DNA from: Compostimonas suwonensis
Lineage (GTDB): Bacteria; Actinomycetota; Actinomycetes; Actinomycetales; Microbacteriaceae
Assembly: GCF_002797855.1 (NCBI RefSeq)
Contig: NZ_PGFB01000004.1
Span: 1-64,000 of the forward strand
Length of the DNA: 64,000 nt
Direction of reading: 5' to 3'
Of the stretch, positions 1 through 64,000 are shown one piece after another; the stretch's first letter is position 1, and each line of letters starts with the position of its first letter. The position numbers and the translations under genes are program-made. A model generated the notes under the pieces. It had not been told where the DNA came from, made no database searches, and worked only from the letters and a program-made list of their open reading frames with translations.

Positions 1-163
1 CACCAACCAACAAAAAAACTGCCAGCCAGTGCCCGAGGTAAAAATTGGCATTTGACAATGTGCACGCTGTTGAGTTCTCAAGGAACGGACGCACCTAATT
101 GAGGTCTTCCGACCGGCTTTAGGGCAACTTCTCTACCTTACCACCTTTCGAGACTCTCGTGAA
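1..163 (-). promoter_or_regulatory. Promoter and leader of an rRNA operon (16S gene lies left of the window)
   Basis: Read on the minus strand, positions 90-62 give TTGAGAACTCAACAGCGTGC, the conserved leader segment that precedes 16S rRNA in actinobacteria (antitermination/processing region). Upstream of it are a candidate -10 TAAGGT (135-140) and a weak -35 TTCACG (158-163) with a 17-nt spacer. The rRNA genes themselves would be transcribed leftward and are outside the window. Further upstream at 179-193 is a 6-3-6 palindrome (GTGTTC-AGA-GAACAC) of unknown role. No protein gene is visible between 1 and 426. The leader match is from memory of the motif; the promoter hexamers are inference. 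Confidence 0.6.
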
Positions 164-306
164 CAACTCGAGAACTTCGTGTTCAGAGAACACAACTGTC
201 TCGATGTTCCGGAGAACTCGTGGAGTGGGTTTTCAATCTTAGGCCTGGCCAGCTCGACCTACAAGAGGAGGAGCTGAAGCTTTCTTGATTGGCCCCGCTT
301 GAGGCC

Positions 307-327
307 GGGAAGCTCTTCGGCTTTCCC
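307..327 (-). terminator. Possible tyrS terminator hairpin
   Basis: Imperfect stem GGGAAAGC/GCTTCCC on the minus strand, about 100 nt past the tyrS stop and before the rRNA promoter. It lacks a clear U-run, so it may be only a weak terminator or a processing hairpin. Confidence 0.35.
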
Positions 328-426
328 GCACCTTTGGGGTGACGAGTTAGAACATTACGGGGCTCTCGCGATCGGCGCAAATCCTGCGTGTCGGCCGGGC
401 GTGTCGCGCTGGGCGAGCCCCTGTTC

Positions 427-1731
427 TCACTCGATGAAGACGCCGGCGAGAGTCTTCTTCCCGCGCCGGAGGACGGCCATCGCGGCATCCGGAACCGTCT
501 CGGCGAGAGTCTGCGTCTCGCTCTGCACCTTGACGTTGTCGAGGTAGACGCCACCCTCCGCGATCGACCGACGAGCAGCGCTCAGACTCGGACTCAGTCC
601 GGTGTCGACGAGGAGCTGCGCGAGGGTCGTGGTCGGTGGAGTCGTCGTGTTGGGGAGCTCACGGAGAGCGGCCTCGAGCGTGCGCGGGTCGAGCGACTCG
701 AGATCGCCCTGCCCGAAGAGCGCCTGCGCGGCTGCTATCGCGGCATCCGTCGCCGCTCGCCCGTGCACGAGGCTCGTCACCTCGTCGGCGAGCACTCTCT
801 GGGCCTCGCGCTTGAACGGCTGCTCCGCCACGACGGACTCGAGCCTCTCGATCTCCTCCCTGCTCAGGAAGCTGAAGACCTTGAGCCGCGGGATGACGTC
901 GCCGTCGTCGGTGTTGAGCCAGAACTGGTAGAAGGCGTACGGACTCGTCATCTCCGGGTCGAGCCAGATCGCGTTGCCCTCGCTCTTGCCGAACTTGGTG
1001 CCGTCGGAGTTCGTGATGAGCGGCGTGCCGATGGCGTGCGCACTCCCCCGTTCGACGCGATGGATGAGGTCGGTGCCGCTCGTGAGGTTTCCCCACTGAT
1101 CGGAGCCGCCGGTCTGCAGGGTGCAGCCGTACGTCCGGTAGAGCTCGAGGAAGTCGTAGCCCTGCAGGATCTGGTAGCTGAACTCGGTGTAGCTGATACC
1201 CGCTTCGGAGTTGAGCCTCGCGCTCACGGCATCCTTTTTGAGCATCGTGCCGACCCGGTAGTGCTTGCCGACGTCTCGCAGGAAGTCGATCGCGCTGAGG
1301 GATGCCGTCCAGTCGAGGTTGTTGACCATCCGTGCGGCGTTGTCGCCCTCGAAGCTGAGGTAGTTCTCCACCTGCCCCCGCAGACGGTTCACCCAGTCGG
1401 CGACGACGTCTTTGGTGTTGAGGGTGCGTTCGGCGGAGGGCCGCGGATCGCCGATGAGGCCTGTCGAGCCGCCGACGAGGCCCAGGGGCTTGTGCCCCGC
1501 CAGCTGGAGCCGCCGCATGACGAGGAGCTGAACGAGATTGCCGAGATGCAGGCTCGGCGCCGTGGGGTCGAAGCCGCAGTAGAAGGTGATGGGCTCTCCG
1601 GACAGCACCCGCTGCAGCTCGACCTCGTCGGTCGAGACGTGGACGAGGCCCCGCCACTGGAGCTCTTCCCAGACGGAGGGGAAGCTCGGATCGTTGTGCT
1701 GGATGCTGAGGTTTTCGCTGGTGCCGGACAC
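427..1731 (-). CDS. tyrS: Tyrosyl-tRNA synthetase
   Basis: Charges tRNA-Tyr with tyrosine in the cytoplasm. Class I synthetase: the HIGH-type signature appears as HLGN near residue 62, the KMSKS loop as KFGKS near residue 245, and an S4 RNA-binding domain closes the C-terminus. With the GTG at 1731 the protein is 434 aa, normal for bacterial TyrRS. An in-frame GTG at 1776 would add 15 residues, but its only AGGA abuts the codon. The 1731 start is preferred because TACGGT (1739-1744) sits 7 nt upstream, the spacing of a leaderless promoter. The gene lies just upstream of the rRNA operon on the same strand. Confidence 0.95.
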   Translation of the reverse strand: MSGTSENLSIQHNDPSFPSVWEELQWRGLVHVSTDEVELQRVLSGEPITFYCGFDPTAPSLHLGNLVQLLVMRRLQLAGHKPLGLVGGSTGLIGDPRPSAERTLNTKDVVADWVNRLRGQVENYLSFEGDNAARMVNNLDWTASLSAIDFLRDVGKHYRVGTMLKKDAVSARLNSEAGISYTEFSYQILQGYDFLELYRTYGCTLQTGGSDQWGNLTSGTDLIHRVERGSAHAIGTPLITNSDGTKFGKSEGNAIWLDPEMTSPYAFYQFWLNTDDGDVIPRLKVFSFLSREEIERLESVVAEQPFKREAQRVLADEVTSLVHGRAATDAAIAAAQALFGQGDLESLDPRTLEAALRELPNTTTPPTTTLAQLLVDTGLSPSLSAARRSIAEGGVYLDNVKVQSETQTLAETVPDAAMAVLRRGKKTLAGVFIE

Positions 1732-1816
1732 GTCGTCTACCGTACCAAGCCGAGGAAGCCTGCGACTGCCATCCACTCCTCACCCTGCCCTCACCCTGTT
1801 CTCCTTCCGCGCGGTA

Positions 1817-1890
1817 AAGCCTGAGGGGTTGATACTGTTATTATCAATGCTTTAGGCTTGATGTGTGAAGTAACAAGCTCAAAGGCTTGT
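1817..1890 (+). promoter_or_regulatory. Nested dyad operator upstream of the SatD-like gene
   Basis: Two concentric inverted repeats share one centre at 1838: AAGCCT (1817-1822) pairs with AGGCTT (1854-1859), and TTGATA (1829-1834) pairs with TATCAA (1842-1847). The gaps are symmetrical, 6 nt on each side and 7 nt in the middle. A -10-like TATTAT (1839-1844) lies inside. A second dyad, ACAAGC-TCAAAG-GCTTGT (1873-1890), follows 13 nt later and reuses the AGGCTTG half-site (1854-1860 and 1884-1890). This looks like a cooperative operator. The HTH-bearing SatD-like product downstream is the obvious candidate ligand, which is inference. Confidence 0.6.
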
Positions 1891-1910
1891 CATGACGAAA
1901 GGAAAGCCCA

Positions 1911-2597
1911 GTGCTCGTGATCACCGCAGACCAGGTGCGCAGCAGGCACAACGCCGACGAGGCCGGAGCGGCCGTCGAGACGATCAACGGGCGGTACGGC
2001 TCGGCGCTCCCCCTTCCGGTCGACCGCACGGCAGGCGACGAGATCCAGCTCATCGCGCCGTCGGGCGAGATCGCGCTCGAGGTGATCCTCCTGCTCGCCC
2101 GATCGGGGCACTGGTCGATCGGCCTGGGCGCCGGCCAGGTGCTCACGCCCCTGCCGGAGGCGACACGGGAAGCCACCGGATCCGCTTTCATCTCCGCACG
2201 CGACGCCGTCGGCCGCGCGAAGAAGGCCACCCTGCGCTTCGCGGTCGACACGGACACCTCCGGCATCCTGCCCGGCACCGGCACCGGCACCGGCACCGGC
2301 ACCGGGCAGGATGCCGCTCCAGCGGCCGGCTCCGCCGCCGACACCGTCGAGGCGCTCATGAACCTGCTCCTGTTCATCCGCTCACGCAGGACCCCGGAAG
2401 GGTGGGAGCTGTTCGATCTCGTCGCGGCGGGCGCGACGCAGCGGGCCGCGGCATCCGAGCTCGGAATCACCCCCCAGGCCGCGAGCGCACGGGCATCGGC
2501 GGCGGGGATCAGATTCGACCTCGCGGCGCAGCCATCGCTTGTTAGGCTGCTGGACGAACTCGATCGGCTGTCGACAAGCGAGGAAACCACTTCATGA
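1911..2597 (+). CDS. SatD-like protein with C-terminal helix-turn-helix
   Basis: 228 aa, GTG start with AAAGGAAAG about 6 nt upstream. The N-terminus (MLVITADQVRSR) and the overall plan resemble SatD-family proteins, whose function is not established. The C-terminal third carries a probable HTH (roughly residues 180-202, QRAAASELGITPQAASARA) typical of DNA-binding regulators. Between the two lies a Gly-Thr repeat linker (about residues 122-131) encoded by a perfect 6-nt tandem repeat. The stop overlaps the next start (ATGA at 2594-2597), so the two genes are translationally coupled. It probably controls its own promoter through the nested operator. The SatD assignment rests on recognised similarity only. 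Confidence 0.65.
   Translation: MLVITADQVRSRHNADEAGAAVETINGRYGSALPLPVDRTAGDEIQLIAPSGEIALEVILLLARSGHWSIGLGAGQVLTPLPEATREATGSAFISARDAVGRAKKATLRFAVDTDTSGILPGTGTGTGTGTGQDAAPAAGSAADTVEALMNLLLFIRSRRTPEGWELFDLVAAGATQRAAASELGITPQAASARASAAGIRFDLAAQPSLVRLLDELDRLSTSEETTS
2274..2303 (+). repeat. Hexanucleotide tandem repeat (GGCACC)x5 inside the SatD-like gene
   Basis: Five perfect copies of a 6-bp unit encode (Gly-Thr)5. The unit is a multiple of three, so gain or loss of copies changes linker length but never the frame. Confidence 0.95.
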
Positions 2598-3181
2598 CGC
2601 ATTCGTTCCTCCTCGCCCCGCTGCTGCTCGAGGGCGGCGTGCTCATGCTCGCCGCCGCGGCCCTGCTGCTCGCGGTGCTCGCCGTCTGGCTCGGCAAGCA
2701 CACGCTCATCGCCTCCTCGGCCGCCTCACTGGCGCTCGCGATCGGCTTCGCCTGCCTGCCCAACCCGACCCCCGGCCCCGGCTACGCCATCGTGCTCGGC
2801 GCGATCACCCTCGCCCTCGCGGTCGTCGGCGGCGCCCCCGCCGCCACCTGGATCCTGAGCCTCGCGACCAAGGGCAGTGTCACAGCGGGTCTGCACGGCG
2901 GCATCGTCGTCGACGACGACTCGCGAACGGGCGTCACGACGGCACCCCACGAGGTCTTGCGCGGCGGGCTGATGATCGGTCTGCTGGAGCGGGCAGCAAT
3001 CGCGGGCACGATCCTGGCCGGTTTCCCGGAGGGGATCGCCGTCGTCGTGGCCGTCAAAGGTGTCGGCCGGTTCACCGAGCTCGCGGCTGCGGAGGCCCGG
3101 GAGCGGTTCATCATCGGCACCCTCGCGAGCATCGGCTGGGCCTGCGCGAGCGCGATCCTCGTGCGCCTGATGACGGCATAA
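2594..3181 (+). CDS. Integral membrane protein, DUF3307-like, paired with the SatD-like gene
   Basis: 195 aa, overlapping the upstream SatD-like stop by 4 nt. It has about five to six hydrophobic segments: three closely spaced in residues 5-95 and two in the C-terminal part. The C-terminal block (GLLERAAIAGTILAG, then a VKGVGRF segment, then ERFIIGTLASIGWA) resembles the C-terminal half of DUF3307 membrane proteins, which occur next to satD-type genes in other phyla. No enzymatic motif is visible. The function of the pair is unknown. Coupling and the shared operator suggest the soluble partner regulates or senses through this membrane protein. Confidence 0.6.
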   Translation: MTHSFLLAPLLLEGGVLMLAAAALLLAVLAVWLGKHTLIASSAASLALAIGFACLPNPTPGPGYAIVLGAITLALAVVGGAPAATWILSLATKGSVTAGLHGGIVVDDDSRTGVTTAPHEVLRGGLMIGLLERAAIAGTILAGFPEGIAVVVAVKGVGRFTELAAAEARERFIIGTLASIGWACASAILVRLMTA

Positions 3182-3228
3182 CGCAGGAACAGCGCGACGA
3201 CAGGCGTGCGCGCTCCCGCCCTCGCGGC

Positions 3229-3840
3229 CTACGAGACGGTCGGCCCGGGTTTCCGCCGACGCGGCACGCTCTTGCGGTAGGCCGACACGGTCGGGTCGTC
3301 GGCGATCCAGAACCGCCACGGGAAGGCGTCGCTGCCGCCGTCCCCGCTCACCCCGACCCGCGGGCCGGACAGGAACGGCGCCGGAACGGACGCCGGTGTG
3401 ACGGAGAACGGCGGCTCGAACAGCGCCGCCCCGTTCTGGGAGAGACGGATGCCGAGGGCCACGGTCAGACGGGCGGGGCCCCGCGCGAGATCGCGAGCCG
3501 GCACCTGCTCACCACGACGACGGCGCGCGACATCCGCACCGCCGACGATCTCGCCCGCCCGCAGCAGCAGCGCCGAGGACTCGCCTTCGGGCGAGCAGAC
3601 GATGTTCGCGCAGGTGTGCATGCCGTAGGTGAAGTAGGTGTAGAGATGCCCTGGTTCGCCGAACATCACGCTGTTGCGCGGCGTGCGGCCCCGGAAGGAG
3701 TGCGAACCGGGATCGATGCCGACCCCCAGATAGGCCTCGACCTCGGTGATGCGCACGGAGACCGGGCCCTCGTCGCTCTCGTGGGTCAGCACCGCACCGA
3801 GCAGGCGGGGTGCGACCACGACGGCGGGCTCATCGAACAC
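3229..3840 (-). CDS. DNA-3-methyladenine glycosylase, AAG/MPG family
   Basis: 203 aa. Removes alkylated purines such as 3-methyladenine to start base excision repair. Family signatures are visible: RLLGAVL near the N-terminus, the catalytic ITEVEAYLG segment, SHSFRGRTPRN, and GHLYTYFTYGMHTCANIV, followed by LLLRAGEIVGG and LARGPARLT. The length matches the family. The GTG start lies 3 nt after the stop of the small upstream ORF, so it is probably the last gene of the argH operon. Its right-hand neighbour (the DUF3307-like gene) is convergent, 47 bp away. Confidence 0.92.
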   Translation of the reverse strand: MFDEPAVVVAPRLLGAVLTHESDEGPVSVRITEVEAYLGVGIDPGSHSFRGRTPRNSVMFGEPGHLYTYFTYGMHTCANIVCSPEGESSALLLRAGEIVGGADVARRRRGEQVPARDLARGPARLTVALGIRLSQNGAALFEPPFSVTPASVPAPFLSGPRVGVSGDGGSDAFPWRFWIADDPTVSAYRKSVPRRRKPGPTVS

Positions 3841-3843
3841 GGG

Positions 3844-3989
3844 TCAGAAGAGCCGCACGCCCAGCGCGACCGAGATGATGATGCCGCCGACCACCACGAC
3901 GATGGCGAGCGCCACGACGGCCGGGATGATCCACGGGTACTTCGGCGGCTTCTTCTCGGGCCGTTCCCTGGGCTGTCTGCCGAAGGTCA

Positions 3990-3990
<1 letters not shown>
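3844..3990 (-). CDS. Small single-span membrane protein
   Basis: 48 aa. Basic, proline-rich N-terminus (RQPRERPEKKPPKYPW) followed by one hydrophobic helix (residues 21-44). The ATG overlaps the argH stop as TGATG, and the next gene begins 3 nt after its stop, so it is wedged into the operon in a way that favours a real product. No family recognised. The topology would place the basic tail in the cytoplasm. Confidence 0.6.
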
Positions 3991-6543
<2,553 letters not shown>

Positions 6544-6574
6544 GGATCGCTTTCGTGTTCGTGGAGCAACCAGG

Positions 6575-7774
6575 TTACTGGGTCGGGAGCGACTCGAGCG
6601 CCGCTCCGAACCGTCGTGCGAAGTCGTCGATCTCGGCGTCGCCGACGATGAGCGGCGGAGCGATCCTGATGCTCGACTCGTTCGGGGCGTTCACGATGAG
6701 CCCCTCGCGGAAGGCGGCGGCATGGAGCTGAGCGGCCACCGGCTGCTCGAGCCCGATTCCGATGAGCAGACCCCTCCCGCGCACCTCGGAGACGAGGGGC
6801 GAGTCGAAGCCGAGGATGATCTCGCGCAGCTGAGCGCCGCGCCGGGCCGCGTTCTCGACGAGGCCGGCCGTCTCGATGTGCTCGAGCACGGCGTTGGCGG
6901 CGGAGGTCGCGAACGGGTTGCCGCCGAAGGTGCTTCCGTGCTGCCCCTTGGAGAAGAGGTCGGATGCCCATCCGAAGGTCACGAGGGCGCCGATGGGGAT
7001 GCCGCCGGCCAGGCCCTTCGCGAGGGTGATCGCGTCGGGCACCACACCCTCGTGCTGGTAGGCGAACCACTCCCCCGTGCGGCCGACTCCGGTCTGGATC
7101 TCGTCGAGGACGAGCAGCGCGCCGCAGCGCTCGGTCAGCTCGCGGGCGTGACGCAGGAAGCCCTCCGGCAGTTCGAGCACACCGGCCTCGCCCTTGATGG
7201 GCTCGATGAAGACCGCGGCCACGCTGTCGTCGATCGCGGCATCCAGCGCTTCGATCGTGGAGTCGATGTGCTCGACCCCGCCCGGCAGCGGCACGAACGG
7301 ATCGCTCATGGCCGGCTTGCCCGTGAGAGTCATGGCCCCCATCGTGCGGCCGTGGAACGAGTTCGTCATCGCGATGATGCGGGTGCGCGAGCCGTTGGGG
7401 TTGTTGAGGCGCGCGAGCTTGAATGCCGCCTCGTTCGCCTCGGTGCCCGAGTTGCAGAAGTACACCCGGCCACCGCCGTCGCGTGCCCCGGTCAGGCGCA
7501 GCAGGCGCTCGGCGAGGTCGAGCTGCGGCTGCGTCGAGAAGTAGTTGGAGACGTGCACGAGGGTCGAGACCTGCTCCGTGACCGCGGCGACGAGCGCCGG
7601 GTGGGCGTGGCCGAGCGAGTTCACGGCGATGCCCGCGAGGAAGTCGAGATACCTGATGCCCTCGGAATCCCAGACGTAGCAGCCCTCGCCACGGGTCAGG
7701 AGCGCCTGCGGGGTCGAGATCGTCTTCATGAGGGTCGCGTCGAACCGTTCGGTCCACTGCGCGTTCGTGGTCAT
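6575..7774 (-). CDS. argD: Acetylornithine aminotransferase
   Basis: 399 aa, PLP-dependent class III aminotransferase. Converts N-acetylglutamate semialdehyde to N-acetylornithine. The PLP lysine lies in [13 protein letters not shown] (about residue 240), the preceding aspartate in [14 protein letters not shown], and the phosphate-binding [10 protein letters not shown] near residue 100. ATG 7774 overlaps the argB stop by 4 nt (ATGA), which fixes the start; longer in-frame openings upstream are not family-like. Confidence 0.96.
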
Positions 7775-8739
7775 GCCGCCTCCACGGGAACGACCTCGGT
7801 GCCGATCCCACTCTGTGTGAAAATTTCGAGGAGGATCGAGTGCTCGATCCTCCCATCGATGATCGCCGACTTCGCGACGCCGCCGTCGACCGCCTCGAGG
7901 CACGCCGCCATCTTCGGGATCATTCCCGACTCGAGCGACGGGAGCAGGCTGCGCAGCTCGTCGCTCGTGATGACGGAGACGAGCGAGTCGCGGTTCGGCC
8001 AGTCGCTGTAGAGCCCTGCGACGTCGGTGAGGATCACGAGCTTCGCGGCCCCCAGGGCGACCGCGAGCGCTGCGGCTGCCGAGTCGGCGTTGACGTTGAG
8101 GGACTGCCCCGGCACATCCATGTCGGGGGCGATCGAGGAGACGACGGGGATGCGGCCCGCGTCGAGCTGCGCGATCACGGCCTGCGGGTCGACGCCCACG
8201 ACGTCGCCGACGAGGCCGAGGTCGACCTCCTCGCCGTCGATGACCGCGCCGCGCCGGCGCCCGCGGAAGAGGCCGGCGTCTTCACCGGAGAGGCCTGCCG
8301 CGAGCGGACCGTGCTCGTTGATGTGGCTCACGAGCTCGCGGTTGATGCCGCCGCTCAGAACCATCCGCACGACGTCCATCGCCTCGGGGCTCGTGACACG
8401 GTAGCCGCCGCGGAACTCGCTCTCGATGCCGAGCCTCTCGAGCATGCTCGAGATCTGCGGGCCGCCGCCGTGCACGACGACGGGGCGCAGGCCCGCGTAT
8501 CGCAGGTAGACCATGTCTTCGGCGAAGCTGCGCTGCAGCTCCTCGCTCACCATCGCGTTGCCGCCGAACTTCACGACGACGATCTGGTCGTGGAAGCGCT
8601 TGAGCCACGGCAGCGACTCGATGAGCGTCGCCGCCTTCACGCGCGCCTCGGCCGTCTCCGTGGCCGTGGCACCCGAGGCCGTCGCACCCGGGGTGGCGCT
8701 CGTGCCCGTGCTCTCGGGAATCACCGTGTCGTCGCCCAT
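7771..8739 (-). CDS. argB: Acetylglutamate kinase
   Basis: 322 aa. Phosphorylates N-acetylglutamate, usually the arginine feedback step. Amino-acid kinase fold: [20 protein letters not shown], the LNVNADSAA segment and ATP-side IPKMAACL are seen. ATG 8739 is preferred over a TTG two codons upstream; the argJ stop is 2 nt away. Compared with the usual start at LPWLKRF, about 40 extra Thr/Ser/Ala-rich residues lie at the N-terminus ([20 protein letters not shown]), apparently disordered. Confidence 0.95.
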
Positions 8740-8741
8740 TC

Positions 8742-9893
8742 TCAACTCGCGTACGCGCTGTTCTCGTGCACGTAGTCGTGCGTGAGGTCGTTCGTGAGGA
8801 TCGTCGCGGCACTCTCGCCCGACTTCAGATCGATGAGCACGTGCACCGCTCGCGGGCTCAGATCGACCTCGTCACGAGGGCGGTCGGGGGCTCCCGCCGA
8901 GCACACCCGCACGCCGTTCATCGAGACGTCGACGTCGTAGGGGTCGAACTCCGCCGACGTCGTCCCGATCGCGGCGAGCACCCTGCCCCAGTTGGGGTCG
9001 TTGCCGAAGACCGCGGCCTTGAACAGGTTGTTGCGTGCGACCGAGCGGCCGACCTCGACCGCGTCGTCCTCGCTCGCGGCGCCGATCACCTCGATGCGGA
9101 TGTCGTGGCTGGCGCCCTCGGCGTCGGACTGCAGCTGCTCGGCGAGATCGGCGCACACCGCCGTCAGCGCGACGGCGAACTCCGCGAACTCGGGCGAGAC
9201 GCCGGACGCCCCGCTCGCGAGGAGCGTGACCTGGTCGTTGGTCGACATGCAGCCGTCGCTGTCGAGCCTGTCGAAGCTCACCCGGGTCGCTGCGCGCAGC
9301 GCGGCGTCGAGCTGCGCCGAGTCGAGCACGGCATCGGTCGTGACGACGACGAGCATCGTCGCGAGGCCCGGGGCGAGCATACCCGCGCCCTTGGCCATGC
9401 CGCCGATGCTCCAGCCGTCGGCGCGATGGCTCGCGACCTTCGGCACCGTGTCGGTGGTCATGATCGCCGCCGCCGCGTCGGGGCCGCCCCGCGCGTCGAG
9501 GGCCGCCGCCGCGGCATCCACTCCGGCGAGGAGTTTCGCGCGGTCGAGCTGGTCGCCGATGAGACCCGTCGAGCAGACCAGCACATCGCCCGCCGAGACG
9601 CCGAGGGCCGTGGCGACGGCCTCGGCGGTCGCGTGGGTCGTCTGGAAGCCCTCCGCTCCCGTGAAGCAGTTCGCACCGCCCGAGTTCAAGACGACGGCCG
9701 AGACGACGCCGTCGCCGATGACCTGTCGCGACCAGATGATGGGGTTCGCCTGAGCGCGGTTGCTCGTGAAGACAGCAGCGGCGGCCTGCAGCGGGCCGCG
9801 GTTGACGACGAGGGCGAGATCGGATCTGCCGGAGGCCTTGAGCCCGGCCGCGATGCCGCTGGCCTCGAAGCCTGCGGGAGTGGTGACGCTCAC
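8742..9893 (-). CDS. argJ: Bifunctional glutamate N-acetyltransferase/ornithine acetyltransferase
   Basis: 383 aa. Recycles the acetyl group from N-acetylornithine to glutamate. The self-cleavage site with the catalytic threonine is in [14 protein letters not shown] (about residues 175-190), which splits the chain into alpha and beta subunits. The C-terminal [13 protein letters not shown] is also typical. The GTG start at 9893 overlaps the argC stop (GTGA). ArgJ indicates the cyclic acetyl route, so argA/argE are not required. Confidence 0.96.
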
Positions 9894-10945
9894 GGGGCGA
9901 CTCCGTTCACGGTGAGCCCCAGGGTCTCGGGCAGGCCGAGGGCGATGTTGGCCGATTGCACGGCGGCGCCCGCCGTGCCCTTGACGAGGTTGTCGATCGC
10001 GGTGATCGTCACGACCCGCTCGGCCGCCTCGTCGACGGCGAGGCCGATGAGCGCGGTGTTGGCGCCGACGACATCCGCCGTCTTCGGGAACCGGCCCGCA
10101 GGCAGCACGTGCACGAACGGCTCGCCGTTGTAGGCGAGCTCCCACGCGGCGCGCACGTCGGCGGCCGACACTCCCGGCTCGAGTCGCGCCGTCGCGGTCG
10201 CGAGGATGCCGCGCGACATGGGCACGAGCACGGGGGTGAACGAGATGCTCACGGCTCCGGCTCCGGTGAGCTGGAGGTTCTGCCTGATCTCCGGAACGTG
10301 GCGATGGGTGCCGCCGACCGCATACGGCATCGCGGAACCGAGGATCTCGCTCGCGAGGAGGTGCGGCTTGAGGGACTTCCCCGCCCCGGAGGGACCGACC
10401 GCGAGCACGGCCACGAGGTCTTGCGGGCTGATCACGCCGGCACGCAGCCCGGGCGCGAGACCCAGGGTCACGGCGGTCACGTTGCACCCGGGAACCGCGA
10501 TGCGCTTGACGCCGACGAGCTGCTCGCGCTGTTTGCCGTAGCCGCCCGTGCCACCGTGGAGCAGCTCGGGCAGTCCGTACGGCCAGGCGCCGTAGAAGTC
10601 GCCGCCGTAGAACGTCGCCCACTCGGCCTCGTCGGTCAGCCGGTGGTCGGCGCCGCAGTCGACGACGAGGGTCTGCGGGTCGAGGCCCTCGGTGATCGCG
10701 CCCGACATGCCGTGCGGGAGCGCGAGGAAGACGACGTCGTGGCCGGCCAGCACCTCGGGGGTCGTCTCGCGGAGGGTCAGGTGCGCGAGCGATCGGAGGT
10801 GCGGCGCGACCTCGCCGAGAGGAAGCCCGGCACTCTGGTTCGCGGTGACCGTGCGCACCTCGAACTCAGGGTGATCGGCGAGGACACGGAGCAGCTCGCC
10901 ACCTGCGTAGCCGCTTGCGCCGACCACAGCCACCGAAAAAGTCAT
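9890..10945 (-). CDS. argC: N-acetyl-gamma-glutamyl-phosphate reductase
   Basis: 351 aa, NADPH-dependent reduction of acetylglutamyl phosphate. N-terminal dinucleotide fold [14 protein letters not shown], catalytic cysteine in AVPGCNVTA (about residue 150), and the C-terminal [15 protein letters not shown] are typical. First gene of argCJBDF. TAGATT (10952-10957) lies 6 nt before the ATG, so the transcript is probably leaderless. No ArgR-like gene is present in the cluster and no ARG-box-like dyad was evident at this promoter. Confidence 0.96.
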
Positions 10946-11009
10946 ACGTCAAATCTAGCGACTCCCGAGCGTGCCTCCTTGCGGCACCGCTCGGGCACGG
11001 TCGCCGCTC

Positions 11010-13541
11010 CTACTCCCTGATCGTCGCGCCGAAGCGTTCACCGGCGAGAGCGGCGCCCGCGAGCTTGGCCTCGCTCGCCTCCGCCGCCGTGAGCGTGCGG
11101 TCGGGGGCGCGGAAGCGAAGGGCGAAGGTGAGGCTCTTGTGGTCGTCGTCGATCCCGGCCCCCCGGTAGTCGTCGACGAGCCGCGCGTTCTCGAGCAGCT
11201 CTCCGGCACCCGCGACGACGGCGGCGAGCACCTCGCCCGCCGGCACGGCGACCGGCACCACGAGGGAGAGGTCTTGCGTGGCGGCGGGGAAGCTCGAGAT
11301 CGGCCGCGCGACGACGTCTGCAGCGGATGCCGCGAGCAGCACCTCCACGTCGACCTCGGCGACCGCCACCACCCGGGGCAGATCGAGCTCGTCGGCGAGC
11401 GACGGGAGCAGCTCGCCCGCGAAACCGACGGACCGGCGCTCGCCGTCGACGGTCGCGACGAGCTCTGCCGTGCGACCCGGGTGCAGGGCCTTGTGCGATC
11501 CCTGTCGCACCTCGATCTCGACCCCGAGGGCGAGACCGATCTGGGCGACGGCCGCGAGCGCGTCGGCGATGCCGACGGCCACGGCCGCCTGGCCGTTCTG
11601 CTTGGGGACGGCGCTGCCGAGGGCGAGGAAACCCGTGTGACGGGGCTGGGGCGGGATGCCCGCGCCGAGCGTCTCGAGCTCGGCCGAGCTCGGCAGGGCG
11701 GCACCGGGCGGCAGCTGCGCCTGCCCGTAGTCGCGCCCGGCCTCGGGCAGGAAGACGAGCCCGACCTCGTAGAGCGAGAGGTCGGTGAGCCCGCGGGAGA
11801 GGTTGCGGCGGGCGATCTCGATGAGCCCGGGCAGCAGTGAGGTGCGCATGTACGGCACCTCACCGTCGAGCGGGTTCGCGAGCCGGATCGCGGGCACGGC
11901 GCCCTCGTCGGGTCGCCCGAAGAGGTCGTTGGAGGCCTGCGAGACGAAGGGGTAGGCGAGCACCTCGGTCGAGCCCGCCGCCGCGAGCACCTGCGCGAGC
12001 TGGCGTCGCGCCTGCTGCTCGCGCGTCAGGCCCCGGCCGGGCGGCGCGACCGGCAGCACCGAGGGGATGCGGTCGTAGCCGATGATGCGCGCGACCTCCT
12101 CGGCGAGGTCGGCCTTGCCCGTGAGGTCGGGGCGCCAGCTCGGTGGAGTGACCGTCAGGCCGTTCGGCGTCGCGACGATCGTGCCGCCGATCACGGCGAG
12201 GGAGCTGCGGATCTCGTCGTCGTCGAACTCGACGCCGATGAGACCGGAGACGTAGCCCGAGGGCAGCTCGATCGGGGTCGGCGCAGGAGCGGCGTGGTGC
12301 GACGATCCGAGGTCGACGGCCTGGCCGCCGGCCAGCTGTTCGAGCAGTTGGACGACGCGCGCCGCGGCTGCGAGCGCCACCTGCGGGTCGACACCGCGCT
12401 CGAAACGACGCGACGCCTCGCTCGGCAGCTTGTGCCGGCGAGCCGTGCGTGCGACCGAGACGGGATCGAAGTTCGCCGCCTCCACGAGCACGTCGTGGGT
12501 CGACGCCGAGATCTCGGTCGCCGCGCCGCCCATGACGCCCGCGAGGCCGATGGCCCCGGAGTCGTCGGCGATCACGAGGTCTTCGGGGTGGAGCGTGCGC
12601 GTCTGACCGTCGAGGGTGACGAGCGTCTCCCCCGGCGTGGCACGGCGCACCGTGAGGCCGCCCGAGACACGATCCAGGTCGTAGCCGTGGATGGGCTGGC
12701 CGAGCTCGAGCATCACGTAGTTGGTGATGTCGACGGCGAGCGAGATCGAGCGGATGCCGGCGAGCCCGAGCCGCGCGATCATCCACGCGGGTGTGGGGCG
12801 GGTGGCATCCACCCCTCGCACGACGCGCGTGACGAACACGGTCGACCCGATGCGATCGCGAACGGGCGCCTGGTCGTCGATGACCACGGGGAACCCTGCG
12901 GCCTGCACGGGATCGACGGCGAGCGCGGGATCGCGGAAGGCCGCCCCCGTGGAGTGCGAGTACTCGCGGGCGATGCCGCGGATCGAGAGCGCGTAGCCGC
13001 GATCGGGCGTCACGTTGACCTCGATGGCGGAGTCGTCGAGCCCGAGGAGCGCGATCGCGTCGGTGCCCACCTCGGGATCGAGCCCGAGTGTGGTCAGACG
13101 CAGGATGCCCTCGTGCTCGTCGCCGAGCCCGAGCTCGCGCGCGGAGGCGATCATGCCGTCGGAGACGTGACCGTAGGTCTTGCGCGCCGAGATCGGGAAC
13201 GGCCCGGGCAGGACGGAGCCGGGGAGGGAGACGACGACCTTATCGCCGACGACGAAGTTGTGCGCACCGCAGACGATGCCGTGCACGGCCGGTCCGCCGT
13301 CGGCGGCGGTCTCGGTGCCTGGCGCGACCCGCACCTGGCACCAGCGGATGGTCTTGCCGTTGCTCTGCGGCTCGTCGACGAACTCGAGCACCTCGCCGAC
13401 GACGACGGGGCCGCTGATCTCGAAGCTGTGCAGGTCCTCCTCTTCGAGGCCGACCTTCACGAGTGCCGCGTGCACGTCTTCGGGGGTGGTTCCGGGGCGC
13501 AGGTCGACGAACTCGGCGAGCCAGCTCAGGGGTACACGCAT
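11010..13541 (-). CDS. pheT: Phenylalanyl-tRNA synthetase beta subunit
   Basis: 843 aa. Partner of PheS in the alpha2-beta2 enzyme that charges tRNA-Phe. The N-terminus MRVPLSWLAEFVDL, an early tRNA-binding domain (GEVLEFV to KVVVSLPGS), the B3/B4 editing region (LVEAANFDPVSVARTARRH), the B5 domain and the C-terminal anticodon-binding domain (SSFPAATQDLSLVV) occur in the usual order. ATG 13541 is 2 nt after the pheS stop, so the two are coupled. Confidence 0.97.
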   Translation of the reverse strand: MRVPLSWLAEFVDLRPGTTPEDVHAALVKVGLEEEDLHSFEISGPVVVGEVLEFVDEPQSNGKTIRWCQVRVAPGTETAADGGPAVHGIVCGAHNFVVGDKVVVSLPGSVLPGPFPISARKTYGHVSDGMIASARELGLGDEHEGILRLTTLGLDPEVGTDAIALLGLDDSAIEVNVTPDRGYALSIRGIAREYSHSTGAAFRDPALAVDPVQAAGFPVVIDDQAPVRDRIGSTVFVTRVVRGVDATRPTPAWMIARLGLAGIRSISLAVDITNYVMLELGQPIHGYDLDRVSGGLTVRRATPGETLVTLDGQTRTLHPEDLVIADDSGAIGLAGVMGGAATEISASTHDVLVEAANFDPVSVARTARRHKLPSEASRRFERGVDPQVALAAAARVVQLLEQLAGGQAVDLGSSHHAAPAPTPIELPSGYVSGLIGVEFDDDEIRSSLAVIGGTIVATPNGLTVTPPSWRPDLTGKADLAEEVARIIGYDRIPSVLPVAPPGRGLTREQQARRQLAQVLAAAGSTEVLAYPFVSQASNDLFGRPDEGAVPAIRLANPLDGEVPYMRTSLLPGLIEIARRNLSRGLTDLSLYEVGLVFLPEAGRDYGQAQLPPGAALPSSAELETLGAGIPPQPRHTGFLALGSAVPKQNGQAAVAVGIADALAAVAQIGLALGVEIEVRQGSHKALHPGRTAELVATVDGERRSVGFAGELLPSLADELDLPRVVAVAEVDVEVLLAASAADVVARPISSFPAATQDLSLVVPVAVPAGEVLAAVVAGAGELLENARLVDDYRGAGIDDDHKSLTFALRFRAPDRTLTAAEASEAKLAGAALAGERFGATIRE

Positions 13542-13543
13542 GA

Positions 13544-14674
<1,131 letters not shown>

Positions 14675-15520
14675 TCACTCGACCTCGGCGTCGACGGGGT
14701 CCGCGACCGGCTTCCGGGATCCCCGCGCCGCACGGCCCCCGGTGCGCCGTCGAGCGAGTCGCCGCGCGATGAACGAGACCGTGAGGTTGACGGCGAGGTA
14801 CATCGCGACGAGCACGATGAAGACCGAGAAGGCGTACTGCCCGGCGCCGAAGTACTCCGACATCAGCCGGCCTCGGCGGATCAGCTCCTGCATGCCCACG
14901 ATGTAGCCGAGGGAGGTGTCCTTCAGCAGCACGACGAGCTGCGCGACGATGATCGGCGTCATGTTGCGGAAGGCCTGGGGGAACTCGATCGTGAGCCGGG
15001 TCTGCAGGCTGCCGAGGCCCATCGCGAGCCCCGCCTCCCGCTGGCCACGAGGCAGCGCGACGATCCCCGAGCGCAGCGCCTCCCCGATGATCGCGCCGTT
15101 GTACAGCGCGAGGCCGCCGACGACTCCGATGAACGGGTCGACGCGGAAGACGAGCACGATGAAGAGCATCATGAGCAGCACGGGCATGCCGCGCAGGAAC
15201 TCGAGCACGATCGTCGTCGGAATCCTGATCCAGCGGTGCTCGGCCATCCTCAGGAGCGAGATGAGCATTCCGAGCAGGATCGCGAGCACGGCGGCGTACA
15301 GCGCCGCCGTGAGCGTGACCCCGAGCGCCTGGAGCAGGTCGAGCCAGACCAGCGGGTCGTTGAAGATGTCCCAGCGATCGGCGTCGAAGAGCCCTTGCCG
15401 GCTGAGCGTGAACGCCGCGTAACCGACCACCACGAGGATGCCGACGCCCACGACCCACGAGATCACCCGTGATCGGCGCCGGGTCCGCGGCCCGGGCACG
15501 TCGTAGAGGATGCTCGTCAT
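14675..15520 (-). CDS. gluD: Amino-acid ABC importer permease (GluD-type)
   Basis: 281 aa, HisM/GlnP-type permease with a cytoplasmic basic N-terminus and about five to six membrane spans. The coupling loop EALRSGIVALPRGQREAGLAMGLG (about residues 147-170, EAA motif) contacts the ATPase. A 40-residue basic, then acidic tail follows the last helix. ATG 15520 overlaps the gluC stop (ATGA). Last gene of a four-gene importer whose order matches corynebacterial gluABCD; substrate assignment is by that similarity. Confidence 0.85.
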   Translation of the reverse strand: MTSILYDVPGPRTRRRSRVISWVVGVGILVVVGYAAFTLSRQGLFDADRWDIFNDPLVWLDLLQALGVTLTAALYAAVLAILLGMLISLLRMAEHRWIRIPTTIVLEFLRGMPVLLMMLFIVLVFRVDPFIGVVGGLALYNGAIIGEALRSGIVALPRGQREAGLAMGLGSLQTRLTIEFPQAFRNMTPIIVAQLVVLLKDTSLGYIVGMQELIRRGRLMSEYFGAGQYAFSVFIVLVAMYLAVNLTVSFIARRLARRRTGGRAARGSRKPVADPVDAEVE

Positions 15521-16164
15521 CGGCTCACCGCCACTCTCTTCTCGAGCCGGTCAGCGAGCTGACCGAGCGGGACGGTGATGATGAGGTAGCCGACACCCAC
15601 GAAGAGCAAGATGAGCGCGACATCCGCGGGATGCACGTTGGCGAGCCGCTGGCCCACGCTCACGAGGGTGAAGACGAAGAAGCCGCTCGCGACCGAGGTG
15701 TTCTTCGTGAGCGCGATGATGACGTTGATGAGCGGCGGCACGACGCTGCGCAGGGCCTGCGGCAGGATGACGAGGGTCACGCTCTGCGTGAAGGTGAGCC
15801 CGATCGCCCGGGCCGCCTCGGCCTGCCCGACCGGCACCGAGTTGATGCCCGAGCGGATCGCCTCGGCGAAGAAAGGGGTCGTGTAGAGGGTCAGGGCGAC
15901 GATGGCCCCGACCTCGAAGTCGAGGGTCACGCCGAGACGGGGAAGCACAAAGGCCTCGAAGAAGAAGACGAGAGTGAGGGGGGTGTTGCGCAGCAGCTCG
16001 GTATAGGTCGCGGCGACCGCGCGCAGGCTGCCGATCGGGCTGATCCGCAGTGCGGCGACGAGGATGCCGAGCGGCAGCGCGAAGAGCACGGTGGCGCCCA
16101 GCAGGTACAGCGTCGCTCCGAGCCCCTGGAGGTACAGGGGAAGCTCGGCGAGGACGGAACTCAC
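15517..16164 (-). CDS. gluC: Amino-acid ABC importer permease (GluC-type)
   Basis: 215 aa with five predicted helices and the EAA loop EAIRSGINSVPVGQAEAARA (about residues 99-118). Polar amino-acid permeases of this size act as a heterodimer with a second one, here gluD, whose start overlaps its stop. It is separated from gluB by 79 bp that contain a strong hairpin. Confidence 0.85.
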   Translation of the reverse strand: MSSVLAELPLYLQGLGATLYLLGATVLFALPLGILVAALRISPIGSLRAVAATYTELLRNTPLTLVFFFEAFVLPRLGVTLDFEVGAIVALTLYTTPFFAEAIRSGINSVPVGQAEAARAIGLTFTQSVTLVILPQALRSVVPPLINVIIALTKNTSVASGFFVFTLVSVGQRLANVHPADVALILLFVGVGYLIITVPLGQLADRLEKRVAVSR

Positions 16165-16199
16165 GGTTGGCCTCCTCTGCTCGGCTCGGCGGAACGCGG

Positions 16200-16233
16200 G
16201 TGGTGCCCGGCACCCTCAGACGCCGGACACCAC
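16200..16233 (-). promoter_or_regulatory. Hairpin between gluB and gluC
   Basis: Inverted repeat GTGGTGCCCGG (16200-16210) and CCGGACACCAC (16223-16233) with a 12-nt loop and one mismatch. It lies after the binding-protein gene and before the permeases, the place where a stem typically stabilises the upstream message or attenuates readthrough so that binding protein exceeds permease. Confidence 0.5.
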
Positions 16234-16243
16234 GTGAAACGGA

Positions 16244-17164
16244 TCAGTAGCGGTCGATGGTCGGAGGATCGGGCGTCGGGAGCACCTCGCCCGCCGTCTC
16301 ATCGAACAGCCGCGCCCAGGTGCCGTCGTCGAACGCCTCCTGGAGCACGTCGTTGACGAAGCCGCGGAACTCGGTGTCGCCGAGCTCCAGGCCGATGCCG
16401 TACGGCTCCTCCGTGAAGGTCTCGCCGTCGCCGGCGAGCTTGAACTCGCCCTCGTTCTGGTCGACGAAGCCCGAGAGGATGACGTTGTCGGTCGTCACCG
16501 CGACGACCTGGCCGTTGCGCAGCGGGTCGAGGCAGTTGCTGTAGATGTCGGTCGCGATGAGCTCGGCACCGTAGGTGTCGACGATGTTCTTCGCGGGGGT
16601 CGACCCTTCGACCGAGCACACGGGCTGGCCGGCGAGGTCGTCGGGGCCGATGATCGTGTCGTCGTCGGCGAGCACCATGATCGCCTGACCGGCCTCGAAG
16701 TACGGCCCGGCGAAGTCGACGAGCTCCTTGCGGGCGTCGTTGATCGTATACGTCGCCACGACGGCGTCCACCGTGCCGTTCTGGATGCTCTGCTCTCGCT
16801 GCGGAGACGGGGTCTCCACCCATTCGATGCTGTCGAAGGGGATGCCGAGCTTCGAGGCGACGAGCGCGCCGATCGCGACGTCGAAGCCCTCCGGCTTGTC
16901 TCCCGTGCCGAGCAGTCCGAAGAGCGGCTGGTCGAACTTCGTGCCGATCGTCATGGCGCCCGCCGCGGCGAGCTCCGCCATCGTCGTGCCCTCGTCGAAC
17001 TCCGGGCTCTCGGCGATCTCGAGGTTGTACGGACCGTCGCCCGTGGCCTCCTCGGCCGCACCGGTGTCGTCACCGCTGCCTGCGCTGCCGGGAGCGCCGC
17101 ACGCCGTCAAGGTCAGCGCGACGGCTGCCGCCGCGATGCCGAGTACGAGTCTTCTGCTTCTCAT
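16244..17164 (-). CDS. gluB: Amino-acid ABC importer binding lipoprotein (GluB-type)
   Basis: 306 aa. Signal peptide with lipobox LTAC (Cys22), then a Ser/Gly/acidic linker and a family 3 solute-binding domain. The TIGTKFDQPLFGL and KPEGFDVAIGALVA segments are close to the glutamate-binding proteins of corynebacteria. It is exported and lipid-anchored, delivering glutamate (or a similar amino acid) to the GluC/GluD permease. Starts at ATG 17164, 65 bp after gluA. Confidence 0.85.
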   Translation of the reverse strand: MRSRRLVLGIAAAAVALTLTACGAPGSAGSGDDTGAAEEATGDGPYNLEIAESPEFDEGTTMAELAAAGAMTIGTKFDQPLFGLLGTGDKPEGFDVAIGALVASKLGIPFDSIEWVETPSPQREQSIQNGTVDAVVATYTINDARKELVDFAGPYFEAGQAIMVLADDDTIIGPDDLAGQPVCSVEGSTPAKNIVDTYGAELIATDIYSNCLDPLRNGQVVAVTTDNVILSGFVDQNEGEFKLAGDGETFTEEPYGIGLELGDTEFRGFVNDVLQEAFDDGTWARLFDETAGEVLPTPDPPTIDRY

Positions 17165-17229
17165 CGTTCGTTCCCATCTTCTTGTGGTTGCTGGGTTCTC
17201 GGGTCTTCCTGCCGCCTCGTGTGCGCGCC

Positions 17230-18012
17230 TCAGTGGGTGAGGATCTTGGACAGGAAGTCTTTGGCCCTCTCGCTGGAGGGGTTGTCGAAGAAGTCGGCCG
17301 GGGTCGTGTCTTCGAGCACCCGGCCGTCGGCCATAAAGAGCACACGGTTCGCGGCCTTGCGGGCGAAGCCCATCTCGTGGGTGACGACGATCATGGTCAT
17401 GCCGTCTTTCGCGAGCTGCACCATGACGTCGAGCACCTCGTTGATCATCTCGGGGTCGAGGGCACTCGTCGGCTCGTCGAGCAGGATGAGCTTGGGGTCC
17501 ATGGCGAGCGCCCGGGCGATCGCGACGCGCTGCTGCTGACCACCGGAGAGCTGCGCGGGCATCTTGCGCGCCTGATCGGCGACCCCGACGCGTTCCAGGA
17601 GCTCCATGGCGCGTTTGTCGGCATCCGCCTTCGACGTCTTGCGCACCTTGATGGGGCCGAGGGTCACGTTCTCGAGCACGGTCTTGTGGGCGAAGAGGTT
17701 GAACGATTGGAAGACCATGCCCACGTCGGCTCGCAGATGCGCGAGCGGGGCGCCCTCTTCGGGAAGGCGGCGCCCGTCGATCGTGATGACACCGGAGTCG
17801 ATCGTCTCCAGGCGGTTGATCGCGCGGCACAGCGTCGACTTGCCCGAGCCGCTCGGCCCGATCACGACGACGACCTCGCCGCGGGCGACCTGCGTGCTGA
17901 TGTCTTTCAGAACGTGCACGTCGCCGAAATGCTTGTTGACGCCCTCCAGCACAACGAGCGGATCAGTGCTCTGCGCACCGCGATTCGGCTCCGGAAGAAC
18001 GGACGGCGTCAT
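17230..18012 (-). CDS. gluA: Amino-acid ABC importer ATPase (GluA-type)
   Basis: 260 aa. Walker A GPSGSGKST, Q-loop MVFQSFNLF, signature LSGGQQQRVAIARAL and Walker B LILLDEPTSALDPE are all present: a complete polar amino-acid ABC ATPase. ATG 18012 follows a run of six G (possible ribosome site) and TATTGT, so the leader is very short. Longer in-frame opening upstream has no family similarity. First gene of the operon. Confidence 0.9.
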   Translation of the reverse strand: MTPSVLPEPNRGAQSTDPLVVLEGVNKHFGDVHVLKDISTQVARGEVVVVIGPSGSGKSTLCRAINRLETIDSGVITIDGRRLPEEGAPLAHLRADVGMVFQSFNLFAHKTVLENVTLGPIKVRKTSKADADKRAMELLERVGVADQARKMPAQLSGGQQQRVAIARALAMDPKLILLDEPTSALDPEMINEVLDVMVQLAKDGMTMIVVTHEMGFARKAANRVLFMADGRVLEDTTPADFFDNPSSERAKDFLSKILTH

Positions 18013-18117
18013 CCCCCCACAATAGGTGACATCCGTTGCCGGGGCATAGGAATCGCACAGTCTCTTTACCGAGTTGTAACACCTCGGGAGCACGGGCGGC
18101 AGACACCGCAGCCGGGG

Positions 18118-18918
18118 TCAGGCGCGCTGCGCGAAGGCGCTCTCGTAGAGGCACACGGATGCCGCGGTCGCGAGATTCATCGACTCCGCCTGGCCGTAGA
18201 TGGGCACCGCGATCGAGCGATCGGCGAGGGCGAGCTTCTCTTCGGTGAGCCCCCGCGCCTCGTTGCCGAACAGCCACGCCGTCGGCTGGGCGAGCAGGCC
18301 CTCGTTCCTGGCCTCGAGCAGATCCTTGCCCTTGATGTCGGCGGCGAGCAGCTGCATCCCGGCCGCGTGCGCGCGGGCGCGCACGTCTTCGGCCTCGACG
18401 CCCACGGCGACGGGAAGGTGGAAGAGCGAGCCGGTCGTCGCTCGGACGACCTTCGGGTTGTAGAGGTCGACGGTGCGCCCCGTGAGCACAACGGCGTCGG
18501 CGCCCGCGGCGTCGGCCGCGCGGATGATCGTTCCCGCGTTGCCCGGGTCGCGCACCTCTTCGAGAACCGCCACGAGCTTCGGCGAGCCGTTGAAGATGTC
18601 CTTCACCGAGGTCGGGAACTGGTGCGCGACGGCGACGAACCCCTGCGGAGTGACGGTGTCGGCCATGGTCTCGAGCACGTGCTCGCTCACGAATTCGACA
18701 TCGACACCGGCATCCACCGCTGCCTGGGCGATGTCGGTGTAGCGGTCGAGGGCCGTGGGGGTCGCGTAGAGCTCGATGAGGAGGTCGGGGCGGAAGGTCA
18801 GAGCCTCCGCCACGGCCTGCGGGCCCTCCAGGAGGAAGAGCCCCGTCTCTGCCCGGGCGCTCCGCTTGGCCAGCTTGGCCACGGAGCGCACGCGGGGGGA
18901 ACGCGGATTATCGAGCAC
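18118..18918 (-). CDS. TrmH/SpoU-family rRNA 2'-O-methyltransferase
   Basis: 266 aa. An N-terminal substrate-binding domain is followed by the SPOUT knot: LEEVRDPGNAGTIIRAADAAG, LFGNEARGL, and VPIYGQAESMNLATAASVCLYE, the three hallmark motifs. Transfers methyl from SAM to a ribose in RNA, most likely 23S rRNA. It sits between the rplT terminator and the glu operon, and follows infC-rpmI-rplT as in many actinobacteria. Confidence 0.9.
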   Translation of the reverse strand: MLDNPRSPRVRSVAKLAKRSARAETGLFLLEGPQAVAEALTFRPDLLIELYATPTALDRYTDIAQAAVDAGVDVEFVSEHVLETMADTVTPQGFVAVAHQFPTSVKDIFNGSPKLVAVLEEVRDPGNAGTIIRAADAAGADAVVLTGRTVDLYNPKVVRATTGSLFHLPVAVGVEAEDVRARAHAAGMQLLAADIKGKDLLEARNEGLLAQPTAWLFGNEARGLTEEKLALADRSIAVPIYGQAESMNLATAASVCLYESAFAQRA

Positions 18919-18974
18919 GCCTTCAGTTTAGTGCGCGCGACCGCGCCCGACCGGTGCCGCGCTGTAACGCAAAC

Positions 18975-19012
18975 GAGGGCGCGTCGCCCGGATTTCCGGG
19001 CGACGCGCCCTC
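18975..19012 (-). terminator. Strong terminator hairpin after rplT
   Basis: Perfect 17-bp stem (18975-18991 with 18996-19012) and a 4-nt loop, 30 nt past the rplT stop. The minus strand continues with a short T-containing stretch (CGTTTGCGTT). It ends the infC-rpmI-rplT transcript ahead of the methyltransferase gene. Confidence 0.85.
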
Positions 19013-19042
19013 GGCGCTGTGCAGCTGTGCGTGACCGCTGGA

Positions 19043-19432
19043 CTAGGCGGCGTCGACCCGGGGGGCCGAGGTGTCTTCGGGGAGGGCCTTCTTGGCCGTC
19101 TCGACGAGGGCCGCGAACGTCGCCGGCTCGTTGACCGCGAGCTCGGCGAGGATACGACGGTCGACCTCGACACCCGCGAGCCCGAGGCCCTGGATGAGAC
19201 GGTTGTAGGTGAGGCCGTTCTGACGCGAAGCGGCGTTGATGCGCTGGATCCAGAGACGACGGAAGTCGCCCTTGCGAGCGCGACGGTCGCGGTACGCGTA
19301 GACGAGGGAGTGGGTGACCTGCTCCTTGGCCTTGCGGTACAGACGCGACCGCTGGCCGCGGTAGCCCTCGGCGCGTTCGAGGATGACGCGACGCTTCTTG
19401 TGGGCGTTGACCGCCCTCTTTACTCTTGCCAT
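19043..19432 (-). CDS. rplT: Ribosomal protein bL20
   Basis: 129 aa. Basic N-terminus [15 protein letters not shown] and the core [23 protein letters not shown] are unmistakable bL20, needed for early 50S assembly. It carries about ten extra C-terminal residues ([12 protein letters not shown]). Third gene of infC-rpmI-rplT. Confidence 0.98.
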
Positions 19433-19472
19433 GACGTTTTTTCCTTACGAGTCGTTCGGTGAAGCGAGGGGA

Positions 19473-19667
19473 TTATTTGCCGAGGAGGGTCTTGATGACC
19501 TTGGCGTCGGCCGGAGCGAGCACCTGCTCCTGGTTCAGACGACGCTTGCGCTTGCTCGACTTGACCTCGAGGTTGTGGCGCATGCCTGCCTGCTGCTTCA
19601 TGACCTTGCCGCTACCGGTGACCTTGAAACGCTTTTTGGCGCCCGAGTGGGTCTTCTGCTTGGGCAT
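19473..19667 (-). CDS. rpmI: Ribosomal protein bL35
   Basis: 64 aa, [21 protein letters not shown] start with the typical basic core, a small 50S protein. GGAGAGAAG precedes the ATG. Between infC (58 bp) and rplT (40 bp). Confidence 0.98.
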
Positions 19668-19725
19668 TCTTCTCTCCTTGTTCGTACTACAGGTTCGTGT
19701 CGCCGTGCGGCGGACGAGCTTAGAT

Positions 19726-20748
19726 CTACTGGGACGGCGCCTTGGGGGCCGCAGTCTTGGGTGTCGCCGCAGTCCTGGGCGTCGCCGGAGCCTTCGGCAC
19801 GGCGGGCGCCTTCGGCGTCGCGGGGGCTTTGGGTGTCGCCGGGGCCTTGGCAGCCACGGGAGCCTTCGGGGCAGCGGGAGCCTTCGGGGCAGCGGCGGCC
19901 TTCGCGGGAGACGGCGATGCCTTCTCCTCCGATGCCGGCTGCGCCTCGGGGGCGGCCTTCACCTCCGGGACGACGGGCGCGGCGACAGGTGCGGCCACGG
20001 GCGCCTCGGGAGCGACCTCGGCGGCTGCCTGCTGCTCGGTCGGTGCCGACTTCGCGGGTGCCGACTTCGCGGGTGCCGCCTTTGCCGGCGCCTCCCTCTC
20101 CACGGGTGCCGACTGCTCCGTCGACTCCGTCACGGGGGCGGAGCCCTCCGGAGCGGTGCGCTCGTCGTGCTCGGAGGCGTCGGCCCCGCGAGCCTTGGAC
20201 GCTGCGCGCTGCGCGTTGGCCTCGGCCTTGGCCTCCGACTTGTTCTTCAGAGGGCCGATGACCATGACCATGTTGCGGCCGTCGATGGTGGGGGTCGACT
20301 CGACGGAGCCGAACTCCGCGACATCCTCGGCGAAGCGCTGCAGCAGACGCACACCCTGGTCGGGGCGCGACTGCTCGCGGCCTCGGAACAGGATCATGGC
20401 CTTGACCTTGTCGCCGGCCTTGAGGAAGCCCTCGGCGCGCTTGCGCTTGGTCTCGTAGTCGTGCTTGTCGATCTTGAGCCGGAATCGAACCTCTTTGAGG
20501 ATCGTGTTCGCCTGGTTGCGCCGGGCCTCCTTGGCCTTCTGCGCAGCCTCGTACTTGAACTTGCCGTAATCCATGATCTTGGCGACGGGCGGCTTGGAGT
20601 TGGGAGCTACCTCAACCAGGTCCAGGTCAGCCTCCTGCGCAAGACGCAGGGCAACATCAATCGCCACGACACCCACCTGCTCGCCGGACGGGCCGACGAG
20701 ACGAACTTCGGGGACGCGGATACGGTCATTTGTACGGGGATCGCTGAT
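19726..20748 (-). CDS. infC: Translation initiation factor IF-3 with AUC start and a long Ala/Pro/Lys tail
   Basis: 340 aa. IF-3 N-domain ([18 protein letters not shown]) and C-domain ([16 protein letters not shown] to [13 protein letters not shown]) fill residues 1-180, the usual full length. About 150 further residues form a low-complexity tail rich in Ala, Pro, Lys and Glu, ending in repeats of the type KAPATPKAP. The start is taken as ATC at 20748: GAGGAG lies 6 nt upstream and the following residues match the family start. IF-3 genes commonly use such non-AUG codons for autoregulation. A GTG at 20862 would add 38 unrelated residues. Confidence 0.93.
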
Positions 20749-20960
20749 GCGTTTCTCCTCTAATCGTGCTGGATGAGCCACGCGGGACGACGGGCGTCGT
20801 GCCACGACGAAAAAGAAGAGTTCACCCGTGAGACACCCACAACGGTGCACCACGGCCAACACCCTGACTACTCAGAATCCGTTCCTCGCGGAACTTCAGA
20901 CATCACTCCTTGCGGAGCGACGCACTCTGAGCGGAGTGTGAACAACCCGGTAACCTAGTG
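20749..20960 (-). promoter_or_regulatory. Structured 5' leader of infC
   Basis: About 200 nt upstream of the infC start carry no gene but several small stems on the minus strand, for example GTTCC-GCG-AGGAAC and CACTCC/GGAGTG arms, then a T-rich patch (CTTCTTTTTCG) and a GC-rich hairpin near 20790-20810. This could be an attenuator for the IF-3/L35/L20 operon. A TTGACC box lies near 20960-20980 but no convincing -10 was matched to it. Confidence 0.4.
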
Positions 20961-21050
20961 AAGCGGTCAAACGCGGGTGGGAGAAATCTCCTCTTTCGTA
21001 CCGAGACGCAATCGTTCTCGGAGCCCGGACAATCATAGCAGAGGGAACCA

Positions 21051-21389
21051 GTGAGCAACAGTTACGAGCAGGATGCCGCCCGCGACATCGCGGAAGTGCC
21101 CGCCGTCGAGGTCATCACGACCACAGCAGTCCACCTCATGAGCGCCGCAGCCGTCAAGTGCGGCCTCGCCGACGACCCGGACACCCAGCTCGATCTCGAC
21201 GAGGCGCGCAAGCTCATCACGGCCCTCGCCGGACTCGTCACGGCGAGCGCCGCCGACCTCGGCGACCAGCACGCCCGCAGCCTGCGCGACGGCCTGCGCT
21301 CCCTGCAGCTCGCCTTCCGCGAGGCCTCGCCGTTCCCCGACCCGATCGGTCAGGGCCCCGGCGAGAAGTACACCGGCCCGGTCAGCTGA
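21051..21389 (+). CDS. DUF1844 protein
   Basis: 112 aa. The VEVITTTAVHLMSAAAVKCGL and ARKLITALAGLVTASAADLG segments define the DUF1844 family, a small helical protein of unknown function regularly found next to infC in actinobacteria. Divergent from infC. GTG start at 21051 with a weak AGAGGGA upstream. Confidence 0.85.
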   Translation: MSNSYEQDAARDIAEVPAVEVITTTAVHLMSAAAVKCGLADDPDTQLDLDEARKLITALAGLVTASAADLGDQHARSLRDGLRSLQLAFREASPFPDPIGQGPGEKYTGPVS

Positions 21390-21436
21390 GCCCGCGGCGG
21401 CGGCCCGAGAGCACAGCCGAAAGCTGCGCGCGTGTC

Positions 21437-22207
21437 CTACGCGTCGGCGACGAGCTGCACGCGCAGTGAGTCGACGCGTGTGGCGATCGCATCGAGCGCT
21501 GACCAGCGCTGTGCCAGACGGGATGTCACGACATCGAGTTCCGCCTTGGTGAGACCGGCGACGAGCTGGAGCCGCACGACGAGCTCCGGTCCCGTCAGGC
21601 GGGCATCCGGGTCTCCCGCGACGAGCCCGACCCCGCGGACGGCGAGCTCGCTCGCGATCGACGACTCGAAGGCCTCGCGCACGACGGGGTCGATGTGGCT
21701 GGGCTGCCAGCTCTCGCCCTGCGCGATCGCCCAGAGCGCCGGACGCCGCACCACGAACTCGGTGGGACTCGTGGCATCCACGACGACCAGATCGGTCTTC
21801 TCGCTCGCGGCGGCGAGGGCCACCCGCACGCCGTCGGCGGGAACCGGCCTCGCCGACGGGTTCCAGGCCCCCATCGCCTCGACCGAGGTGAAGACCGGCA
21901 GCACGCTGCGGCCGTCCGGGCCCGCGACCGTCACGATCGACAGCTCCTGGGTCCTGTCGACGGTTCGGCCGTGCTCGTCGACCCCCGTCTCCCCCGCGTG
22001 CGCGACGAGGGGGATGAGCAGCCGGGCGTCCCGCAGCGCGTCGACGACGTCGCCCTCCCCGACCTCACGGCTGCGGAATCGGCGCAGCGCCTCGATGAGG
22101 CGCTCCGGCGCGCTGCCGTCGTCGCCCGAGAAGACGTTCGCGTCGAAGTGCCGGCCGGCCCAGGGCTGCCCGGCGGAGTCCGCGGGCTGATCAGTCAGAC
22201 GCGACAT
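21437..22207 (-). CDS. SseB N-terminal domain protein
   Basis: 256 aa. The central [15 protein letters not shown] motif and the preceding IPLVAH strand are typical of the SseB N-terminal domain. Role unknown; actinobacterial members often sit behind priA/hisA. ATG 22207 lies inside the 3' end of priA (17-nt overlap), so translation is likely coupled. Confidence 0.8.
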
Positions 22208-22937
22208 CCAATGCCTCGGCGAGCGTGAAAGCGCCCGCGTAGAGGGCCTTGCCCACGATGGCGCCCTCGAGGCCCTGGGGAACGAGCTCGCGCAGCGCCG
22301 AGATGTCGTCGAGGCTCGAGATGCCGCCCGAGGCGACGACCGGGCGGTGGGTGCGCTCCATGACCTGCTGCAGCAGCTCGATGTTCGGGCCCTGCAGAGT
22401 GCCGTCCTTGGTCACGTCGGTCACGACGTAACGGCAGCAGCCGGCGTCCTCCAGGCGGTCCATGACCGTCCACAGATCGCCGCCCTCCTTCGTCCAGCCC
22501 CGGGCCGCGAGAGTCGTTCCGCGCACGTCCAGGCCGACGGCGATCGACTCGCCGTACTGCGCGATGACGCTCGCCGCCCACTCGGGGTTCTCGAGCGCCG
22601 CCGTGCCGAGGTTGATGCGCTTGGCGCCGATGCCGAGAGCGGACTCGAGCGACTCGTCGTCGCGGATGCCGCCCGAGAGCTCGACGTTCATGCCCTTCAC
22701 CTGGCGGATGACCTTCTTGAGCACCACGTGGTTGTTGCCCCGCCCGAAGGCGGCGTCGAGGTCGACGAGGTGCAGCCACTCGGCGCCCTGCGCGGCCCAG
22801 TCGGCCGCGGCATCCATCGGATCGCCGTAGTTGGTCTCCGTGCCCGCCTCGCCCTGGGTCAGACGAACGGCCTTGCCGCCCGCGACGTCCACGGCCGGAA
22901 GCAGCACGAGCTTCGGCGTCCTGTTGAACTCACTCAT
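22191..22937 (-). CDS. priA: Phosphoribosyl isomerase A (HisA/TrpF dual-specific)
   Basis: 248 aa TIM barrel. The catalytic aspartates lie in [10 protein letters not shown] (strand 1) and [14 protein letters not shown] (strand 5), with phosphate-binding SGGIR and SGGIS. Actinobacterial enzymes of this type isomerise both ProFAR (histidine) and PRA (tryptophan); the dual role here is inferred from lineage. AAGGAC lies 3 nt before ATG 22937. 51 bp after hisH. Confidence 0.9.
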
Positions 22938-22988
22938 AATGTCCTTGACTCGATGCTTTCAGGTGCCGCGTGGCACAAGCACAAGATA

Positions 22989-23624
22989 CTAGCGCAGGCT
23001 TCCGATCCAGTTGGACAGCAGGCGGATGCCGGCGTCGCCCGACTTCTCCGGGTGGAACTGGGTCGCCGACAGCGGCCCGTTCTCGACCGCGGCGATGAAC
23101 GGCCCGCCGTGCTCCGACCAGGTCACGAGCGGCTCCGGGAAGGGCGGCATCGTCTCGAGCGTCCAGTCCTGGGCCGCGTAGGAGTGCACGAAGTAGAAGC
23201 GCTCGTCGTCGAGACCGGAGAACAGCACGGAGCCCTCGGGGGCCGATACCGTGTTCCAGCCCATGTGCGGGACGACGGGTGCGGGCAGCAGCGCGACGGT
23301 GCCGGGCCACTGGCCGAGCCCCTCCGTCTCGACGCCGAACTCGATGCCGTGCTCGAAGAGCACCTGCATGCCGACGCAGATCCCCAGAACGGGACGCCCG
23401 CCGGCCAGCCGGCGCTCGATGAGCTCGTTGCCGCGGGCGGCCGTCAGCTGGTCCATCACGGCCCGGAAGGCTCCCACCCCGGGCACGACGAGGCCGTCGG
23501 CGGCGAAGGCGCGCTCACGGTCGCTCGTGAGCTCGACGTCGGCGCCCGCGCGCTCGAGCGCCTTGACCGCCGAGTGCACGTTGCCGCTGCCGTAGTCGAA
23601 GACGACGACGGAGGGCGAGGTCAC
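22989..23624 (-). CDS. hisH: Imidazole glycerol phosphate synthase, glutaminase subunit
   Basis: 211 aa class I glutamine amidotransferase. Nucleophile cysteine in [10 protein letters not shown] (about residue 83), His/Glu in [10 protein letters not shown] near the C-terminus. Supplies ammonia to HisF, which is not in the window. GTG 23624 overlaps the hisB stop (GTGA). Confidence 0.95.
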
Positions 23625-24229
23625 AGCGCGCCCTTCGTCGAGGGAACGCCCGAGACGAGCGGGTCGAGGGCCTTCGCCTGGCGGAACGCCCGTGCGAAGG
23701 CCTTGAACTCGGCCTCGGCGATGTGGTGCGGGTCGCGCCCGCCGAGCACGGTCACGTGCACGGTGAGACCCGCGTGAACCGTGATCGCCTCGAACACGTG
23801 TCGCACCATCGAGCCCGTGAAGTGACCGCCGATGAGGTGGTACTCGAAGCCGGCGGGCTCGCCCTGGTGCACGAGATAGGGGCGGCCGGAGATGTCGACG
23901 ACGGCCTGCACGAGCGCCTCGTCGAGCGGCACGAGGGCGTCGCCGAAGCGCGAGATGCCGCTCTTGTCGCCGAGCGCCTGCCGGATGGCCTGGCCGAGCA
24001 CGATGCCGATGTCTTCGACCGTGTGGTGCACGTCGATCTCGATGTCGCCCCGTGCGCGCACGGTCAGATCGGTCAGCGAGTGCTTCGCGAACGCCGTCAG
24101 CAGGTGGTCGTAGAAGGGCACCGTCGACTCGATGTCGGCGACACCGGTGCCGTCGAGGTTCAGCGAGAGCTCGATGCTCGACTCGCTGGTCTCCCTCTGC
24201 AGGCTCGCAATTCTGGGCGTTTCGCTCAT
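23621..24229 (-). CDS. hisB: Imidazoleglycerol-phosphate dehydratase
   Basis: 202 aa, single-function actinobacterial type. Metal-binding histidines appear in [25 protein letters not shown] (IDVHHTVED here), [10 protein letters not shown] and [15 protein letters not shown] 24229 overlaps the hisC stop (ATGA). Confidence 0.96.
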
Positions 24230-25308
24230 GACTTCGAGCTTAGTGCGGCCATCGCCTCGAGGAAGGCGGTGGTCTCGGCCTCGGTGCCGGCGCTCACCCG
24301 CAGGTGCCCTGGGATCCCGACGTCGCGAATCAGGATGTCGCGTTCCAGCAGCTGATCGAACATCGCCGAGGTGTCCTCCACTCCCCCGAACAGCACGAAG
24401 TTGCTGCCGCTGCGGAGCGGGCTGTATCCCAGCTCGCCCAGCACCGTCACGATCCGATCGCGCTGCTCCTTGATCTCGTCGACCATGGCGAGCATCTCAC
24501 CCGCGTGCGCGAGCGCTCCGATCGCGGCGGCCTGGGTGAGCGCGGACAGGTGGTAGGGCAGGCGCACGAGGCGCAGGGCGTCGGTCACGGCCGGGTCGGC
24601 CGCGAGGTAGCCGAGGCGCGCTCCCGCGAAGGCGAAGGCCTTGCTCATGGTGCGCGAGACGATGAGGCGCTCGCGCCCCGGGAGCAGGGTCAGCGCGCTC
24701 GGCGTGCCGTCGGGCGCGAACTCGGCGTAGGCCTCGTCGACGATGACGATGCCGCGGCTCGCCGCGTACACCGCCTCGATCGTCCCGAGCGAGAGCGGCG
24801 TGCCCGTGGGGTTGTTCGGCGAGCACAGGATCACGATGTCGGGCGAGGTGCGCTCCACCCAGGCCGCGGCCGTCTGCGGGGAGAGCTCGTAGTCGGCGTC
24901 GCGGTCGCCCGCGATCCACGTCGTGCCGGTGCCCGCCGCGAGGATCGGGTACATCGAATAGCTCGGCGCGAAGCCCAGGAGGGTCCGCCCCGGGCCGCCG
25001 AAGGCCTGCAGTGTCTGCTGGAGGATCTCGTTGGAGCCGTTCGCCGCCCACAGCTGCTCCGCCGTGAGGCCGTGGCCGAGGTAGCCGGCGAGGGCCTCGC
25101 GCAGCTCGGTGAACTCGCGGTCGGGGTAGCGGTTGATCGTGAGGAGGGCCTGGGCGACCCGCGCGATGATGTCGTGGGCGACATCCTCGGGGATCGGATG
25201 TGAGTTCTCGTTGACGTTGAGCGCTACACGCACACGCTTCTGAGGCGCGCCGTAAGGTGTTTGTCCGCGAAGATCGTCGCGGAGGGGGAGGTCTCCGAGT
25301 GTGGTCAC
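24226..25308 (-). CDS. hisC: Histidinol-phosphate aminotransferase
   Basis: 360 aa fold-type I aminotransferase. Asn and Asp of the PLP site in [12 protein letters not shown] and [14 protein letters not shown] lysine in [17 protein letters not shown]. The start is placed at GTG 25308, because TAAGAT (25316-25321) sits 7 nt upstream, giving a leaderless message; a GTG seven codons earlier would lie upstream of that hexamer. First gene of hisC-hisB-hisH-priA-sseB-like; hisD, hisG and hisF are elsewhere. Confidence 0.94.
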
Positions 25309-25374
25309 ACGAGCAATCTTAGAATGCACGCCGAGGCTCGGGACGCGGTGCGGACCGAGCGGCCCGGCGCGACG

Positions 25375-25755
25375 TTACGGAGCCGCGGTGTACTTCGCCG
25401 GCACGGCGAGGCGCTGGCCGGGCTCGACGTCAGAGGTGGCGAGCTGGTTGAGCGACATGATCTCGGCGATGACGTCGCGCGGGTCGGCGGCGGGGGCCAG
25501 GTCTTCGGAGAGCTCCCAGAGGGACTGACCCGCCGAGACCGTCACGTAGTCGAAGCTCGCGCTCGCGCCGGTGAGGCTCGCGGTCGCCCCTCCGCCGTTC
25601 AGGCCGATCACGAGGGCGAGGATGACGAGCGGGATCGCGACGATCGTCGCGAGGAGCGCACGGCCGCGGCGGGTGATGTGGAGGCGCGTGGCGACGACAC
25701 GAGGGGAGGACGGGGCACCCAGTGCGAGGTTCATGGTGGGAACTGCTGCGCTCAT
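25375..25755 (-). CDS. LysM-domain membrane protein, SOS-linked cell-division inhibitor candidate
   Basis: 126 aa. Cytoplasmic basic N-terminus, one membrane helix (residues 34-52), then an external LysM domain (about 70-121: VTVSAGQSLWELSEDL to VEPGQRLAVP) that should bind peptidoglycan. AAGGAG lies 6 nt before ATG 25755. The gene is divergent from lexA and has a -10 (TATATT, 25870-25875), a 17-nt spacer and a -35 (TTGAAA, 25893-25898), with a LexA-box-like sequence over the -10. The layout matches SOS-induced division inhibitors beside lexA (YneA, or mycobacterial Rv2719c); the role is inferred from that. Confidence 0.8.
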   Translation of the reverse strand: MSAAVPTMNLALGAPSSPRVVATRLHITRRGRALLATIVAIPLVILALVIGLNGGGATASLTGASASFDYVTVSAGQSLWELSEDLAPAADPRDVIAEIMSLNQLATSDVEPGQRLAVPAKYTAAP

Positions 25756-25867
25756 GTCGAACTCCTTCTGTTCTGGAACTGCACCGGCTCTGGAACCGCG
25801 GTCTGTCTTCTGGTCGGCCAACCCGTATCCGACACTCGGCCGGAGTGCCGGATACGAAGTTGTGTTC

Positions 25868-25898
25868 CGAATATATCTTCGAATGTTCGAAGTTTCAA
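25868..25898 (-). promoter_or_regulatory. LexA-box-like site and promoter of the LysM gene
   Basis: CGAA-TATATC-TTCG (25868-25881) overlaps a near-consensus promoter: -10 TATATT at 25870-25875, -35 TTGAAA at 25893-25898. It differs from the recA box (35461-35474) at two of 14 positions. A second perfect palindrome, CTTCGAA-TG-TTCGAAG (25877-25892), fills the spacer. Confidence 0.7.
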
Positions 25899-25939
25899 GT
25901 CGTGATTGATGGTTTTCTCGCGAAAACCGCTCGACACAC

Positions 25940-25980
25940 TCGAACAAATGTTTGTTAAACACCCGAACCGCGGATACAGT
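25940..25980 (+). promoter_or_regulatory. lexA promoter with SOS box
   Basis: TCGAACAAATGTTTGT (25940-25955) follows the actinobacterial LexA pattern TCGAAC-N4-GTTCGA with two mismatches in one arm. It overlaps the -35 TTGTTA (25952-25957); after a 17-nt spacer comes -10 TACAGT (25975-25980). LexA would repress its own gene here. The 5' leader to ATG 26159 is about 170 nt with no other feature seen. Confidence 0.75.
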
Positions 25981-26158
25981 TTCGATTGTCTGAACAGAAC
26001 TCAACCAGGCACCACCGACATTCGTGCCGGACGCCTTCCCGAAAGCCGTCAGACGCCGGCGACCACGTCGATCCCGGTTGCACGCCGTGCGCGATGCAGC
26101 GCACGAGTGCGCGAGGACGCCGGCATACGAGAAGACACCGAACGAGGGGACGAGCACC

Positions 26159-26875
26159 ATGACGGACGACAGCGGCGAGACCGCGGCACCGCCCGCGAAG
26201 GAGCGCTCGACCACCCGGCGGCGCAAGAACCTGAGCGGCAAGCAGCTCGCGATCCTCGAGGCCATCCAGCGGTCGATCAGCGTGCAGGGCTATCCGCCGA
26301 GCATGCGCGAGATCGGCGACGCCGTGGGGCTCTCCTCGCTCTCGAGCGTGACCCACCAGCTCAACCAGCTCGAGCTGAGCGGCTACCTGCGCCGCGACCC
26401 CAACCGCCCCCGCGCGCTCGAGGTGCTCATCGACCTCTCGTCGATCACCCCCGACCGCGCCGACCCCGACGTGCAGAACGAGTCGTCGGTCCCCGTCGGC
26501 GACGCGGCCATGGTGCCCCTCGTCGGCCGCATCGCCGCCGGCATCCCGATCACGGCCGATCAGCAGGTCGAAGAGGTCTTCCCCCTCCCCCGCCAGCTCG
26601 TCGGCAAGGGCGAGCTCTTCATCCTCAAGGTCGTCGGCGAGTCGATGATCGACGCGGCCATCTGCGACGGCGACTGGGTCGTCGTGCGTCAGCAGAAGAC
26701 GGCTGAGAACGGCGACATCGTCGCGGCGATGCTCGACAACGAGGCGACCGTCAAGGTCTTCCGCCAGCGCGACGGCCACACCTGGCTGCTGCCGCGCAAC
26801 TCCAACTTCGAACCGATCCTCGGCGACTACGCCGAGGTGCTCGGCAAGGTCGTCGCGGTCCTGCGCTCGGTCTGA
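26159..26875 (+). CDS. lexA: SOS repressor LexA
   Basis: 238 aa. N-terminal winged HTH (about residues 25-80, [22 protein letters not shown]), self-cleavage site Ala127-Gly128 in RIAAGIP, catalytic Ser162 (VGESMID) and Lys199 (ATVKVF). ATG 26159 with GAGGGGA about 9 nt upstream is chosen; in-frame codons back to 26024 lie in the leader. Represses SOS genes; sites are visible here at its own promoter, at the LysM gene and at recA. Confidence 0.97.
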
Positions 26876-26893
26876 GCGAGATCCGACGCGGGA

Positions 26894-27304
26894 TCAGGCC
26901 GCGGGAGCCTGCGAGATCCGCACGGTGTTTCCGGAAGGATCGCGGAACGCGCAGTCGCGCGGACCCCAACCCTGGTCGATGGGCTCCTGGAGCACTTCGG
27001 CGCCGGATGCACGCACGGTCTCGAAGGTCGCGTCGACGTCATCCGAGCGGAACACGAGCATCGGCAGCACACCCTTGGTGAGCAGCTCCTGCATCGTGTC
27101 GCCGTCGGCCTGGGAGCGGCCGGCATGCGGCTCGGAGAGCACGATGCCGAGCCCCGGCTGCGCATCGCTGCCGAGCGTGACCCAGCGGAAGTCTCCTGAC
27201 GACACGTCGTTCTGCACCTGGAGGCCGAGGGCGTCCCGGTAGAAGCCGAGCGCCTCGTCGACGTCGTTGACGGTGATGTTGGTGTATTGGAGTGCGATTG
27301 TCAT
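26894..27304 (-). CDS. VOC-superfamily (glyoxalase/bleomycin-resistance-like) protein
   Basis: 136 aa with two beta-alpha-beta-beta-beta units. Starts NITVNDVDEALGFYRDALGL and ends WGPRDCAFRDPSGNTVRISQ, the usual VOC fold signatures. Substrate unknown. It begins 10 nt after the AraC-type gene, so they form one operon; such pairs are common. Converges with lexA at 18 bp. Confidence 0.85.
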   Translation of the reverse strand: MTIALQYTNITVNDVDEALGFYRDALGLQVQNDVSSGDFRWVTLGSDAQPGLGIVLSEPHAGRSQADGDTMQELLTKGVLPMLVFRSDDVDATFETVRASGAEVLQEPIDQGWGPRDCAFRDPSGNTVRISQAPAA

Positions 27305-27314
27305 GACCGAGACT

Positions 27315-27755
27315 TTACGCGGCGGCCTCTCGGCTCGCTTCTCCGATCCTGCTCGATGCGATGCGCACCGGACGCGTGTGCGATTTCGCGAGGCAGGCGG
27401 GCATCGCCTTGACCGCGCTGTGCTCCCGGCTCCGGTACGCCCGCGGGCTCTCGCCGACGATCTCGGCGAACCGCGAGCTGAAGGAGCCGAGGGAGGTACA
27501 GCCCACCGCCATGCAGGCGTCCGTGACGCTCGTACCCGATCTCAGCAATGCCATCGCACGCTCGATCCTGCGCGTCATGAGGTAGCTGTACGGCGTCTCG
27601 CCATAGGCCGCGCGGAACTGCCGCGAGAAATGCGCGGGAGACATCAGGGCCTTGGCGGCCATGGTCGGCACGTCGAGAGGCTTCGCGTACTCACGATCGA
27701 TGAGGTCTCGGGCGCGACGCAGCTGAGCGAGGTTCTCGAGCTCGTGCGGGGACAT
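27315..27755 (-). CDS. AraC-family transcriptional regulator
   Basis: 146 aa, essentially a stand-alone AraC DNA-binding domain: two HTHs (LDVPTMAAKALMSPAHFSRQF and TSVTDACMAVGCTSLGSFSSRF) plus a C-terminal basic tail without an effector domain. ATG 27755 is chosen since TACCGT (27762-27767) lies 6 nt upstream, a leaderless start. Probably regulates the VOC gene that follows. Confidence 0.88.
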   Translation of the reverse strand: MSPHELENLAQLRRARDLIDREYAKPLDVPTMAAKALMSPAHFSRQFRAAYGETPYSYLMTRRIERAMALLRSGTSVTDACMAVGCTSLGSFSSRFAEIVGESPRAYRSREHSAVKAMPACLAKSHTRPVRIASSRIGEASREAAA

Positions 27756-27837
27756 GGATCCACGGTAGCAGCCGGTATGACCGACCGGCAGGCCCCGCCG
27801 GCGCACGCTCGCGCGACCGGGGATCGCGCGAGCGGAC

Positions 27838-29370
27838 TCAGGCCCGCGTGACGGCGGGAACGACCCGATACGACTCGAGCTGGCTCGCCACGGCGGGGCT
27901 CACGAGCGCGTGCACGTGGGTTCCCGCCTCGTCGTAGCTCGTCGCCAGCACACGGTTGTTGTCGTGCAAGGCGGCGACGAGATCGCCCCTGTCGTAGGGG
28001 ATGAGGACCTCGATGTCGACCGCGGGGCTCGGCAGCAGCTCGTCGATGCGGGCGAGGATCTCCTCCACGCCCTCCCCCGTGCGGGCAGAGGCGAAGATCG
28101 CGGTCGGCTCGAGGCCGCGAAGCACAAGACGGTCGTCGTCGCTCACCAGGTCGCTCTTGTTGAAGACGACGATCTCCGGGATGTCGCGGCCGTCGACCTC
28201 GCCGATCACGTCGCGCACCGTCGCCAGCTGGCTGGCCGGGTCGGGATGCGAGCCGTCGACGACGTGCACGATGATGTCGGCGTCGCCGACCTCCTCGAGC
28301 GTCGAGCGGAAGGCCTCGACGAGCTGGTGGGGAAGGTTGCGCACGAATCCGACGGTGTCGGTGAGCGTGTAGGTACGGCCGTCGGCCGTCTGGTTCTTGC
28401 GCACGGTCGCGTCGAGCGTCGCGAAGAGGGCGTTCTCGACGAGCACCCCCGCCTTCGTGATGCGGTTCAGGAGGCTCGACTTGCCGGCGTTCGTGTAGCC
28501 CGCGATCGCGACAGAGGGAACCTCGAAGCGATTGCGGTTCGCGCGCTTCGCCTCGCGGGCGGGCGCGAAGCCCTTGATCTGCTTGCGCAGGCGCGCCATC
28601 CGGGTGTGGATCCGGCGGCGGTCGAGCTCGATCTTCGTCTCACCGGGGCCACGGGAACCCATACCGGCACCCGCGCCACCCACCTGGCCACCGGCCTGGC
28701 GGGACATCGAGTCGCCCCAGCCGCGCAGTCGCGGCAGCAGGTACTCGAGCTGGGCGAGCTCCACCTGCGCCTTGCCCTCACGGCTCTTCGCGTGCTGGCT
28801 GAAGATGTCGAGGATGACGGCCGTGCGGTCGATGACCTTGACCTTGACGACGTCTTCGAGTGCACGCCTCTGGCTGGGCGCGAGCTCGGTGTCGGCGATG
28901 ACGGTATCCGCTCCGAGAGCGCTCACGATGCCGTGCAGTTCGTCGGCCTTGCCGCGACCCAGATAGGTGCTGGGATCGGGGTGCGGGCGCCGCTGCAGGA
29001 GGCCGTCGAGCACGTTCGCGCCCGCCGTCTCGGCGAGCGCGGCGAGCTCGCGCATCGAGTTCTCGGCGTCGGCGAGGCTGCCCTGCGAGTAGACGCCGAT
29101 GAGCACGACGTTCTCGAGCCGCAGCTGCCGGTATTCGACCTCGGTGACGTCCTCGAGCTCGGTCGAGAGCCCGGCGACGCGTCGCAGCGCCTGCCGTTCC
29201 TCACGGTCGAGCTGATCCCCGTCGCGGCCCGCGTCGAGATCCGTTCCCCGACCGCCCTCACCGAGTGCTTGCGCGCCGCCGGAGCCGAAGAGCGAGTAGC
29301 GGGAAGCACTCGTCTCGGCATTGGCTAGCACGCGGGCGACGGCGTCGTCGCGATCGGTCTGTTCTGTCAT
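27838..29370 (-). CDS. hflX: Ribosome-associated GTPase HflX
   Basis: 510 aa. N-terminal HflX domain (RRPHPDPSTYLGRGK, LELAPSQ-like DTELAPSQRR), glycine-rich linker GGQVGGAGAGMGSRGPGE, then the G domain: P-loop GYTNAGKSSLLNRI, switch ATLDATVRK, DTVGFVRNLP, and NKSD. Splits stalled ribosomes under stress. An extra 70-residue acidic N-terminus is usual in actinobacteria. TAGGGT (29378-29383) 7 nt before the ATG implies leaderless transcription; divergent from the methyltransferase gene. Confidence 0.95.
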   Translation of the reverse strand: MTEQTDRDDAVARVLANAETSASRYSLFGSGGAQALGEGGRGTDLDAGRDGDQLDREERQALRRVAGLSTELEDVTEVEYRQLRLENVVLIGVYSQGSLADAENSMRELAALAETAGANVLDGLLQRRPHPDPSTYLGRGKADELHGIVSALGADTVIADTELAPSQRRALEDVVKVKVIDRTAVILDIFSQHAKSREGKAQVELAQLEYLLPRLRGWGDSMSRQAGGQVGGAGAGMGSRGPGETKIELDRRRIHTRMARLRKQIKGFAPAREAKRANRNRFEVPSVAIAGYTNAGKSSLLNRITKAGVLVENALFATLDATVRKNQTADGRTYTLTDTVGFVRNLPHQLVEAFRSTLEEVGDADIIVHVVDGSHPDPASQLATVRDVIGEVDGRDIPEIVVFNKSDLVSDDDRLVLRGLEPTAIFASARTGEGVEEILARIDELLPSPAVDIEVLIPYDRGDLVAALHDNNRVLATSYDEAGTHVHALVSPAVASQLESYRVVPAVTRA

Positions 29371-29411
29371 TGCGTTAACCCTAGTTCCTCTCTGTCCGGT
29401 ACGTTTCCTCT

Positions 29412-30026
29412 ATGGCTAGCGAGCACTACTTCACGTCATCGCCGGGAAGCGAACTCAAGCTCCGTACGATCACCGCCCGCCTTGCCGGCCGGGACTACGA
29501 ACTCACCACCGCCAACGGGATGTTCAGCCCCGAACGAATCGACACCGGCACCCAGGTCCTGCTCGCGAACACCCCCGAGCCTCCGCCCGGCGGCGACTTC
29601 CTCGATCTCGGCTGCGGCTGGGGTCCGATCGCTCTCACGCTCGCCCTCCAGGCACCGCACGCCACCGTGTGGGCCGTCGACGTCAATCAGCGCGCTCTCG
29701 ACATCGTCCGGAAGAATGCCGCCACTGTCGGCGCTACCAATGTCAACGCCGTACTGCCCGACGATGTTCCCGACGGCGTGGTCTTCCGCACGATCTGGTC
29801 GAACCCCCCGATCCGGGTCGGCAAGAACGAGCTGCACGGACTGCTGCAGAGATGGCTGCCCCGCCTCGACGACGGCTCGGACGCCTGGCTCGTCGTGCAG
29901 CGCAATCTCGGCTCTGACTCGCTCCACCGCTGGCTGCAGGACACCCTGCCCGACGACTTCAGCGTGGCCCGCGCAGCCACGAGCAAGGGCTTCCGCGTGC
30001 TGCACGCTCGCCGTCGCTCGCACTGA
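29412..30026 (+). CDS. RsmC-like class I SAM-dependent methyltransferase
   Basis: 204 aa. Motif I FLDLGCGWGPIAL and the catalytic WSNPPIRVGK (NPP[FYI] family) define a small-domain methyltransferase that modifies guanine N2 in RNA, as RsmC/RlmG do. It is half the length of E. coli RsmC, consisting of the catalytic part only, as is common in Gram-positives. Leaderless: TACGTT (29400-29405) is 6 nt before ATG. Confidence 0.88.
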   Translation: MASEHYFTSSPGSELKLRTITARLAGRDYELTTANGMFSPERIDTGTQVLLANTPEPPPGGDFLDLGCGWGPIALTLALQAPHATVWAVDVNQRALDIVRKNAATVGATNVNAVLPDDVPDGVVFRTIWSNPPIRVGKNELHGLLQRWLPRLDDGSDAWLVVQRNLGSDSLHRWLQDTLPDDFSVARAATSKGFRVLHARRRSH

Positions 30027-30039
30027 CCGGGTCACGCAC

Positions 30040-30921
30040 TCAGTCGAGCGTGAGCTCGCCTTCGAAGACGAGCTCGGCGGGGCCGGACAACGAGACGTGC
30101 TCGCCGTCCTCCGTGGCGAACATCCGCACCCCGAGTGTTCCGCCAGGAACCTCGACACGCCACTGGTTCGGCGCGCCCCGGCCCGCCCAGTGCCGAGTGG
30201 CGAGAGCCGCCGCCACCGCTCCCGTGCCGCAGGAGAGGGTCTCGCCGCTGCCGCGCTCGTGCACGCGCATCCGGATGTGGCCGACGCCGTCTTTCACGAG
30301 CGGTTCGAGCGGCAGCACGAACTCGACATTCGCGCCATCAACTGGCTCGGGCTCGAGGTGCGGGATGAAGCTCAGATCGGCGGCCCTGAGCTCGTCTTCG
30401 TCGGCGAGGGCCACGACGACATGCGGGTTGCCGACGTTGATGCCGAGCCCCGGCCGCGCGACCGGCAGGTTCTTCGCCCGCACGAGCGGCTCGCCGCCGT
30501 CGAGCGCCCAGCGGCCCAGGTCGACCTGGAAGCCCGTGAGGTTGCGCTGCAGGTCGCGCACTCCCCCGCGGGTCCCGATCGCCATCGTGTCGCCGTCGGC
30601 GAGCTCGGCGAGGCCGTTGTCGATGAGGTAGCGCGCATACACCCGGATGCCGTTGCCGCACATCTCCGAGGGCGTGCCGTCGGAGTTGTGGTAATCCATG
30701 AACCACTCGGCGGAGTCGTCCTCGGCGAGTGCCGCAGCGCCCTCCGGCAGATGGCTCGAACGGACGGCGCGGATGAGGCCGTCGGCGCCGACGCCGAAAT
30801 GCCGGTCGCAGATCGCGGCGATCTGGCTCGCAGTGAGGTTCGTCTGCCCTTCGGGGTCGGTGAACAGCACGAAATCGTTGCCCGTGCCGTGCCCTTTGGT
30901 GAAGTGCAGATCGATCGCCAT
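30040..30921 (-). CDS. dapF: Diaminopimelate epimerase
   Basis: 293 aa. Converts LL- to meso-diaminopimelate for cell wall and lysine. The two catalytic cysteines are in [13 protein letters not shown] (about residue 87) and [12 protein letters not shown] (about residue 225). N-terminal [14 protein letters not shown] is typical. Starts 5 nt after miaA and ends 13 bp from the convergent methyltransferase. Confidence 0.96.
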
Positions 30922-30926
30922 GACCT

Positions 30927-31856
30927 CTACTCTAGTTGCGGCTCGTTGCGGCCCATGAGCTCGAAAACTCTCTCGAACCGCCTCGGATCGTCGTACTCCA
31001 GCCAGTTCGTGTGCGCGTAGCGCTTGAACCAGCTGACCTGACGCCGGGCGTAGGTGCGGGTGAGCTGCGCGGTGGCGGCGATGGCCTCCTCACGGCTCGA
31101 TCGGCCGGCGAGCTCGTCGATCGCCTGGGCGTAGCCGATCGCCCGGCTGGCGGTCACCCCGAGCTCGATCCCCTGCGGGATGAGGGTCTCGACCTCGCCG
31201 AGGAGACCGGCCTCCCACATGCCCTCGACGCGTCGGTCGAGGCGTGCGACGAGCTCCGCCCGGGGTGCGGTGAGCCCGAGCAGCGTCGTGGGCATCCAGG
31301 TCTCGGGCGTCTCGGGCAGGGAGGCGCTGTGCGGCTCGCCCGTGATCTCGATGACCTCGAGGGCGCGCACGAGCCGACGGCCGTTGCTCGGCCCGATCGA
31401 CTGCGCCGCGCGGGGGTCGAGCTCGAGCAGCCGCGCGTGCAGAGGGGCGGTGCCGCGCTCGGACAGCTCGGTCTCGAGCCGCTCGCGGATCGCGGCATCC
31501 GTGCCGGGAAAACGGAAGTCGTAGATGACGGAGGAGACGTAGAGGCCGGAGCCGCCGACGAGCACGGGCACCGACCCGCGGCCGAGGATGTCGCCGATGG
31601 CCGCCCTCGCGTCGTGCTGATACGCAGCCACCGTCGACTCCTCGCGCACGTCCAGCACGTCGAGCATGTGGTGCGGGATGCCGCGGCGTTCGTCGACGGG
31701 GATCTTGGCCGTGCCGATGTCCATGCCCCGGTACAGCTGCATGGCGTCGGCGTTGACGATCTCGGCTGTCCGCCCCGATGCCGCGAGGTCTTCCGCAAGC
31801 CGCAACGAGAGCTCGGACTTGCCGGTGCCCGTCGCACCGACGATCACGACGAGCAT
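30927..31856 (-). CDS. miaA: tRNA dimethylallyltransferase
   Basis: 309 aa. P-loop [29 protein letters not shown], and [18 protein letters not shown] are characteristic. Prenylates A37 of tRNAs reading UNN codons; MiaB, encoded just upstream, then adds the methylthio group. ATG 31856 is 8 nt after the miaB stop. Confidence 0.96.
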
Positions 31857-31864
31857 CGTCGCGC

Positions 31865-33451
31865 TCAGCGCTGCCCGTCGCTGGAGTCGTAGATCGGCGT
31901 CGTCACGACTCGCAGCGTCGGAAGCCCGAGGGACACACGACCGGGTTCGCTCGACGCCGTCGCCCCGCCGGTCGCAGGAACCGCGCAGGAGTCGGCTTGC
32001 GCGCGATCCCAGGCGTCTCCCGCCCGGGTGCGCCGAACCCGCACGGGCTGCTCGTCGGTGGAGTCGGCGATGAGGTAGAAGGGCGCAGCCTGCGTGATCG
32101 TGGCTGTGACGACGTCGCCCGGCCGCGGGATGTCGGATCCGCTCGGCACCTCGAAGTGAACGAGGCGGCTGTCTTCGGCGCGGCCGCTCATACGGTGGGT
32201 GTCGGAGTCTTTGCGGCCTTCGCCGTTGGCAACGAGCACCTCGACGGTCGTGCCGACGAGCGCGCGGTTCTCCTCTTCGGAGATGCGGTCCTGCAGTGCG
32301 ACGAGCCTCTCGTAGCGCTCCTGCACGACCTCCTTCGCGATCTGGTCGGGCAGGGTCGCCGCGGGGGTTCCGGGTCTGATCGAGTACTGGAAGGTGAAGG
32401 CGGAGGCGAAGCGCGCGGCCTCGACCACCCGGAGGGTCTCCTGGAAGTCCTCCTCGGTCTCGCCGGGGAAGCCGACGATGATGTCGGTGGAGATCGCGGC
32501 GCCGGGGATCTTCGCCCGCACGCGGTCGAGGATTCCGAGGAACTTCTCGGAGCGGTACGACCGGCGCATGGCCTTCAGGATGCGATCGGAACCCGATTGC
32601 AGCGGCATGTGCAGCTGTGGCATGACCGCGGGCGTCTCGGCCATGGCGTCGATGACGTCGTCGGTGAAGGCTGCCGGGTGCGGGCTCGTGAAGCGGATGC
32701 GTTCGAGCCCAGCGATGGTGCCCGCCGCACGCAGGAGCTTGCTGAAGGCCTGCCGGTCGCCGAACTCGACCCCGTAGGAGTTGACGTTCTGGCCGAGCAG
32801 GGTGACCTCGACGGCCCCGTCGTCGACGAGCGCCTGGATCTCGGCGAGGACGTCGCCGGGTCGTCGGTCTTTCTCCTTTCCGCGCAGCGAGGGCACGATG
32901 CAGAAGGTGCAGGTGTTGTTGCAGCCGACCGAGATCGAGACCCAGCCGCTGTAGCTCGAGTCGCGTTTCGTCGGCAGGGTGGACGGGAACATCTCGAGCG
33001 ACTCGAGGATCTCGAGCTGGGCCTCGCCGTTGTGACGAGCGCGCTCGAGCAGGCTCGGCAGCGAGCCCATGTTGTGGGTTCCGAAGACGACGTCGACCCA
33101 AGGCGCCTTCTCGAGGATCGTGTTCTTGTCTTTCTGGGCCAGGCAGCCGCCGACCGCGATCTGCATTCCCTCGTGGCGCCTCTTCACCGAGGCGAGGTGG
33201 CCGAGGTTGCCGTAGAGCTTGTTGTCGGCGTTCTCGCGCACGGCGCAGGTGTTGATCACCACGACGTCGGCCTCGGCCCCGTCGGCGGGCACGTACCCGG
33301 CGGCCTCGAGGGAGCCGCTCAGACGCTCGGAGTCGTGCACGTTCATCTGGCAGCCGAAGGTTCTCACTTCGTAGGTGCGAATACGGCCCGATTCGTCGTG
33401 CGCCGCTTCCGACCGGCCGATGACCGTCGGGGCTTCCGTGATGCTCGTCAT
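31865..33451 (-). CDS. miaB: tRNA-2-methylthio-N6-dimethylallyladenosine synthase
   Basis: 528 aa radical-SAM methylthiotransferase. N-terminal cluster cysteines in [24 protein letters not shown] and VGGCLAQ; radical-SAM CxxxCxxC in [14 protein letters not shown]-terminal TRAM domain (about residues 395-470). A further 50-residue tail is extra. TAAACT lies 9 nt before the ATG, giving a very short leader. Head of miaB-miaA-dapF. Confidence 0.95.
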
Positions 33452-33469
33452 GATGGGACTAGTTTACGG

Positions 33470-34198
33470 TCACTCGAAACGCACTCCCGAGCGCGGGCGC
33501 CGCCGGGAAGCGAGGGCCGCGGTGATGGCCTGACGCGATACCGCCGAGGAGTATCCGCGCCGAGCGAGGAAGCCGTTCAGCCGCCGCTCCGCCGCGGTGT
33601 CGTCGAGCGAGCCGAGCCGCGACATCCGTTCGACGGCGAGCTCGCTCGCCCTCTCGAGCTCGTCGTCGGGCAGCTCGTCGACGACCTCGACAACGACCTC
33701 GGCCTCGATCTTGCGCCGGCGCAGCTCGGTCTCGACCGCCTTGCGGCCGAGACCCTTGCGATCGTGGTGGGTGTACACGATGTGGTCGGCGAGTTTTCGG
33801 TCGTCGAGATAGCCGAGCTCGACCATCCGCTCGACGACCCCGTCGACGATCGACGGGTCGTCGGTCACGCCTCGCAGGATCTCTGCCGCCTCGCTCTTCG
33901 AGAACGACTTGCCCCGGAGCCGCCGCAGAAGGGTCTCCTCCGCCTCCGAGCGGAGCTCATCCACGGTCAGCTCGACGTCGCCGGCATCGCCATCCGCGTC
34001 GTCATTCGCATAAGCACCGGCACCGGCGTTGCCGCTCGCACCGGCGACGCTCCTGAACTCGACGACGACACCGACATCACCCTCATCGTCATCCGCGCTC
34101 TCGTCGGCGGCGAATGCGTGCGAACCCGGCACCCGATCGGCACCCGGCAGGAAGGTGACCCGCGCGAGGCCGTCGCGTGAACGCTCCGACCCCGACAC
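33470..34198 (-). CDS. recX: Regulatory protein RecX
   Basis: 242 aa. C-terminal 160 residues hold the RecX helical repeats (LLRRLRGKSFSKSEAAEILRG, VERMVELGYLDDRKLADHIV, RRKIEAEVVVEVV). The first 80 residues are an acidic Gly/Ala/Asp-rich extension without similarity. Inhibits or trims RecA filaments. GTG 34198 is 3 nt after the recA stop, so the pair is co-transcribed and SOS-controlled. Confidence 0.9.
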   Translation of the reverse strand: MSGSERSRDGLARVTFLPGADRVPGSHAFAADESADDDEGDVGVVVEFRSVAGASGNAGAGAYANDDADGDAGDVELTVDELRSEAEETLLRRLRGKSFSKSEAAEILRGVTDDPSIVDGVVERMVELGYLDDRKLADHIVYTHHDRKGLGRKAVETELRRRKIEAEVVVEVVDELPDDELERASELAVERMSRLGSLDDTAAERRLNGFLARRGYSSAVSRQAITAALASRRRPRSGVRFE

Positions 34199-34201
34199 GG
34201 C

Positions 34202-35263
<1,062 letters not shown>

Positions 35264-35446
35264 TTGAGTCTCCTTCGTGTCGCATTCTGTTTCGCCTACA
35301 GGCTGTCGTCGTACTCCGCGCGAGGAAGAGCTGCGACAAGGCGGGGCGGTGTCGATGACGAGACCGACAGTACGCGCGGCCACCGACAGAACGAGCTGTC
35401 GGAGGACCACGTGTGAACAATTCGTCTTCGAGGTCCGCTGTGAAGG

Positions 35447-35475
35447 AGTCTATCGATTCTCGAACACATCTTCGA
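35447..35475 (-). promoter_or_regulatory. recA SOS box and promoter
   Basis: On the plus strand TCGAAC-ACAT-CTTCGA (35460-35475) matches the LexA consensus TCGAAC-N4-GTTCGA with one mismatch. On the minus strand it lies over the -35 region of a promoter with -10 TAGACT (35447-35452). About 180 nt of leader without a gene separate it from the recA ATG. Confidence 0.8.
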
Positions 35476-35501
35476 TGGTCGTGCGGCGTGTTGCGAGCGC
35501 G

Positions 35502-35726
35502 TCAGTCTTTGGGCGCCGGCAGACCCACGCCGTAACGGCGGGTCGGCGGAACACCCGTGACCTGGCAGAGCGCGAGCCAGACGTCTTTCGGGCTCACACC
35601 CGCCGAGAGCGCCTGCTCGGCCGTACGGTCGCCGAGAGACGCCACGACGAGATCGTTCGTGACCACGCGCCCGTAGTCGTCGCCGAACTCGTCGGCGATC
35701 GCCCGCCGGAACTCACTCAATCGCAT
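35502..35726 (-). CDS. DUF3046 protein
   Basis: 74 aa, small soluble protein (MRLSEFRRAIADEFGDDYG, LVVASLGDRTAEQALSAG, VWLALCQVTGVPPTRR). DUF3046 is an actinobacterial family regularly located just upstream of recA; function unknown. Leaderless start: TAGCGT (35733-35738) is 6 nt before the ATG. The recA promoter lies just past its stop. Confidence 0.85.
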   Translation of the reverse strand: MRLSEFRRAIADEFGDDYGRVVTNDLVVASLGDRTAEQALSAGVSPKDVWLALCQVTGVPPTRRYGVGLPAPKD

Positions 35727-35814
35727 CCGTCAACGCTAGCGCGCCGCCGGCACCCTGTGCGTACGCACCCACCCGCACAGCGCTCTATGAACGACGGACG
35801 CCTTAAACGATGAA

Positions 35815-35850
35815 CGCCCCGGGGAGTCGGGGGAACTCCGAACCGGGGCG
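35815..35850 (-). terminator. Terminator after clgR
   Basis: Stem CGCCCCGG (35815-35822) and CCGGGGCG (35843-35850) enclosing an inner GGAGT/ACTCC stem, 28 nt past the clgR stop. The minus strand continues with TTCATCGTTTAA, a poor U-run. Confidence 0.7.
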
Positions 35851-35878
35851 CCCAGCACGAGGCTGGCGTCGGTGATCG

Positions 35879-36187
35879 CTAGCGCGCGACCAGGTCGACG
35901 TCGTAGTCTGCGACGAACTCGTCGGGAACGGTGTCGGGGATGGGATCGATGCCCTCGATCACGGCGAGGCGGTCGCCCACTTCACGCATGATGACGGAGA
36001 TCGGGGTGTCGAGAGCATCCGCGACTGACGCGAGGATCTCTGACGAAGCCTCTTTCTGGCCACGTTCGACTTCGCTCAGGTAGCCGAGGGCGACACTCGC
36101 CTTGCTGGCGACCTGTCGGAGCGTACGGCCTTTCTGCAGGCGGAAGTCCCTGAGAACGTCGCCGATTTCCTGACGAACAAGAACCAC
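35879..36187 (-). CDS. clgR: ClgR-type XRE transcriptional regulator
   Basis: 102 aa. The HTH (about residues 20-42, RTLRQVASKASVALGYLSEVERG) and RGQKEASSEILASVADAL are hallmarks of ClgR, which activates clp protease genes and is itself a Clp substrate. A C-terminal VAR end is consistent with proteolytic turnover. GTG start with AGGAGG 5-6 nt upstream. 36188-36333 (146 bp) upstream holds a distant inverted repeat GGTTAGA/TCTAACC (36228-36234, 36271-36277) and no gene. Confidence 0.92.
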   Translation of the reverse strand: MVLVRQEIGDVLRDFRLQKGRTLRQVASKASVALGYLSEVERGQKEASSEILASVADALDTPISVIMREVGDRLAVIEGIDPIPDTVPDEFVADYDVDLVAR

Positions 36188-36333
36188 TGGACCCTCCTTA
36201 CATTGCCTGTCAACCCTGAGAAATAATGGTTAGAACCGGTAAGTGTACTACACCGATTCCTTTCGAAAACTCTAACCAGGATGACTGTAGTTTTGTTGTG
36301 AATCTGGCATCTGTAACCAGATGGAAATGCAAT

Positions 36334-36849
36334 CTATTCCGCGAAAGTACGGGCCAGGCCCGCTCTCAGGTAGTCCACAGCGAACGCTACGGTCTCTCCC
36401 CGGATCGCCGCCCGATCGCCCGTCAGGAGCAGGGGCGCGACGGTCACCTCCGAGCCGATCGACAGGCCGACGAAGACCGTTCCCGGCGGCTGGCCGCCCT
36501 GCGGGTCCGGCCCCGCCACGCCCGTCGTGGCGATCCCGACGTCGGCACGCGCCCCATCGACCGCGAGAGCGCTGCGCACGCCGACGGCCAGCTGCATCGC
36601 GACATCCGGATGCACCGGCCCGTGCACGGCCAGCAGCCCGCTCTCGACCCCGAGCACCGAGTGCTTGAGCTCCGTCGCATAGGCGACGACCCCTCCGAGC
36701 ACAACCGCCGACGCGCCCGCCGGCCGGGTCAGCTCGGCCGTCAGCAGGCCGCCCGTGAGCGACTCGGCGACGGCGACCGTGAGCCCCCGCCGGGTGAGCT
36801 CGGCGAGCAGCTCCGCCGTGACATCCTCGACGGGCTCGGGCTCGGTCAC
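36334..36849 (-). CDS. CinA C-terminal-domain amidase (PncC-type)
   Basis: 171 aa, only the C-terminal half of CinA. Signatures VAVAESLTGGLLTAELT, GGVVAYATELKHSVLGV and GVAGPDPQGGQPPGTVFVG. Such proteins deamidate nicotinamide mononucleotide. GTG 36849 overlaps the pgsA stop (GTGA), so it is the last gene of ftsK-pgsA-cinA. Confidence 0.92.
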   Translation of the reverse strand: MTEPEPVEDVTAELLAELTRRGLTVAVAESLTGGLLTAELTRPAGASAVVLGGVVAYATELKHSVLGVESGLLAVHGPVHPDVAMQLAVGVRSALAVDGARADVGIATTGVAGPDPQGGQPPGTVFVGLSIGSEVTVAPLLLTGDRAAIRGETVAFAVDYLRAGLARTFAE

Positions 36850-37454
36850 GATGCCGAGCGTGCCGTGCGGTTGTGGCGCCATGCCTGCCAGAGGTAGTCG
36901 ATGCCCGTGACGACCGTGAGCACGAAGGCGATCGACATGAGGATGACGTTGACGACGTCGAACCACGAGCCGAGCAGGCTCGGGAAGGGCAGGAGCGCCA
37001 CGGAGATCGCGACCGACTGCGCGATCGTCTTGAGCTTGCCGCCGCGGGAGGCCGGGATGACCCGGTCGCTCAGCACCGCGAAACGGAACGCCGTGATGCC
37101 GACCTCGCGCACGAGGATGATGATCGTGACCCACCACGGCAGCTCGCCCAGAATGGAGAGCCCCACGAGAGCCCCGCCCGTGAGCACCTTGTCGGCGATC
37201 GGGTCGAGGATCTTGCCCAGATCGGTGACCTGCCCGTTGCGCCGGGCGAGCGCTCCGTCGACCCCGTCGGTGGCGATCGCGAGGATGAAGAGCACGGCGG
37301 CCGCGTACCGCATCCAGCCGTCGTGGCCGTCGTCGGCGAGCAGCAGGTAGATGAAGAGCGGAGCGAGCAGGATGCGAACGACCGTGATGATATTCGGGGC
37401 GTTCCAGTTGCTCGGCTTCGGCGTCACCGCATCCGCGCCGTCGGGGAGACTCAT
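36846..37454 (-). CDS. pgsA: CDP-diacylglycerol-glycerol-3-phosphate 3-phosphatidyltransferase
   Basis: 202 aa, integral membrane. The CDP-alcohol phosphotransferase motif D-G-x2-A-R-x8-G-x3-D-x3-D is seen as DGVDGALARRNGQVTDLGKILDPIAD. First step of phosphatidylglycerol synthesis. ATG 37454 fits AGGGAG 8 nt upstream; in-frame GTG 37463 and ATG 37460 overlap the ftsK stop and are alternatives. Confidence 0.93.
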   Translation of the reverse strand: MSLPDGADAVTPKPSNWNAPNIITVVRILLAPLFIYLLLADDGHDGWMRYAAAVLFILAIATDGVDGALARRNGQVTDLGKILDPIADKVLTGGALVGLSILGELPWWVTIIILVREVGITAFRFAVLSDRVIPASRGGKLKTIAQSVAISVALLPFPSLLGSWFDVVNVILMSIAFVLTVVTGIDYLWQAWRHNRTARSAS

Positions 37455-37459
37455 CGACA

Positions 37460-40300
37460 TCACTCCCTGTCGGTCAGCTGCCAGGCGTCCTCGTCTGAAG
37501 AACCTTCGACCTCATCGTAGCCCGCCGTCATGGCCGCGACGGGATCGCCGCTGTACCGATCGGCACCGTTTCGATCGGCACCGCGATCACCGGTCGGCTG
37601 CGACGTGGTCTGCCCGCCTGCCGCCGGCGAACCCGCGGCGGGCCCATCGCCGCGCAGCTGCGCGAGCACTCCGGGCAGCTGCTCGGGGGTGACGAGCACG
37701 TCACGCGCCTTCGAGCCCTCCGACGGCCCGACGATCTCGCGGGACTCGAGCAGGTCCATAAGGCGGCCGGCCTTCGCGAAGCCGACGCGCAGCTTGCGCT
37801 GGAGCATCGACGTCGAGCCGAACTGGGTCGAGACGACGAGCTCGGCGGCAGCGAGCAGCAGCTCGAGGTCGTCGCCGATGTCGGCATCGACCTCTTTGCG
37901 CGCGGCGGCCGCCGCGACATCCTGCCGGTACTCGGGGCGGGCCTGGCGCGTCACGTGCTCGACGACCTTGGCGACTTCGGACTCGTTGACCCAGGCGCCC
38001 TGCACGCGGATGGCCTTCGACTGCCCCATCGGCAGGAAGAGCGCGTCGCCCTGGCCGATGAGCTTGTCGGCGCCGGGCTGGTCGAGGATGACCCGCGAGT
38101 CGGTCATGCTGCTCACCGCGAAGGCGAGACGGCTCGGCACATTGGCCTTGATGAGCCCCGTGACGACGTCGACGCTCGGACGCTGGGTGGCGAGCACGAG
38201 GTGGATGCCGGATGCCCGGGCCAGCTGCGTGATGCGCACGATCGAGTCCTCGACGTCGCGAGGCGCGACCATCATGAGGTCGGCGAGCTCGTCGACGACG
38301 ACGAGCAGGTACGGGTACGGCTTGAGCGTGCGCTCGCTGCCGACGGGGAGCACGATCTCGTTGTTGACGACGGCCTTGTTGAAGTCGTCGATGTGACGGA
38401 AACCGAAGCTCGCGAGGTCGTCGTAGCGCATGTCCATCTCCTTCACGACCCACTGCAAGGCCTCCGCGGCCTTCTTGGGGTTCGTGATGATGGGCGTGAT
38501 GAGGTGCGGCACTCCGGCGTAGATCGTGAGCTCGACGCGCTTCGGATCGATGAGCACCATACGCACGTCGGCGGGCTTGGCCCGCATGAGCAGGCTCGTG
38601 ATCATCGAGTTGACGAAGCTCGACTTGCCCGAACCCGTCGAGCCGGCGACGAGGAGGTGGGGCATCTTGGCGAGGTTGGCGACGACGAAGCCGCCCTCGA
38701 CGTCTTTGCCGACGCCGATCGTCATGGGGTGGGTGCTGTTGGTCGCCGCGCTCGAGCGCAGCACGTCGCCGAGCGACACGATCTCGCGGTCGGGGTTCGG
38801 GATCTCGATGCCGATCGCGCTCTTGCCGGGGATCGGAGAGAGGATGCGCACCTCGTTGCTCGCGACCGCGTAGGAGAGGTTCTTGCCGAGCGCCGTCACC
38901 CGCTCGACCTTGACGCCCGGGCCGAGCTCGATCTCGTAGCGGGTGACGGTCGGCCCGCGCGAGAAGCCCGTGACCTTGGCATCGACCTGGAACTGGGTGA
39001 GCACCTCGGTGATGGCGCGCACGGCGTCGTCGTTCGCGGCCGAGCGCGCCTTCGCCGGGGAGCCGGCCGAGAGCGTCGACGCCGAGGGCAGCCGGTAGGG
39101 GGCGGCCGGGTGCTCGGGAGGGAGCGGGGTCGCGTCTTCATCGAGGGTTCCGTCGTCGAACGCGCCGGCGCCGGCCTCGCCGAGACCGGGCAGGATGTCG
39201 GTGACCCCCGTCGCTCCGGATGCGCCGTCGGAGCGCAACCCGATCGGGGCGTCGACCTCCCCCGTGAACTGCTTGACCGCGTCTTCGGCCCTGAGCAGGT
39301 CTTCGAGCAGCTCGGTGCCGTAGTGGCCGTCGTCGGGCGCGGCGTCCGGTTCGAGGGCCGTCGTGAAGCCTCCGGCCGGGGCCGCGCCGCCCAGAACCTC
39401 GGTCAGCGGCGTGACCGGCGAGTCGAACTCGGGGTCTTCTTCGCGCTTGCTCGAGTTTCTGCGCCACCACGGCAGGGCGTTGCCCTCGTCGCCATCGCCG
39501 TCGACGCCCTCGAGCTCGACCGGGGTCGTCTTCGCCGTCTTCGCGGCCGCGCGCTCCTCGTCGCTCTGGACTGTTGCGCCGAAGAGGTACGCATAGAGCT
39601 CGCGCAATCGCGAGCCGACCCTGTTCGGCGGCGTCTTCGTGATGATGAAGACGCTCAACAGGATGAACACCCCCATGACGATGCCGGCGCCGATCGGGGT
39701 CATGAGCGCGGAGAGCGGGGCCGAGACGATCCAGCCGAGCACTCCCCCGGCGAGCGCGAGCGAGGGCATGCCCTCGCTCGGCGAGGGCTGCCCCGCGAAG
39801 ATCGCACACAGGCCCGAGATCGAGATGAGCAGGATCGCGAGGCCGATGCCGATGCGGCCGTTGTCGCTCACCGAGGCCGGATGCCGGAACAGCCAGATCG
39901 AGAACAGGAGCATCACGACGGGCAGGGCGTAGGCGACACGGCCGAAGAGCCCGCCGAAGGTCCAGGCGTCGAGGCTCACGGCGACGGCCTCGTTGACGAG
40001 GAACCACTCGACGATCGCGCCCGCGATCGCGAGGAGGAAGAGGAAGAAGGGGATGCCGTCGCGGCGCTCTTCTTTGGCGAGCTTCTCGGGGCCGAGCGCA
40101 CGGGCCGCGCCCCCGACGACATGGGCCATGCCGAGCCAGGCGCGGGTGAGGACGCCGGGGCCCGACTCGCTCGGGTAGGCGACGGTCTTCTGCGCCGCCG
40201 TGCGGGAGGTCGCCGTGCGCGAGGTCGAGCGTTTCGTCGTCGTGCCGCCGCGCGACGACGATGCGCGCGCGCTACCTGAGGACTTGGTGCTCGTAGCCAT
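37460..40300 (-). CDS. ftsK: DNA translocase FtsK
   Basis: 946 aa. A Ser/Thr/Arg-rich N-terminus, four membrane spans (about residues 75-220), an acidic linker, then the motor: Walker [15 protein letters not shown], Walker [14 protein letters not shown], and the gamma winged-helix domain ([24 protein letters not shown]) that reads KOPS. Pumps DNA at the closing septum for dimer resolution. TACCGT (40308-40313) is 7 nt before ATG 40300, so it is probably leaderless. About 30 residues follow the gamma domain ([17 protein letters not shown]). Confidence 0.96.
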
Positions 40301-40387
40301 GGCTTCCACGGTACCCGCGACCCCCGGCATTGCCCGGTAGCCGGCCGGGTGTGTGGTGGGAGGCGGGCGCCGGGGCGAGGTGCAGGG

Positions 40388-40879
40388 CTAGTGCAGCGCT
40401 TTGACCATCGTGTCGGAGTCGTCGCCGGAGGAGACGACGACGAAGCCCTCGCTGCGGTAGAGGCCCTGGGCGTGGTTGCCGCGATCGACACTCAGGCTCA
40501 GACGGGCATGCCCGGCGGCGGCCGCATCGCGCACGAGCGCCTGCAGAAGCTCGCGGCCGGCCCCGCGAGCGCGCCACATGGGGTTGACGCCGAGCGTGAG
40601 CTCGGGCACTCCGGGGCTCACGAAGCCGTAACCGGGGTCGTTGCCCGGGAACAGCCGGTACCAGCACGCACCTATGGGGATGCCCTCGGGATCGAGCGCG
40701 ACGACGCCGTGGTCGCCGGGGCGTTTCCATCCGGAGATGTAGCGCAGCACTCCCCGGTCGGCGAGCACCTCGACGCGAGGCCTCGCCGCGAGCCGGTTCC
40801 AGTTCGCGGCCTCGACGAGCATGTCGGTGAGCAGCCGCGCGTCACTCGATGTCGCTTCGCGGATCCCGAACGCTGCCAT
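40388..40879 (-). CDS. GNAT-family N-acetyltransferase
   Basis: 163 aa. Acetyl-CoA-binding V-x-x-x-x-R-x-x-G-x-G/A motif seen as VNPMWRARGAGRELLQAL, followed by LSLSVDRGNHAQGLYRSEGF. Substrate unknown. Leaderless: TAGCAT (40886-40891) is 6 nt before the ATG. Stands alone between ftsK and the exporter operon. Confidence 0.85.
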   Translation of the reverse strand: MAAFGIREATSSDARLLTDMLVEAANWNRLAARPRVEVLADRGVLRYISGWKRPGDHGVVALDPEGIPIGACWYRLFPGNDPGYGFVSPGVPELTLGVNPMWRARGAGRELLQALVRDAAAAGHARLSLSVDRGNHAQGLYRSEGFVVVSSGDDSDTMVKALH

Positions 40880-40934
40880 GCAGAGATGCTACGGCACACC
40901 TCGCCCCGGGCGGATGCCGCGGGATAACGGCTGT

Positions 40935-40994
40935 GCATCGATACGGCCGAGCATCGATACGGCCGAGCGTCGATGGCCGTGCGTCGAAGCCCGT
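40935..40994. repeat. Degenerate 14-16-bp tandem repeat
   Basis: Two identical copies of GCATCGATACGGCCGA (40935-40950, 40951-40966) are followed by shorter variants beginning GCGTCGATGG, GCGTCGAAGC and GCGTCAATAT, the last running up to the exporter-permease stop. Lies between the GNAT start and the permease 3' end. No role evident. Confidence 0.8.
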
Positions 40995-40997
40995 GCG

Positions 40998-42221
40998 TCA
41001 ATATCGGATCGCGTCGATGACCTTCACCCGCACGGCGATGAGCGCGGGCATAAGACCCGCGAGCGCGCCCACGAGCGTCGCCGCGCCGAGACCGAGGAGC
41101 GCGGCATCCGCGGGGAAAGGAGGGAACTCGGTGACGAGCCCCTGCCCGATCAGCCCTTCGACCCACGGGTTCTTCACGATGAGCACCGCGGCCATCACGC
41201 CGATGGCGCCGGCCGCGATCGTCGCGACGACGCTCTCCATCATGACCGCGAAGAACACCCGCCCCGCCGTCGCGCCGAAACTGCGGCGGATGCCGATCTC
41301 GCGGATGCGCTGCTTGACCGTCACGAGAGCGATGTTGAGCAGCCCCAGAGCGCCGAGGAGCAGCACGAGCACGGCGATCCCGCCGACCCCGAGAGTGAGC
41401 GGCAGATACGGATCGCCTCCATAGGCGGCGTAGTCCTGCCGGTTGGCGTACACCTGCGCGCCCTCGCCGAGGGCGGCCGTGAAGTCGCGCTCGAGCGCCC
41501 CCGTGAGCTCTCCGGCGACGGCCTCGGGAACCCACATCTCGTACTGCGGGCTCTGCTGCGAGGCCGCCTCCGGGCCGACGAAGGCGAAGTATGCGTCGGC
41601 GAGCATGTACATCTCGGGCTGCTGCTGCCACGACGGGGAGGTGTAGACGCCCGTCACGACGGCGGTGGTCGGATACTCGCCGAGCAGGGAGACGGTGGGA
41701 TGGGTCGAGAGCTCGGGCGAGCCGAGCCGCTGCCAGAAGAGCTGGTTGACGATGATCGCGGGTGCGAGCCGCTCGGCGTCGCCCGGGGCGAACCACTCGC
41801 CCTGGTCGAGCACAAAACGATGCATGGCGCCGTAGGGCTCGTCGACGGCCTGCGTCGCGACCGGCACGGCGCCGTCGACGAACTGCACGAGACCCGTGCC
41901 GCCCATGAGCACCCGGCTGGCGTAGCCGACCCCGTAGCGCTCGACAGACTCGCTCCAGGTCTTCTGCATGACCTCGGGGTCGACGGCCGAGCCATCGGGC
42001 ATGCTCGCCGACAGGTAGATCGACGCGGGGCGGCCGCTCGACCTCTCCTGCACCTCGACGGTCGCCTGCTTCGCGACGGTGCCGAGGCCCACGACCGTCG
42101 TGAGCGCGCAGACCGCCACGGCCACCCCGATGAGCGAGAGCAGCACGCGGGTCTTGTGGATGCGGAGCTCCTGCCACGCCTCCAGCAGGGCGCCCACGAA
42201 GCTCGTGCCGGCGTCTCTCAC
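40998..42221 (-). CDS. ABC exporter permease, MacB/FtsX type
   Basis: 407 aa. One N-terminal helix (about 25-50: VLLSLIGVAVAVCALTTVVGLG), a large external domain (about 55-285), then three C-terminal helices (LTLGVGGIAVLVLLLGALGLLNIALV, then a MacB-type segment IREIGIRRSFGATAGRVF). Extrudes a substrate powered by the upstream ATPase with the adaptor; substrate unknown. GTG 42221 overlaps the ATPase stop (GTGA). Confidence 0.88.
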   Translation of the reverse strand: MRDAGTSFVGALLEAWQELRIHKTRVLLSLIGVAVAVCALTTVVGLGTVAKQATVEVQERSSGRPASIYLSASMPDGSAVDPEVMQKTWSESVERYGVGYASRVLMGGTGLVQFVDGAVPVATQAVDEPYGAMHRFVLDQGEWFAPGDAERLAPAIIVNQLFWQRLGSPELSTHPTVSLLGEYPTTAVVTGVYTSPSWQQQPEMYMLADAYFAFVGPEAASQQSPQYEMWVPEAVAGELTGALERDFTAALGEGAQVYANRQDYAAYGGDPYLPLTLGVGGIAVLVLLLGALGLLNIALVTVKQRIREIGIRRSFGATAGRVFFAVMMESVVATIAAGAIGVMAAVLIVKNPWVEGLIGQGLVTEFPPFPADAALLGLGAATLVGALAGLMPALIAVRVKVIDAIRY

Positions 42222-42976
42222 GAGGCCTCCCCCGCATCGGTGGCGGGGCCGGCGGCGGGGCCGGACACCGCGATGAGGCCCTCGGCCGCATGCACGGAGA
42301 CGGGGGTCAGCACACCGTGGTCGAGCCGGAAGTGCCGCGACGCGAGCTCGGCGATCGCCAGATCGTGGGTGATCGTCACGAGGGCCGCGCCCGAGGAGCG
42401 CGCCACCTCGTCGAGCAGCTGCATGACCGTGCCGCCGGTCTCGACGTCGAGGGCACCCGTGGGCTCGTCGGCCAGGATGACGCGGGGCTCGCGCACGAGC
42501 GAGCGTGCGATGGCCACGCGCTGCTGCTCGCCCCCCGAGAGCTTGTGGGGCATCGCCGTGAGCCGGTGCGAGAGGCCCACCCGGTCGAGCATGGCCGAGG
42601 CGATCTCGCGCCGCCGCCAGAACTGCCGCCCGCTCGCGTAGAGGAGCGGGGTCATGACGTTCTCGAGCGCCGTGCGGCCCTCCAGCAGGTTGAACTGCTG
42701 GAAGATGAAGCCCACGTCGCGACCGCGCAGGCGGTCGCGCTGCCCGGAGGAGAGCGACGCGACATCCTGCCCGTCGAAGACGAGACGGCCGCTCGACGGG
42801 CTGTCGAGCAGACCGAGCAGGTTGAGCAGGGTGGACTTGCCGGAGCCGGAGCGCCCGACGATCGAGATGCGGTCGCCCGCGTCGACGGCGAGGTCGACGC
42901 CGCTCAGGATCGTGAGGGGCGGGGCGTCGGGCAGCTCGATCGTGCGGGTCACGCCCTCGAGGAGGAGGAGCTCCAC
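42218..42976 (-). CDS. ABC exporter ATPase, MacB/LolD type
   Basis: 252 aa. Walker A GRSGSGKST, Q-loop FIFQQFNLLEG, signature LSGGEQQRVAIARSL, Walker B VILADEPTGALD. GTG 42976 overlaps the adaptor stop as TAGTG. A 35-residue C-terminal extension follows the last core helix (about 218 on). Confidence 0.9.
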   Translation of the reverse strand: MELLLLEGVTRTIELPDAPPLTILSGVDLAVDAGDRISIVGRSGSGKSTLLNLLGLLDSPSSGRLVFDGQDVASLSSGQRDRLRGRDVGFIFQQFNLLEGRTALENVMTPLLYASGRQFWRRREIASAMLDRVGLSHRLTAMPHKLSGGEQQRVAIARSLVREPRVILADEPTGALDVETGGTVMQLLDEVARSSGAALVTITHDLAIAELASRHFRLDHGVLTPVSVHAAEGLIAVSGPAAGPATDAGEAS

Positions 42977-44031
42977 TAGAACGCCACGGGTGCGCACATC
43001 ATGCCGCCGTCGCCGACGGGCGTGCAGTTCTGGCCGTCGGGGCCGCCGGGGGCCACGGCCCCGGGCACGAACTGGAGCACGGTGTCGCCCTCGGCGACCC
43101 CTCCCGTGATCTCGACGTTCTGCCCGTCGTTGAGCCCGAGGGTCACGGGGCGCTCCTCGGTGGCGCCGTCGGCCCCCACGAACCAGACGACCCCCGTGTC
43201 GGCCGAGCCCTTGACCGCTGTCGTCGGCACCACGAGCACGTTCTCGGCCGTGCCGCCCGCGATCGTGACCTCGGCCGCGAGGCCCGAGAACACCTTCACC
43301 TCGGGAGGCACGGCGCACCGCACGGTCGCCCCCGCGGAGCCGCCCCCGCCCGAGGCACCGCCCGCGCCTCCGGACCCGCCCGCGTCCGCCCCGGCGAGCG
43401 GGGTGGAGATCGTGAGCCCCGTGCAGGTGAACGGCGCAGGCCCGCCGGTGATCGCGACGCTCGCCTCCGTCGGCTGGTCGACGAGACGGTACTGCTGCTC
43501 GGGGCTCAGCGAGCCGCTGACCGAGAACGTGGGCGGGGCCACCTGCGCGGTGTCCTCGCCCACGGCGACCGCCTGGCCGTGGATGACCGACAGCGCGCTC
43601 AGCACGCCGTTCGTCGGTGCGAGCACCTTCTCATAGCTCACCGAGGGCTTGGGCTGGCTGACCGTGACGCTGCCGTCGGGGCCCGTCGACTCCACGGGGT
43701 CTCTCGGCGTCTCGACCTTGATGTCGAAGAGCTCGTCGCCGGCCGCCACCGGCTGGCCCGCCGAGACGAAGATCTCGTCGACCGTGCCCGCGGCGACCGC
43801 CTTGACGGGCACCGCGGGGTCGGCCGACACGGTGCCGTCGAGAGTCACGTCGTTCGTGATCGTGCCGAGCGCCACCGAGTACTGCGGCTGCGTGACCTGG
43901 CCGGTCGGCACGGCCGGATCGCTCTCATCACTCGAATCGGGGAAGAACGCCAGCTTGCCGAGAGCGATGGCGATCGCCGCGACGAGCAGGATTCGGATGA
44001 TGGGGAAGACCCACTTGCGCGCGATGCCCAC
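42976..44031 (-). CDS. Efflux adaptor (HlyD/MacA-like), membrane-anchored
   Basis: 351 aa. N-terminal membrane anchor (residues 8-30), lipoyl-like halves VPVKAVAAGTVDEIFVSAGQPVAAGDEL and KVLAPTNGVLSALSVIHGQAV, a Gly/Ser-rich loop (about 215-235), and the C-terminal NVEITGGVAEGDTVLQF typical of RND/MacA adaptors. AGGAG lies 4 nt before GTG 44031. Forms a three-gene exporter with the two genes downstream. Confidence 0.85.
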   Translation of the reverse strand: MGIARKWVFPIIRILLVAAIAIALGKLAFFPDSSDESDPAVPTGQVTQPQYSVALGTITNDVTLDGTVSADPAVPVKAVAAGTVDEIFVSAGQPVAAGDELFDIKVETPRDPVESTGPDGSVTVSQPKPSVSYEKVLAPTNGVLSALSVIHGQAVAVGEDTAQVAPPTFSVSGSLSPEQQYRLVDQPTEASVAITGGPAPFTCTGLTISTPLAGADAGGSGGAGGASGGGGSAGATVRCAVPPEVKVFSGLAAEVTIAGGTAENVLVVPTTAVKGSADTGVVWFVGADGATEERPVTLGLNDGQNVEITGGVAEGDTVLQFVPGAVAPGGPDGQNCTPVGDGGMMCAPVAF

Positions 44032-44168
44032 ACGGCTCCTCAGGTTCGGCTGGTGGTTGAACTCTCACCGTAACCGAACGGGGCGTACGAGAAAATCCCT
44101 CGTGGGGATGATCCTGCTACACCCTTGTGACGACGCGTCTGTGGAGGGCCCGTGGAGGGCTCCGCCGT

Positions 44169-45845
44169 TCAGGCCTCGATGACCATGGGGACGATCATCG
44201 GGCGACGGCGGTACGAGGTGTTGACCCAGCGGCCGACCGTGCGGCGCACGACCTGCTGCAGTGCGTGCTGCTCCCTGATGCCGTCTCGCGCGGCATCCGC
44301 GAGAGCTGCGATGATCTTCGGCTTGACGTCGTCGAACACCGACTCGTCCTCGGCGAAGCCCTTCGCGTGGATCTCCGGACCCACGACGACCCGGCCGGTC
44401 GCCGACTCGACCACGATGATGATCGAGATGAAGCCCTCCTCGGCGAGGATGCGGCGATCCTTGAGATCGGCCTCGGTGATCTCGCCCACGGTCGATCCGT
44501 CGACGTAGACGTAGCCGAGGTCGAGCTGGCCGACGACCGTCGCGACGCCGTCGCGCAGGTCGATCACGGTGCCGTCCTCGGCGAGGATCGTGTTCGCCTC
44601 GGGCACGCCCGTGTCGCGCGCGAGCTTCGCGTTCGCCACGAGGTGGCGGTACTCGCCGTGCACCGGCAGCACGTTCTTGGGCTTGAGGATGTTGTAGCAG
44701 TAGAGCAGCTCGCCCGCGGACGCGTGACCGGAGACGTGCACCTTCGCGTTGCCCTTGTGCACGACGTTGGCCCCGAGCTTCGTGAGCCCGTCGATCACGC
44801 GGTAGACCGCGTTCTCGTTGCCCGGGATGAGGCTCGAGGCGAGGATGACCGTGTCGCCCGGCCCGACCTCGATCTGGTGGTCGAGATTGGCCATGCGGCT
44901 GAGCACCGCCATCGGCTCCCCCTGCGAGCCCGTGCTCATGTAGACGATCTTGTCGTCGGGGATGTCCTTGGCCTTCTTGTAGTCGATGAGCACGTTCTCG
45001 GGCACCTTGAGGTAGCCGAGCTCGGCCGCGATCGTCATGTTGCGCACCATCGAGCGCCCCAGCAGGGCGACGCGGCGGCCGTTCGCATGCGCGGCATCCA
45101 GAACCTGCTGCACACGGTGCACGTGGCTCGAGAAGCTCGCGACGATGACCCGGCGCGGCGCCCGCGCGATGACGGAGTCGAGCACGGGGCCGATGGAGCG
45201 CTCGAGAGCCGTGAATCCCGGCACGTCGGCGTTCGTCGAGTCGACGAGGAAGAGGTCGACGCCGCGTTCGCCGAGACGCGCGAAGGCGCGCAGGTCGGTG
45301 ATGCGGTTGTCGAGCGGGAGCTGGTCCATCTTGAAGTCGCCCGTGTGCAGCACGGTGCCGCCCGGGGTCGCGATGAACACGGCGAGCGCGTCGGGGATCG
45401 AGTGGTTGACCGCGACGAACTCGAGCTCGAAGGGGCCGAGCTTCTCGGTCTGGCCTTCGGAGACGGTCAGGCTGTACGGCTGGATGCGGTGCTCCTTGAG
45501 CTTCGCCTCCACGAGGGCGAGCGTGAGGCTCGAGCCGATGAGCGGGATGTCCTGGCGCAGGCGCAGCAGATAGGGAACCGCGCCGATGTGGTCTTCGTGC
45601 CCGTGGGTGAGCACCACGCCCACGACGTCGTCGAGGCGGTCGCGGATCGGGCTGAAGTCGGGCAGGATCAGGTCGACCCCGGGCTGGTCGACCTCGGGGA
45701 AGAGCACCCCGCAGTCGACGATGAGGATCTTTCCGGCGTACTCGAAGATCGTCATGTTGCGGCCGATCTCGCCGAGACCGCCGATCGGGGTGACGCGGAG
45801 TGTCCCTTCTCGGAGTTCGGCGGGAGCGAAAACGGTGCTGGGCAT
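44169..45845 (-). CDS. rnj: Ribonuclease J
   Basis: 558 aa. Metallo-beta-lactamase fold with the metal motif LTHGHEDHIG (about residue 80), beta-CASP motifs (HTGDFKMDQ, VDSTNAD), STGSQGEP and HVSGHA, plus a C-terminal domain. Processes and degrades RNA from 5' ends. ATG 45845 preceded by GGAGG (4 nt). 8 nt after dapA, its operon partner. Confidence 0.96.
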   Translation of the reverse strand: MPSTVFAPAELREGTLRVTPIGGLGEIGRNMTIFEYAGKILIVDCGVLFPEVDQPGVDLILPDFSPIRDRLDDVVGVVLTHGHEDHIGAVPYLLRLRQDIPLIGSSLTLALVEAKLKEHRIQPYSLTVSEGQTEKLGPFELEFVAVNHSIPDALAVFIATPGGTVLHTGDFKMDQLPLDNRITDLRAFARLGERGVDLFLVDSTNADVPGFTALERSIGPVLDSVIARAPRRVIVASFSSHVHRVQQVLDAAHANGRRVALLGRSMVRNMTIAAELGYLKVPENVLIDYKKAKDIPDDKIVYMSTGSQGEPMAVLSRMANLDHQIEVGPGDTVILASSLIPGNENAVYRVIDGLTKLGANVVHKGNAKVHVSGHASAGELLYCYNILKPKNVLPVHGEYRHLVANAKLARDTGVPEANTILAEDGTVIDLRDGVATVVGQLDLGYVYVDGSTVGEITEADLKDRRILAEEGFISIIIVVESATGRVVVGPEIHAKGFAEDESVFDDVKPKIIAALADAARDGIREQHALQQVVRRTVGRWVNTSYRRRPMIVPMVIEA

Positions 45846-45853
45846 AGGCCCTC

Positions 45854-46831
45854 CTAGCGGGTTGTGCCGGCGACCTTGGGCAGAGCGCCGCCAGCGGCGG
45901 CATTGCGGTCGGGCCGGAAATTGCTGAAGTCGAGACCCGGGATGTCGCGCACGAGATCGATTTCGTCTTCGATCTGCGCGGCCTCCCATTCCTCGGGGCC
46001 CACGAGCGGCAGGCGAACGCGCGGGCTGCCGATGCGGCCCAAACCGTGCAGGATGTACTTGGCCGCGACCGTGCCGGGCACGTGGGTCATCACCGCGCGC
46101 ACGAGAGGCTCGAGCTTCTGGTGCGCGGCCGTCGCTGTCGGCAGATCGCCGGTGTTGACGGCATCCACGATCTGGCGGTACGGGGTCGCGGCGATGTTCG
46201 CGGTCACGCCGATGAGGCCCGTGCCGCCGATCGCGAGGGTGGGCAGCGCGTTGGCGTCGTCGCCCGCGAAGTACATGAGGTCTGTCTGGTTGAGCACACG
46301 GCTCACCTCGCTGAGATCGCCCTTGGCGTCTTTCACGGCGAGGATGTTGGGGTGCTTCGCGGCGCGCAGGATCGTCTCGTATGTGATCGGGATACCCGTG
46401 CGCCCGGGGATGTCGTAGAGGATGACCGGCAGATCGGTCGCGTCGGCGATCATGCGGAAGTGGGTGAGCACACCGGCCTGGGTGGGCTTGTTGTAGTAGG
46501 GCGTGACGATCATGTTGCCGTCGGCCCCCGCCTTCTCGCTCTTCTTCGCGAGCTCGATGGCGTGGGCGGTCTCGTTGGAGCCGCCGCCGGTGATGATCTT
46601 CGCCCGGCCCGCCGCGACCTCTTTGCCGACCTCGACGAGGCGGATCTTCTCGGGGTCGGTGAGCGTGCTCGTCTCGCCCGTGGTGCCCGTGACGACGATC
46701 CCGTCGGCGCCTGCCGTGATGACATCGTCGATGTGCTTCTCGACGTCGGCCCAGTCGACCTCGCCGTCGGCGGTGAAGGGCGTGACCAGGGCGACGAGCA
46801 CCTGGCCGAAGGGATTAGTAGTCGTAGACAC
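45854..46831 (-). CDS. dapA: 4-hydroxy-tetrahydrodipicolinate synthase
   Basis: 325 aa TIM barrel, condenses pyruvate and aspartate semialdehyde. Schiff-base lysine in ILAVKDAKGD, Tyr in VTPYYNKPTQAG, and VTGTTGETSTL. Leaderless GTG 46831: TACGCT (46839-46844) lies 7 nt upstream. A 20-residue C-terminal extension (DRNAAAGGALPKVAG) ends it. Together with dapB and dapF the window carries three DAP-pathway genes. Confidence 0.95.
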   Translation of the reverse strand: MSTTTNPFGQVLVALVTPFTADGEVDWADVEKHIDDVITAGADGIVVTGTTGETSTLTDPEKIRLVEVGKEVAAGRAKIITGGGSNETAHAIELAKKSEKAGADGNMIVTPYYNKPTQAGVLTHFRMIADATDLPVILYDIPGRTGIPITYETILRAAKHPNILAVKDAKGDLSEVSRVLNQTDLMYFAGDDANALPTLAIGGTGLIGVTANIAATPYRQIVDAVNTGDLPTATAAHQKLEPLVRAVMTHVPGTVAAKYILHGLGRIGSPRVRLPLVGPEEWEAAQIEDEIDLVRDIPGLDFSNFRPDRNAAAGGALPKVAGTTR

Positions 46832-47128
46832 GACTCTCAGCGTATCGCCTGCGCGGATGCCGCGGCATCCAGACGGGGTGTCGTGCACAACTGGCGCACG
46901 GTGGTCTCCCTCGCGCAGCGCAGCGAGGACCGCCGCCGCCACGAGCGGGCCAACTGGACATGACCATTCGATAGCGGAAGCGGAGCACCCGATGACCCAG
47001 GGCGATCGATCTGAGACCTCGAAATCCAGCCTGACCGGAAAGACTCCTGCATCCGGGTTCGACGGAGGGCTGTCACGGAGCGTCATAGAGCACCACGAGA
47101 GGATGACGCGGCGTAGCCTCTGTGCACG
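46832..47128. other. Intergenic region between dapA and the thioredoxin-like gene
   Basis: Nearly 300 bp between divergent genes. A perfect 16-bp palindrome GGATGCCGCGGCATCC lies at 46855-46870, close to the dapA promoter. Near the right end TAGCCT sits 9 nt before the thioredoxin ATG, suggesting a very short leader. No RNA gene or ORF with family similarity was seen. Confidence 0.5.
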
Positions 47129-47560
47129 ATGAACTGGATCGGCGCGGCTGCAGCGGTGCTCGGGCTCGTCGCCGTCGCGACGGCGGCCGGCCTGATCTGG
47201 CGCGCCCGCACGGGCAGGGCTCGCGCGCAGAGCGGGCTCGAGATCGTGACGGCGCAGGATGTCGCGAGCGAGACCCCCTTCGGAACGAGCGCGACTCTCC
47301 TGCAGTTCTCCACGGAGTTCTGCGCCCGCTGCCCCGCGACCCGCACGATGCTCGGAGCGACGGCCGCGCGGCATCCGGGGATCGCCCACGTCGACGTCGA
47401 CCTCACCCACCGTGCCGACCTCGCCGACCGCTTTCACGTCATGCAGACGCCGACGACGCTCATCCTCGACCGTCACGGCGCCGTGCGGGCCCGCATCGGC
47501 GGAGCACCCCGCCCGCAGGCCGTGCGGGAGCACCTCGACCGGATACTCCAGGAGGCCTAG
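47129..47560 (+). CDS. Membrane-anchored thioredoxin-like protein
   Basis: 143 aa. N-terminal membrane helix (residues 4-24), then a thioredoxin fold with CxxC as C65-A-R-C68 (STEFCARCPATR) and the cis-proline loop MQTPTTLILD (about residue 110). The active site would face outside. Stop abuts the next start, pairing it with DUF4395. Likely an extracytoplasmic reductase, by analogy with TlpA-type proteins. Confidence 0.85.
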   Translation: MNWIGAAAAVLGLVAVATAAGLIWRARTGRARAQSGLEIVTAQDVASETPFGTSATLLQFSTEFCARCPATRTMLGATAARHPGIAHVDVDLTHRADLADRFHVMQTPTTLILDRHGAVRARIGGAPRPQAVREHLDRILQEA

Positions 47561-48043
47561 ATGACCACGAACACAGGCATGGGCACGAACACGGGAATCG
47601 ACCCGCGCGGCCCCCGATTCGGTGCGGCGATCACCGCCGTACTGCTGCTCGCCGTCGTCTTCCTCGGCATCGCCGGGGCGGACGCCGCGGCGACGATCGT
47701 GCTCGCGGTCGTCGTGCTCGGCTTCGCCTGGGGCGCCTTCGCCGGGATCGCGCGCCACCCCTACGGCCTGCTCTTCAAACGGCTCGTGCGCCCGCGACTC
47801 GCGCCGCCGAGCGAGCTCGAAGACCCGGTGCCGCCGACCTTCGCTCAAGGAGTCGGCCTCGTCATCACGGGCGTCGGGCTCGTGCTGGGCCTCGTCGGAG
47901 TGCCCGGTGCGATCGTGGTCGCGGCGATCCTGGGCTTCATAGCCGCGTTCCTCAACTCGGTCTTCGGATACTGCCTCGGATGCCAGCTCTACCTGTTGCT
48001 CGTACGGGCCCGGATCCTGGGGCGGGGCGCCGCCGGAGTCTGA
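47561..48043 (+). CDS. DUF4395 membrane protein with a C-terminal CLGC dithiol
   Basis: 160 aa, about four membrane spans (residues 21-40, 44-62, 98-117, 119-135). A conserved-looking C138-L-G-C141 ends the last hydrophobic stretch. GGAGG lies 5 nt before ATG 47561, which directly follows the thioredoxin stop. Plausibly passes electrons across the membrane to the thioredoxin partner; this is inference. Confidence 0.8.
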   Translation: MTTNTGMGTNTGIDPRGPRFGAAITAVLLLAVVFLGIAGADAAATIVLAVVVLGFAWGAFAGIARHPYGLLFKRLVRPRLAPPSELEDPVPPTFAQGVGLVITGVGLVLGLVGVPGAIVVAAILGFIAAFLNSVFGYCLGCQLYLLLVRARILGRGAAGV

Positions 48044-48140
48044 CCCGTTCTCCGCCTCGAGACCATAGGCTTGAGGTGCGGTGCGATGCCCCGCCGCTCC
48101 CGCGCACAGCGGGCCGCGACCTTCGTGCAAGGAGAAGACC

Positions 48141-48566
48141 ATGGCTGTTACCAGTGAAGCTACGACCGTGTGGACCGGCGACCTCGCTCACGGCGCGGGA
48201 ACCACCTCGCTCGACTCGTCGAAGGCCGCCTCGCTCGCCGTGAACTGGCGCGCCCGCTCGGAGGGCGACAACAGCACGACGACGCCCGAGGAGCTCCTCG
48301 GCGCGGCGCACGCCTCCTGCTTCTCGATGGCGTTCGCCAGCGCTCTCACCAAGTTCGGCACGGCGCCCGAGAGCATCCAGACGACGGCCGCCGTCACCTT
48401 CCAGCCGGGCACCGGCATCACGGGCAGCCACCTGCTCGTGAACGCCAAGGTCCCCGGCATCAGCGAGGAGGACTTCGACCGCATCGCGGCCGAGGCGAAG
48501 GCCAACTGCCCGGTCTCGCAGGCGCTCTCCGGCATCCCGATCACCCTCGAGGCCTCGCTCGCGTAG
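48141..48566 (+). CDS. OsmC-family peroxidase
   Basis: 141 aa. The two redox cysteines, C60 (AAHASCFSMA) and C123 (ANCPVSQAL), and the ITLEASL end fit the OsmC subfamily, which reduces organic hydroperoxides. AAGGAG is 6 nt before ATG 48141; TAGGCT at 48066-48071 may be the -10. In line with the redox pair upstream. Confidence 0.92.
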   Translation: MAVTSEATTVWTGDLAHGAGTTSLDSSKAASLAVNWRARSEGDNSTTTPEELLGAAHASCFSMAFASALTKFGTAPESIQTTAAVTFQPGTGITGSHLLVNAKVPGISEEDFDRIAAEAKANCPVSQALSGIPITLEASLA

Positions 48567-49504
48567 TGGCTCCCCTCTCCTCCCCCCATCGCAGACGCTC
48601 CACGGGCGGCCCGCTCCGGATCCTCATGGGCGGCGCGTCCGGCATGATCGGCACGACCCTCGCGCGGGCGCTCGAGGAGGACGGCCACGAGGTCACGCGC
48701 CTCGTGCGCCGGGCCCCGCAGAACGATCACGAGGTGAACTGGGCTCCGTCGGCGCGGATGCTCGACTTCACGCTCATCGACCGCGCCGACGTCGTCGTCA
48801 ACCTCTCCGGCGCCTCGCTCAGCCATCTGCCGTGGACCTCCTCGTACAGGAAGCAGATCCTCGAATCCCGGGTGCAGGCCACGCACGCCCTCACCGACGC
48901 CATGCGGATGGCCTCATCGCCTCCCGCGACGTTCCTGAGCGCCTCGGCGGTGGGGTTCTACGGCGACCGCCCGGGCTCCCGGCTCACCGAGGAGTCCGCA
49001 GCGGGAACCGGCTTCCTCGCCGATCTCTGCCAGGAGTGGGAGACGGTGGCCGACCTCGCACCCGAGAAGACCCGGGTCGTCACGCTGCGCACGGGCCTCG
49101 TGCTCGGGCCGGAGGGCGCGCTCAAACCCTTGCGCACTCTCACGAAGCTCGGGGTCTCCGGGCACCTGGGCACGGGCGGCCAGCACTGGCCGTGGATCAG
49201 CCTCCTCGACGAGGTGGCCGCCATCCGGCATCTCGTCACCTCGTCACTCGACGGCCCCGTGAACCTGGCCGGGCCGACGCCCGCGACAGCGGACCGCCTG
49301 ATGAAGCGGCTCGCCTCGGACCTGCACCGCCCGTACGCCTTCCGCATCCCCGAGAGGGCGATGACGCTCGCGCTCGGCGAGGCCGCGCACGAGCTGCTGC
49401 TGTCGAGCCAGAAGGTCATCCCGCAGAAGCTGCTCGACGACGGCTTCGCCTTCGAGCACACGACGGTCGATCAGGCGGTCGACTGGGCGGTGTCGGCCCG
49501 GTAG
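48566..49504 (+). CDS. TIGR01777-family NAD(P)-dependent epimerase-like protein
   Basis: 312 aa. Rossmann glycine motif RILMGGASGMIGTTLA, VVNLSGASL, SASAVGFYGDR and TLRTGLVLGPEGALKPL mark TIGR01777 proteins (extended SDR), plus the C-terminal DUF1731-like VIPQKLLDDGF. GTG 48566 overlaps the osmC stop (TAGTG). The physiological reaction is unknown. Its last 34 nt overlap the convergent TPR-like gene. Confidence 0.85.
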   Translation: MAPLSSPHRRRSTGGPLRILMGGASGMIGTTLARALEEDGHEVTRLVRRAPQNDHEVNWAPSARMLDFTLIDRADVVVNLSGASLSHLPWTSSYRKQILESRVQATHALTDAMRMASSPPATFLSASAVGFYGDRPGSRLTEESAAGTGFLADLCQEWETVADLAPEKTRVVTLRTGLVLGPEGALKPLRTLTKLGVSGHLGTGGQHWPWISLLDEVAAIRHLVTSSLDGPVNLAGPTPATADRLMKRLASDLHRPYAFRIPERAMTLALGEAAHELLLSSQKVIPQKLLDDGFAFEHTTVDQAVDWAVSAR

Positions 49505-49929
49505 AGGGCGATCGCCCGGCGGATCGCCTGGCGCGCGCGGCGGCGGTCGCCCGAGGCGTCGTACACGATGCCGAGACGGAACCAGGCCCGCCAGCTCTGG
49601 GGGGACGCCTCGGTCTCGGCCCGATACGCGGGGAACACGGCATCCGCCTCGTCGCGTAGCGGTCGACCGCTCGGGCGCACCTCGACCTCCTCCTCGGGCA
49701 GACCGCCCTCGGCCTCGAGGATGCGCGCGAGCCGTTCGGACCGCACTCCGAAGAGCAGCTCGCGCACGAGGGCCCAGGCGCCGATGACCGGCAGCACGAG
49801 CAGGGCGACGCCCATGATCCGCGCGATCGTGTTGTCGGTGAGCAGCAGCAGGACGGCCTTCTGCGCCACGAGCACGAGGTACAGCACCAGGAGCACGGCC
49901 ATCACGATGACCGCGATGCGCCCCCTCAC
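49471..49929 (-). CDS. Small membrane protein with a TPR-like C-terminus
   Basis: 152 aa. Two membrane helices (about 6-30 and 38-58), then a charged domain ending in a single TPR-like unit (WRAWFRLGIVYDASGDRRRARQAIRRAIALY). GTG 49929 overlaps the dapB stop (GTGA), so it is coupled to dapB. Unknown function. Confidence 0.75.
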   Translation of the reverse strand: MRGRIAVIVMAVLLVLYLVLVAQKAVLLLLTDNTIARIMGVALLVLPVIGAWALVRELLFGVRSERLARILEAEGGLPEEEVEVRPSGRPLRDEADAVFPAYRAETEASPQSWRAWFRLGIVYDASGDRRRARQAIRRAIALYRADTAQSTA

Positions 49930-50699
49930 TCGACGAAGGTCTCGGCCGGCGCCGGCGCCGCGCTCGGCATGCCGAGGTCGATGAGCTTGTCGAGGCCCAC
50001 CGTGAGGCCCCGGGCGTCGCGCAGGGCACGCAGCGCGAGCATGATGCCCATCGCGTAGGAGCTCGGCGAGTACGTCGTGTGCGAGATCGTGAGGGTCTCC
50101 CCCGTGCCGCCGAGCACGACGTCCTGCTTGGCGATGAGCCCGTCCATCCGCAGGCTGTGGATGGGGATCGACGCGACCTGCTGGCCGCGAGCCCGCTGGT
50201 CGGCGTGCGGCGCCGCGACGGGGCCGAGCTCCGCACGCGCCTCGCCCATGAGCTCGGCGGTGCGCACGGCCGTTCCCGAGGGCGAGTCGACCTTGCCCGA
50301 CTGGTGGGCCTCGATGATCTCGATGGACCCGTAGAAGCGCGACGCCATGGCCGCGAACGCGGTGCCGAGCACCGAGCCGACCGAGAAGTTGGGCACGACG
50401 ATCACGCCCACCTCGGGCAGCGCGGCGAGACGGCGGCCGAGGCCGGCGAGGCGGTCGCCCGACCAGCCCGAGGTTCCGACGAGCACGTTGAGGCCGTGCG
50501 AGACGGCGAAGTCGACGATCTCGGGGCTGACCGCGGGAACCGTGAAGTCGACGACGACGTCGGCCGTGAGCATCTCCGCGAGATCGCTCGACGAGCCGAG
50601 CCGGGCGACGACCTCGAAGTCGTCCGACGCCGTGATCAGGTCGATCGCCTGGCGCCCCATCTTGCCTGCTGCGCCGACGACGGCCACACGAGTTGTCAT
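49926..50699 (-). CDS. dapB: 4-hydroxy-tetrahydrodipicolinate reductase
   Basis: 257 aa. NAD(P)-binding VVGAAGKMGRQAI, VVDFTVP, and the catalytic EAHQSGKVDSPSGTA, where the usual second His is Gln-Ser as in other actinobacteria. Reduces the DapA product. Leaderless: TAGATT (50706-50711) is 6 nt before the ATG. Confidence 0.95.
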   Translation of the reverse strand: MTTRVAVVGAAGKMGRQAIDLITASDDFEVVARLGSSSDLAEMLTADVVVDFTVPAVSPEIVDFAVSHGLNVLVGTSGWSGDRLAGLGRRLAALPEVGVIVVPNFSVGSVLGTAFAAMASRFYGSIEIIEAHQSGKVDSPSGTAVRTAELMGEARAELGPVAAPHADQRARGQQVASIPIHSLRMDGLIAKQDVVLGGTGETLTISHTTYSPSSYAMGIMLALRALRDARGLTVGLDKLIDLGMPSAAPAPAETFVE

Positions 50700-50780
50700 G
50701 CCGCCAATCTATCAATCGGATGCTGGGTGCCGGCTCGGGCGCGACGCCCCGGCCCTCTCCGGGCGCTCTACCCTTGAGCT

Positions 50781-51305
50781 ATGACGCCTCGTTTCGAGCC
50801 CGCCGCGGTCACGGATGCCGCGGCACACGCCCTGCTCACCGAGTACTTCGAGCACCGCGCGCAGGGCTTCCCGGCCGCGCAGGGCAGCTACAGCACCACC
50901 TATCCGGATCCTCGGGACTTCGTGCCGCCGAACGGGGTGTTCCTGCTCGTGCTCGACGAGGGCGGGGAAGGCGGCGGAGGCGGCGCGGACGGCGGGCGCG
51001 GCGCGGCGGTCGGCTGCGGCGGCATCCGGCGTCTGGACGCGCCGGCGGGGATCGTGCGCTTCGAGGTCAAGCACCTGTGGATGCAGCCGCGCACCCAGGG
51101 CCGTGGGTTCGGCCGCGCGCTGCTCGGCGAGCTCGAACGGCGGGCGCGGGAGTGGGGAGCCACCGAGCTCGTGCTCGACACGAACTCGAGTCTGCGGGCG
51201 GCCGACGGCCTCTACCGCTCGAGCGGGTTCGCCGAGGTGGAGCCGTACAACGACAACCCGAACGCGACGACCTGGTTCGCCAAGCCGCTCGGCCGCGTTC
51301 CCTGA
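50781..51305 (+). CDS. GNAT-family N-acetyltransferase
   Basis: 174 aa. HLWMQPRTQGRGFGRALLGELE supplies the acetyl-CoA loop, followed by LVLDTNSSLRAADGLYRSSGF. A glycine-rich insert (about 55-76: EGGEGGGGGADGGRG) is unusual. Leaderless: TACCCT (50769-50774), 6 nt before ATG. Substrate unknown. Confidence 0.85.
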   Translation: MTPRFEPAAVTDAAAHALLTEYFEHRAQGFPAAQGSYSTTYPDPRDFVPPNGVFLLVLDEGGEGGGGGADGGRGAAVGCGGIRRLDAPAGIVRFEVKHLWMQPRTQGRGFGRALLGELERRAREWGATELVLDTNSSLRAADGLYRSSGFAEVEPYNDNPNATTWFAKPLGRVP

Positions 51306-51314
51306 GCACACGTC

Positions 51315-51378
51315 GAGCGCGGGTTTGTTCGCGAGCGACGAGTGGCGGCGCTCGTCGCGCGCGAACAAACCCGCGCTC
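51315..51378. repeat. 28-bp inverted repeat with 8-nt loop between convergent genes
   Basis: Left arm 51315-51342 and right arm 51351-51378 are complementary except for one position; the loop is TGGCGGCG. Each arm begins GAGCGCGGGTTTGTTCGCG from its outer end. It fills the gap between two convergent stops (51305 and 51389), so it could terminate both genes, or be one copy of a dispersed palindromic element. Confidence 0.9.
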
Positions 51379-51388
51379 GGCGCTCCTG

Positions 51389-51991
51389 CTAGACCGTCTG
51401 CGGGTCGGGCATGCCCGTGCGCATCTCGACCGGCAGATGGCCGAGGTCGTTGTGCGTCAGCAGGCTCCACGGCCGGCCGGTCTTCTGGTGCAGGATCGTG
51501 AGACCGCAATTGGCCTGGTTGATGCCCACCCAGCGCCACTCCGGGGCGCCGAGGGCCTCGCGCACGAGCCAGGCGATCACGAAGTTGTGGGTGACGAGCA
51601 GATCGTGGTGCTCACCGCGCCGCGGGGTGAGGAACTCGACCGCCGCGTCGGCCATCTGAGCGCGGCCGGCGTCGATCTCGGCCTCGGTGACCGAGCCGAA
51701 GAAGGGGTCGAAGGCGGCCGGCGTCTCGGGGCTCTTGCCCGAGGGCACGCAGTCGAAGAGCAGCGAGGAGGGCTCCGGATCGAGGGCGGGCAGGCGCTCC
51801 GCCATGATCTTCATCGTCTCGACGGCGCGCTGCAGCGGCGAGTGCCAGGCGCCCGTGAAGGGAACCCCGCCCAGCCGCTCGGCGATGAGCCGCGCCTGGC
51901 GCTTGCCCCTGCTCGAGAGCGGGCCGTCTTGCATGCCGTACTCGGCATCCTGCTGCTCGCCGTGGCGGACCAGGTAGATGTAGTGAGACAC
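51389..51991 (-). CDS. Histidine phosphatase family protein
   Basis: 200 aa. Catalytic YLVRHGEQ near the N-terminus, WHSPLQRAVETM, and the second catalytic histidine in LLVTHNFVIAWL. Phosphoglycerate-mutase-like fold; substrate unknown. GTG 51991 is preferred because AAAGGG lies 6 nt upstream; a GTG two codons earlier abuts it. Located between dapB and the M16 peptidase. Confidence 0.88.
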   Translation of the reverse strand: MSHYIYLVRHGEQQDAEYGMQDGPLSSRGKRQARLIAERLGGVPFTGAWHSPLQRAVETMKIMAERLPALDPEPSSLLFDCVPSGKSPETPAAFDPFFGSVTEAEIDAGRAQMADAAVEFLTPRRGEHHDLLVTHNFVIAWLVREALGAPEWRWVGINQANCGLTILHQKTGRPWSLLTHNDLGHLPVEMRTGMPDPQTV

Positions 51992-52063
51992 ACGCACCCC
52001 TTTCGTTTCGTCTCCAGCCTGCGGCCGGCAAGACCCGAGCGACTCTGCTCGGCGTCGTGGAAC

Positions 52064-53422
52064 TCAGTGTGTTGCTGTGGTCGTTCCCGCGAGCGCGTCG
52101 AAGCTCGACTCGTCGAGCGGGCCGACCGCGGCGATCGACAGGGGGCGGGAGCCGAGGTCGCGAGCGAGCTCGCGCACGTCGTCTACCGTCACGAGCGCGA
52201 GGCGCCGGAGGTTCTCGTCGAGGTCGACGTACTCGCCGACGCTGATCTCCGCGCGGCCGAGCCTCGACATGCGGGTGTCGGAGTCCTCGAGCGCGAGAGC
52301 GGATGCCCCGGCCAGCTGCCCCCTCGCCCTGCGGAGCTCATCGGCCGTGACGCCGTCGCGCCCCACGGCGGCGAGCTCGTCGAGCATGAGCTCGGTCACG
52401 ACCCGTGCCCGCGCGGGCGAGCAGCCGGCGTACATGCCGAAGACCCCCGCGTCGGAGTAGCTCGCCCCGAAGGAGTACACCGAGTAGGCGAGCCCCCTCT
52501 TCTCGCGGATCTCCTGGAAGAGCCGCGACGACATCCCTCCGCCGACGACCGAGTTGAGCACGCTCATCGCGAAGCGGCGGTCGTCGTTCGCGGCGAGCCC
52601 CGTCGTGCCGACGAAGACGTTCGCCTGCTCGGTAGGACGGTTGACGATGTGCACGGCCTCACCGCGCACGATCTGCGCGAGTTCGGCGGAACGGCGGGGC
52701 ACCGGCGCGCCGGCCGCCCCGAGATCCCAGCCCGCGCTCTCGAGCGCGCTGCGCACGCCCGCGACGAGCTGGTCGTGGTCGACGGATCCGGCAGCGGTGA
52801 TGACGAGGTCGCGTGCCTGGTAGTTGGCGCGGTAGTGGCTCCAGACGGCGTCACGGGTGGCCGCCCGGATAGCCTCGGGGTTGCCTCCCACGGGACGGCC
52901 CAGGGGATGCTCGCCGAGCACGGCCTCGAAGAAGCGCTCGCTCGCGACATCCGAGGGATCGTCGTCGGCCATGGCGAGCTCTTCGAGGATGACCTGGCGC
53001 TCGCTGTCGAACTCGACGGGATCGATGAGCGAGGAGGTGAGCATGTCGGCGATGACCTCGACGGCCATGGGGAGGTCGCCGTCGCGCACCTTCGCGTAGT
53101 AGCAGGTGTACTCCTTCGAGGTGACGGCGTTGTGCTCGCCGCCGACCGAGTCGAAGGAGATCGCGATGTCGAGGGCGTTGCGCGACGCCGTTCCCTTGAA
53201 GAGGAGGTGCTCGAGGAAGTGCGTGGAGCCACGGGCGACCGTGCTCTCGTCGCGGGAGCCGACGGCGACCCAGAAGCCGATCGTCGCGCTGCTGCTGCCG
53301 GGCACCCGCTCGCTGAGGATGCGGACGCCGTCGGGCAGCACCGTGCGCCTCACGAGAGCGTCGCCCGACGCGACGAGAGAGAGTTCGGCTTGGCCGAGCG
53401 GGAGGTCGACTGCACCGTTCAT
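52064..53422 (-). CDS. M16-family zinc peptidase
   Basis: 452 aa. Inverted zinc motif HFLEH (HxxEH, about residue 68), with the distal Glu in EEL/EHNAVTSKEYTCYY, and an inactive second half (RGLAYSVYSF). ATG 53422 with TAGGCT (53430-53435) 7 nt upstream, a leaderless start. In actinobacteria this gene usually follows pnp; here no pnp is next to it. Confidence 0.93.
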   Translation of the reverse strand: MNGAVDLPLGQAELSLVASGDALVRRTVLPDGVRILSERVPGSSSATIGFWVAVGSRDESTVARGSTHFLEHLLFKGTASRNALDIAISFDSVGGEHNAVTSKEYTCYYAKVRDGDLPMAVEVIADMLTSSLIDPVEFDSERQVILEELAMADDDPSDVASERFFEAVLGEHPLGRPVGGNPEAIRAATRDAVWSHYRANYQARDLVITAAGSVDHDQLVAGVRSALESAGWDLGAAGAPVPRRSAELAQIVRGEAVHIVNRPTEQANVFVGTTGLAANDDRRFAMSVLNSVVGGGMSSRLFQEIREKRGLAYSVYSFGASYSDAGVFGMYAGCSPARARVVTELMLDELAAVGRDGVTADELRRARGQLAGASALALEDSDTRMSRLGRAEISVGEYVDLDENLRRLALVTVDDVRELARDLGSRPLSIAAVGPLDESSFDALAGTTTATH

Positions 53423-53499
53423 CGCACCCAGCCTACGACACCTTCCCCGGCCGTTCTGCGGCTCGTCACAGACTCGAAAAAACCGGGGGTAAAAATTGC

Positions 53500-53513
53500 A
53501 CAGACAAGTCTGT
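53500..53513. promoter_or_regulatory. 6-2-6 palindrome upstream of the first TetR gene
   Basis: ACAGAC-AA-GTCTGT, close to a TTGCAC box (53496-53501) and a TATGTT box (53525-53530) that are too far apart (23 nt) for a standard promoter pair. It resembles the core of operators bound by LmrA/YxaF-type TetR proteins. About 230 bp separate it from the TetR start. Confidence 0.5.
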
Positions 53514-53678
53514 CTACCCCGTGCTATGTTGTTGATGGCGTCAGCGGTGCCCACCCCAAAACACTGCGACGCCACGGGCGTCATCGCGGATCTGTCCGTG
53601 GAGAAACCCGTTATTTCCCGCCGACCCGAACGCGGAGAAGCTTCTGAGAGCCCCTAACTCTCCGGGAAACACGAAAAA

Positions 53679-53699
53679 GCGATTGTCCCTAGCAATCGC
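53679..53699. repeat. Small inverted repeat in the TetR leader
   Basis: GCGATTG-tccctag-CAATCGC. The 53423-53746 interval otherwise shows only the palindrome at 53500 and no gene. Confidence 0.6.
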
Positions 53700-53746
53700 C
53701 ATGGCATTCCGGAGGTCCGTACCGTAATGCTGAGGAGTCGCGCCGG

Positions 53747-54349
53747 ATGGTCGAATTCCCCAATTCGTCCATCCGGCCGATGTCCGCGGCCGCGCTGAAG
53801 ATCCGGGCCACCGCTGCCGTCCTCTTCTACGACGAGGGCATCCACACCGTCGGAGTCGACCGCATCATCGCCGATGCGGGTGTGACGAAGGCCACCTTCT
53901 ACAAGCACTTCCCCTCGAAGGACTCCCTCGTGGTCGCGTACGTCTACGACCGCGACGCCGCGATCCGCGAGCACCTGGGCGAGCTGGCACGCACGCTCGC
54001 GACACCCGAGCTCGTCGTGCGCGCTCTCGCCGCGACCATCTCCGACTACATCCAGGCCGCGAACTTCCGCGGCTGCCCCTTCATCAACGCCGCCGCCCAG
54101 GTGCGCGACGAGACGCACCCCGCACGGCTCGCGGTGACCGAGCACCGCGAGTGGTACAGCGCCTTCGTCGAAGGGCTCTTCCGCGATCTCGGGCATCCCC
54201 GGCCGGGCGACGCCGCCGACGACTTCTTCGTGGTGCGCGACGGCGCGATGTCGGGGGTGCACGTCGGCGACACGGTCGCCTCGAACGCCGCACTGCGACG
54301 CGGTGTGGACAGGCTCATCAGGGAGTCGCACGCCACGCAGGCGGCCTGA
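53747..54349 (+). CDS. TetR-family regulator (copy 1)
   Basis: 200 aa. N-terminal HTH (IRATAAVLFYDEGIHTVGVDRIIADAGVTKATFYKHFPSKD, about residues 19-58). The ligand domain carries NFRGCPFINAAAQ (about 105-117), almost identical to a stretch in the second TetR at 55706. AGGAG lies 9 nt before ATG. Resembles the YxaF/LmrA branch. Probable target is the adjacent aldo/keto reductase or its own promoter. Confidence 0.88.
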   Translation: MVEFPNSSIRPMSAAALKIRATAAVLFYDEGIHTVGVDRIIADAGVTKATFYKHFPSKDSLVVAYVYDRDAAIREHLGELARTLATPELVVRALAATISDYIQAANFRGCPFINAAAQVRDETHPARLAVTEHREWYSAFVEGLFRDLGHPRPGDAADDFFVVRDGAMSGVHVGDTVASNAALRRGVDRLIRESHATQAA

Positions 54350-54424
54350 GCGAGCCCCGCCCTGAAGCGAGCCCCGCCCTGATCTGAGCGCGGCCAGCCG
54401 GAGCCACGGTGAACCCCGACGGGG

Positions 54425-55441
54425 CTAGGCGGAGACCCGGTCGAGCTCGATGACCTGGCTGCGGGTCAGCCGGATGCCGGCCGCCGCCATGAGCGCGTCG
54501 ACCTGCTCCGGCCTGCTCGCGCTCGCGACCGGGGCGACCATGGCCGGCTTCGCGAGGATCCAGGCGAGCGCGATCGTCGCGACGCTCGTGTTGTGCACGG
54601 CGGCGATGTCGTCGAGCGCCGAGAGCACCCGGCTTCCGCGGCGACCGAGGTACTCGCCCGCGCGAACCCCGCGGGTGCTCGCCGTCAGGTCGGCCTTGGA
54701 GCGGTACTTGCCGGTCAGGAAGCCGTTGGCGAGGGCGAAGTACGGGAGGATGCCCATACCCTGCGCCGACGCGACGAGCGAGAGGCCCGACTCGACCTCG
54801 CGACGGTGCATGAGGCTGTAGTTCGTCTGCAGGGCGATGAAGGTGGGCAGCCCCGTCGCGGCGAGCACGCGGGCCTCGATGAGCCGCTCCGCCGAGAAGT
54901 TCGACGCGGCCAGGTGGCGCACCTTGCCCGATTCGATGAGCCGGCCGGCGGCGCCCAGGCTGTCCTCGAGCGGCACCTCCTGGTCGTCGTAGTGAAAGTA
55001 CAGCACGTCGATGTGATCGGTGCGCAGGCGTTCGAGCGAGGCATCCACCGCCCGGCGGATCGCCTTCGGGCGGAGTCCGGGGTTGTCGAGGTTGCGACCG
55101 ACCTTGGTGGCGACGACCATCGCGTCGCGGTTGCCGCGGGCCTCCATCCAGGCGCCGATGAGGGCTTCGCTGCGCCCCGACGCGTAGTTGTCGGCGGTGT
55201 CGATGAAGTTGCCGCCGTGCGAGCGGTAGCGGTCGAGGATGCGGGTGGTCGCCGCGGCGTCCGCCGTCCAGCCGAAGACGCTTCCGCCGAGCGCGAGCGG
55301 ATAGACCGTGAGATCGGTGCCGAGACGGCGCGGGGCGACGATCGCGAGCGGCTGGGTGGTGCCGGGCCGTGAGTCCTCCGAGTCCACGAGCTGCGGAGCG
55401 TTGACGTGGTGCTGTGCCAGCACCGGTGCGAGCTGTGACAC
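54425..55441 (-). CDS. Aldo/keto reductase
   Basis: 338 aa TIM barrel, NADPH-dependent. Catalytic Asp/Tyr in NFIDTADNYASGRSE, Lys in VVATKVGRNLD, His in VLYFHYDDQEV. Closest in style to the YajO/Tas-like group. GGAGG lies 4 nt before GTG 55441. Convergent with TetR copy 1 and divergent from copy 2. Confidence 0.9.
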   Translation of the reverse strand: MSQLAPVLAQHHVNAPQLVDSEDSRPGTTQPLAIVAPRRLGTDLTVYPLALGGSVFGWTADAAATTRILDRYRSHGGNFIDTADNYASGRSEALIGAWMEARGNRDAMVVATKVGRNLDNPGLRPKAIRRAVDASLERLRTDHIDVLYFHYDDQEVPLEDSLGAAGRLIESGKVRHLAASNFSAERLIEARVLAATGLPTFIALQTNYSLMHRREVESGLSLVASAQGMGILPYFALANGFLTGKYRSKADLTASTRGVRAGEYLGRRGSRVLSALDDIAAVHNTSVATIALAWILAKPAMVAPVASASRPEQVDALMAAAGIRLTRSQVIELDRVSA

Positions 55442-55621
55442 GTTCCCTCCTACGACCTACGCAGTCCCCCGGGGCGGTATCCCCTCGCGAAGCATCCGCC
55501 TCTTGTGAGAATACGGCCGTCTCTGTGGACTTCGTGGTATTGAAAGCCCAACCGTTATAGAAATGTTCGACACGGAGGCCCGATCGGATGGGATTTCCGA
55601 CAAAACCGGAATGAATGACGC

Positions 55622-55635
55622 AGAACGCTCGTTCT
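55622..55635. promoter_or_regulatory. 6-2-6 palindrome between the reductase and TetR copy 2
   Basis: AGAACG-CT-CGTTCT, the same geometry as the palindrome before TetR copy 1 but a different sequence. It lies about 70 bp before the TetR start and 180 bp from the divergent reductase start, so it could control either. Confidence 0.5.
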
Positions 55636-55705
55636 ACTCATTGAACTCATCATCGACGGAGATCCATCATCAGCGTGATTCATCATCGGAGCGAAAGGGA
55701 ACGAC

Positions 55706-56299
55706 GTGACGATCACGGCCATCGAGACGAAGAGCTCGGCATCCCGCGCAGCGATCCTGGCGACGTCCTCGCGCCTCTTCTACGAAGAGGGCATCCGCAG
55801 CGTCGGCGTCGATCGCATCGTCGACGAGGCGCGCTCGACGCGAGCGACGTTCTACCGGCATTTCCCCTCGAAAGACGACCTCGTCGTCGCCTATCTGCGT
55901 GAGCGCTCGGCGGCCTACCGCGCGGCTCTCTCGGAGGGCCGAGGGCTCTATCCCGACACCGGCCCCGACGCCGCCCGGCGGATCCTGCACGCGACCCTCG
56001 CGGCCATCGACGCGGAGGGCAGCTCGGCTGCCTTCCGCGGCTGCCCGTTCATCAACGCGGCGGCCGAGTTCTCCGATCCCGCGCATCCGGCACGGCTCGT
56101 CGTCGACGAGCACCGCCGCTGGTTCCACGACAGCCTCGAGGAGCTTCTGACGGATGCCGGCAACGCCGACCCCGCGGCAGCGGCCGAGCAGCTCGTGCTG
56201 CTGCGCGACGGAGCGATGGTGAGCGGCTACCTGGACGACCCGCGCGCGGCCGGCCGCGCCCTGCTCGCCGCCGGCGCCGCGATCATCGACGGCCGTTGA
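55706..56299 (+). CDS. TetR-family regulator (copy 2)
   Basis: 197 aa. HTH ILATSSRLFYEEGIRSVGVDRIVDEARSTRATFYRHFPSKDD and AFRGCPFINAAAEF (about residues 110-123) match copy 1 closely, so the two are paralogues. GTG 55706 with AAAGGGA 6 nt upstream. Divergent from the aldo/keto reductase. Ends 16 bp before the convergent FAD oxidoreductase. Confidence 0.9.
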   Translation: MTITAIETKSSASRAAILATSSRLFYEEGIRSVGVDRIVDEARSTRATFYRHFPSKDDLVVAYLRERSAAYRAALSEGRGLYPDTGPDAARRILHATLAAIDAEGSSAAFRGCPFINAAAEFSDPAHPARLVVDEHRRWFHDSLEELLTDAGNADPAAAAEQLVLLRDGAMVSGYLDDPRAAGRALLAAGAAIIDGR

Positions 56300-56314
56300 G
56301 GCGAGTCCTCTCGG

Positions 56315-57346
56315 CTACCGGGCCAGACGCTCGACCGCGAAGCCGAACACCCCGGGCAGGGCCCGGGCCGCCGGGACGATCGCGCGCCGGGCGGGCGACT
56401 GCGCCGCGGCGAGGAGCCCCTGGGTGATGAGCCGGGCATCCCGGGTGACCCTCCGCCACTCCCGTTCGTAGCCCTGCGGCTCGCCGCCCGCGATCGCGGC
56501 GACCGCGGCACGGGCCTGGGCGAATCCCACCCGCAGGCCTTCGCCCGTGAGGGCGTCGACGTAGCCGGAGGCGTCGCCGACGAGCAGTGCCCGGCCCCGC
56601 ACCCGGCCGCGGGTGCGCTGACGCAGAGGGCCGGCGCCACGGAGCGACGAGGCCGCGACCGCGCCGGAGAGCCGCGCCGCGAGCTCCGGGAACCCCACGA
56701 GCGCGGCGTCGAAGCCCAGCCCGGGAGGGGCGAGCACGGCGACCCCGACCGTGCCCTCGCCCACGGGGGTGACATACGCCTCCGCAGCCTCAGACCAATG
56801 CACTTCGACGAGATCGGTCCACGGCTCGACAGCGAAATGCCGTCGCAGGCCGAACCGCCGCCGACGGCCGGGCTCCCGCTCGAGGCCCAGCTGACGGCGC
56901 ACCGTCGAGTGCAGTCCGTCGCAGGCGAGCAGCCAGCGTGCCGAGACTCCCCCGGCCGCGATGGTCGTCGCCGACTGCACGACCCCGTCGACGCGGCCCG
57001 CCACACGCTCGACCCCGAGCTCCGCGGCTCGCGCCGAGAGGGCGCCGTGCAGCTCGAGACGCCGCACTCCGAGGCCGCCGCCTCCTGCGAAACGGTACTC
57101 GGCCCGCCGAACGCCCTGCAGGTACGCGAAACCGGCGATGCGGCATCCGCTCGGGTGCACGCCCCAGCGGGCCAGCTCGGCCACGGTGCCGGGCATGAGC
57201 CCCTCGCCGCAGGCCTTGTCGATGACGCCGGAGCGCGGCTCGACGATCGCGACGCTCAGCCCCGCCAGCCGCGCCTCGATCGCGCTCGCGAGCCCGACGG
57301 GTCCCCCGCCCGCGACGAGCACATCGACGTCGGGCACGGGTGGCAT
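56315..57346 (-). CDS. FAD-dependent oxidoreductase, geranylgeranyl-reductase/aromatic hydroxylase-like
   Basis: 343 aa. FAD motif DVLVAGGGPVGLASAIEARLAG, the DKACGEGLMPG segment near residue 45 and ALLVGDASGYVDALTGEGLRVGFAQA (about 265-290). These occur in geranylgeranyl reductases and in flavin hydroxylases tied to type III PKS clusters (SrsC). ATG 57346 is one base after the lacI stop (TGACATG), so it is co-translated with lacI. It lies 6 kb from the PKS; see findings. Confidence 0.82.
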   Translation of the reverse strand: MPPVPDVDVLVAGGGPVGLASAIEARLAGLSVAIVEPRSGVIDKACGEGLMPGTVAELARWGVHPSGCRIAGFAYLQGVRRAEYRFAGGGGLGVRRLELHGALSARAAELGVERVAGRVDGVVQSATTIAAGGVSARWLLACDGLHSTVRRQLGLEREPGRRRRFGLRRHFAVEPWTDLVEVHWSEAAEAYVTPVGEGTVGVAVLAPPGLGFDAALVGFPELAARLSGAVAASSLRGAGPLRQRTRGRVRGRALLVGDASGYVDALTGEGLRVGFAQARAAVAAIAGGEPQGYEREWRRVTRDARLITQGLLAAAQSPARRAIVPAARALPGVFGFAVERLAR

Positions 57347-57347
57347 G

Positions 57348-58409
57348 TCAGCCGTTCCCGCGCTCCGCGCCAGAAGCGGACACGGCAGAGGCGGGCCTGC
57401 CGGAGACGGACGCTGATGGCGCGGCCGTCGACTTGCGCACGATGAGCTGGGGCTCGGTGTGCACGAACTCCGGCACATCCGTGTCGTCGATGAGGCCCAG
57501 CAGCGTCGACATGATCTGGAAGCCGAGCTGCACGAAGTCCTGACGCACGGTCGTCAGCGGCGGTATGAAGTGCGCGGCCTCGGGGATGTCGTCGAAGCCG
57601 ACGACGCTCATGCCGCCGGGCACACCGACCCCGCCGTCCGACAGGCCGTGCAGCAGGCCGAGGGCCATCTGGTCGTTGGCCGCGAAGACGGCCGTGACGT
57701 CACCGGATGCCGCGAGCTCGAGCCCTCTCTCGTAACCGCTCTCCGGCGTCCAGTTGCCCTCCAGCGGCTCGATCACCGGCAGGCCGGCGCTCTCCAGCTC
57801 GGTGCGCCAGCCGCGCAGGCGCTCGCTCGCGTCGAGCGACCAGTCCGGCCCGGACAGGTGGGCGATGCGGCTGTGACCCAGCTCGATGAGATGCGCCGTC
57901 GCCATCCGCGCGCCCAGGAACTGGTCGATCGCCACGTTGTGCCTGTCGCTCGAGCCGCCGCTGTCGGCGACGACGAGCGGCACATCGAGGTCGAGCGCGT
58001 CGATGATGTCGAGGGCCCGTTTGTCGGCCACGATGAGCACGATCCCCTCGACGCCCTGCCCCATGAGCACGTCGAGGGCCGCCTGCATGGGCTCGCGCTC
58101 CGCAGTCGGCAGGCTCGCCATGCTCACCTGGTAGCCGGAGGCGCGGGCCGCCTCGTTGAAGGCGATCATCCGCTTGGAGTGGCTGTGCAGCGCGAGCCCG
58201 GTGCTGATGAGCCCGACGCTTCTCGTGCGGTTCGTCGCGAGCGCCCGGGCGACCGTGCTGCGGTGGTAGCGAAGGCTCTTGATGGCGTCCTGCACGCGAT
58301 CGCGGGTCTCGGCGTTGACCCGGTGCGGTTCGTTGAGAACCCGTGAGACGGTCTGGTGGGACACCCCGGCGAGGCGGCCGACATCGGCCATGGTCACACG
58401 AGGACTCAC
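57348..58409 (-). CDS. LacI-family repressor of the sugar locus
   Basis: 353 aa. N-terminal HTH TMADVGRLAGVSHQTVSRVLNEPHRV and hinge HRSTVARALA, then a periplasmic-binding-like effector domain (SVGLISTG, GMSVVGFDDIPEAAHFIPPLTTVRQD). AAGGAG lies 4 nt before GTG 58409. Follows the dehydratase by 41 bp. Two matching operators lie over the promoter of the solute-binding protein. Confidence 0.92.
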   Translation of the reverse strand: MSPRVTMADVGRLAGVSHQTVSRVLNEPHRVNAETRDRVQDAIKSLRYHRSTVARALATNRTRSVGLISTGLALHSHSKRMIAFNEAARASGYQVSMASLPTAEREPMQAALDVLMGQGVEGIVLIVADKRALDIIDALDLDVPLVVADSGGSSDRHNVAIDQFLGARMATAHLIELGHSRIAHLSGPDWSLDASERLRGWRTELESAGLPVIEPLEGNWTPESGYERGLELAASGDVTAVFAANDQMALGLLHGLSDGGVGVPGGMSVVGFDDIPEAAHFIPPLTTVRQDFVQLGFQIMSTLLGLIDDTDVPEFVHTEPQLIVRKSTAAPSASVSGRPASAVSASGAERGNG

Positions 58410-58450
58410 CGCTCTCCTTCCGCCACGTCGCGCCCCTGCCGTTCCGGCGC

Positions 58451-59611
58451 CTACTGGTCCACCACCGAACCGTCGACATGCAGCCGGGTGAGGATCTCAC
58501 GCTTCCGATAAGGGTATCGTTCCGCCGCACCGGGCTGGAGAGCGACACCGATGCCGGGGAGGTCGTTGATCGTGACGAAGCCCTCGCCGTCGTGCTCGGC
58601 CGCGCCGCTCACGAGCGCCGAGGGCTCGGGACGCATGTCGCCCTTCTCGCCCCACGAGTCGTTCGGGAACTCCTGGATCACGAAGTTGGGCGCCGTCGCC
58701 GCGATCTGCAGGCAGGCCGCCGTCGACACGGGGCTGAGCGGGTTGTGCGGCACGACCCCGATGTGCAGGGCCTCGGCGAGCGCCGCGACCTTGCGCGCAC
58801 CCGTGATGCCCCCGACGATGCACACGTCGGGGCGCACGAGCTGGGCTCCCCCGCGGGCCAGGAGCATCTGGAACTCCCACAGCGAGGTGTACCGCTCCCC
58901 CGTCGCGATGGGCACGGTGGTCTTCGAGGCGACGTAGCCCATCTCGTCGATGTTGTCGGGCAGCACCGGATCCTCCATGAACAGGGGCGTGTACTGCTCG
59001 ATCGCGTTGCCGAGTTGCACCGCCTCGAAGGGCGAGAGCCTGCGGTGGATCTCGATGCACAGATCGACCTCGGTGCCGGCGGCTTCGCGATAGCGGGCGA
59101 CGGCGTCCACTGCTCCCCGGATCTTCTGCACGTGCGTCTCGAAGTACGGCTCGGTGCGCAGCGCGTCGGTGAACGGCGTGAGGTGTCCGACCGCGGTGTA
59201 GCCCTGCCGACGGGCGTCTGCGATGCCGTCGACGAGCTCATCCGTCGTCTCGCCGAACACGTGGTAGTACACCCGGGCCCGGTCGCGCACCTTGCCGCCG
59301 AGCAGCGCGTGCACCGGGGCATCCAGATGCTTGCCCGTGATGTCCCAGAGCGCGATGTCGACGGCGCTCAGGGCCCCCATGACCACGGCTCCGCCGAAGT
59401 GGGTCCAGCGGTAGAGGTACTGCCAGTGGTGCTCGATGAGCAGGGGATCCTTGCCGATCAGGTACTCGGCGAAGCGGGTGATCGTCGCAGCCGTGCCCTC
59501 CTGGAAGCCCCATGCCCCGGATTCACCGAGCCCGACGATGCCGGTGTCGGTGGTGATCTCCACGAAGAGGTAACGGTCGATGAAGATCGGGGTGACGCTT
59601 TCGATGCGCAT
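58451..59611 (-). CDS. Enolase-superfamily acid-sugar dehydratase (mandelate racemase/DgoD-like)
   Basis: 386 aa. N-terminal capping region (residues 1-115), then a barrel with the metal ligands likely in CIEIHRR (near 195), MEDPVLPDN (near 220), and ATGERY (near 245), and a catalytic histidine in GVVPHNPLSPVS (near 295). This layout fits galactonate/gluconate-type dehydratases. The exact sugar acid cannot be told. It lies between permease and repressor genes. Confidence 0.85.
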   Translation of the reverse strand: MRIESVTPIFIDRYLFVEITTDTGIVGLGESGAWGFQEGTAATITRFAEYLIGKDPLLIEHHWQYLYRWTHFGGAVVMGALSAVDIALWDITGKHLDAPVHALLGGKVRDRARVYYHVFGETTDELVDGIADARRQGYTAVGHLTPFTDALRTEPYFETHVQKIRGAVDAVARYREAAGTEVDLCIEIHRRLSPFEAVQLGNAIEQYTPLFMEDPVLPDNIDEMGYVASKTTVPIATGERYTSLWEFQMLLARGGAQLVRPDVCIVGGITGARKVAALAEALHIGVVPHNPLSPVSTAACLQIAATAPNFVIQEFPNDSWGEKGDMRPEPSALVSGAAEHDGEGFVTINDLPGIGVALQPGAAERYPYRKREILTRLHVDGSVVDQ

Positions 59612-59661
59612 GCTGCATGCCTTTCAGATGTTGATGGAGAAGAATCGCGGACGCCGGGGGC

Positions 59662-60597
59662 TCAGCCCTTTTCGGCGCCACCGGTCAAGCCGTCGGTCAG
59701 GAGGCGTTCGCTCCCGAAGAAGATGAGGATGATCGGGATGGTCGTGATGACGGATGCCGCCATGAGCACGGTCGTCGGAACCTCGATGCTGTTCCCGCTC
59801 AACTGCGACAGGCCGAGCGAGACCGTCCACCTGTTCCTGTCGTCGACGAGGAAGAGCAGGGCGAAGAGGAACTCGTTCCAGGCCACCATAAAGACGAACA
59901 GGCCATTGGCGACGATCGCCGGCATCGCGAGCGGCAGGCTGATGCGCCACATGGTGCCGAGCCGAGAGCATCCGTCGAGCGCCGCGGCCTCCTCGAGGCT
60001 CACCGGGATCGTCGTGAAGTAGTTCCTCAGCATGTAGATGCTGACCGCGACGGTCTGCGAGACGTAGACGAGCAGCACGGCGATGAGCGAGCCGCGCAGT
60101 CCCACCCGTGTGAAGAACACGAAGAGCGGAACGGCCAGCAGGATGCTCGGGAACAGGTAGACCGCGAGGAAGAGCGCGCTGATGTGCCTGCGACCGAAGA
60201 AGCGCAGCCTGCTCACGGCATAGGAGCCGGGGATCGAGACGGCGAGGGTCAGCAGCACCGTTCCGATCGCGAGCACGGCGCTGTTGCCCATGAACCCGAG
60301 GAAGCCCTCGCCGCCGCCCACGACGGGCAGCAGCGCGCGGGAGTAGGCCTCGAAGCTCAGATCGCCGAGCGCGACCCACAGCGCCCCCGGATTGCCCAGC
60401 ACGTCGCCCAGGCCGCGGATCGAGAGCAGTCCCATGTAGTAGAAGGGGAAGATCGTGGCGATGAGCAGCGCGACGATGACCACCCAGCGCGAGATGCCGA
60501 AGAAGCGGTTCTCGAAACCGTCGCGGGTGAACCGCCGTGCGGTTCTGGGCGCGGGCCGGGGCGAGGCGTCCGCCGCCTTGTGTTCGAGCGTCGTCAT
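59662..60597 (-). CDS. Sugar ABC importer permease (MalG-type)
   Basis: 311 aa, six predicted helices and the coupling loop EEAAALDGCSRLGTMWRISLPLAMPA (about residues 200-225). ATG 60597 overlaps the upstream permease stop (ATGA). CUT1 family; the ATPase is not encoded here, so a shared MsmK-like ATPase is presumably used. Confidence 0.88.
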   Translation of the reverse strand: MTTLEHKAADASPRPAPRTARRFTRDGFENRFFGISRWVVIVALLIATIFPFYYMGLLSIRGLGDVLGNPGALWVALGDLSFEAYSRALLPVVGGGEGFLGFMGNSAVLAIGTVLLTLAVSIPGSYAVSRLRFFGRRHISALFLAVYLFPSILLAVPLFVFFTRVGLRGSLIAVLLVYVSQTVAVSIYMLRNYFTTIPVSLEEAAALDGCSRLGTMWRISLPLAMPAIVANGLFVFMVAWNEFLFALLFLVDDRNRWTVSLGLSQLSGNSIEVPTTVLMAASVITTIPIILIFFGSERLLTDGLTGGAEKG

Positions 60598-61625
60598 GAG
60601 AAGTCGTCCTCTCGTTTGCCGAAGAATTTGAGGTAGACGCCGACGAGCACCGCGAGCACGATCGCGATCACGAGCGCCTGGGCCGAGGCGAGGCCGATGT
60701 CGCCGCGTCCGGTGAGGAACTGGTAGACGCGCACGCTGATGACCTCGGTTCCGGCACCGCCGCCCGTGAGCAGGTAGATGTCGTCGAAGCTCGTGAAGGT
60801 CCAGATGAACCGCAGCACGGCGAGCACCGCGATCGTCGGCAGCAGCTGCGGCCAGACGATGTAGCGGAATCGCTGCGACACCGTCGCGCCGTCGACTCTC
60901 GCGGCCTCCTCGAGCGAGCCGGGGATGGCCTGGAGCCGCGCCGTCAGGAAGAGGAACGCGAAGGGGAACTGGCGCCAGGCCTCGAATGCGATGACGGTGA
61001 TGAGCGCCGTCGGCACCGGGATGACGAGGCCGAAGAGCGAGACCTCGTTGGTCTTCTCGCTGAGGAAGGCGATGGGATCCGACCAGCCCAGCAGCCGCTC
61101 GCCCCAGTAGTTGACGAAGCCGAACTGCGGGCTGAGCATCGTCTGCCAGACGAAGGCGACGGCGACGACCGGTGCGACATAGGGCAGCAGCATGGCCGAG
61201 CGCACGAAGCCGCGACCGCGGAACTTCTTGCGCAGCGCGAGCGCCGCGACGAGGCCGAGGGCGATGGATGACGCAGTGCCGAGTATCGAGTAGACGAGCG
61301 TTGTGACGATCGTGTCGACGAAGCCCGGCGCCGTGACCACGTTGACGAAGTTGTCGAGCACGTAGTCGCCGAAGACGCTCGCGGAGCGCAGGTTGATCAG
61401 GCGCACCTTCTGGAAGGCGAGCGAGATGCTCCAGAGGATCGGCAGCACGACGACGGCGATGACGATGATCACGGTCGGAGCGATGAGCCCCATGCCCGTC
61501 CTCGCCTCGGCCCGCCGCATCGCGCCCGGCTTGGGACTGCGCGGAGACCGCGCCCGGGGTGTCTGGGGTGGGCCCGGCGGCACCGGAGTCGATCCGATGC
61601 CGCCGGGGGTCAGCGTGCTGGTCAC
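60594..61625 (-). CDS. Sugar ABC importer permease (MalF-type)
   Basis: 343 aa. A Pro/Gly-rich cytoplasmic N-terminus (about 40 residues) precedes six helices; the coupling loop is LEEAARVDGATVSQRFRYIVWPQL. GTG 61625 overlaps the binding-protein stop (GTGA). Confidence 0.88.
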   Translation of the reverse strand: MTSTLTPGGIGSTPVPPGPPQTPRARSPRSPKPGAMRRAEARTGMGLIAPTVIIVIAVVVLPILWSISLAFQKVRLINLRSASVFGDYVLDNFVNVVTAPGFVDTIVTTLVYSILGTASSIALGLVAALALRKKFRGRGFVRSAMLLPYVAPVVAVAFVWQTMLSPQFGFVNYWGERLLGWSDPIAFLSEKTNEVSLFGLVIPVPTALITVIAFEAWRQFPFAFLFLTARLQAIPGSLEEAARVDGATVSQRFRYIVWPQLLPTIAVLAVLRFIWTFTSFDDIYLLTGGGAGTEVISVRVYQFLTGRGDIGLASAQALVIAIVLAVLVGVYLKFFGKREDDFS

Positions 61626-63019
61626 TCGATCGAGTCCTGGATGCCCTGGATCGCCTGCTGCGCCTGCTCGGCCGCGCCCGCGCCATCGATCTCGCCGCTC
61701 GCGAGGGCGCCGATGGCCTTCGGGATCGGCAGCTCGGTGAGGATCGCGCCGAGCAGGTTGCCCTGGCCCTGATCGAAACCCCAGCGGCTGAAGTTGTCGA
61801 CGCCGCTCTGCAGGGCGTCGATGACCTCGGGCGAATAGATGTCGGTGAGCTTCGCGCGGGTGTCGACGCCGCTCTCGAGCTCCTTCCATCCGTCGGTGAA
61901 CTTCTGCGGCTCATCCGCCGTTCCGCTGCGGGTCGGGAACTTGCCCTCGGGGGCCTGGCTGAGCCACTGGAGGTAGGCGTCATCCATGAAGTACTCGACG
62001 AACTGAGTGGCGGCCTCGGTGTTCGCATCGGCCGTGATGACCCAGGAGGTCACGTCTCCGCCGGAGACGGGCCCGCCGTCGGGCCCCGAGAGGCTCGTGA
62101 CGAAGCCGCTGTTCTCGGCGATGAAGCGCGGGTTGTCGGCGCACTCGGGGCAGGTCGGCATCGCGTCGTCGACGAGCCCGGCCATCTCGTCGAGGATGAA
62201 GGACGCCCACATGGTGATGGCCGCCTTGCCCGCCATGTAGGTGGTCTTGGTGCCCGTGGAGTCCATCGCGCCGCTCACGGAGAGGTCGCCCGTGAGCGTG
62301 CCGTACTGGGTGAAGGCCTCGACGCACTCGGGGCTGTCGATCGTGACCGCACCGCTGTCGTCGACGAGCTCGCAGCCGTTGGCGAGGGCGAAGAACTCGA
62401 AGATCTGCTGCGTGTAGGAGGTGCTCGGGCTGTTGCCGGCCACGAAGCCCGCGATCTCGGGGCTGTTGAGGGTCTCGGCGGCCTTCATCACGTCGTCGTA
62501 GGTCTCCGGCGCCGGCAGTCCGGCCTTCTCGAAGAGGTCTTTGCGGTAGATGACCGAGAGCGGGAAGCCGTCGCTCGGGATGGCCAGCTGGGCTCCGTCC
62601 TCCTGGGTGAGGGTGAGTGCGGCGGGCGAGAACGTTGCGGGGTCGAGGTCGCTGAGCACGGTGGCCGTCGCCTCGGTGTTGACGAGCTCGTTGCTCGACA
62701 TCGTGCGCACGGCGGAGAGGGGAAGGGCTCCGACGACGTCGGGCAGGGTTCCCGCCGCAGCGGCCGCCGTGATGAGCTGCGGGAACTGGTCTTCGTTGAC
62801 GCCCACGAGCTCGACCGCGATGCCCGTCGACTCGGTGAACTGGTCGGCGGCCGCCTGAGCGATCGCCAGGCGGTCGGCCTGCTCCTCGAGGGTCCAGACG
62901 ACGAGCTCGTTGTCGTCTCCTCCGCCGGAGCCCGAGGAGTCCGAGGCTCCGCAGCCGGTGAACGTCGTCAGTACCGCGATCGCGGCGAGCACGACCAGGG
63001 GTGCTTTTCTTCTCTTCAT
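61622..63019 (-). CDS. Sugar ABC importer binding lipoprotein
   Basis: 465 aa. Signal peptide with lipobox FTGC (Cys23), then a family 1 solute-binding domain (VVWTLEEQADRLAIAQAAADQF, GFPLSVIYRKDLFEKAGLPAPETYDDV). AAGGAG is 7 nt before ATG 63019. First gene of the operon, with two LacI operators at its promoter. Substrate probably a sugar acid or related glycoside, from the dehydratase. Confidence 0.9.
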   Translation of the reverse strand: MKRRKAPLVVLAAIAVLTTFTGCGASDSSGSGGGDDNELVVWTLEEQADRLAIAQAAADQFTESTGIAVELVGVNEDQFPQLITAAAAAGTLPDVVGALPLSAVRTMSSNELVNTEATATVLSDLDPATFSPAALTLTQEDGAQLAIPSDGFPLSVIYRKDLFEKAGLPAPETYDDVMKAAETLNSPEIAGFVAGNSPSTSYTQQIFEFFALANGCELVDDSGAVTIDSPECVEAFTQYGTLTGDLSVSGAMDSTGTKTTYMAGKAAITMWASFILDEMAGLVDDAMPTCPECADNPRFIAENSGFVTSLSGPDGGPVSGGDVTSWVITADANTEAATQFVEYFMDDAYLQWLSQAPEGKFPTRSGTADEPQKFTDGWKELESGVDTRAKLTDIYSPEVIDALQSGVDNFSRWGFDQGQGNLLGAILTELPIPKAIGALASGEIDGAGAAEQAQQAIQGIQDSIE

Positions 63020-63100
63020 CGAGAAACTCCTTGATGTGGGGTGGTTGCACAGAACGATGCTGTTTGTGTGTTGTGCGGTCCTGCGTCCTGAGCGACGCAG

Positions 63101-63157
63101 TGTTAGCGCTCGCATCCGGACAATCACCAATGTTAGCGCTCGCATAAGATGTGTCAA
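63101..63157 (-). promoter_or_regulatory. Promoter with paired LacI-type operators
   Basis: On the minus strand -35 TTGACA (63152-63157), a 16-nt spacer and -10 TAACAT (63130-63135). The same 15-mer, TGTTAGCGCTCGCAT, occurs at 63101-63115 and 63131-63145, exactly 30 bp apart (about three helical turns); its centre AGCGCT is the usual LacI-family core. One copy covers the -10, the other lies about 20 nt downstream of the start site. Confidence 0.85.
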
Positions 63158-63271
63158 GACACCGTCGGGAATCGATGGGGATTCGGTGGCTGGCGATCGG
63201 AGGGTCGCGCGGGTATGTGCCGAGGCTGCGAGGCGGCGAGGACTGTGCGCCGGGGTGCGGCTACGACCGGA

Positions 63272-63826
63272 TCAGGCCTGCCCGTCGCCCTCGAGAGGGC
63301 TTCGACGGTGGTCGAGGGTCGCGAGCGCCGTGTTCTCGATCGGGATGCGGAAGCGGAAGAGCAGGATCGCATTGAGGACCGTGAAGCACAGTGCCGTGAT
63401 CCACGCGCTGTGCACGAGCGGCAGCGCGAAGCCCTCCACGATCACCGCGATGTAGTTCGGGTGGTGCAGCCACGACCAGCGGTACGGGCCACGGGTGACC
63501 CTCGGCAGGCCCGGGACCACGATGACCCGGGTGTTCCACCGGCGTCCGAGCGCCCCGATGCACCACCAGCGCAGCGCCTGCGACGCCAGCACGAGAGCGA
63601 GCATGGGCCAGCCGAGCCACGGGATGAACGGGCGGCCGAGACCCCACACCTCCACGAGACACGCGATGAGCAGCCCCGTGTGCAGGAGGACCATGGCCGG
63701 GAAGTGCCGCTGGCCGTACTCCACTCCCCCGCGTGCGAACGACCAGCGGGCGTTCCGATCCGACACGATCAGCTCGGCGAGCCGTTCGAGGCCCGTCGCG
63801 ACGACGAGCAGCGTGTAGAGCATCAT
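63272..63826 (-). CDS. Isoprenylcysteine-methyltransferase-like enzyme (SrsB-like)
   Basis: 184 aa membrane protein with about five helices. The C-terminal VTRGPYRWSWLHHPNYIAVIVEG is the SAM-binding signature of the ICMT family. In type III PKS loci such proteins (SrsB) methylate the resorcinol product. ATG 63826 overlaps the PKS stop (ATGA); an ATG four codons earlier is an alternative. Confidence 0.87.
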   Translation of the reverse strand: MMLYTLLVVATGLERLAELIVSDRNARWSFARGGVEYGQRHFPAMVLLHTGLLIACLVEVWGLGRPFIPWLGWPMLALVLASQALRWWCIGALGRRWNTRVIVVPGLPRVTRGPYRWSWLHHPNYIAVIVEGFALPLVHSAWITALCFTVLNAILLFRFRIPIENTALATLDHRRSPLEGDGQA

Positions 63827-64000
63827 GCGTCGGGCCATTCGAGCAGCACGAGCTCGGCGCTCACACCCGGGCCGAAGGCGAAGAGCAGGCCGTGGGCGCC
63901 GGGCGCCGGGCGGGTCTCGATCGTGTCGGCGAGCACGTGCAGCACCGACGACGACGACAGGTTGCCCACCCTCTCGAGGGAGCCCCAGCTGATCGCGAGA
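63823..64000 (-). CDS. Type III polyketide synthase, C-terminal end only
   Basis: The last 58 codons translate to SWGSLERVGNLSSSSVLHVLADT followed by GAHGLLFAFGPGVSAELVLLEW, the conserved C-terminus of chalcone-synthase-type enzymes, including the catalytic Asn (VGNLSSSS) and the GFGPG-type loop (AFGPG here). The rest lies right of the window. Upstream partner of the methyltransferase. Confidence 0.9.
   Translation of the reverse strand, partial: LAISWGSLERVGNLSSSSVLHVLADTIETRPAPGAHGLLFAFGPGVSAELVLLEWPDA

Follow-up and report, generated by a model that had tools for sequence, protein, structure and literature searches.

A tandem array of palindromes, probably bound by the SatD-like protein encoded next to it, precedes the gene of that protein and a coupled membrane-protein gene in Compostimonas suwonensis

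Results

The SatD-like gene and its surroundings

The window, which is the whole stretch of 64,000 nucleotides of Compostimonas suwonensis DNA that was analysed, carries on its plus strand a gene with a GTG start (1911..2597) that codes for a SatD-like protein of 228 amino acids. The open reading frame, profile comparisons and a structure model divide this protein into a predicted palm-fold domain (residues ~1-114) and a helix-turn-helix (HTH). The next gene on the same strand (2594..3181) codes for a membrane protein of 195 amino acids, referred to here as the partner; it overlaps the SatD-like gene by an ATGA and is translationally coupled to it. Upstream of the pair, a ribosome-binding-site-like AAAGGAAAG could be read off the sequence at 1898..1906 (plus strand). 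The divergent neighbour is tyrS (427..1776, minus strand), a part of the context outside the system, which was upstream and divergent in 103 of the 112 loci of set 1 (see below).

The SatD family (PF16264) is named for the sat operon of Streptococcus mutans. Against the Pfam SatD model the window protein scored 21.7 bits, under the 29-bit gathering cut-off, and in this it differs from the accepted members of the family. An alignment of its relatives had 18 of 22 members matching SatD at E<=1 (best 2.6e-7). The hhalign comparison with five SatD proteins from actinobacteria that reach the cut-off gave a probability of 99.5 % and a pairwise E-value of 2.7e-23 over 187 columns, the whole length. 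The motif D...S[RK]...GDExQ is also present; its D, S and GDE.Q are invariant in the five SatD proteins and near-invariant in 176 relatives. Because the whole-length profile match is to proteins that pass the cut-off, membership of the window protein in the SatD family is supported, as the initial annotation of this DNA had suggested, despite the low Pfam score. The C-terminal HTH that it had noticed in the same product was borne out and is, like the motif and the whole-length match, shared with the family.

The dyads in the window

The initial annotation had described the DNA before the SatD-like gene as a concentric double-dyad operator followed by a third dyad. The pattern AAGCCT-N6-TTGATA-N7-TATCAA-N6-AGGCTT is found at 1817-1859 with no mismatches, and nothing else in the window comes within three mismatches of it; none of 100 shuffles of the window held the 43-bp pattern at the same tolerance. 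A repeat search of the window picked up an inverted repeat of 18 nt and, at 1873-1890, the third dyad (ACAAGC/GCTTGT). The dyads are exact and real.

The special concentric design is another matter, since the same region consists of three imperfect 18-bp palindromes that stand in tandem with a period of 29 bp and have no strand. Operator 1 (1815..1832, TAAAGCC-N4-GGGTTGA, seen in the repeat search) is 29 bp from operator 2 (1844..1861, with the letters TCAATGCTTTAGGCTTGA), which is in turn 29 bp from operator 3 (1873..1890, ACAAGCTCAAAGGCTTGT), the third dyad of the initial annotation, also seen in the repeat search. Whenever a palindrome is repeated in tandem, a further dyad arises midway between the two copies; the apparent concentric operator is therefore a by-product of the tandem array, and the dyads of the window are better described as a tandem array of 18-bp palindromes with a period of 29.

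Conservation of the array among homologous loci

A homolog of the SatD-like gene was present in 188 of the 398 sampled genomes of the window's taxonomic family. Set 1 comprised 112 loci, from 110 of these 188 genomes (mostly the best-scoring, with some listed genomes skipped) and from the named contigs L031 and L032, one of them from Agromyces cerinus; the window is among them as L001, and so is at least one pair of loci with equal protein scores (L053, L054). Set 2 comprised 64 loci, namely L158-L219, which are the matches down to E 5e-37 other than L150-L157 (same family) and L134 (already seen), and the plasmid loci L148 and L149. Sixty of its loci came from genomes of other families, two from plasmids and two from the window's family (L158, L159), and three genomes contributed two loci each.

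Upstream regions were scanned, with no consensus assumed, for self-similar palindromes repeated at any period from 24 to 33 bp, and each score was compared with those of 40 shuffles. In set 1, 94 of the 112 upstream regions exceeded all 40 shuffles, with the best period at 28 (54 loci) or 29 (40 loci). Applied to control stretches, the same free-period scan was positive in 1 of 110 cases for the region 330-220 bp upstream and in 2 of 112 for a stretch within the gene; the periods were 27, 24 and 33, none of them 28 or 29. For set 2, the array scan put 46 of 64 loci above all 40 shuffles, and 44 of these 46 had a period of 28 or 29. An array of this period was thus not found by the scan in 18 of the 112 loci and 20 of the 64.

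Elsewhere in the phylum, the Pfam SatD model detected genes in 25 of 396 genomes. We could look for the array at 17 of these 25 loci, as eight were omitted (start unclear, upstream region cut, or not taken), and it was found at 9 of the 17, a further likeness to the SatD family; all nine had 28 as the best of the periods from 26 to 31, and five of the nine came from one genus.

Distances between half-sites show which element is the repeated unit. Within the 120 bp upstream of the gene in set 1, TTGA and TCAA lay 14 or 15, 28/29, 42 and 56 bp from one another, with counts that greatly exceeded the expectation of 0.1-0.2 for each distance. Across a palindrome (TCAA to TTGA), 63 cases had a spacing of 14 and no more than 3 had 15; between palindromes (TTGA to TCAA) there were 39 cases at 14 and 14 at 15. 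Since the spacing is nearly always 14 within palindromes and may be 14 or 15 between them, the palindrome is the unit. Reduced to its simplest form, the array repeats a palindrome of 18 bp, TCAAGC-N6-GCTTGA in type, every 28 or 29 bp, with letters that differ among loci. Counted by this one consensus in the 112 loci, three copies were found in 41, two in 34, one in 21, none in 14 and more than three in 2; tandem palindromes of two or three copies are thus common.

These distances also bear on a truly concentric operator, in which the inner dyad TTGATA-N7-TATCAA would be the binding unit and the outer arms would take a second dimer. Such an operator would explain why the window has perfect 6-bp arms sharing one centre. 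It is, however, the spacing across this supposed inner unit that varies, and the outer and inner arms belong to one half-site. The exact 43-bp form, moreover, was not seen in 31 other loci, where the best match had 8 mismatches in 24 fixed positions (13 of these loci, on the minus strand, were searched on the wrong flank). We consider this design improbable. What stood up when upstream regions of homologous pairs were compared, as the initial annotation had proposed, was the architecture (94 of 112 and 44 of 64 loci) and not the exact string, which was scored partly on the wrong flank.

Homologs occur on plasmids as well. A plasmid search returned two; the search with one distant SatD protein found none. 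At L148 (2501-5430), on a plasmid of Tsukamurella tyrosinosolvens, the pair comes with an array of the CTTGC type with period 29, followed by genes for an SPFH-domain protein and NfeD on the opposite strand. A search of viral contigs gave 326 stretches with a pattern match, of which none coded for a relative.

Covariation of the recognition helix with the half-site

The predicted recognition helix of the HTH (residues 186-196, ITPQAASARAS) is encoded at 2466..2498 on the plus strand, and its residues 188-190 and 193 covary with bases of the half-site, numbered here G1 C2 T3 T4 G5 A6 T7. Tables for set 1 were built from the 87 of 112 loci that had an array at z>=4, dropping the 25 with z<4, and those for set 2 from 44 of 64 loci.

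For the 87 loci of set 1, Q189 went with G5 in 58 of 59 cases and P189 with A5 in 6 of 6; G189 went with A5 in 14 of 14 and with A4 in 12 of 14. A189 was an exception, with G5 in five and A5 in three of its eight loci. Serine at position 190 was accompanied by C3 in 9 of 10 loci, compared to T3 in 75 of 77 for A190. K193 had G2 in 13 of 17 and C2 in 4 of 17; loci with another residue at 193 mostly had C2. With all 112 loci, the link of residue 189 to base 5 was the strongest (mutual information 0.87, reached in 0 of 200 permutations).

Similar links were seen in set 2 (44 loci): of the 38 loci with Q189, 32 had G5 and 6 had T5, and R188 went with C6 in 20 of 21, R193 with G2 in 3 of 4 and S189 with A5 in 5 of 6. 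S190 had C3 in only one of two. In the combined 131 loci the main links follow one order, 188 with base 6, 189 with bases 5 and 4, 190 with base 3 and 193 with base 2. Residue 192 scores with base 6 too, probably due to G192 travelling with R188, and bases 5 and 7 score with residue 188 as well.

Several properties of the procedure affect the reading of these numbers. The site classes were recognised by eye ahead of the covariation test, and the register of set 1 was fixed with a purpose-written filter, while set 2 was scored without that filter. The permutations leave the relatedness of loci in, which is addressed in part by representatives at 75 % identity (69, or 56 with z>=4) and by partial Mantel tests. 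In these, the correlation of helix 3 with the site given the N-terminal domain was 0.48 for the 87 loci and 0.41 for all 112 (0 of 500 permutations each), and that of the N-terminal domain with the site given helix 3 was -0.07 and -0.03, respectively.

As the half-site letters track the recognition helix of the adjacent protein, the SatD-like protein probably binds the sites of the array; we consider this comparative evidence strong. The proposal that the operator is the target of the SatD-like protein thus gains from residue-to-base covariation.

Promoter elements and the direction of regulation

On the plus strand, the right half-site of operator 1 forms a -35-like TTGATA (1829..1834), and a -10-like TAGGCT (1853..1858) is located inside operator 2, behind an 18-bp spacer. 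TTGATA-N18-TAGGCT is a weak promoter match, and TAGGCT, itself a weak match to the consensus, is missed by a strict scanner; the strict scan of 1777-1915 gave a minus-strand candidate only and none on the plus strand. Over the 112 loci, strict promoters were found on the plus strand in 13 and on the minus strand in 4. The box spacing is what recurs: in the 70 of 112 set 1 loci used for this count, a TA...T box followed the right half of operator 1 at 17 or 18 bp in 34, compared to 3 for the reversed box. From the end of operator 3 (as a 20-mer) to the start codon the distance was 8-14 bp in 50 of the 70 loci; in the window it is 19.

Since the -35 and -10 boxes seem to lie within operators 1 and 2, repression is favoured, and negative autoregulation of the SatD-like operon is likely. 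The half-sites alternate every 14-15 bp, which might instead suit a continuous oligomer that coats them all in place of separate dimers and may act as an activator or a clamp rather than as a simple repressor. The PucR-type regulator MabR, which has a GGDEF-like domain, forms dimers and tetramers (PMC11617747). The position of the operators over the -35-like and -10-like boxes argues against the activator or clamp, however, and we see the oligomer as possible at best.

The array could also serve tyrS or some other regulator, the SatD-like gene merely adjoining it. The divergent position of tyrS in 103 of the 112 loci would fit this, and so would a promoter-like TTCACA-N18-GATAAT on the minus strand of the window (1840-1869), which faces tyrS and overlaps the operator array. 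Yet strict minus-strand matches in just 4 of 112 loci mean that any control of tyrS would be local. Arrays at z>=4, moreover, were present in all 9 loci that lack tyrS and in 78 of the 103 that have it. The array therefore accompanies the SatD-like gene, and it is the SatD-like recognition helix that the half-site letters track. We regard service to tyrS or another regulator as very improbable, and autoregulation of the SatD-like operon as the better account.

Searches of the genome of the window agree with a narrow role. At up to two mismatches the 29-bp array pattern had two matches, only at this locus, and the reversed-pattern control had none; at up to three mismatches there were two overlapping places, again only here, with the reversed control also at two. 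The 28-bp form had no matches in this genome (control, one). Single palindromes at up to two mismatches numbered 133 compared to 315 in the reversed control, which is no enrichment. A wider regulon was rejected on these grounds, the array being confined to this locus and single palindromes not enriched, and the regulator therefore seems dedicated to its own operon.

The N-terminal domain

The predicted palm/GGDEF/cyclase-fold domain is encoded at 1911..2252 (plus strand), and model and conservation together place D7, D43 and E44 at a putative metal site. D43 and E44 are kept in 176 of 176 relatives and D7 in 172 of 176, with N in the remaining four. The AlphaFold model, built from 3 sequences, has a mean pLDDT of 58; most ten-residue blocks up to residue 110 are at 65-81, with a dip to 52 at 81-90. 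Its elements follow the order beta-alpha-beta-beta-alpha-beta-alpha-beta, where the second strand has just two residues.

A Foldseek search with this N-terminal model had no match at E<=0.001; the best row, at E 0.022, was a class III adenylyl cyclase, and the rows near the top included ClcF/muconolactone isomerase (0.032), another ferredoxin-like fold. The 50 rows listed by VIA-align held class III cyclases, GGDEF domains, GTP cyclohydrolase III, mCpol and Cas10, at Z 8.6-10.3. The model's elements and these 50 rows agree on a palm fold, with moderate model confidence and weak Foldseek E-values, so a cyclase/GGDEF palm fold, with an apparently intact acidic site, is supported at moderate confidence. 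The likeness to class III adenylyl cyclases and GGDEF diguanylate cyclases is thus one of predicted fold (Z 8.6-10.3 in the rows listed); the differences are the fusion of the SatD-like domain to an HTH and an identity of 9-22 % in the same rows. AGDEI at residues 41-45 presumably occupies the place of the motif in GGDEF domains. With D327 and E370 as the metal residues of PleD, D7 would correspond to D327 and D43/E44 to E370, the PleD row placing model residue 1 at chain position 321. Such a domain may bind, and perhaps convert, a nucleotide with metal.

A sequence search of the PDB with the 22-member profile returned rows for the HTH region only, the best-scoring of them with no significant single stretch, and one distant SatD protein had none at E<=1. 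At 2274-2306, in the linker between palm and HTH, the window has an in-frame GGCACC repeat (Gly-Thr), whose columns are gapped in 83-107 of the 112 homologs.

The membrane partner

A homolog of the partner gene comes next after the SatD-like gene in 111 of the 112 set 1 loci, with the 4-bp overlap in 61. Partner relatives were found in 56 of the 64 set 2 loci and, with the profile of the window's family, in 17 of the 25 Pfam-SatD loci on the same strand as SatD, another likeness to the SatD family. This profile also found frames beside SatD in L123 and L133; no partner relative was found with it in L113-L117, L129, L136 and L137. The coupled membrane protein of the initial annotation was borne out.

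The initial annotation had also called the partner DUF3307-like, which turned out to apply to one part of it. The partner of the window matched no Pfam family at E<=10, and so lacks the DUF3307 domain (PF11750) itself. Its C-terminal module (2951..3154, plus strand; EVLRGG..IG.LER, KGVGRF.EL, ERFIIGT..S..W), defined by conservation and profile comparison, is common to the partners of other SatD genes (97.5 %, E 6.5e-12) and occurs in the DUF3307 protein adjoining SatD in L130 (95.5 %, E 1.5e-8, 65 columns), all hhalign E-values in these comparisons being pairwise and uncorrected for a database. The DUF3307 domain of the L130 protein was confirmed. Three other DUF3307 proteins did not match the partner (probability 0.2 %). 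The module is therefore shared with SatD-linked DUF3307 proteins, unlike the domain that names them. The structure model of the partner was poor (mean pLDDT 52.7) and was used for the helix count alone; from charge and hydropathy, the conserved loops would face the cytosol.

The four relatives with N at position 7 (L149, L213, L215 and L217) are loci where neither a partner nor a 28/29-bp array was found, a hint that the acidic site may be coupled to the partner. These copies were not taken to prove that the metal site depends on the partner, given their limited origins and four loci with D7 for which no partner was found either. In the latter (L206, L210, L214 and L216) both D7 and the array are retained, and the available DNA showed no partner, so the array is independent of the partner. 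For the genomes of L206, L210 and L214 (G1090, G611 and G881), a second match is listed ~1.3 kb away. Three of the four D7N loci are from one family and the fourth is from an Arthrobacter plasmid; three of the four copies also carry G42E. A second copy that has D7 and comes with a partner is present in the genomes of L213, L215 and L217 (L219, L218 and L200, respectively); two of these second copies have an array.

Discussion

SatD has been associated with acid tolerance, and in S. pyogenes it is described as essential, an accessory gene of that kind (PMC11323703, PMC10326533). Among the open-access matches listed, none described a DNA-binding role of SatD, an array or a code, and none covered the biochemistry of SatD or the function of DUF3307. 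The fusion of a GGDEF-type fold to a C-terminal HTH in a transcription factor is itself already known from PucR/CdaR-type regulators (MabR, Rv2242), which resemble the window protein in this respect (PMC11617747). The GGDEF-like domain of MabR lacks the catalytic motif, with HGTWL at the A site, whereas SatD-like proteins nearly always have GDExQ; MabR also has a globin-like N-domain, and the parts describing it name no membrane partner (PMC11617747). The PucR/CdaR domains PF17853 and PF13556 were not among the four Pfam families that the window protein matched at E<=10. A term search of PMC2447327 gave no passage on HTH fusions.

A phage defence system that combines a cyclase with a membrane effector (Pycsar, Panoptes) was considered and rejected: PADLOC (2023 library) had no model at E<=1 for the SatD-like protein or the partner, and synteny with tyrS is steady (103 of 112 loci).

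Comparison of loci and genomes brought out the array, its uniqueness in its own genome, the residue-to-base covariation and the linkage of the partner. With these in hand, we think it quite probable that the SatD-like protein is a one-component autorepressor acting on three palindromes, with the nucleotide state or the membrane partner setting its DNA binding. The C-terminal HTH, probably as a dimer, would bind each 18-bp palindrome between tyrS and its own start codon, one dimer per palindrome. The core promoter seemingly lies within the array, the -35 box in operator 1 and the -10 box in operator 2, so that a filled array would shut the operon off; this is why we infer repression over activation. 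The N-terminal palm domain may bind, and perhaps convert, a nucleotide with metal, the nucleotide being the presumed ligand. DNA binding would then be set by the nucleotide state or by contact with the co-translated membrane partner, which may act as input or as output.

A bolder version, which we hold only tentatively and think rather doubtful, has SatD as a nucleotidyl transferase that is enzyme and repressor at once. The palm would make or break a nucleotide signal that tunes the HTH, catalysis or product binding altering its grip on the array, and the C-terminal module of the partner would be the receptor or the input. If true, this would amount to a second-messenger circuit in one operon, across actinobacteria and perhaps in all SatD-bearing bacteria.

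With the autorepressor as the preferred reading, the widespread SatD family gains a concrete candidate role, that of a DNA-binding autoregulator. The apparent residue-to-base code is colinear and would predict sites from protein sequence. Finally, a predicted cyclase/GGDEF-fold domain with an apparently intact acidic site would be tied to a dedicated membrane partner.
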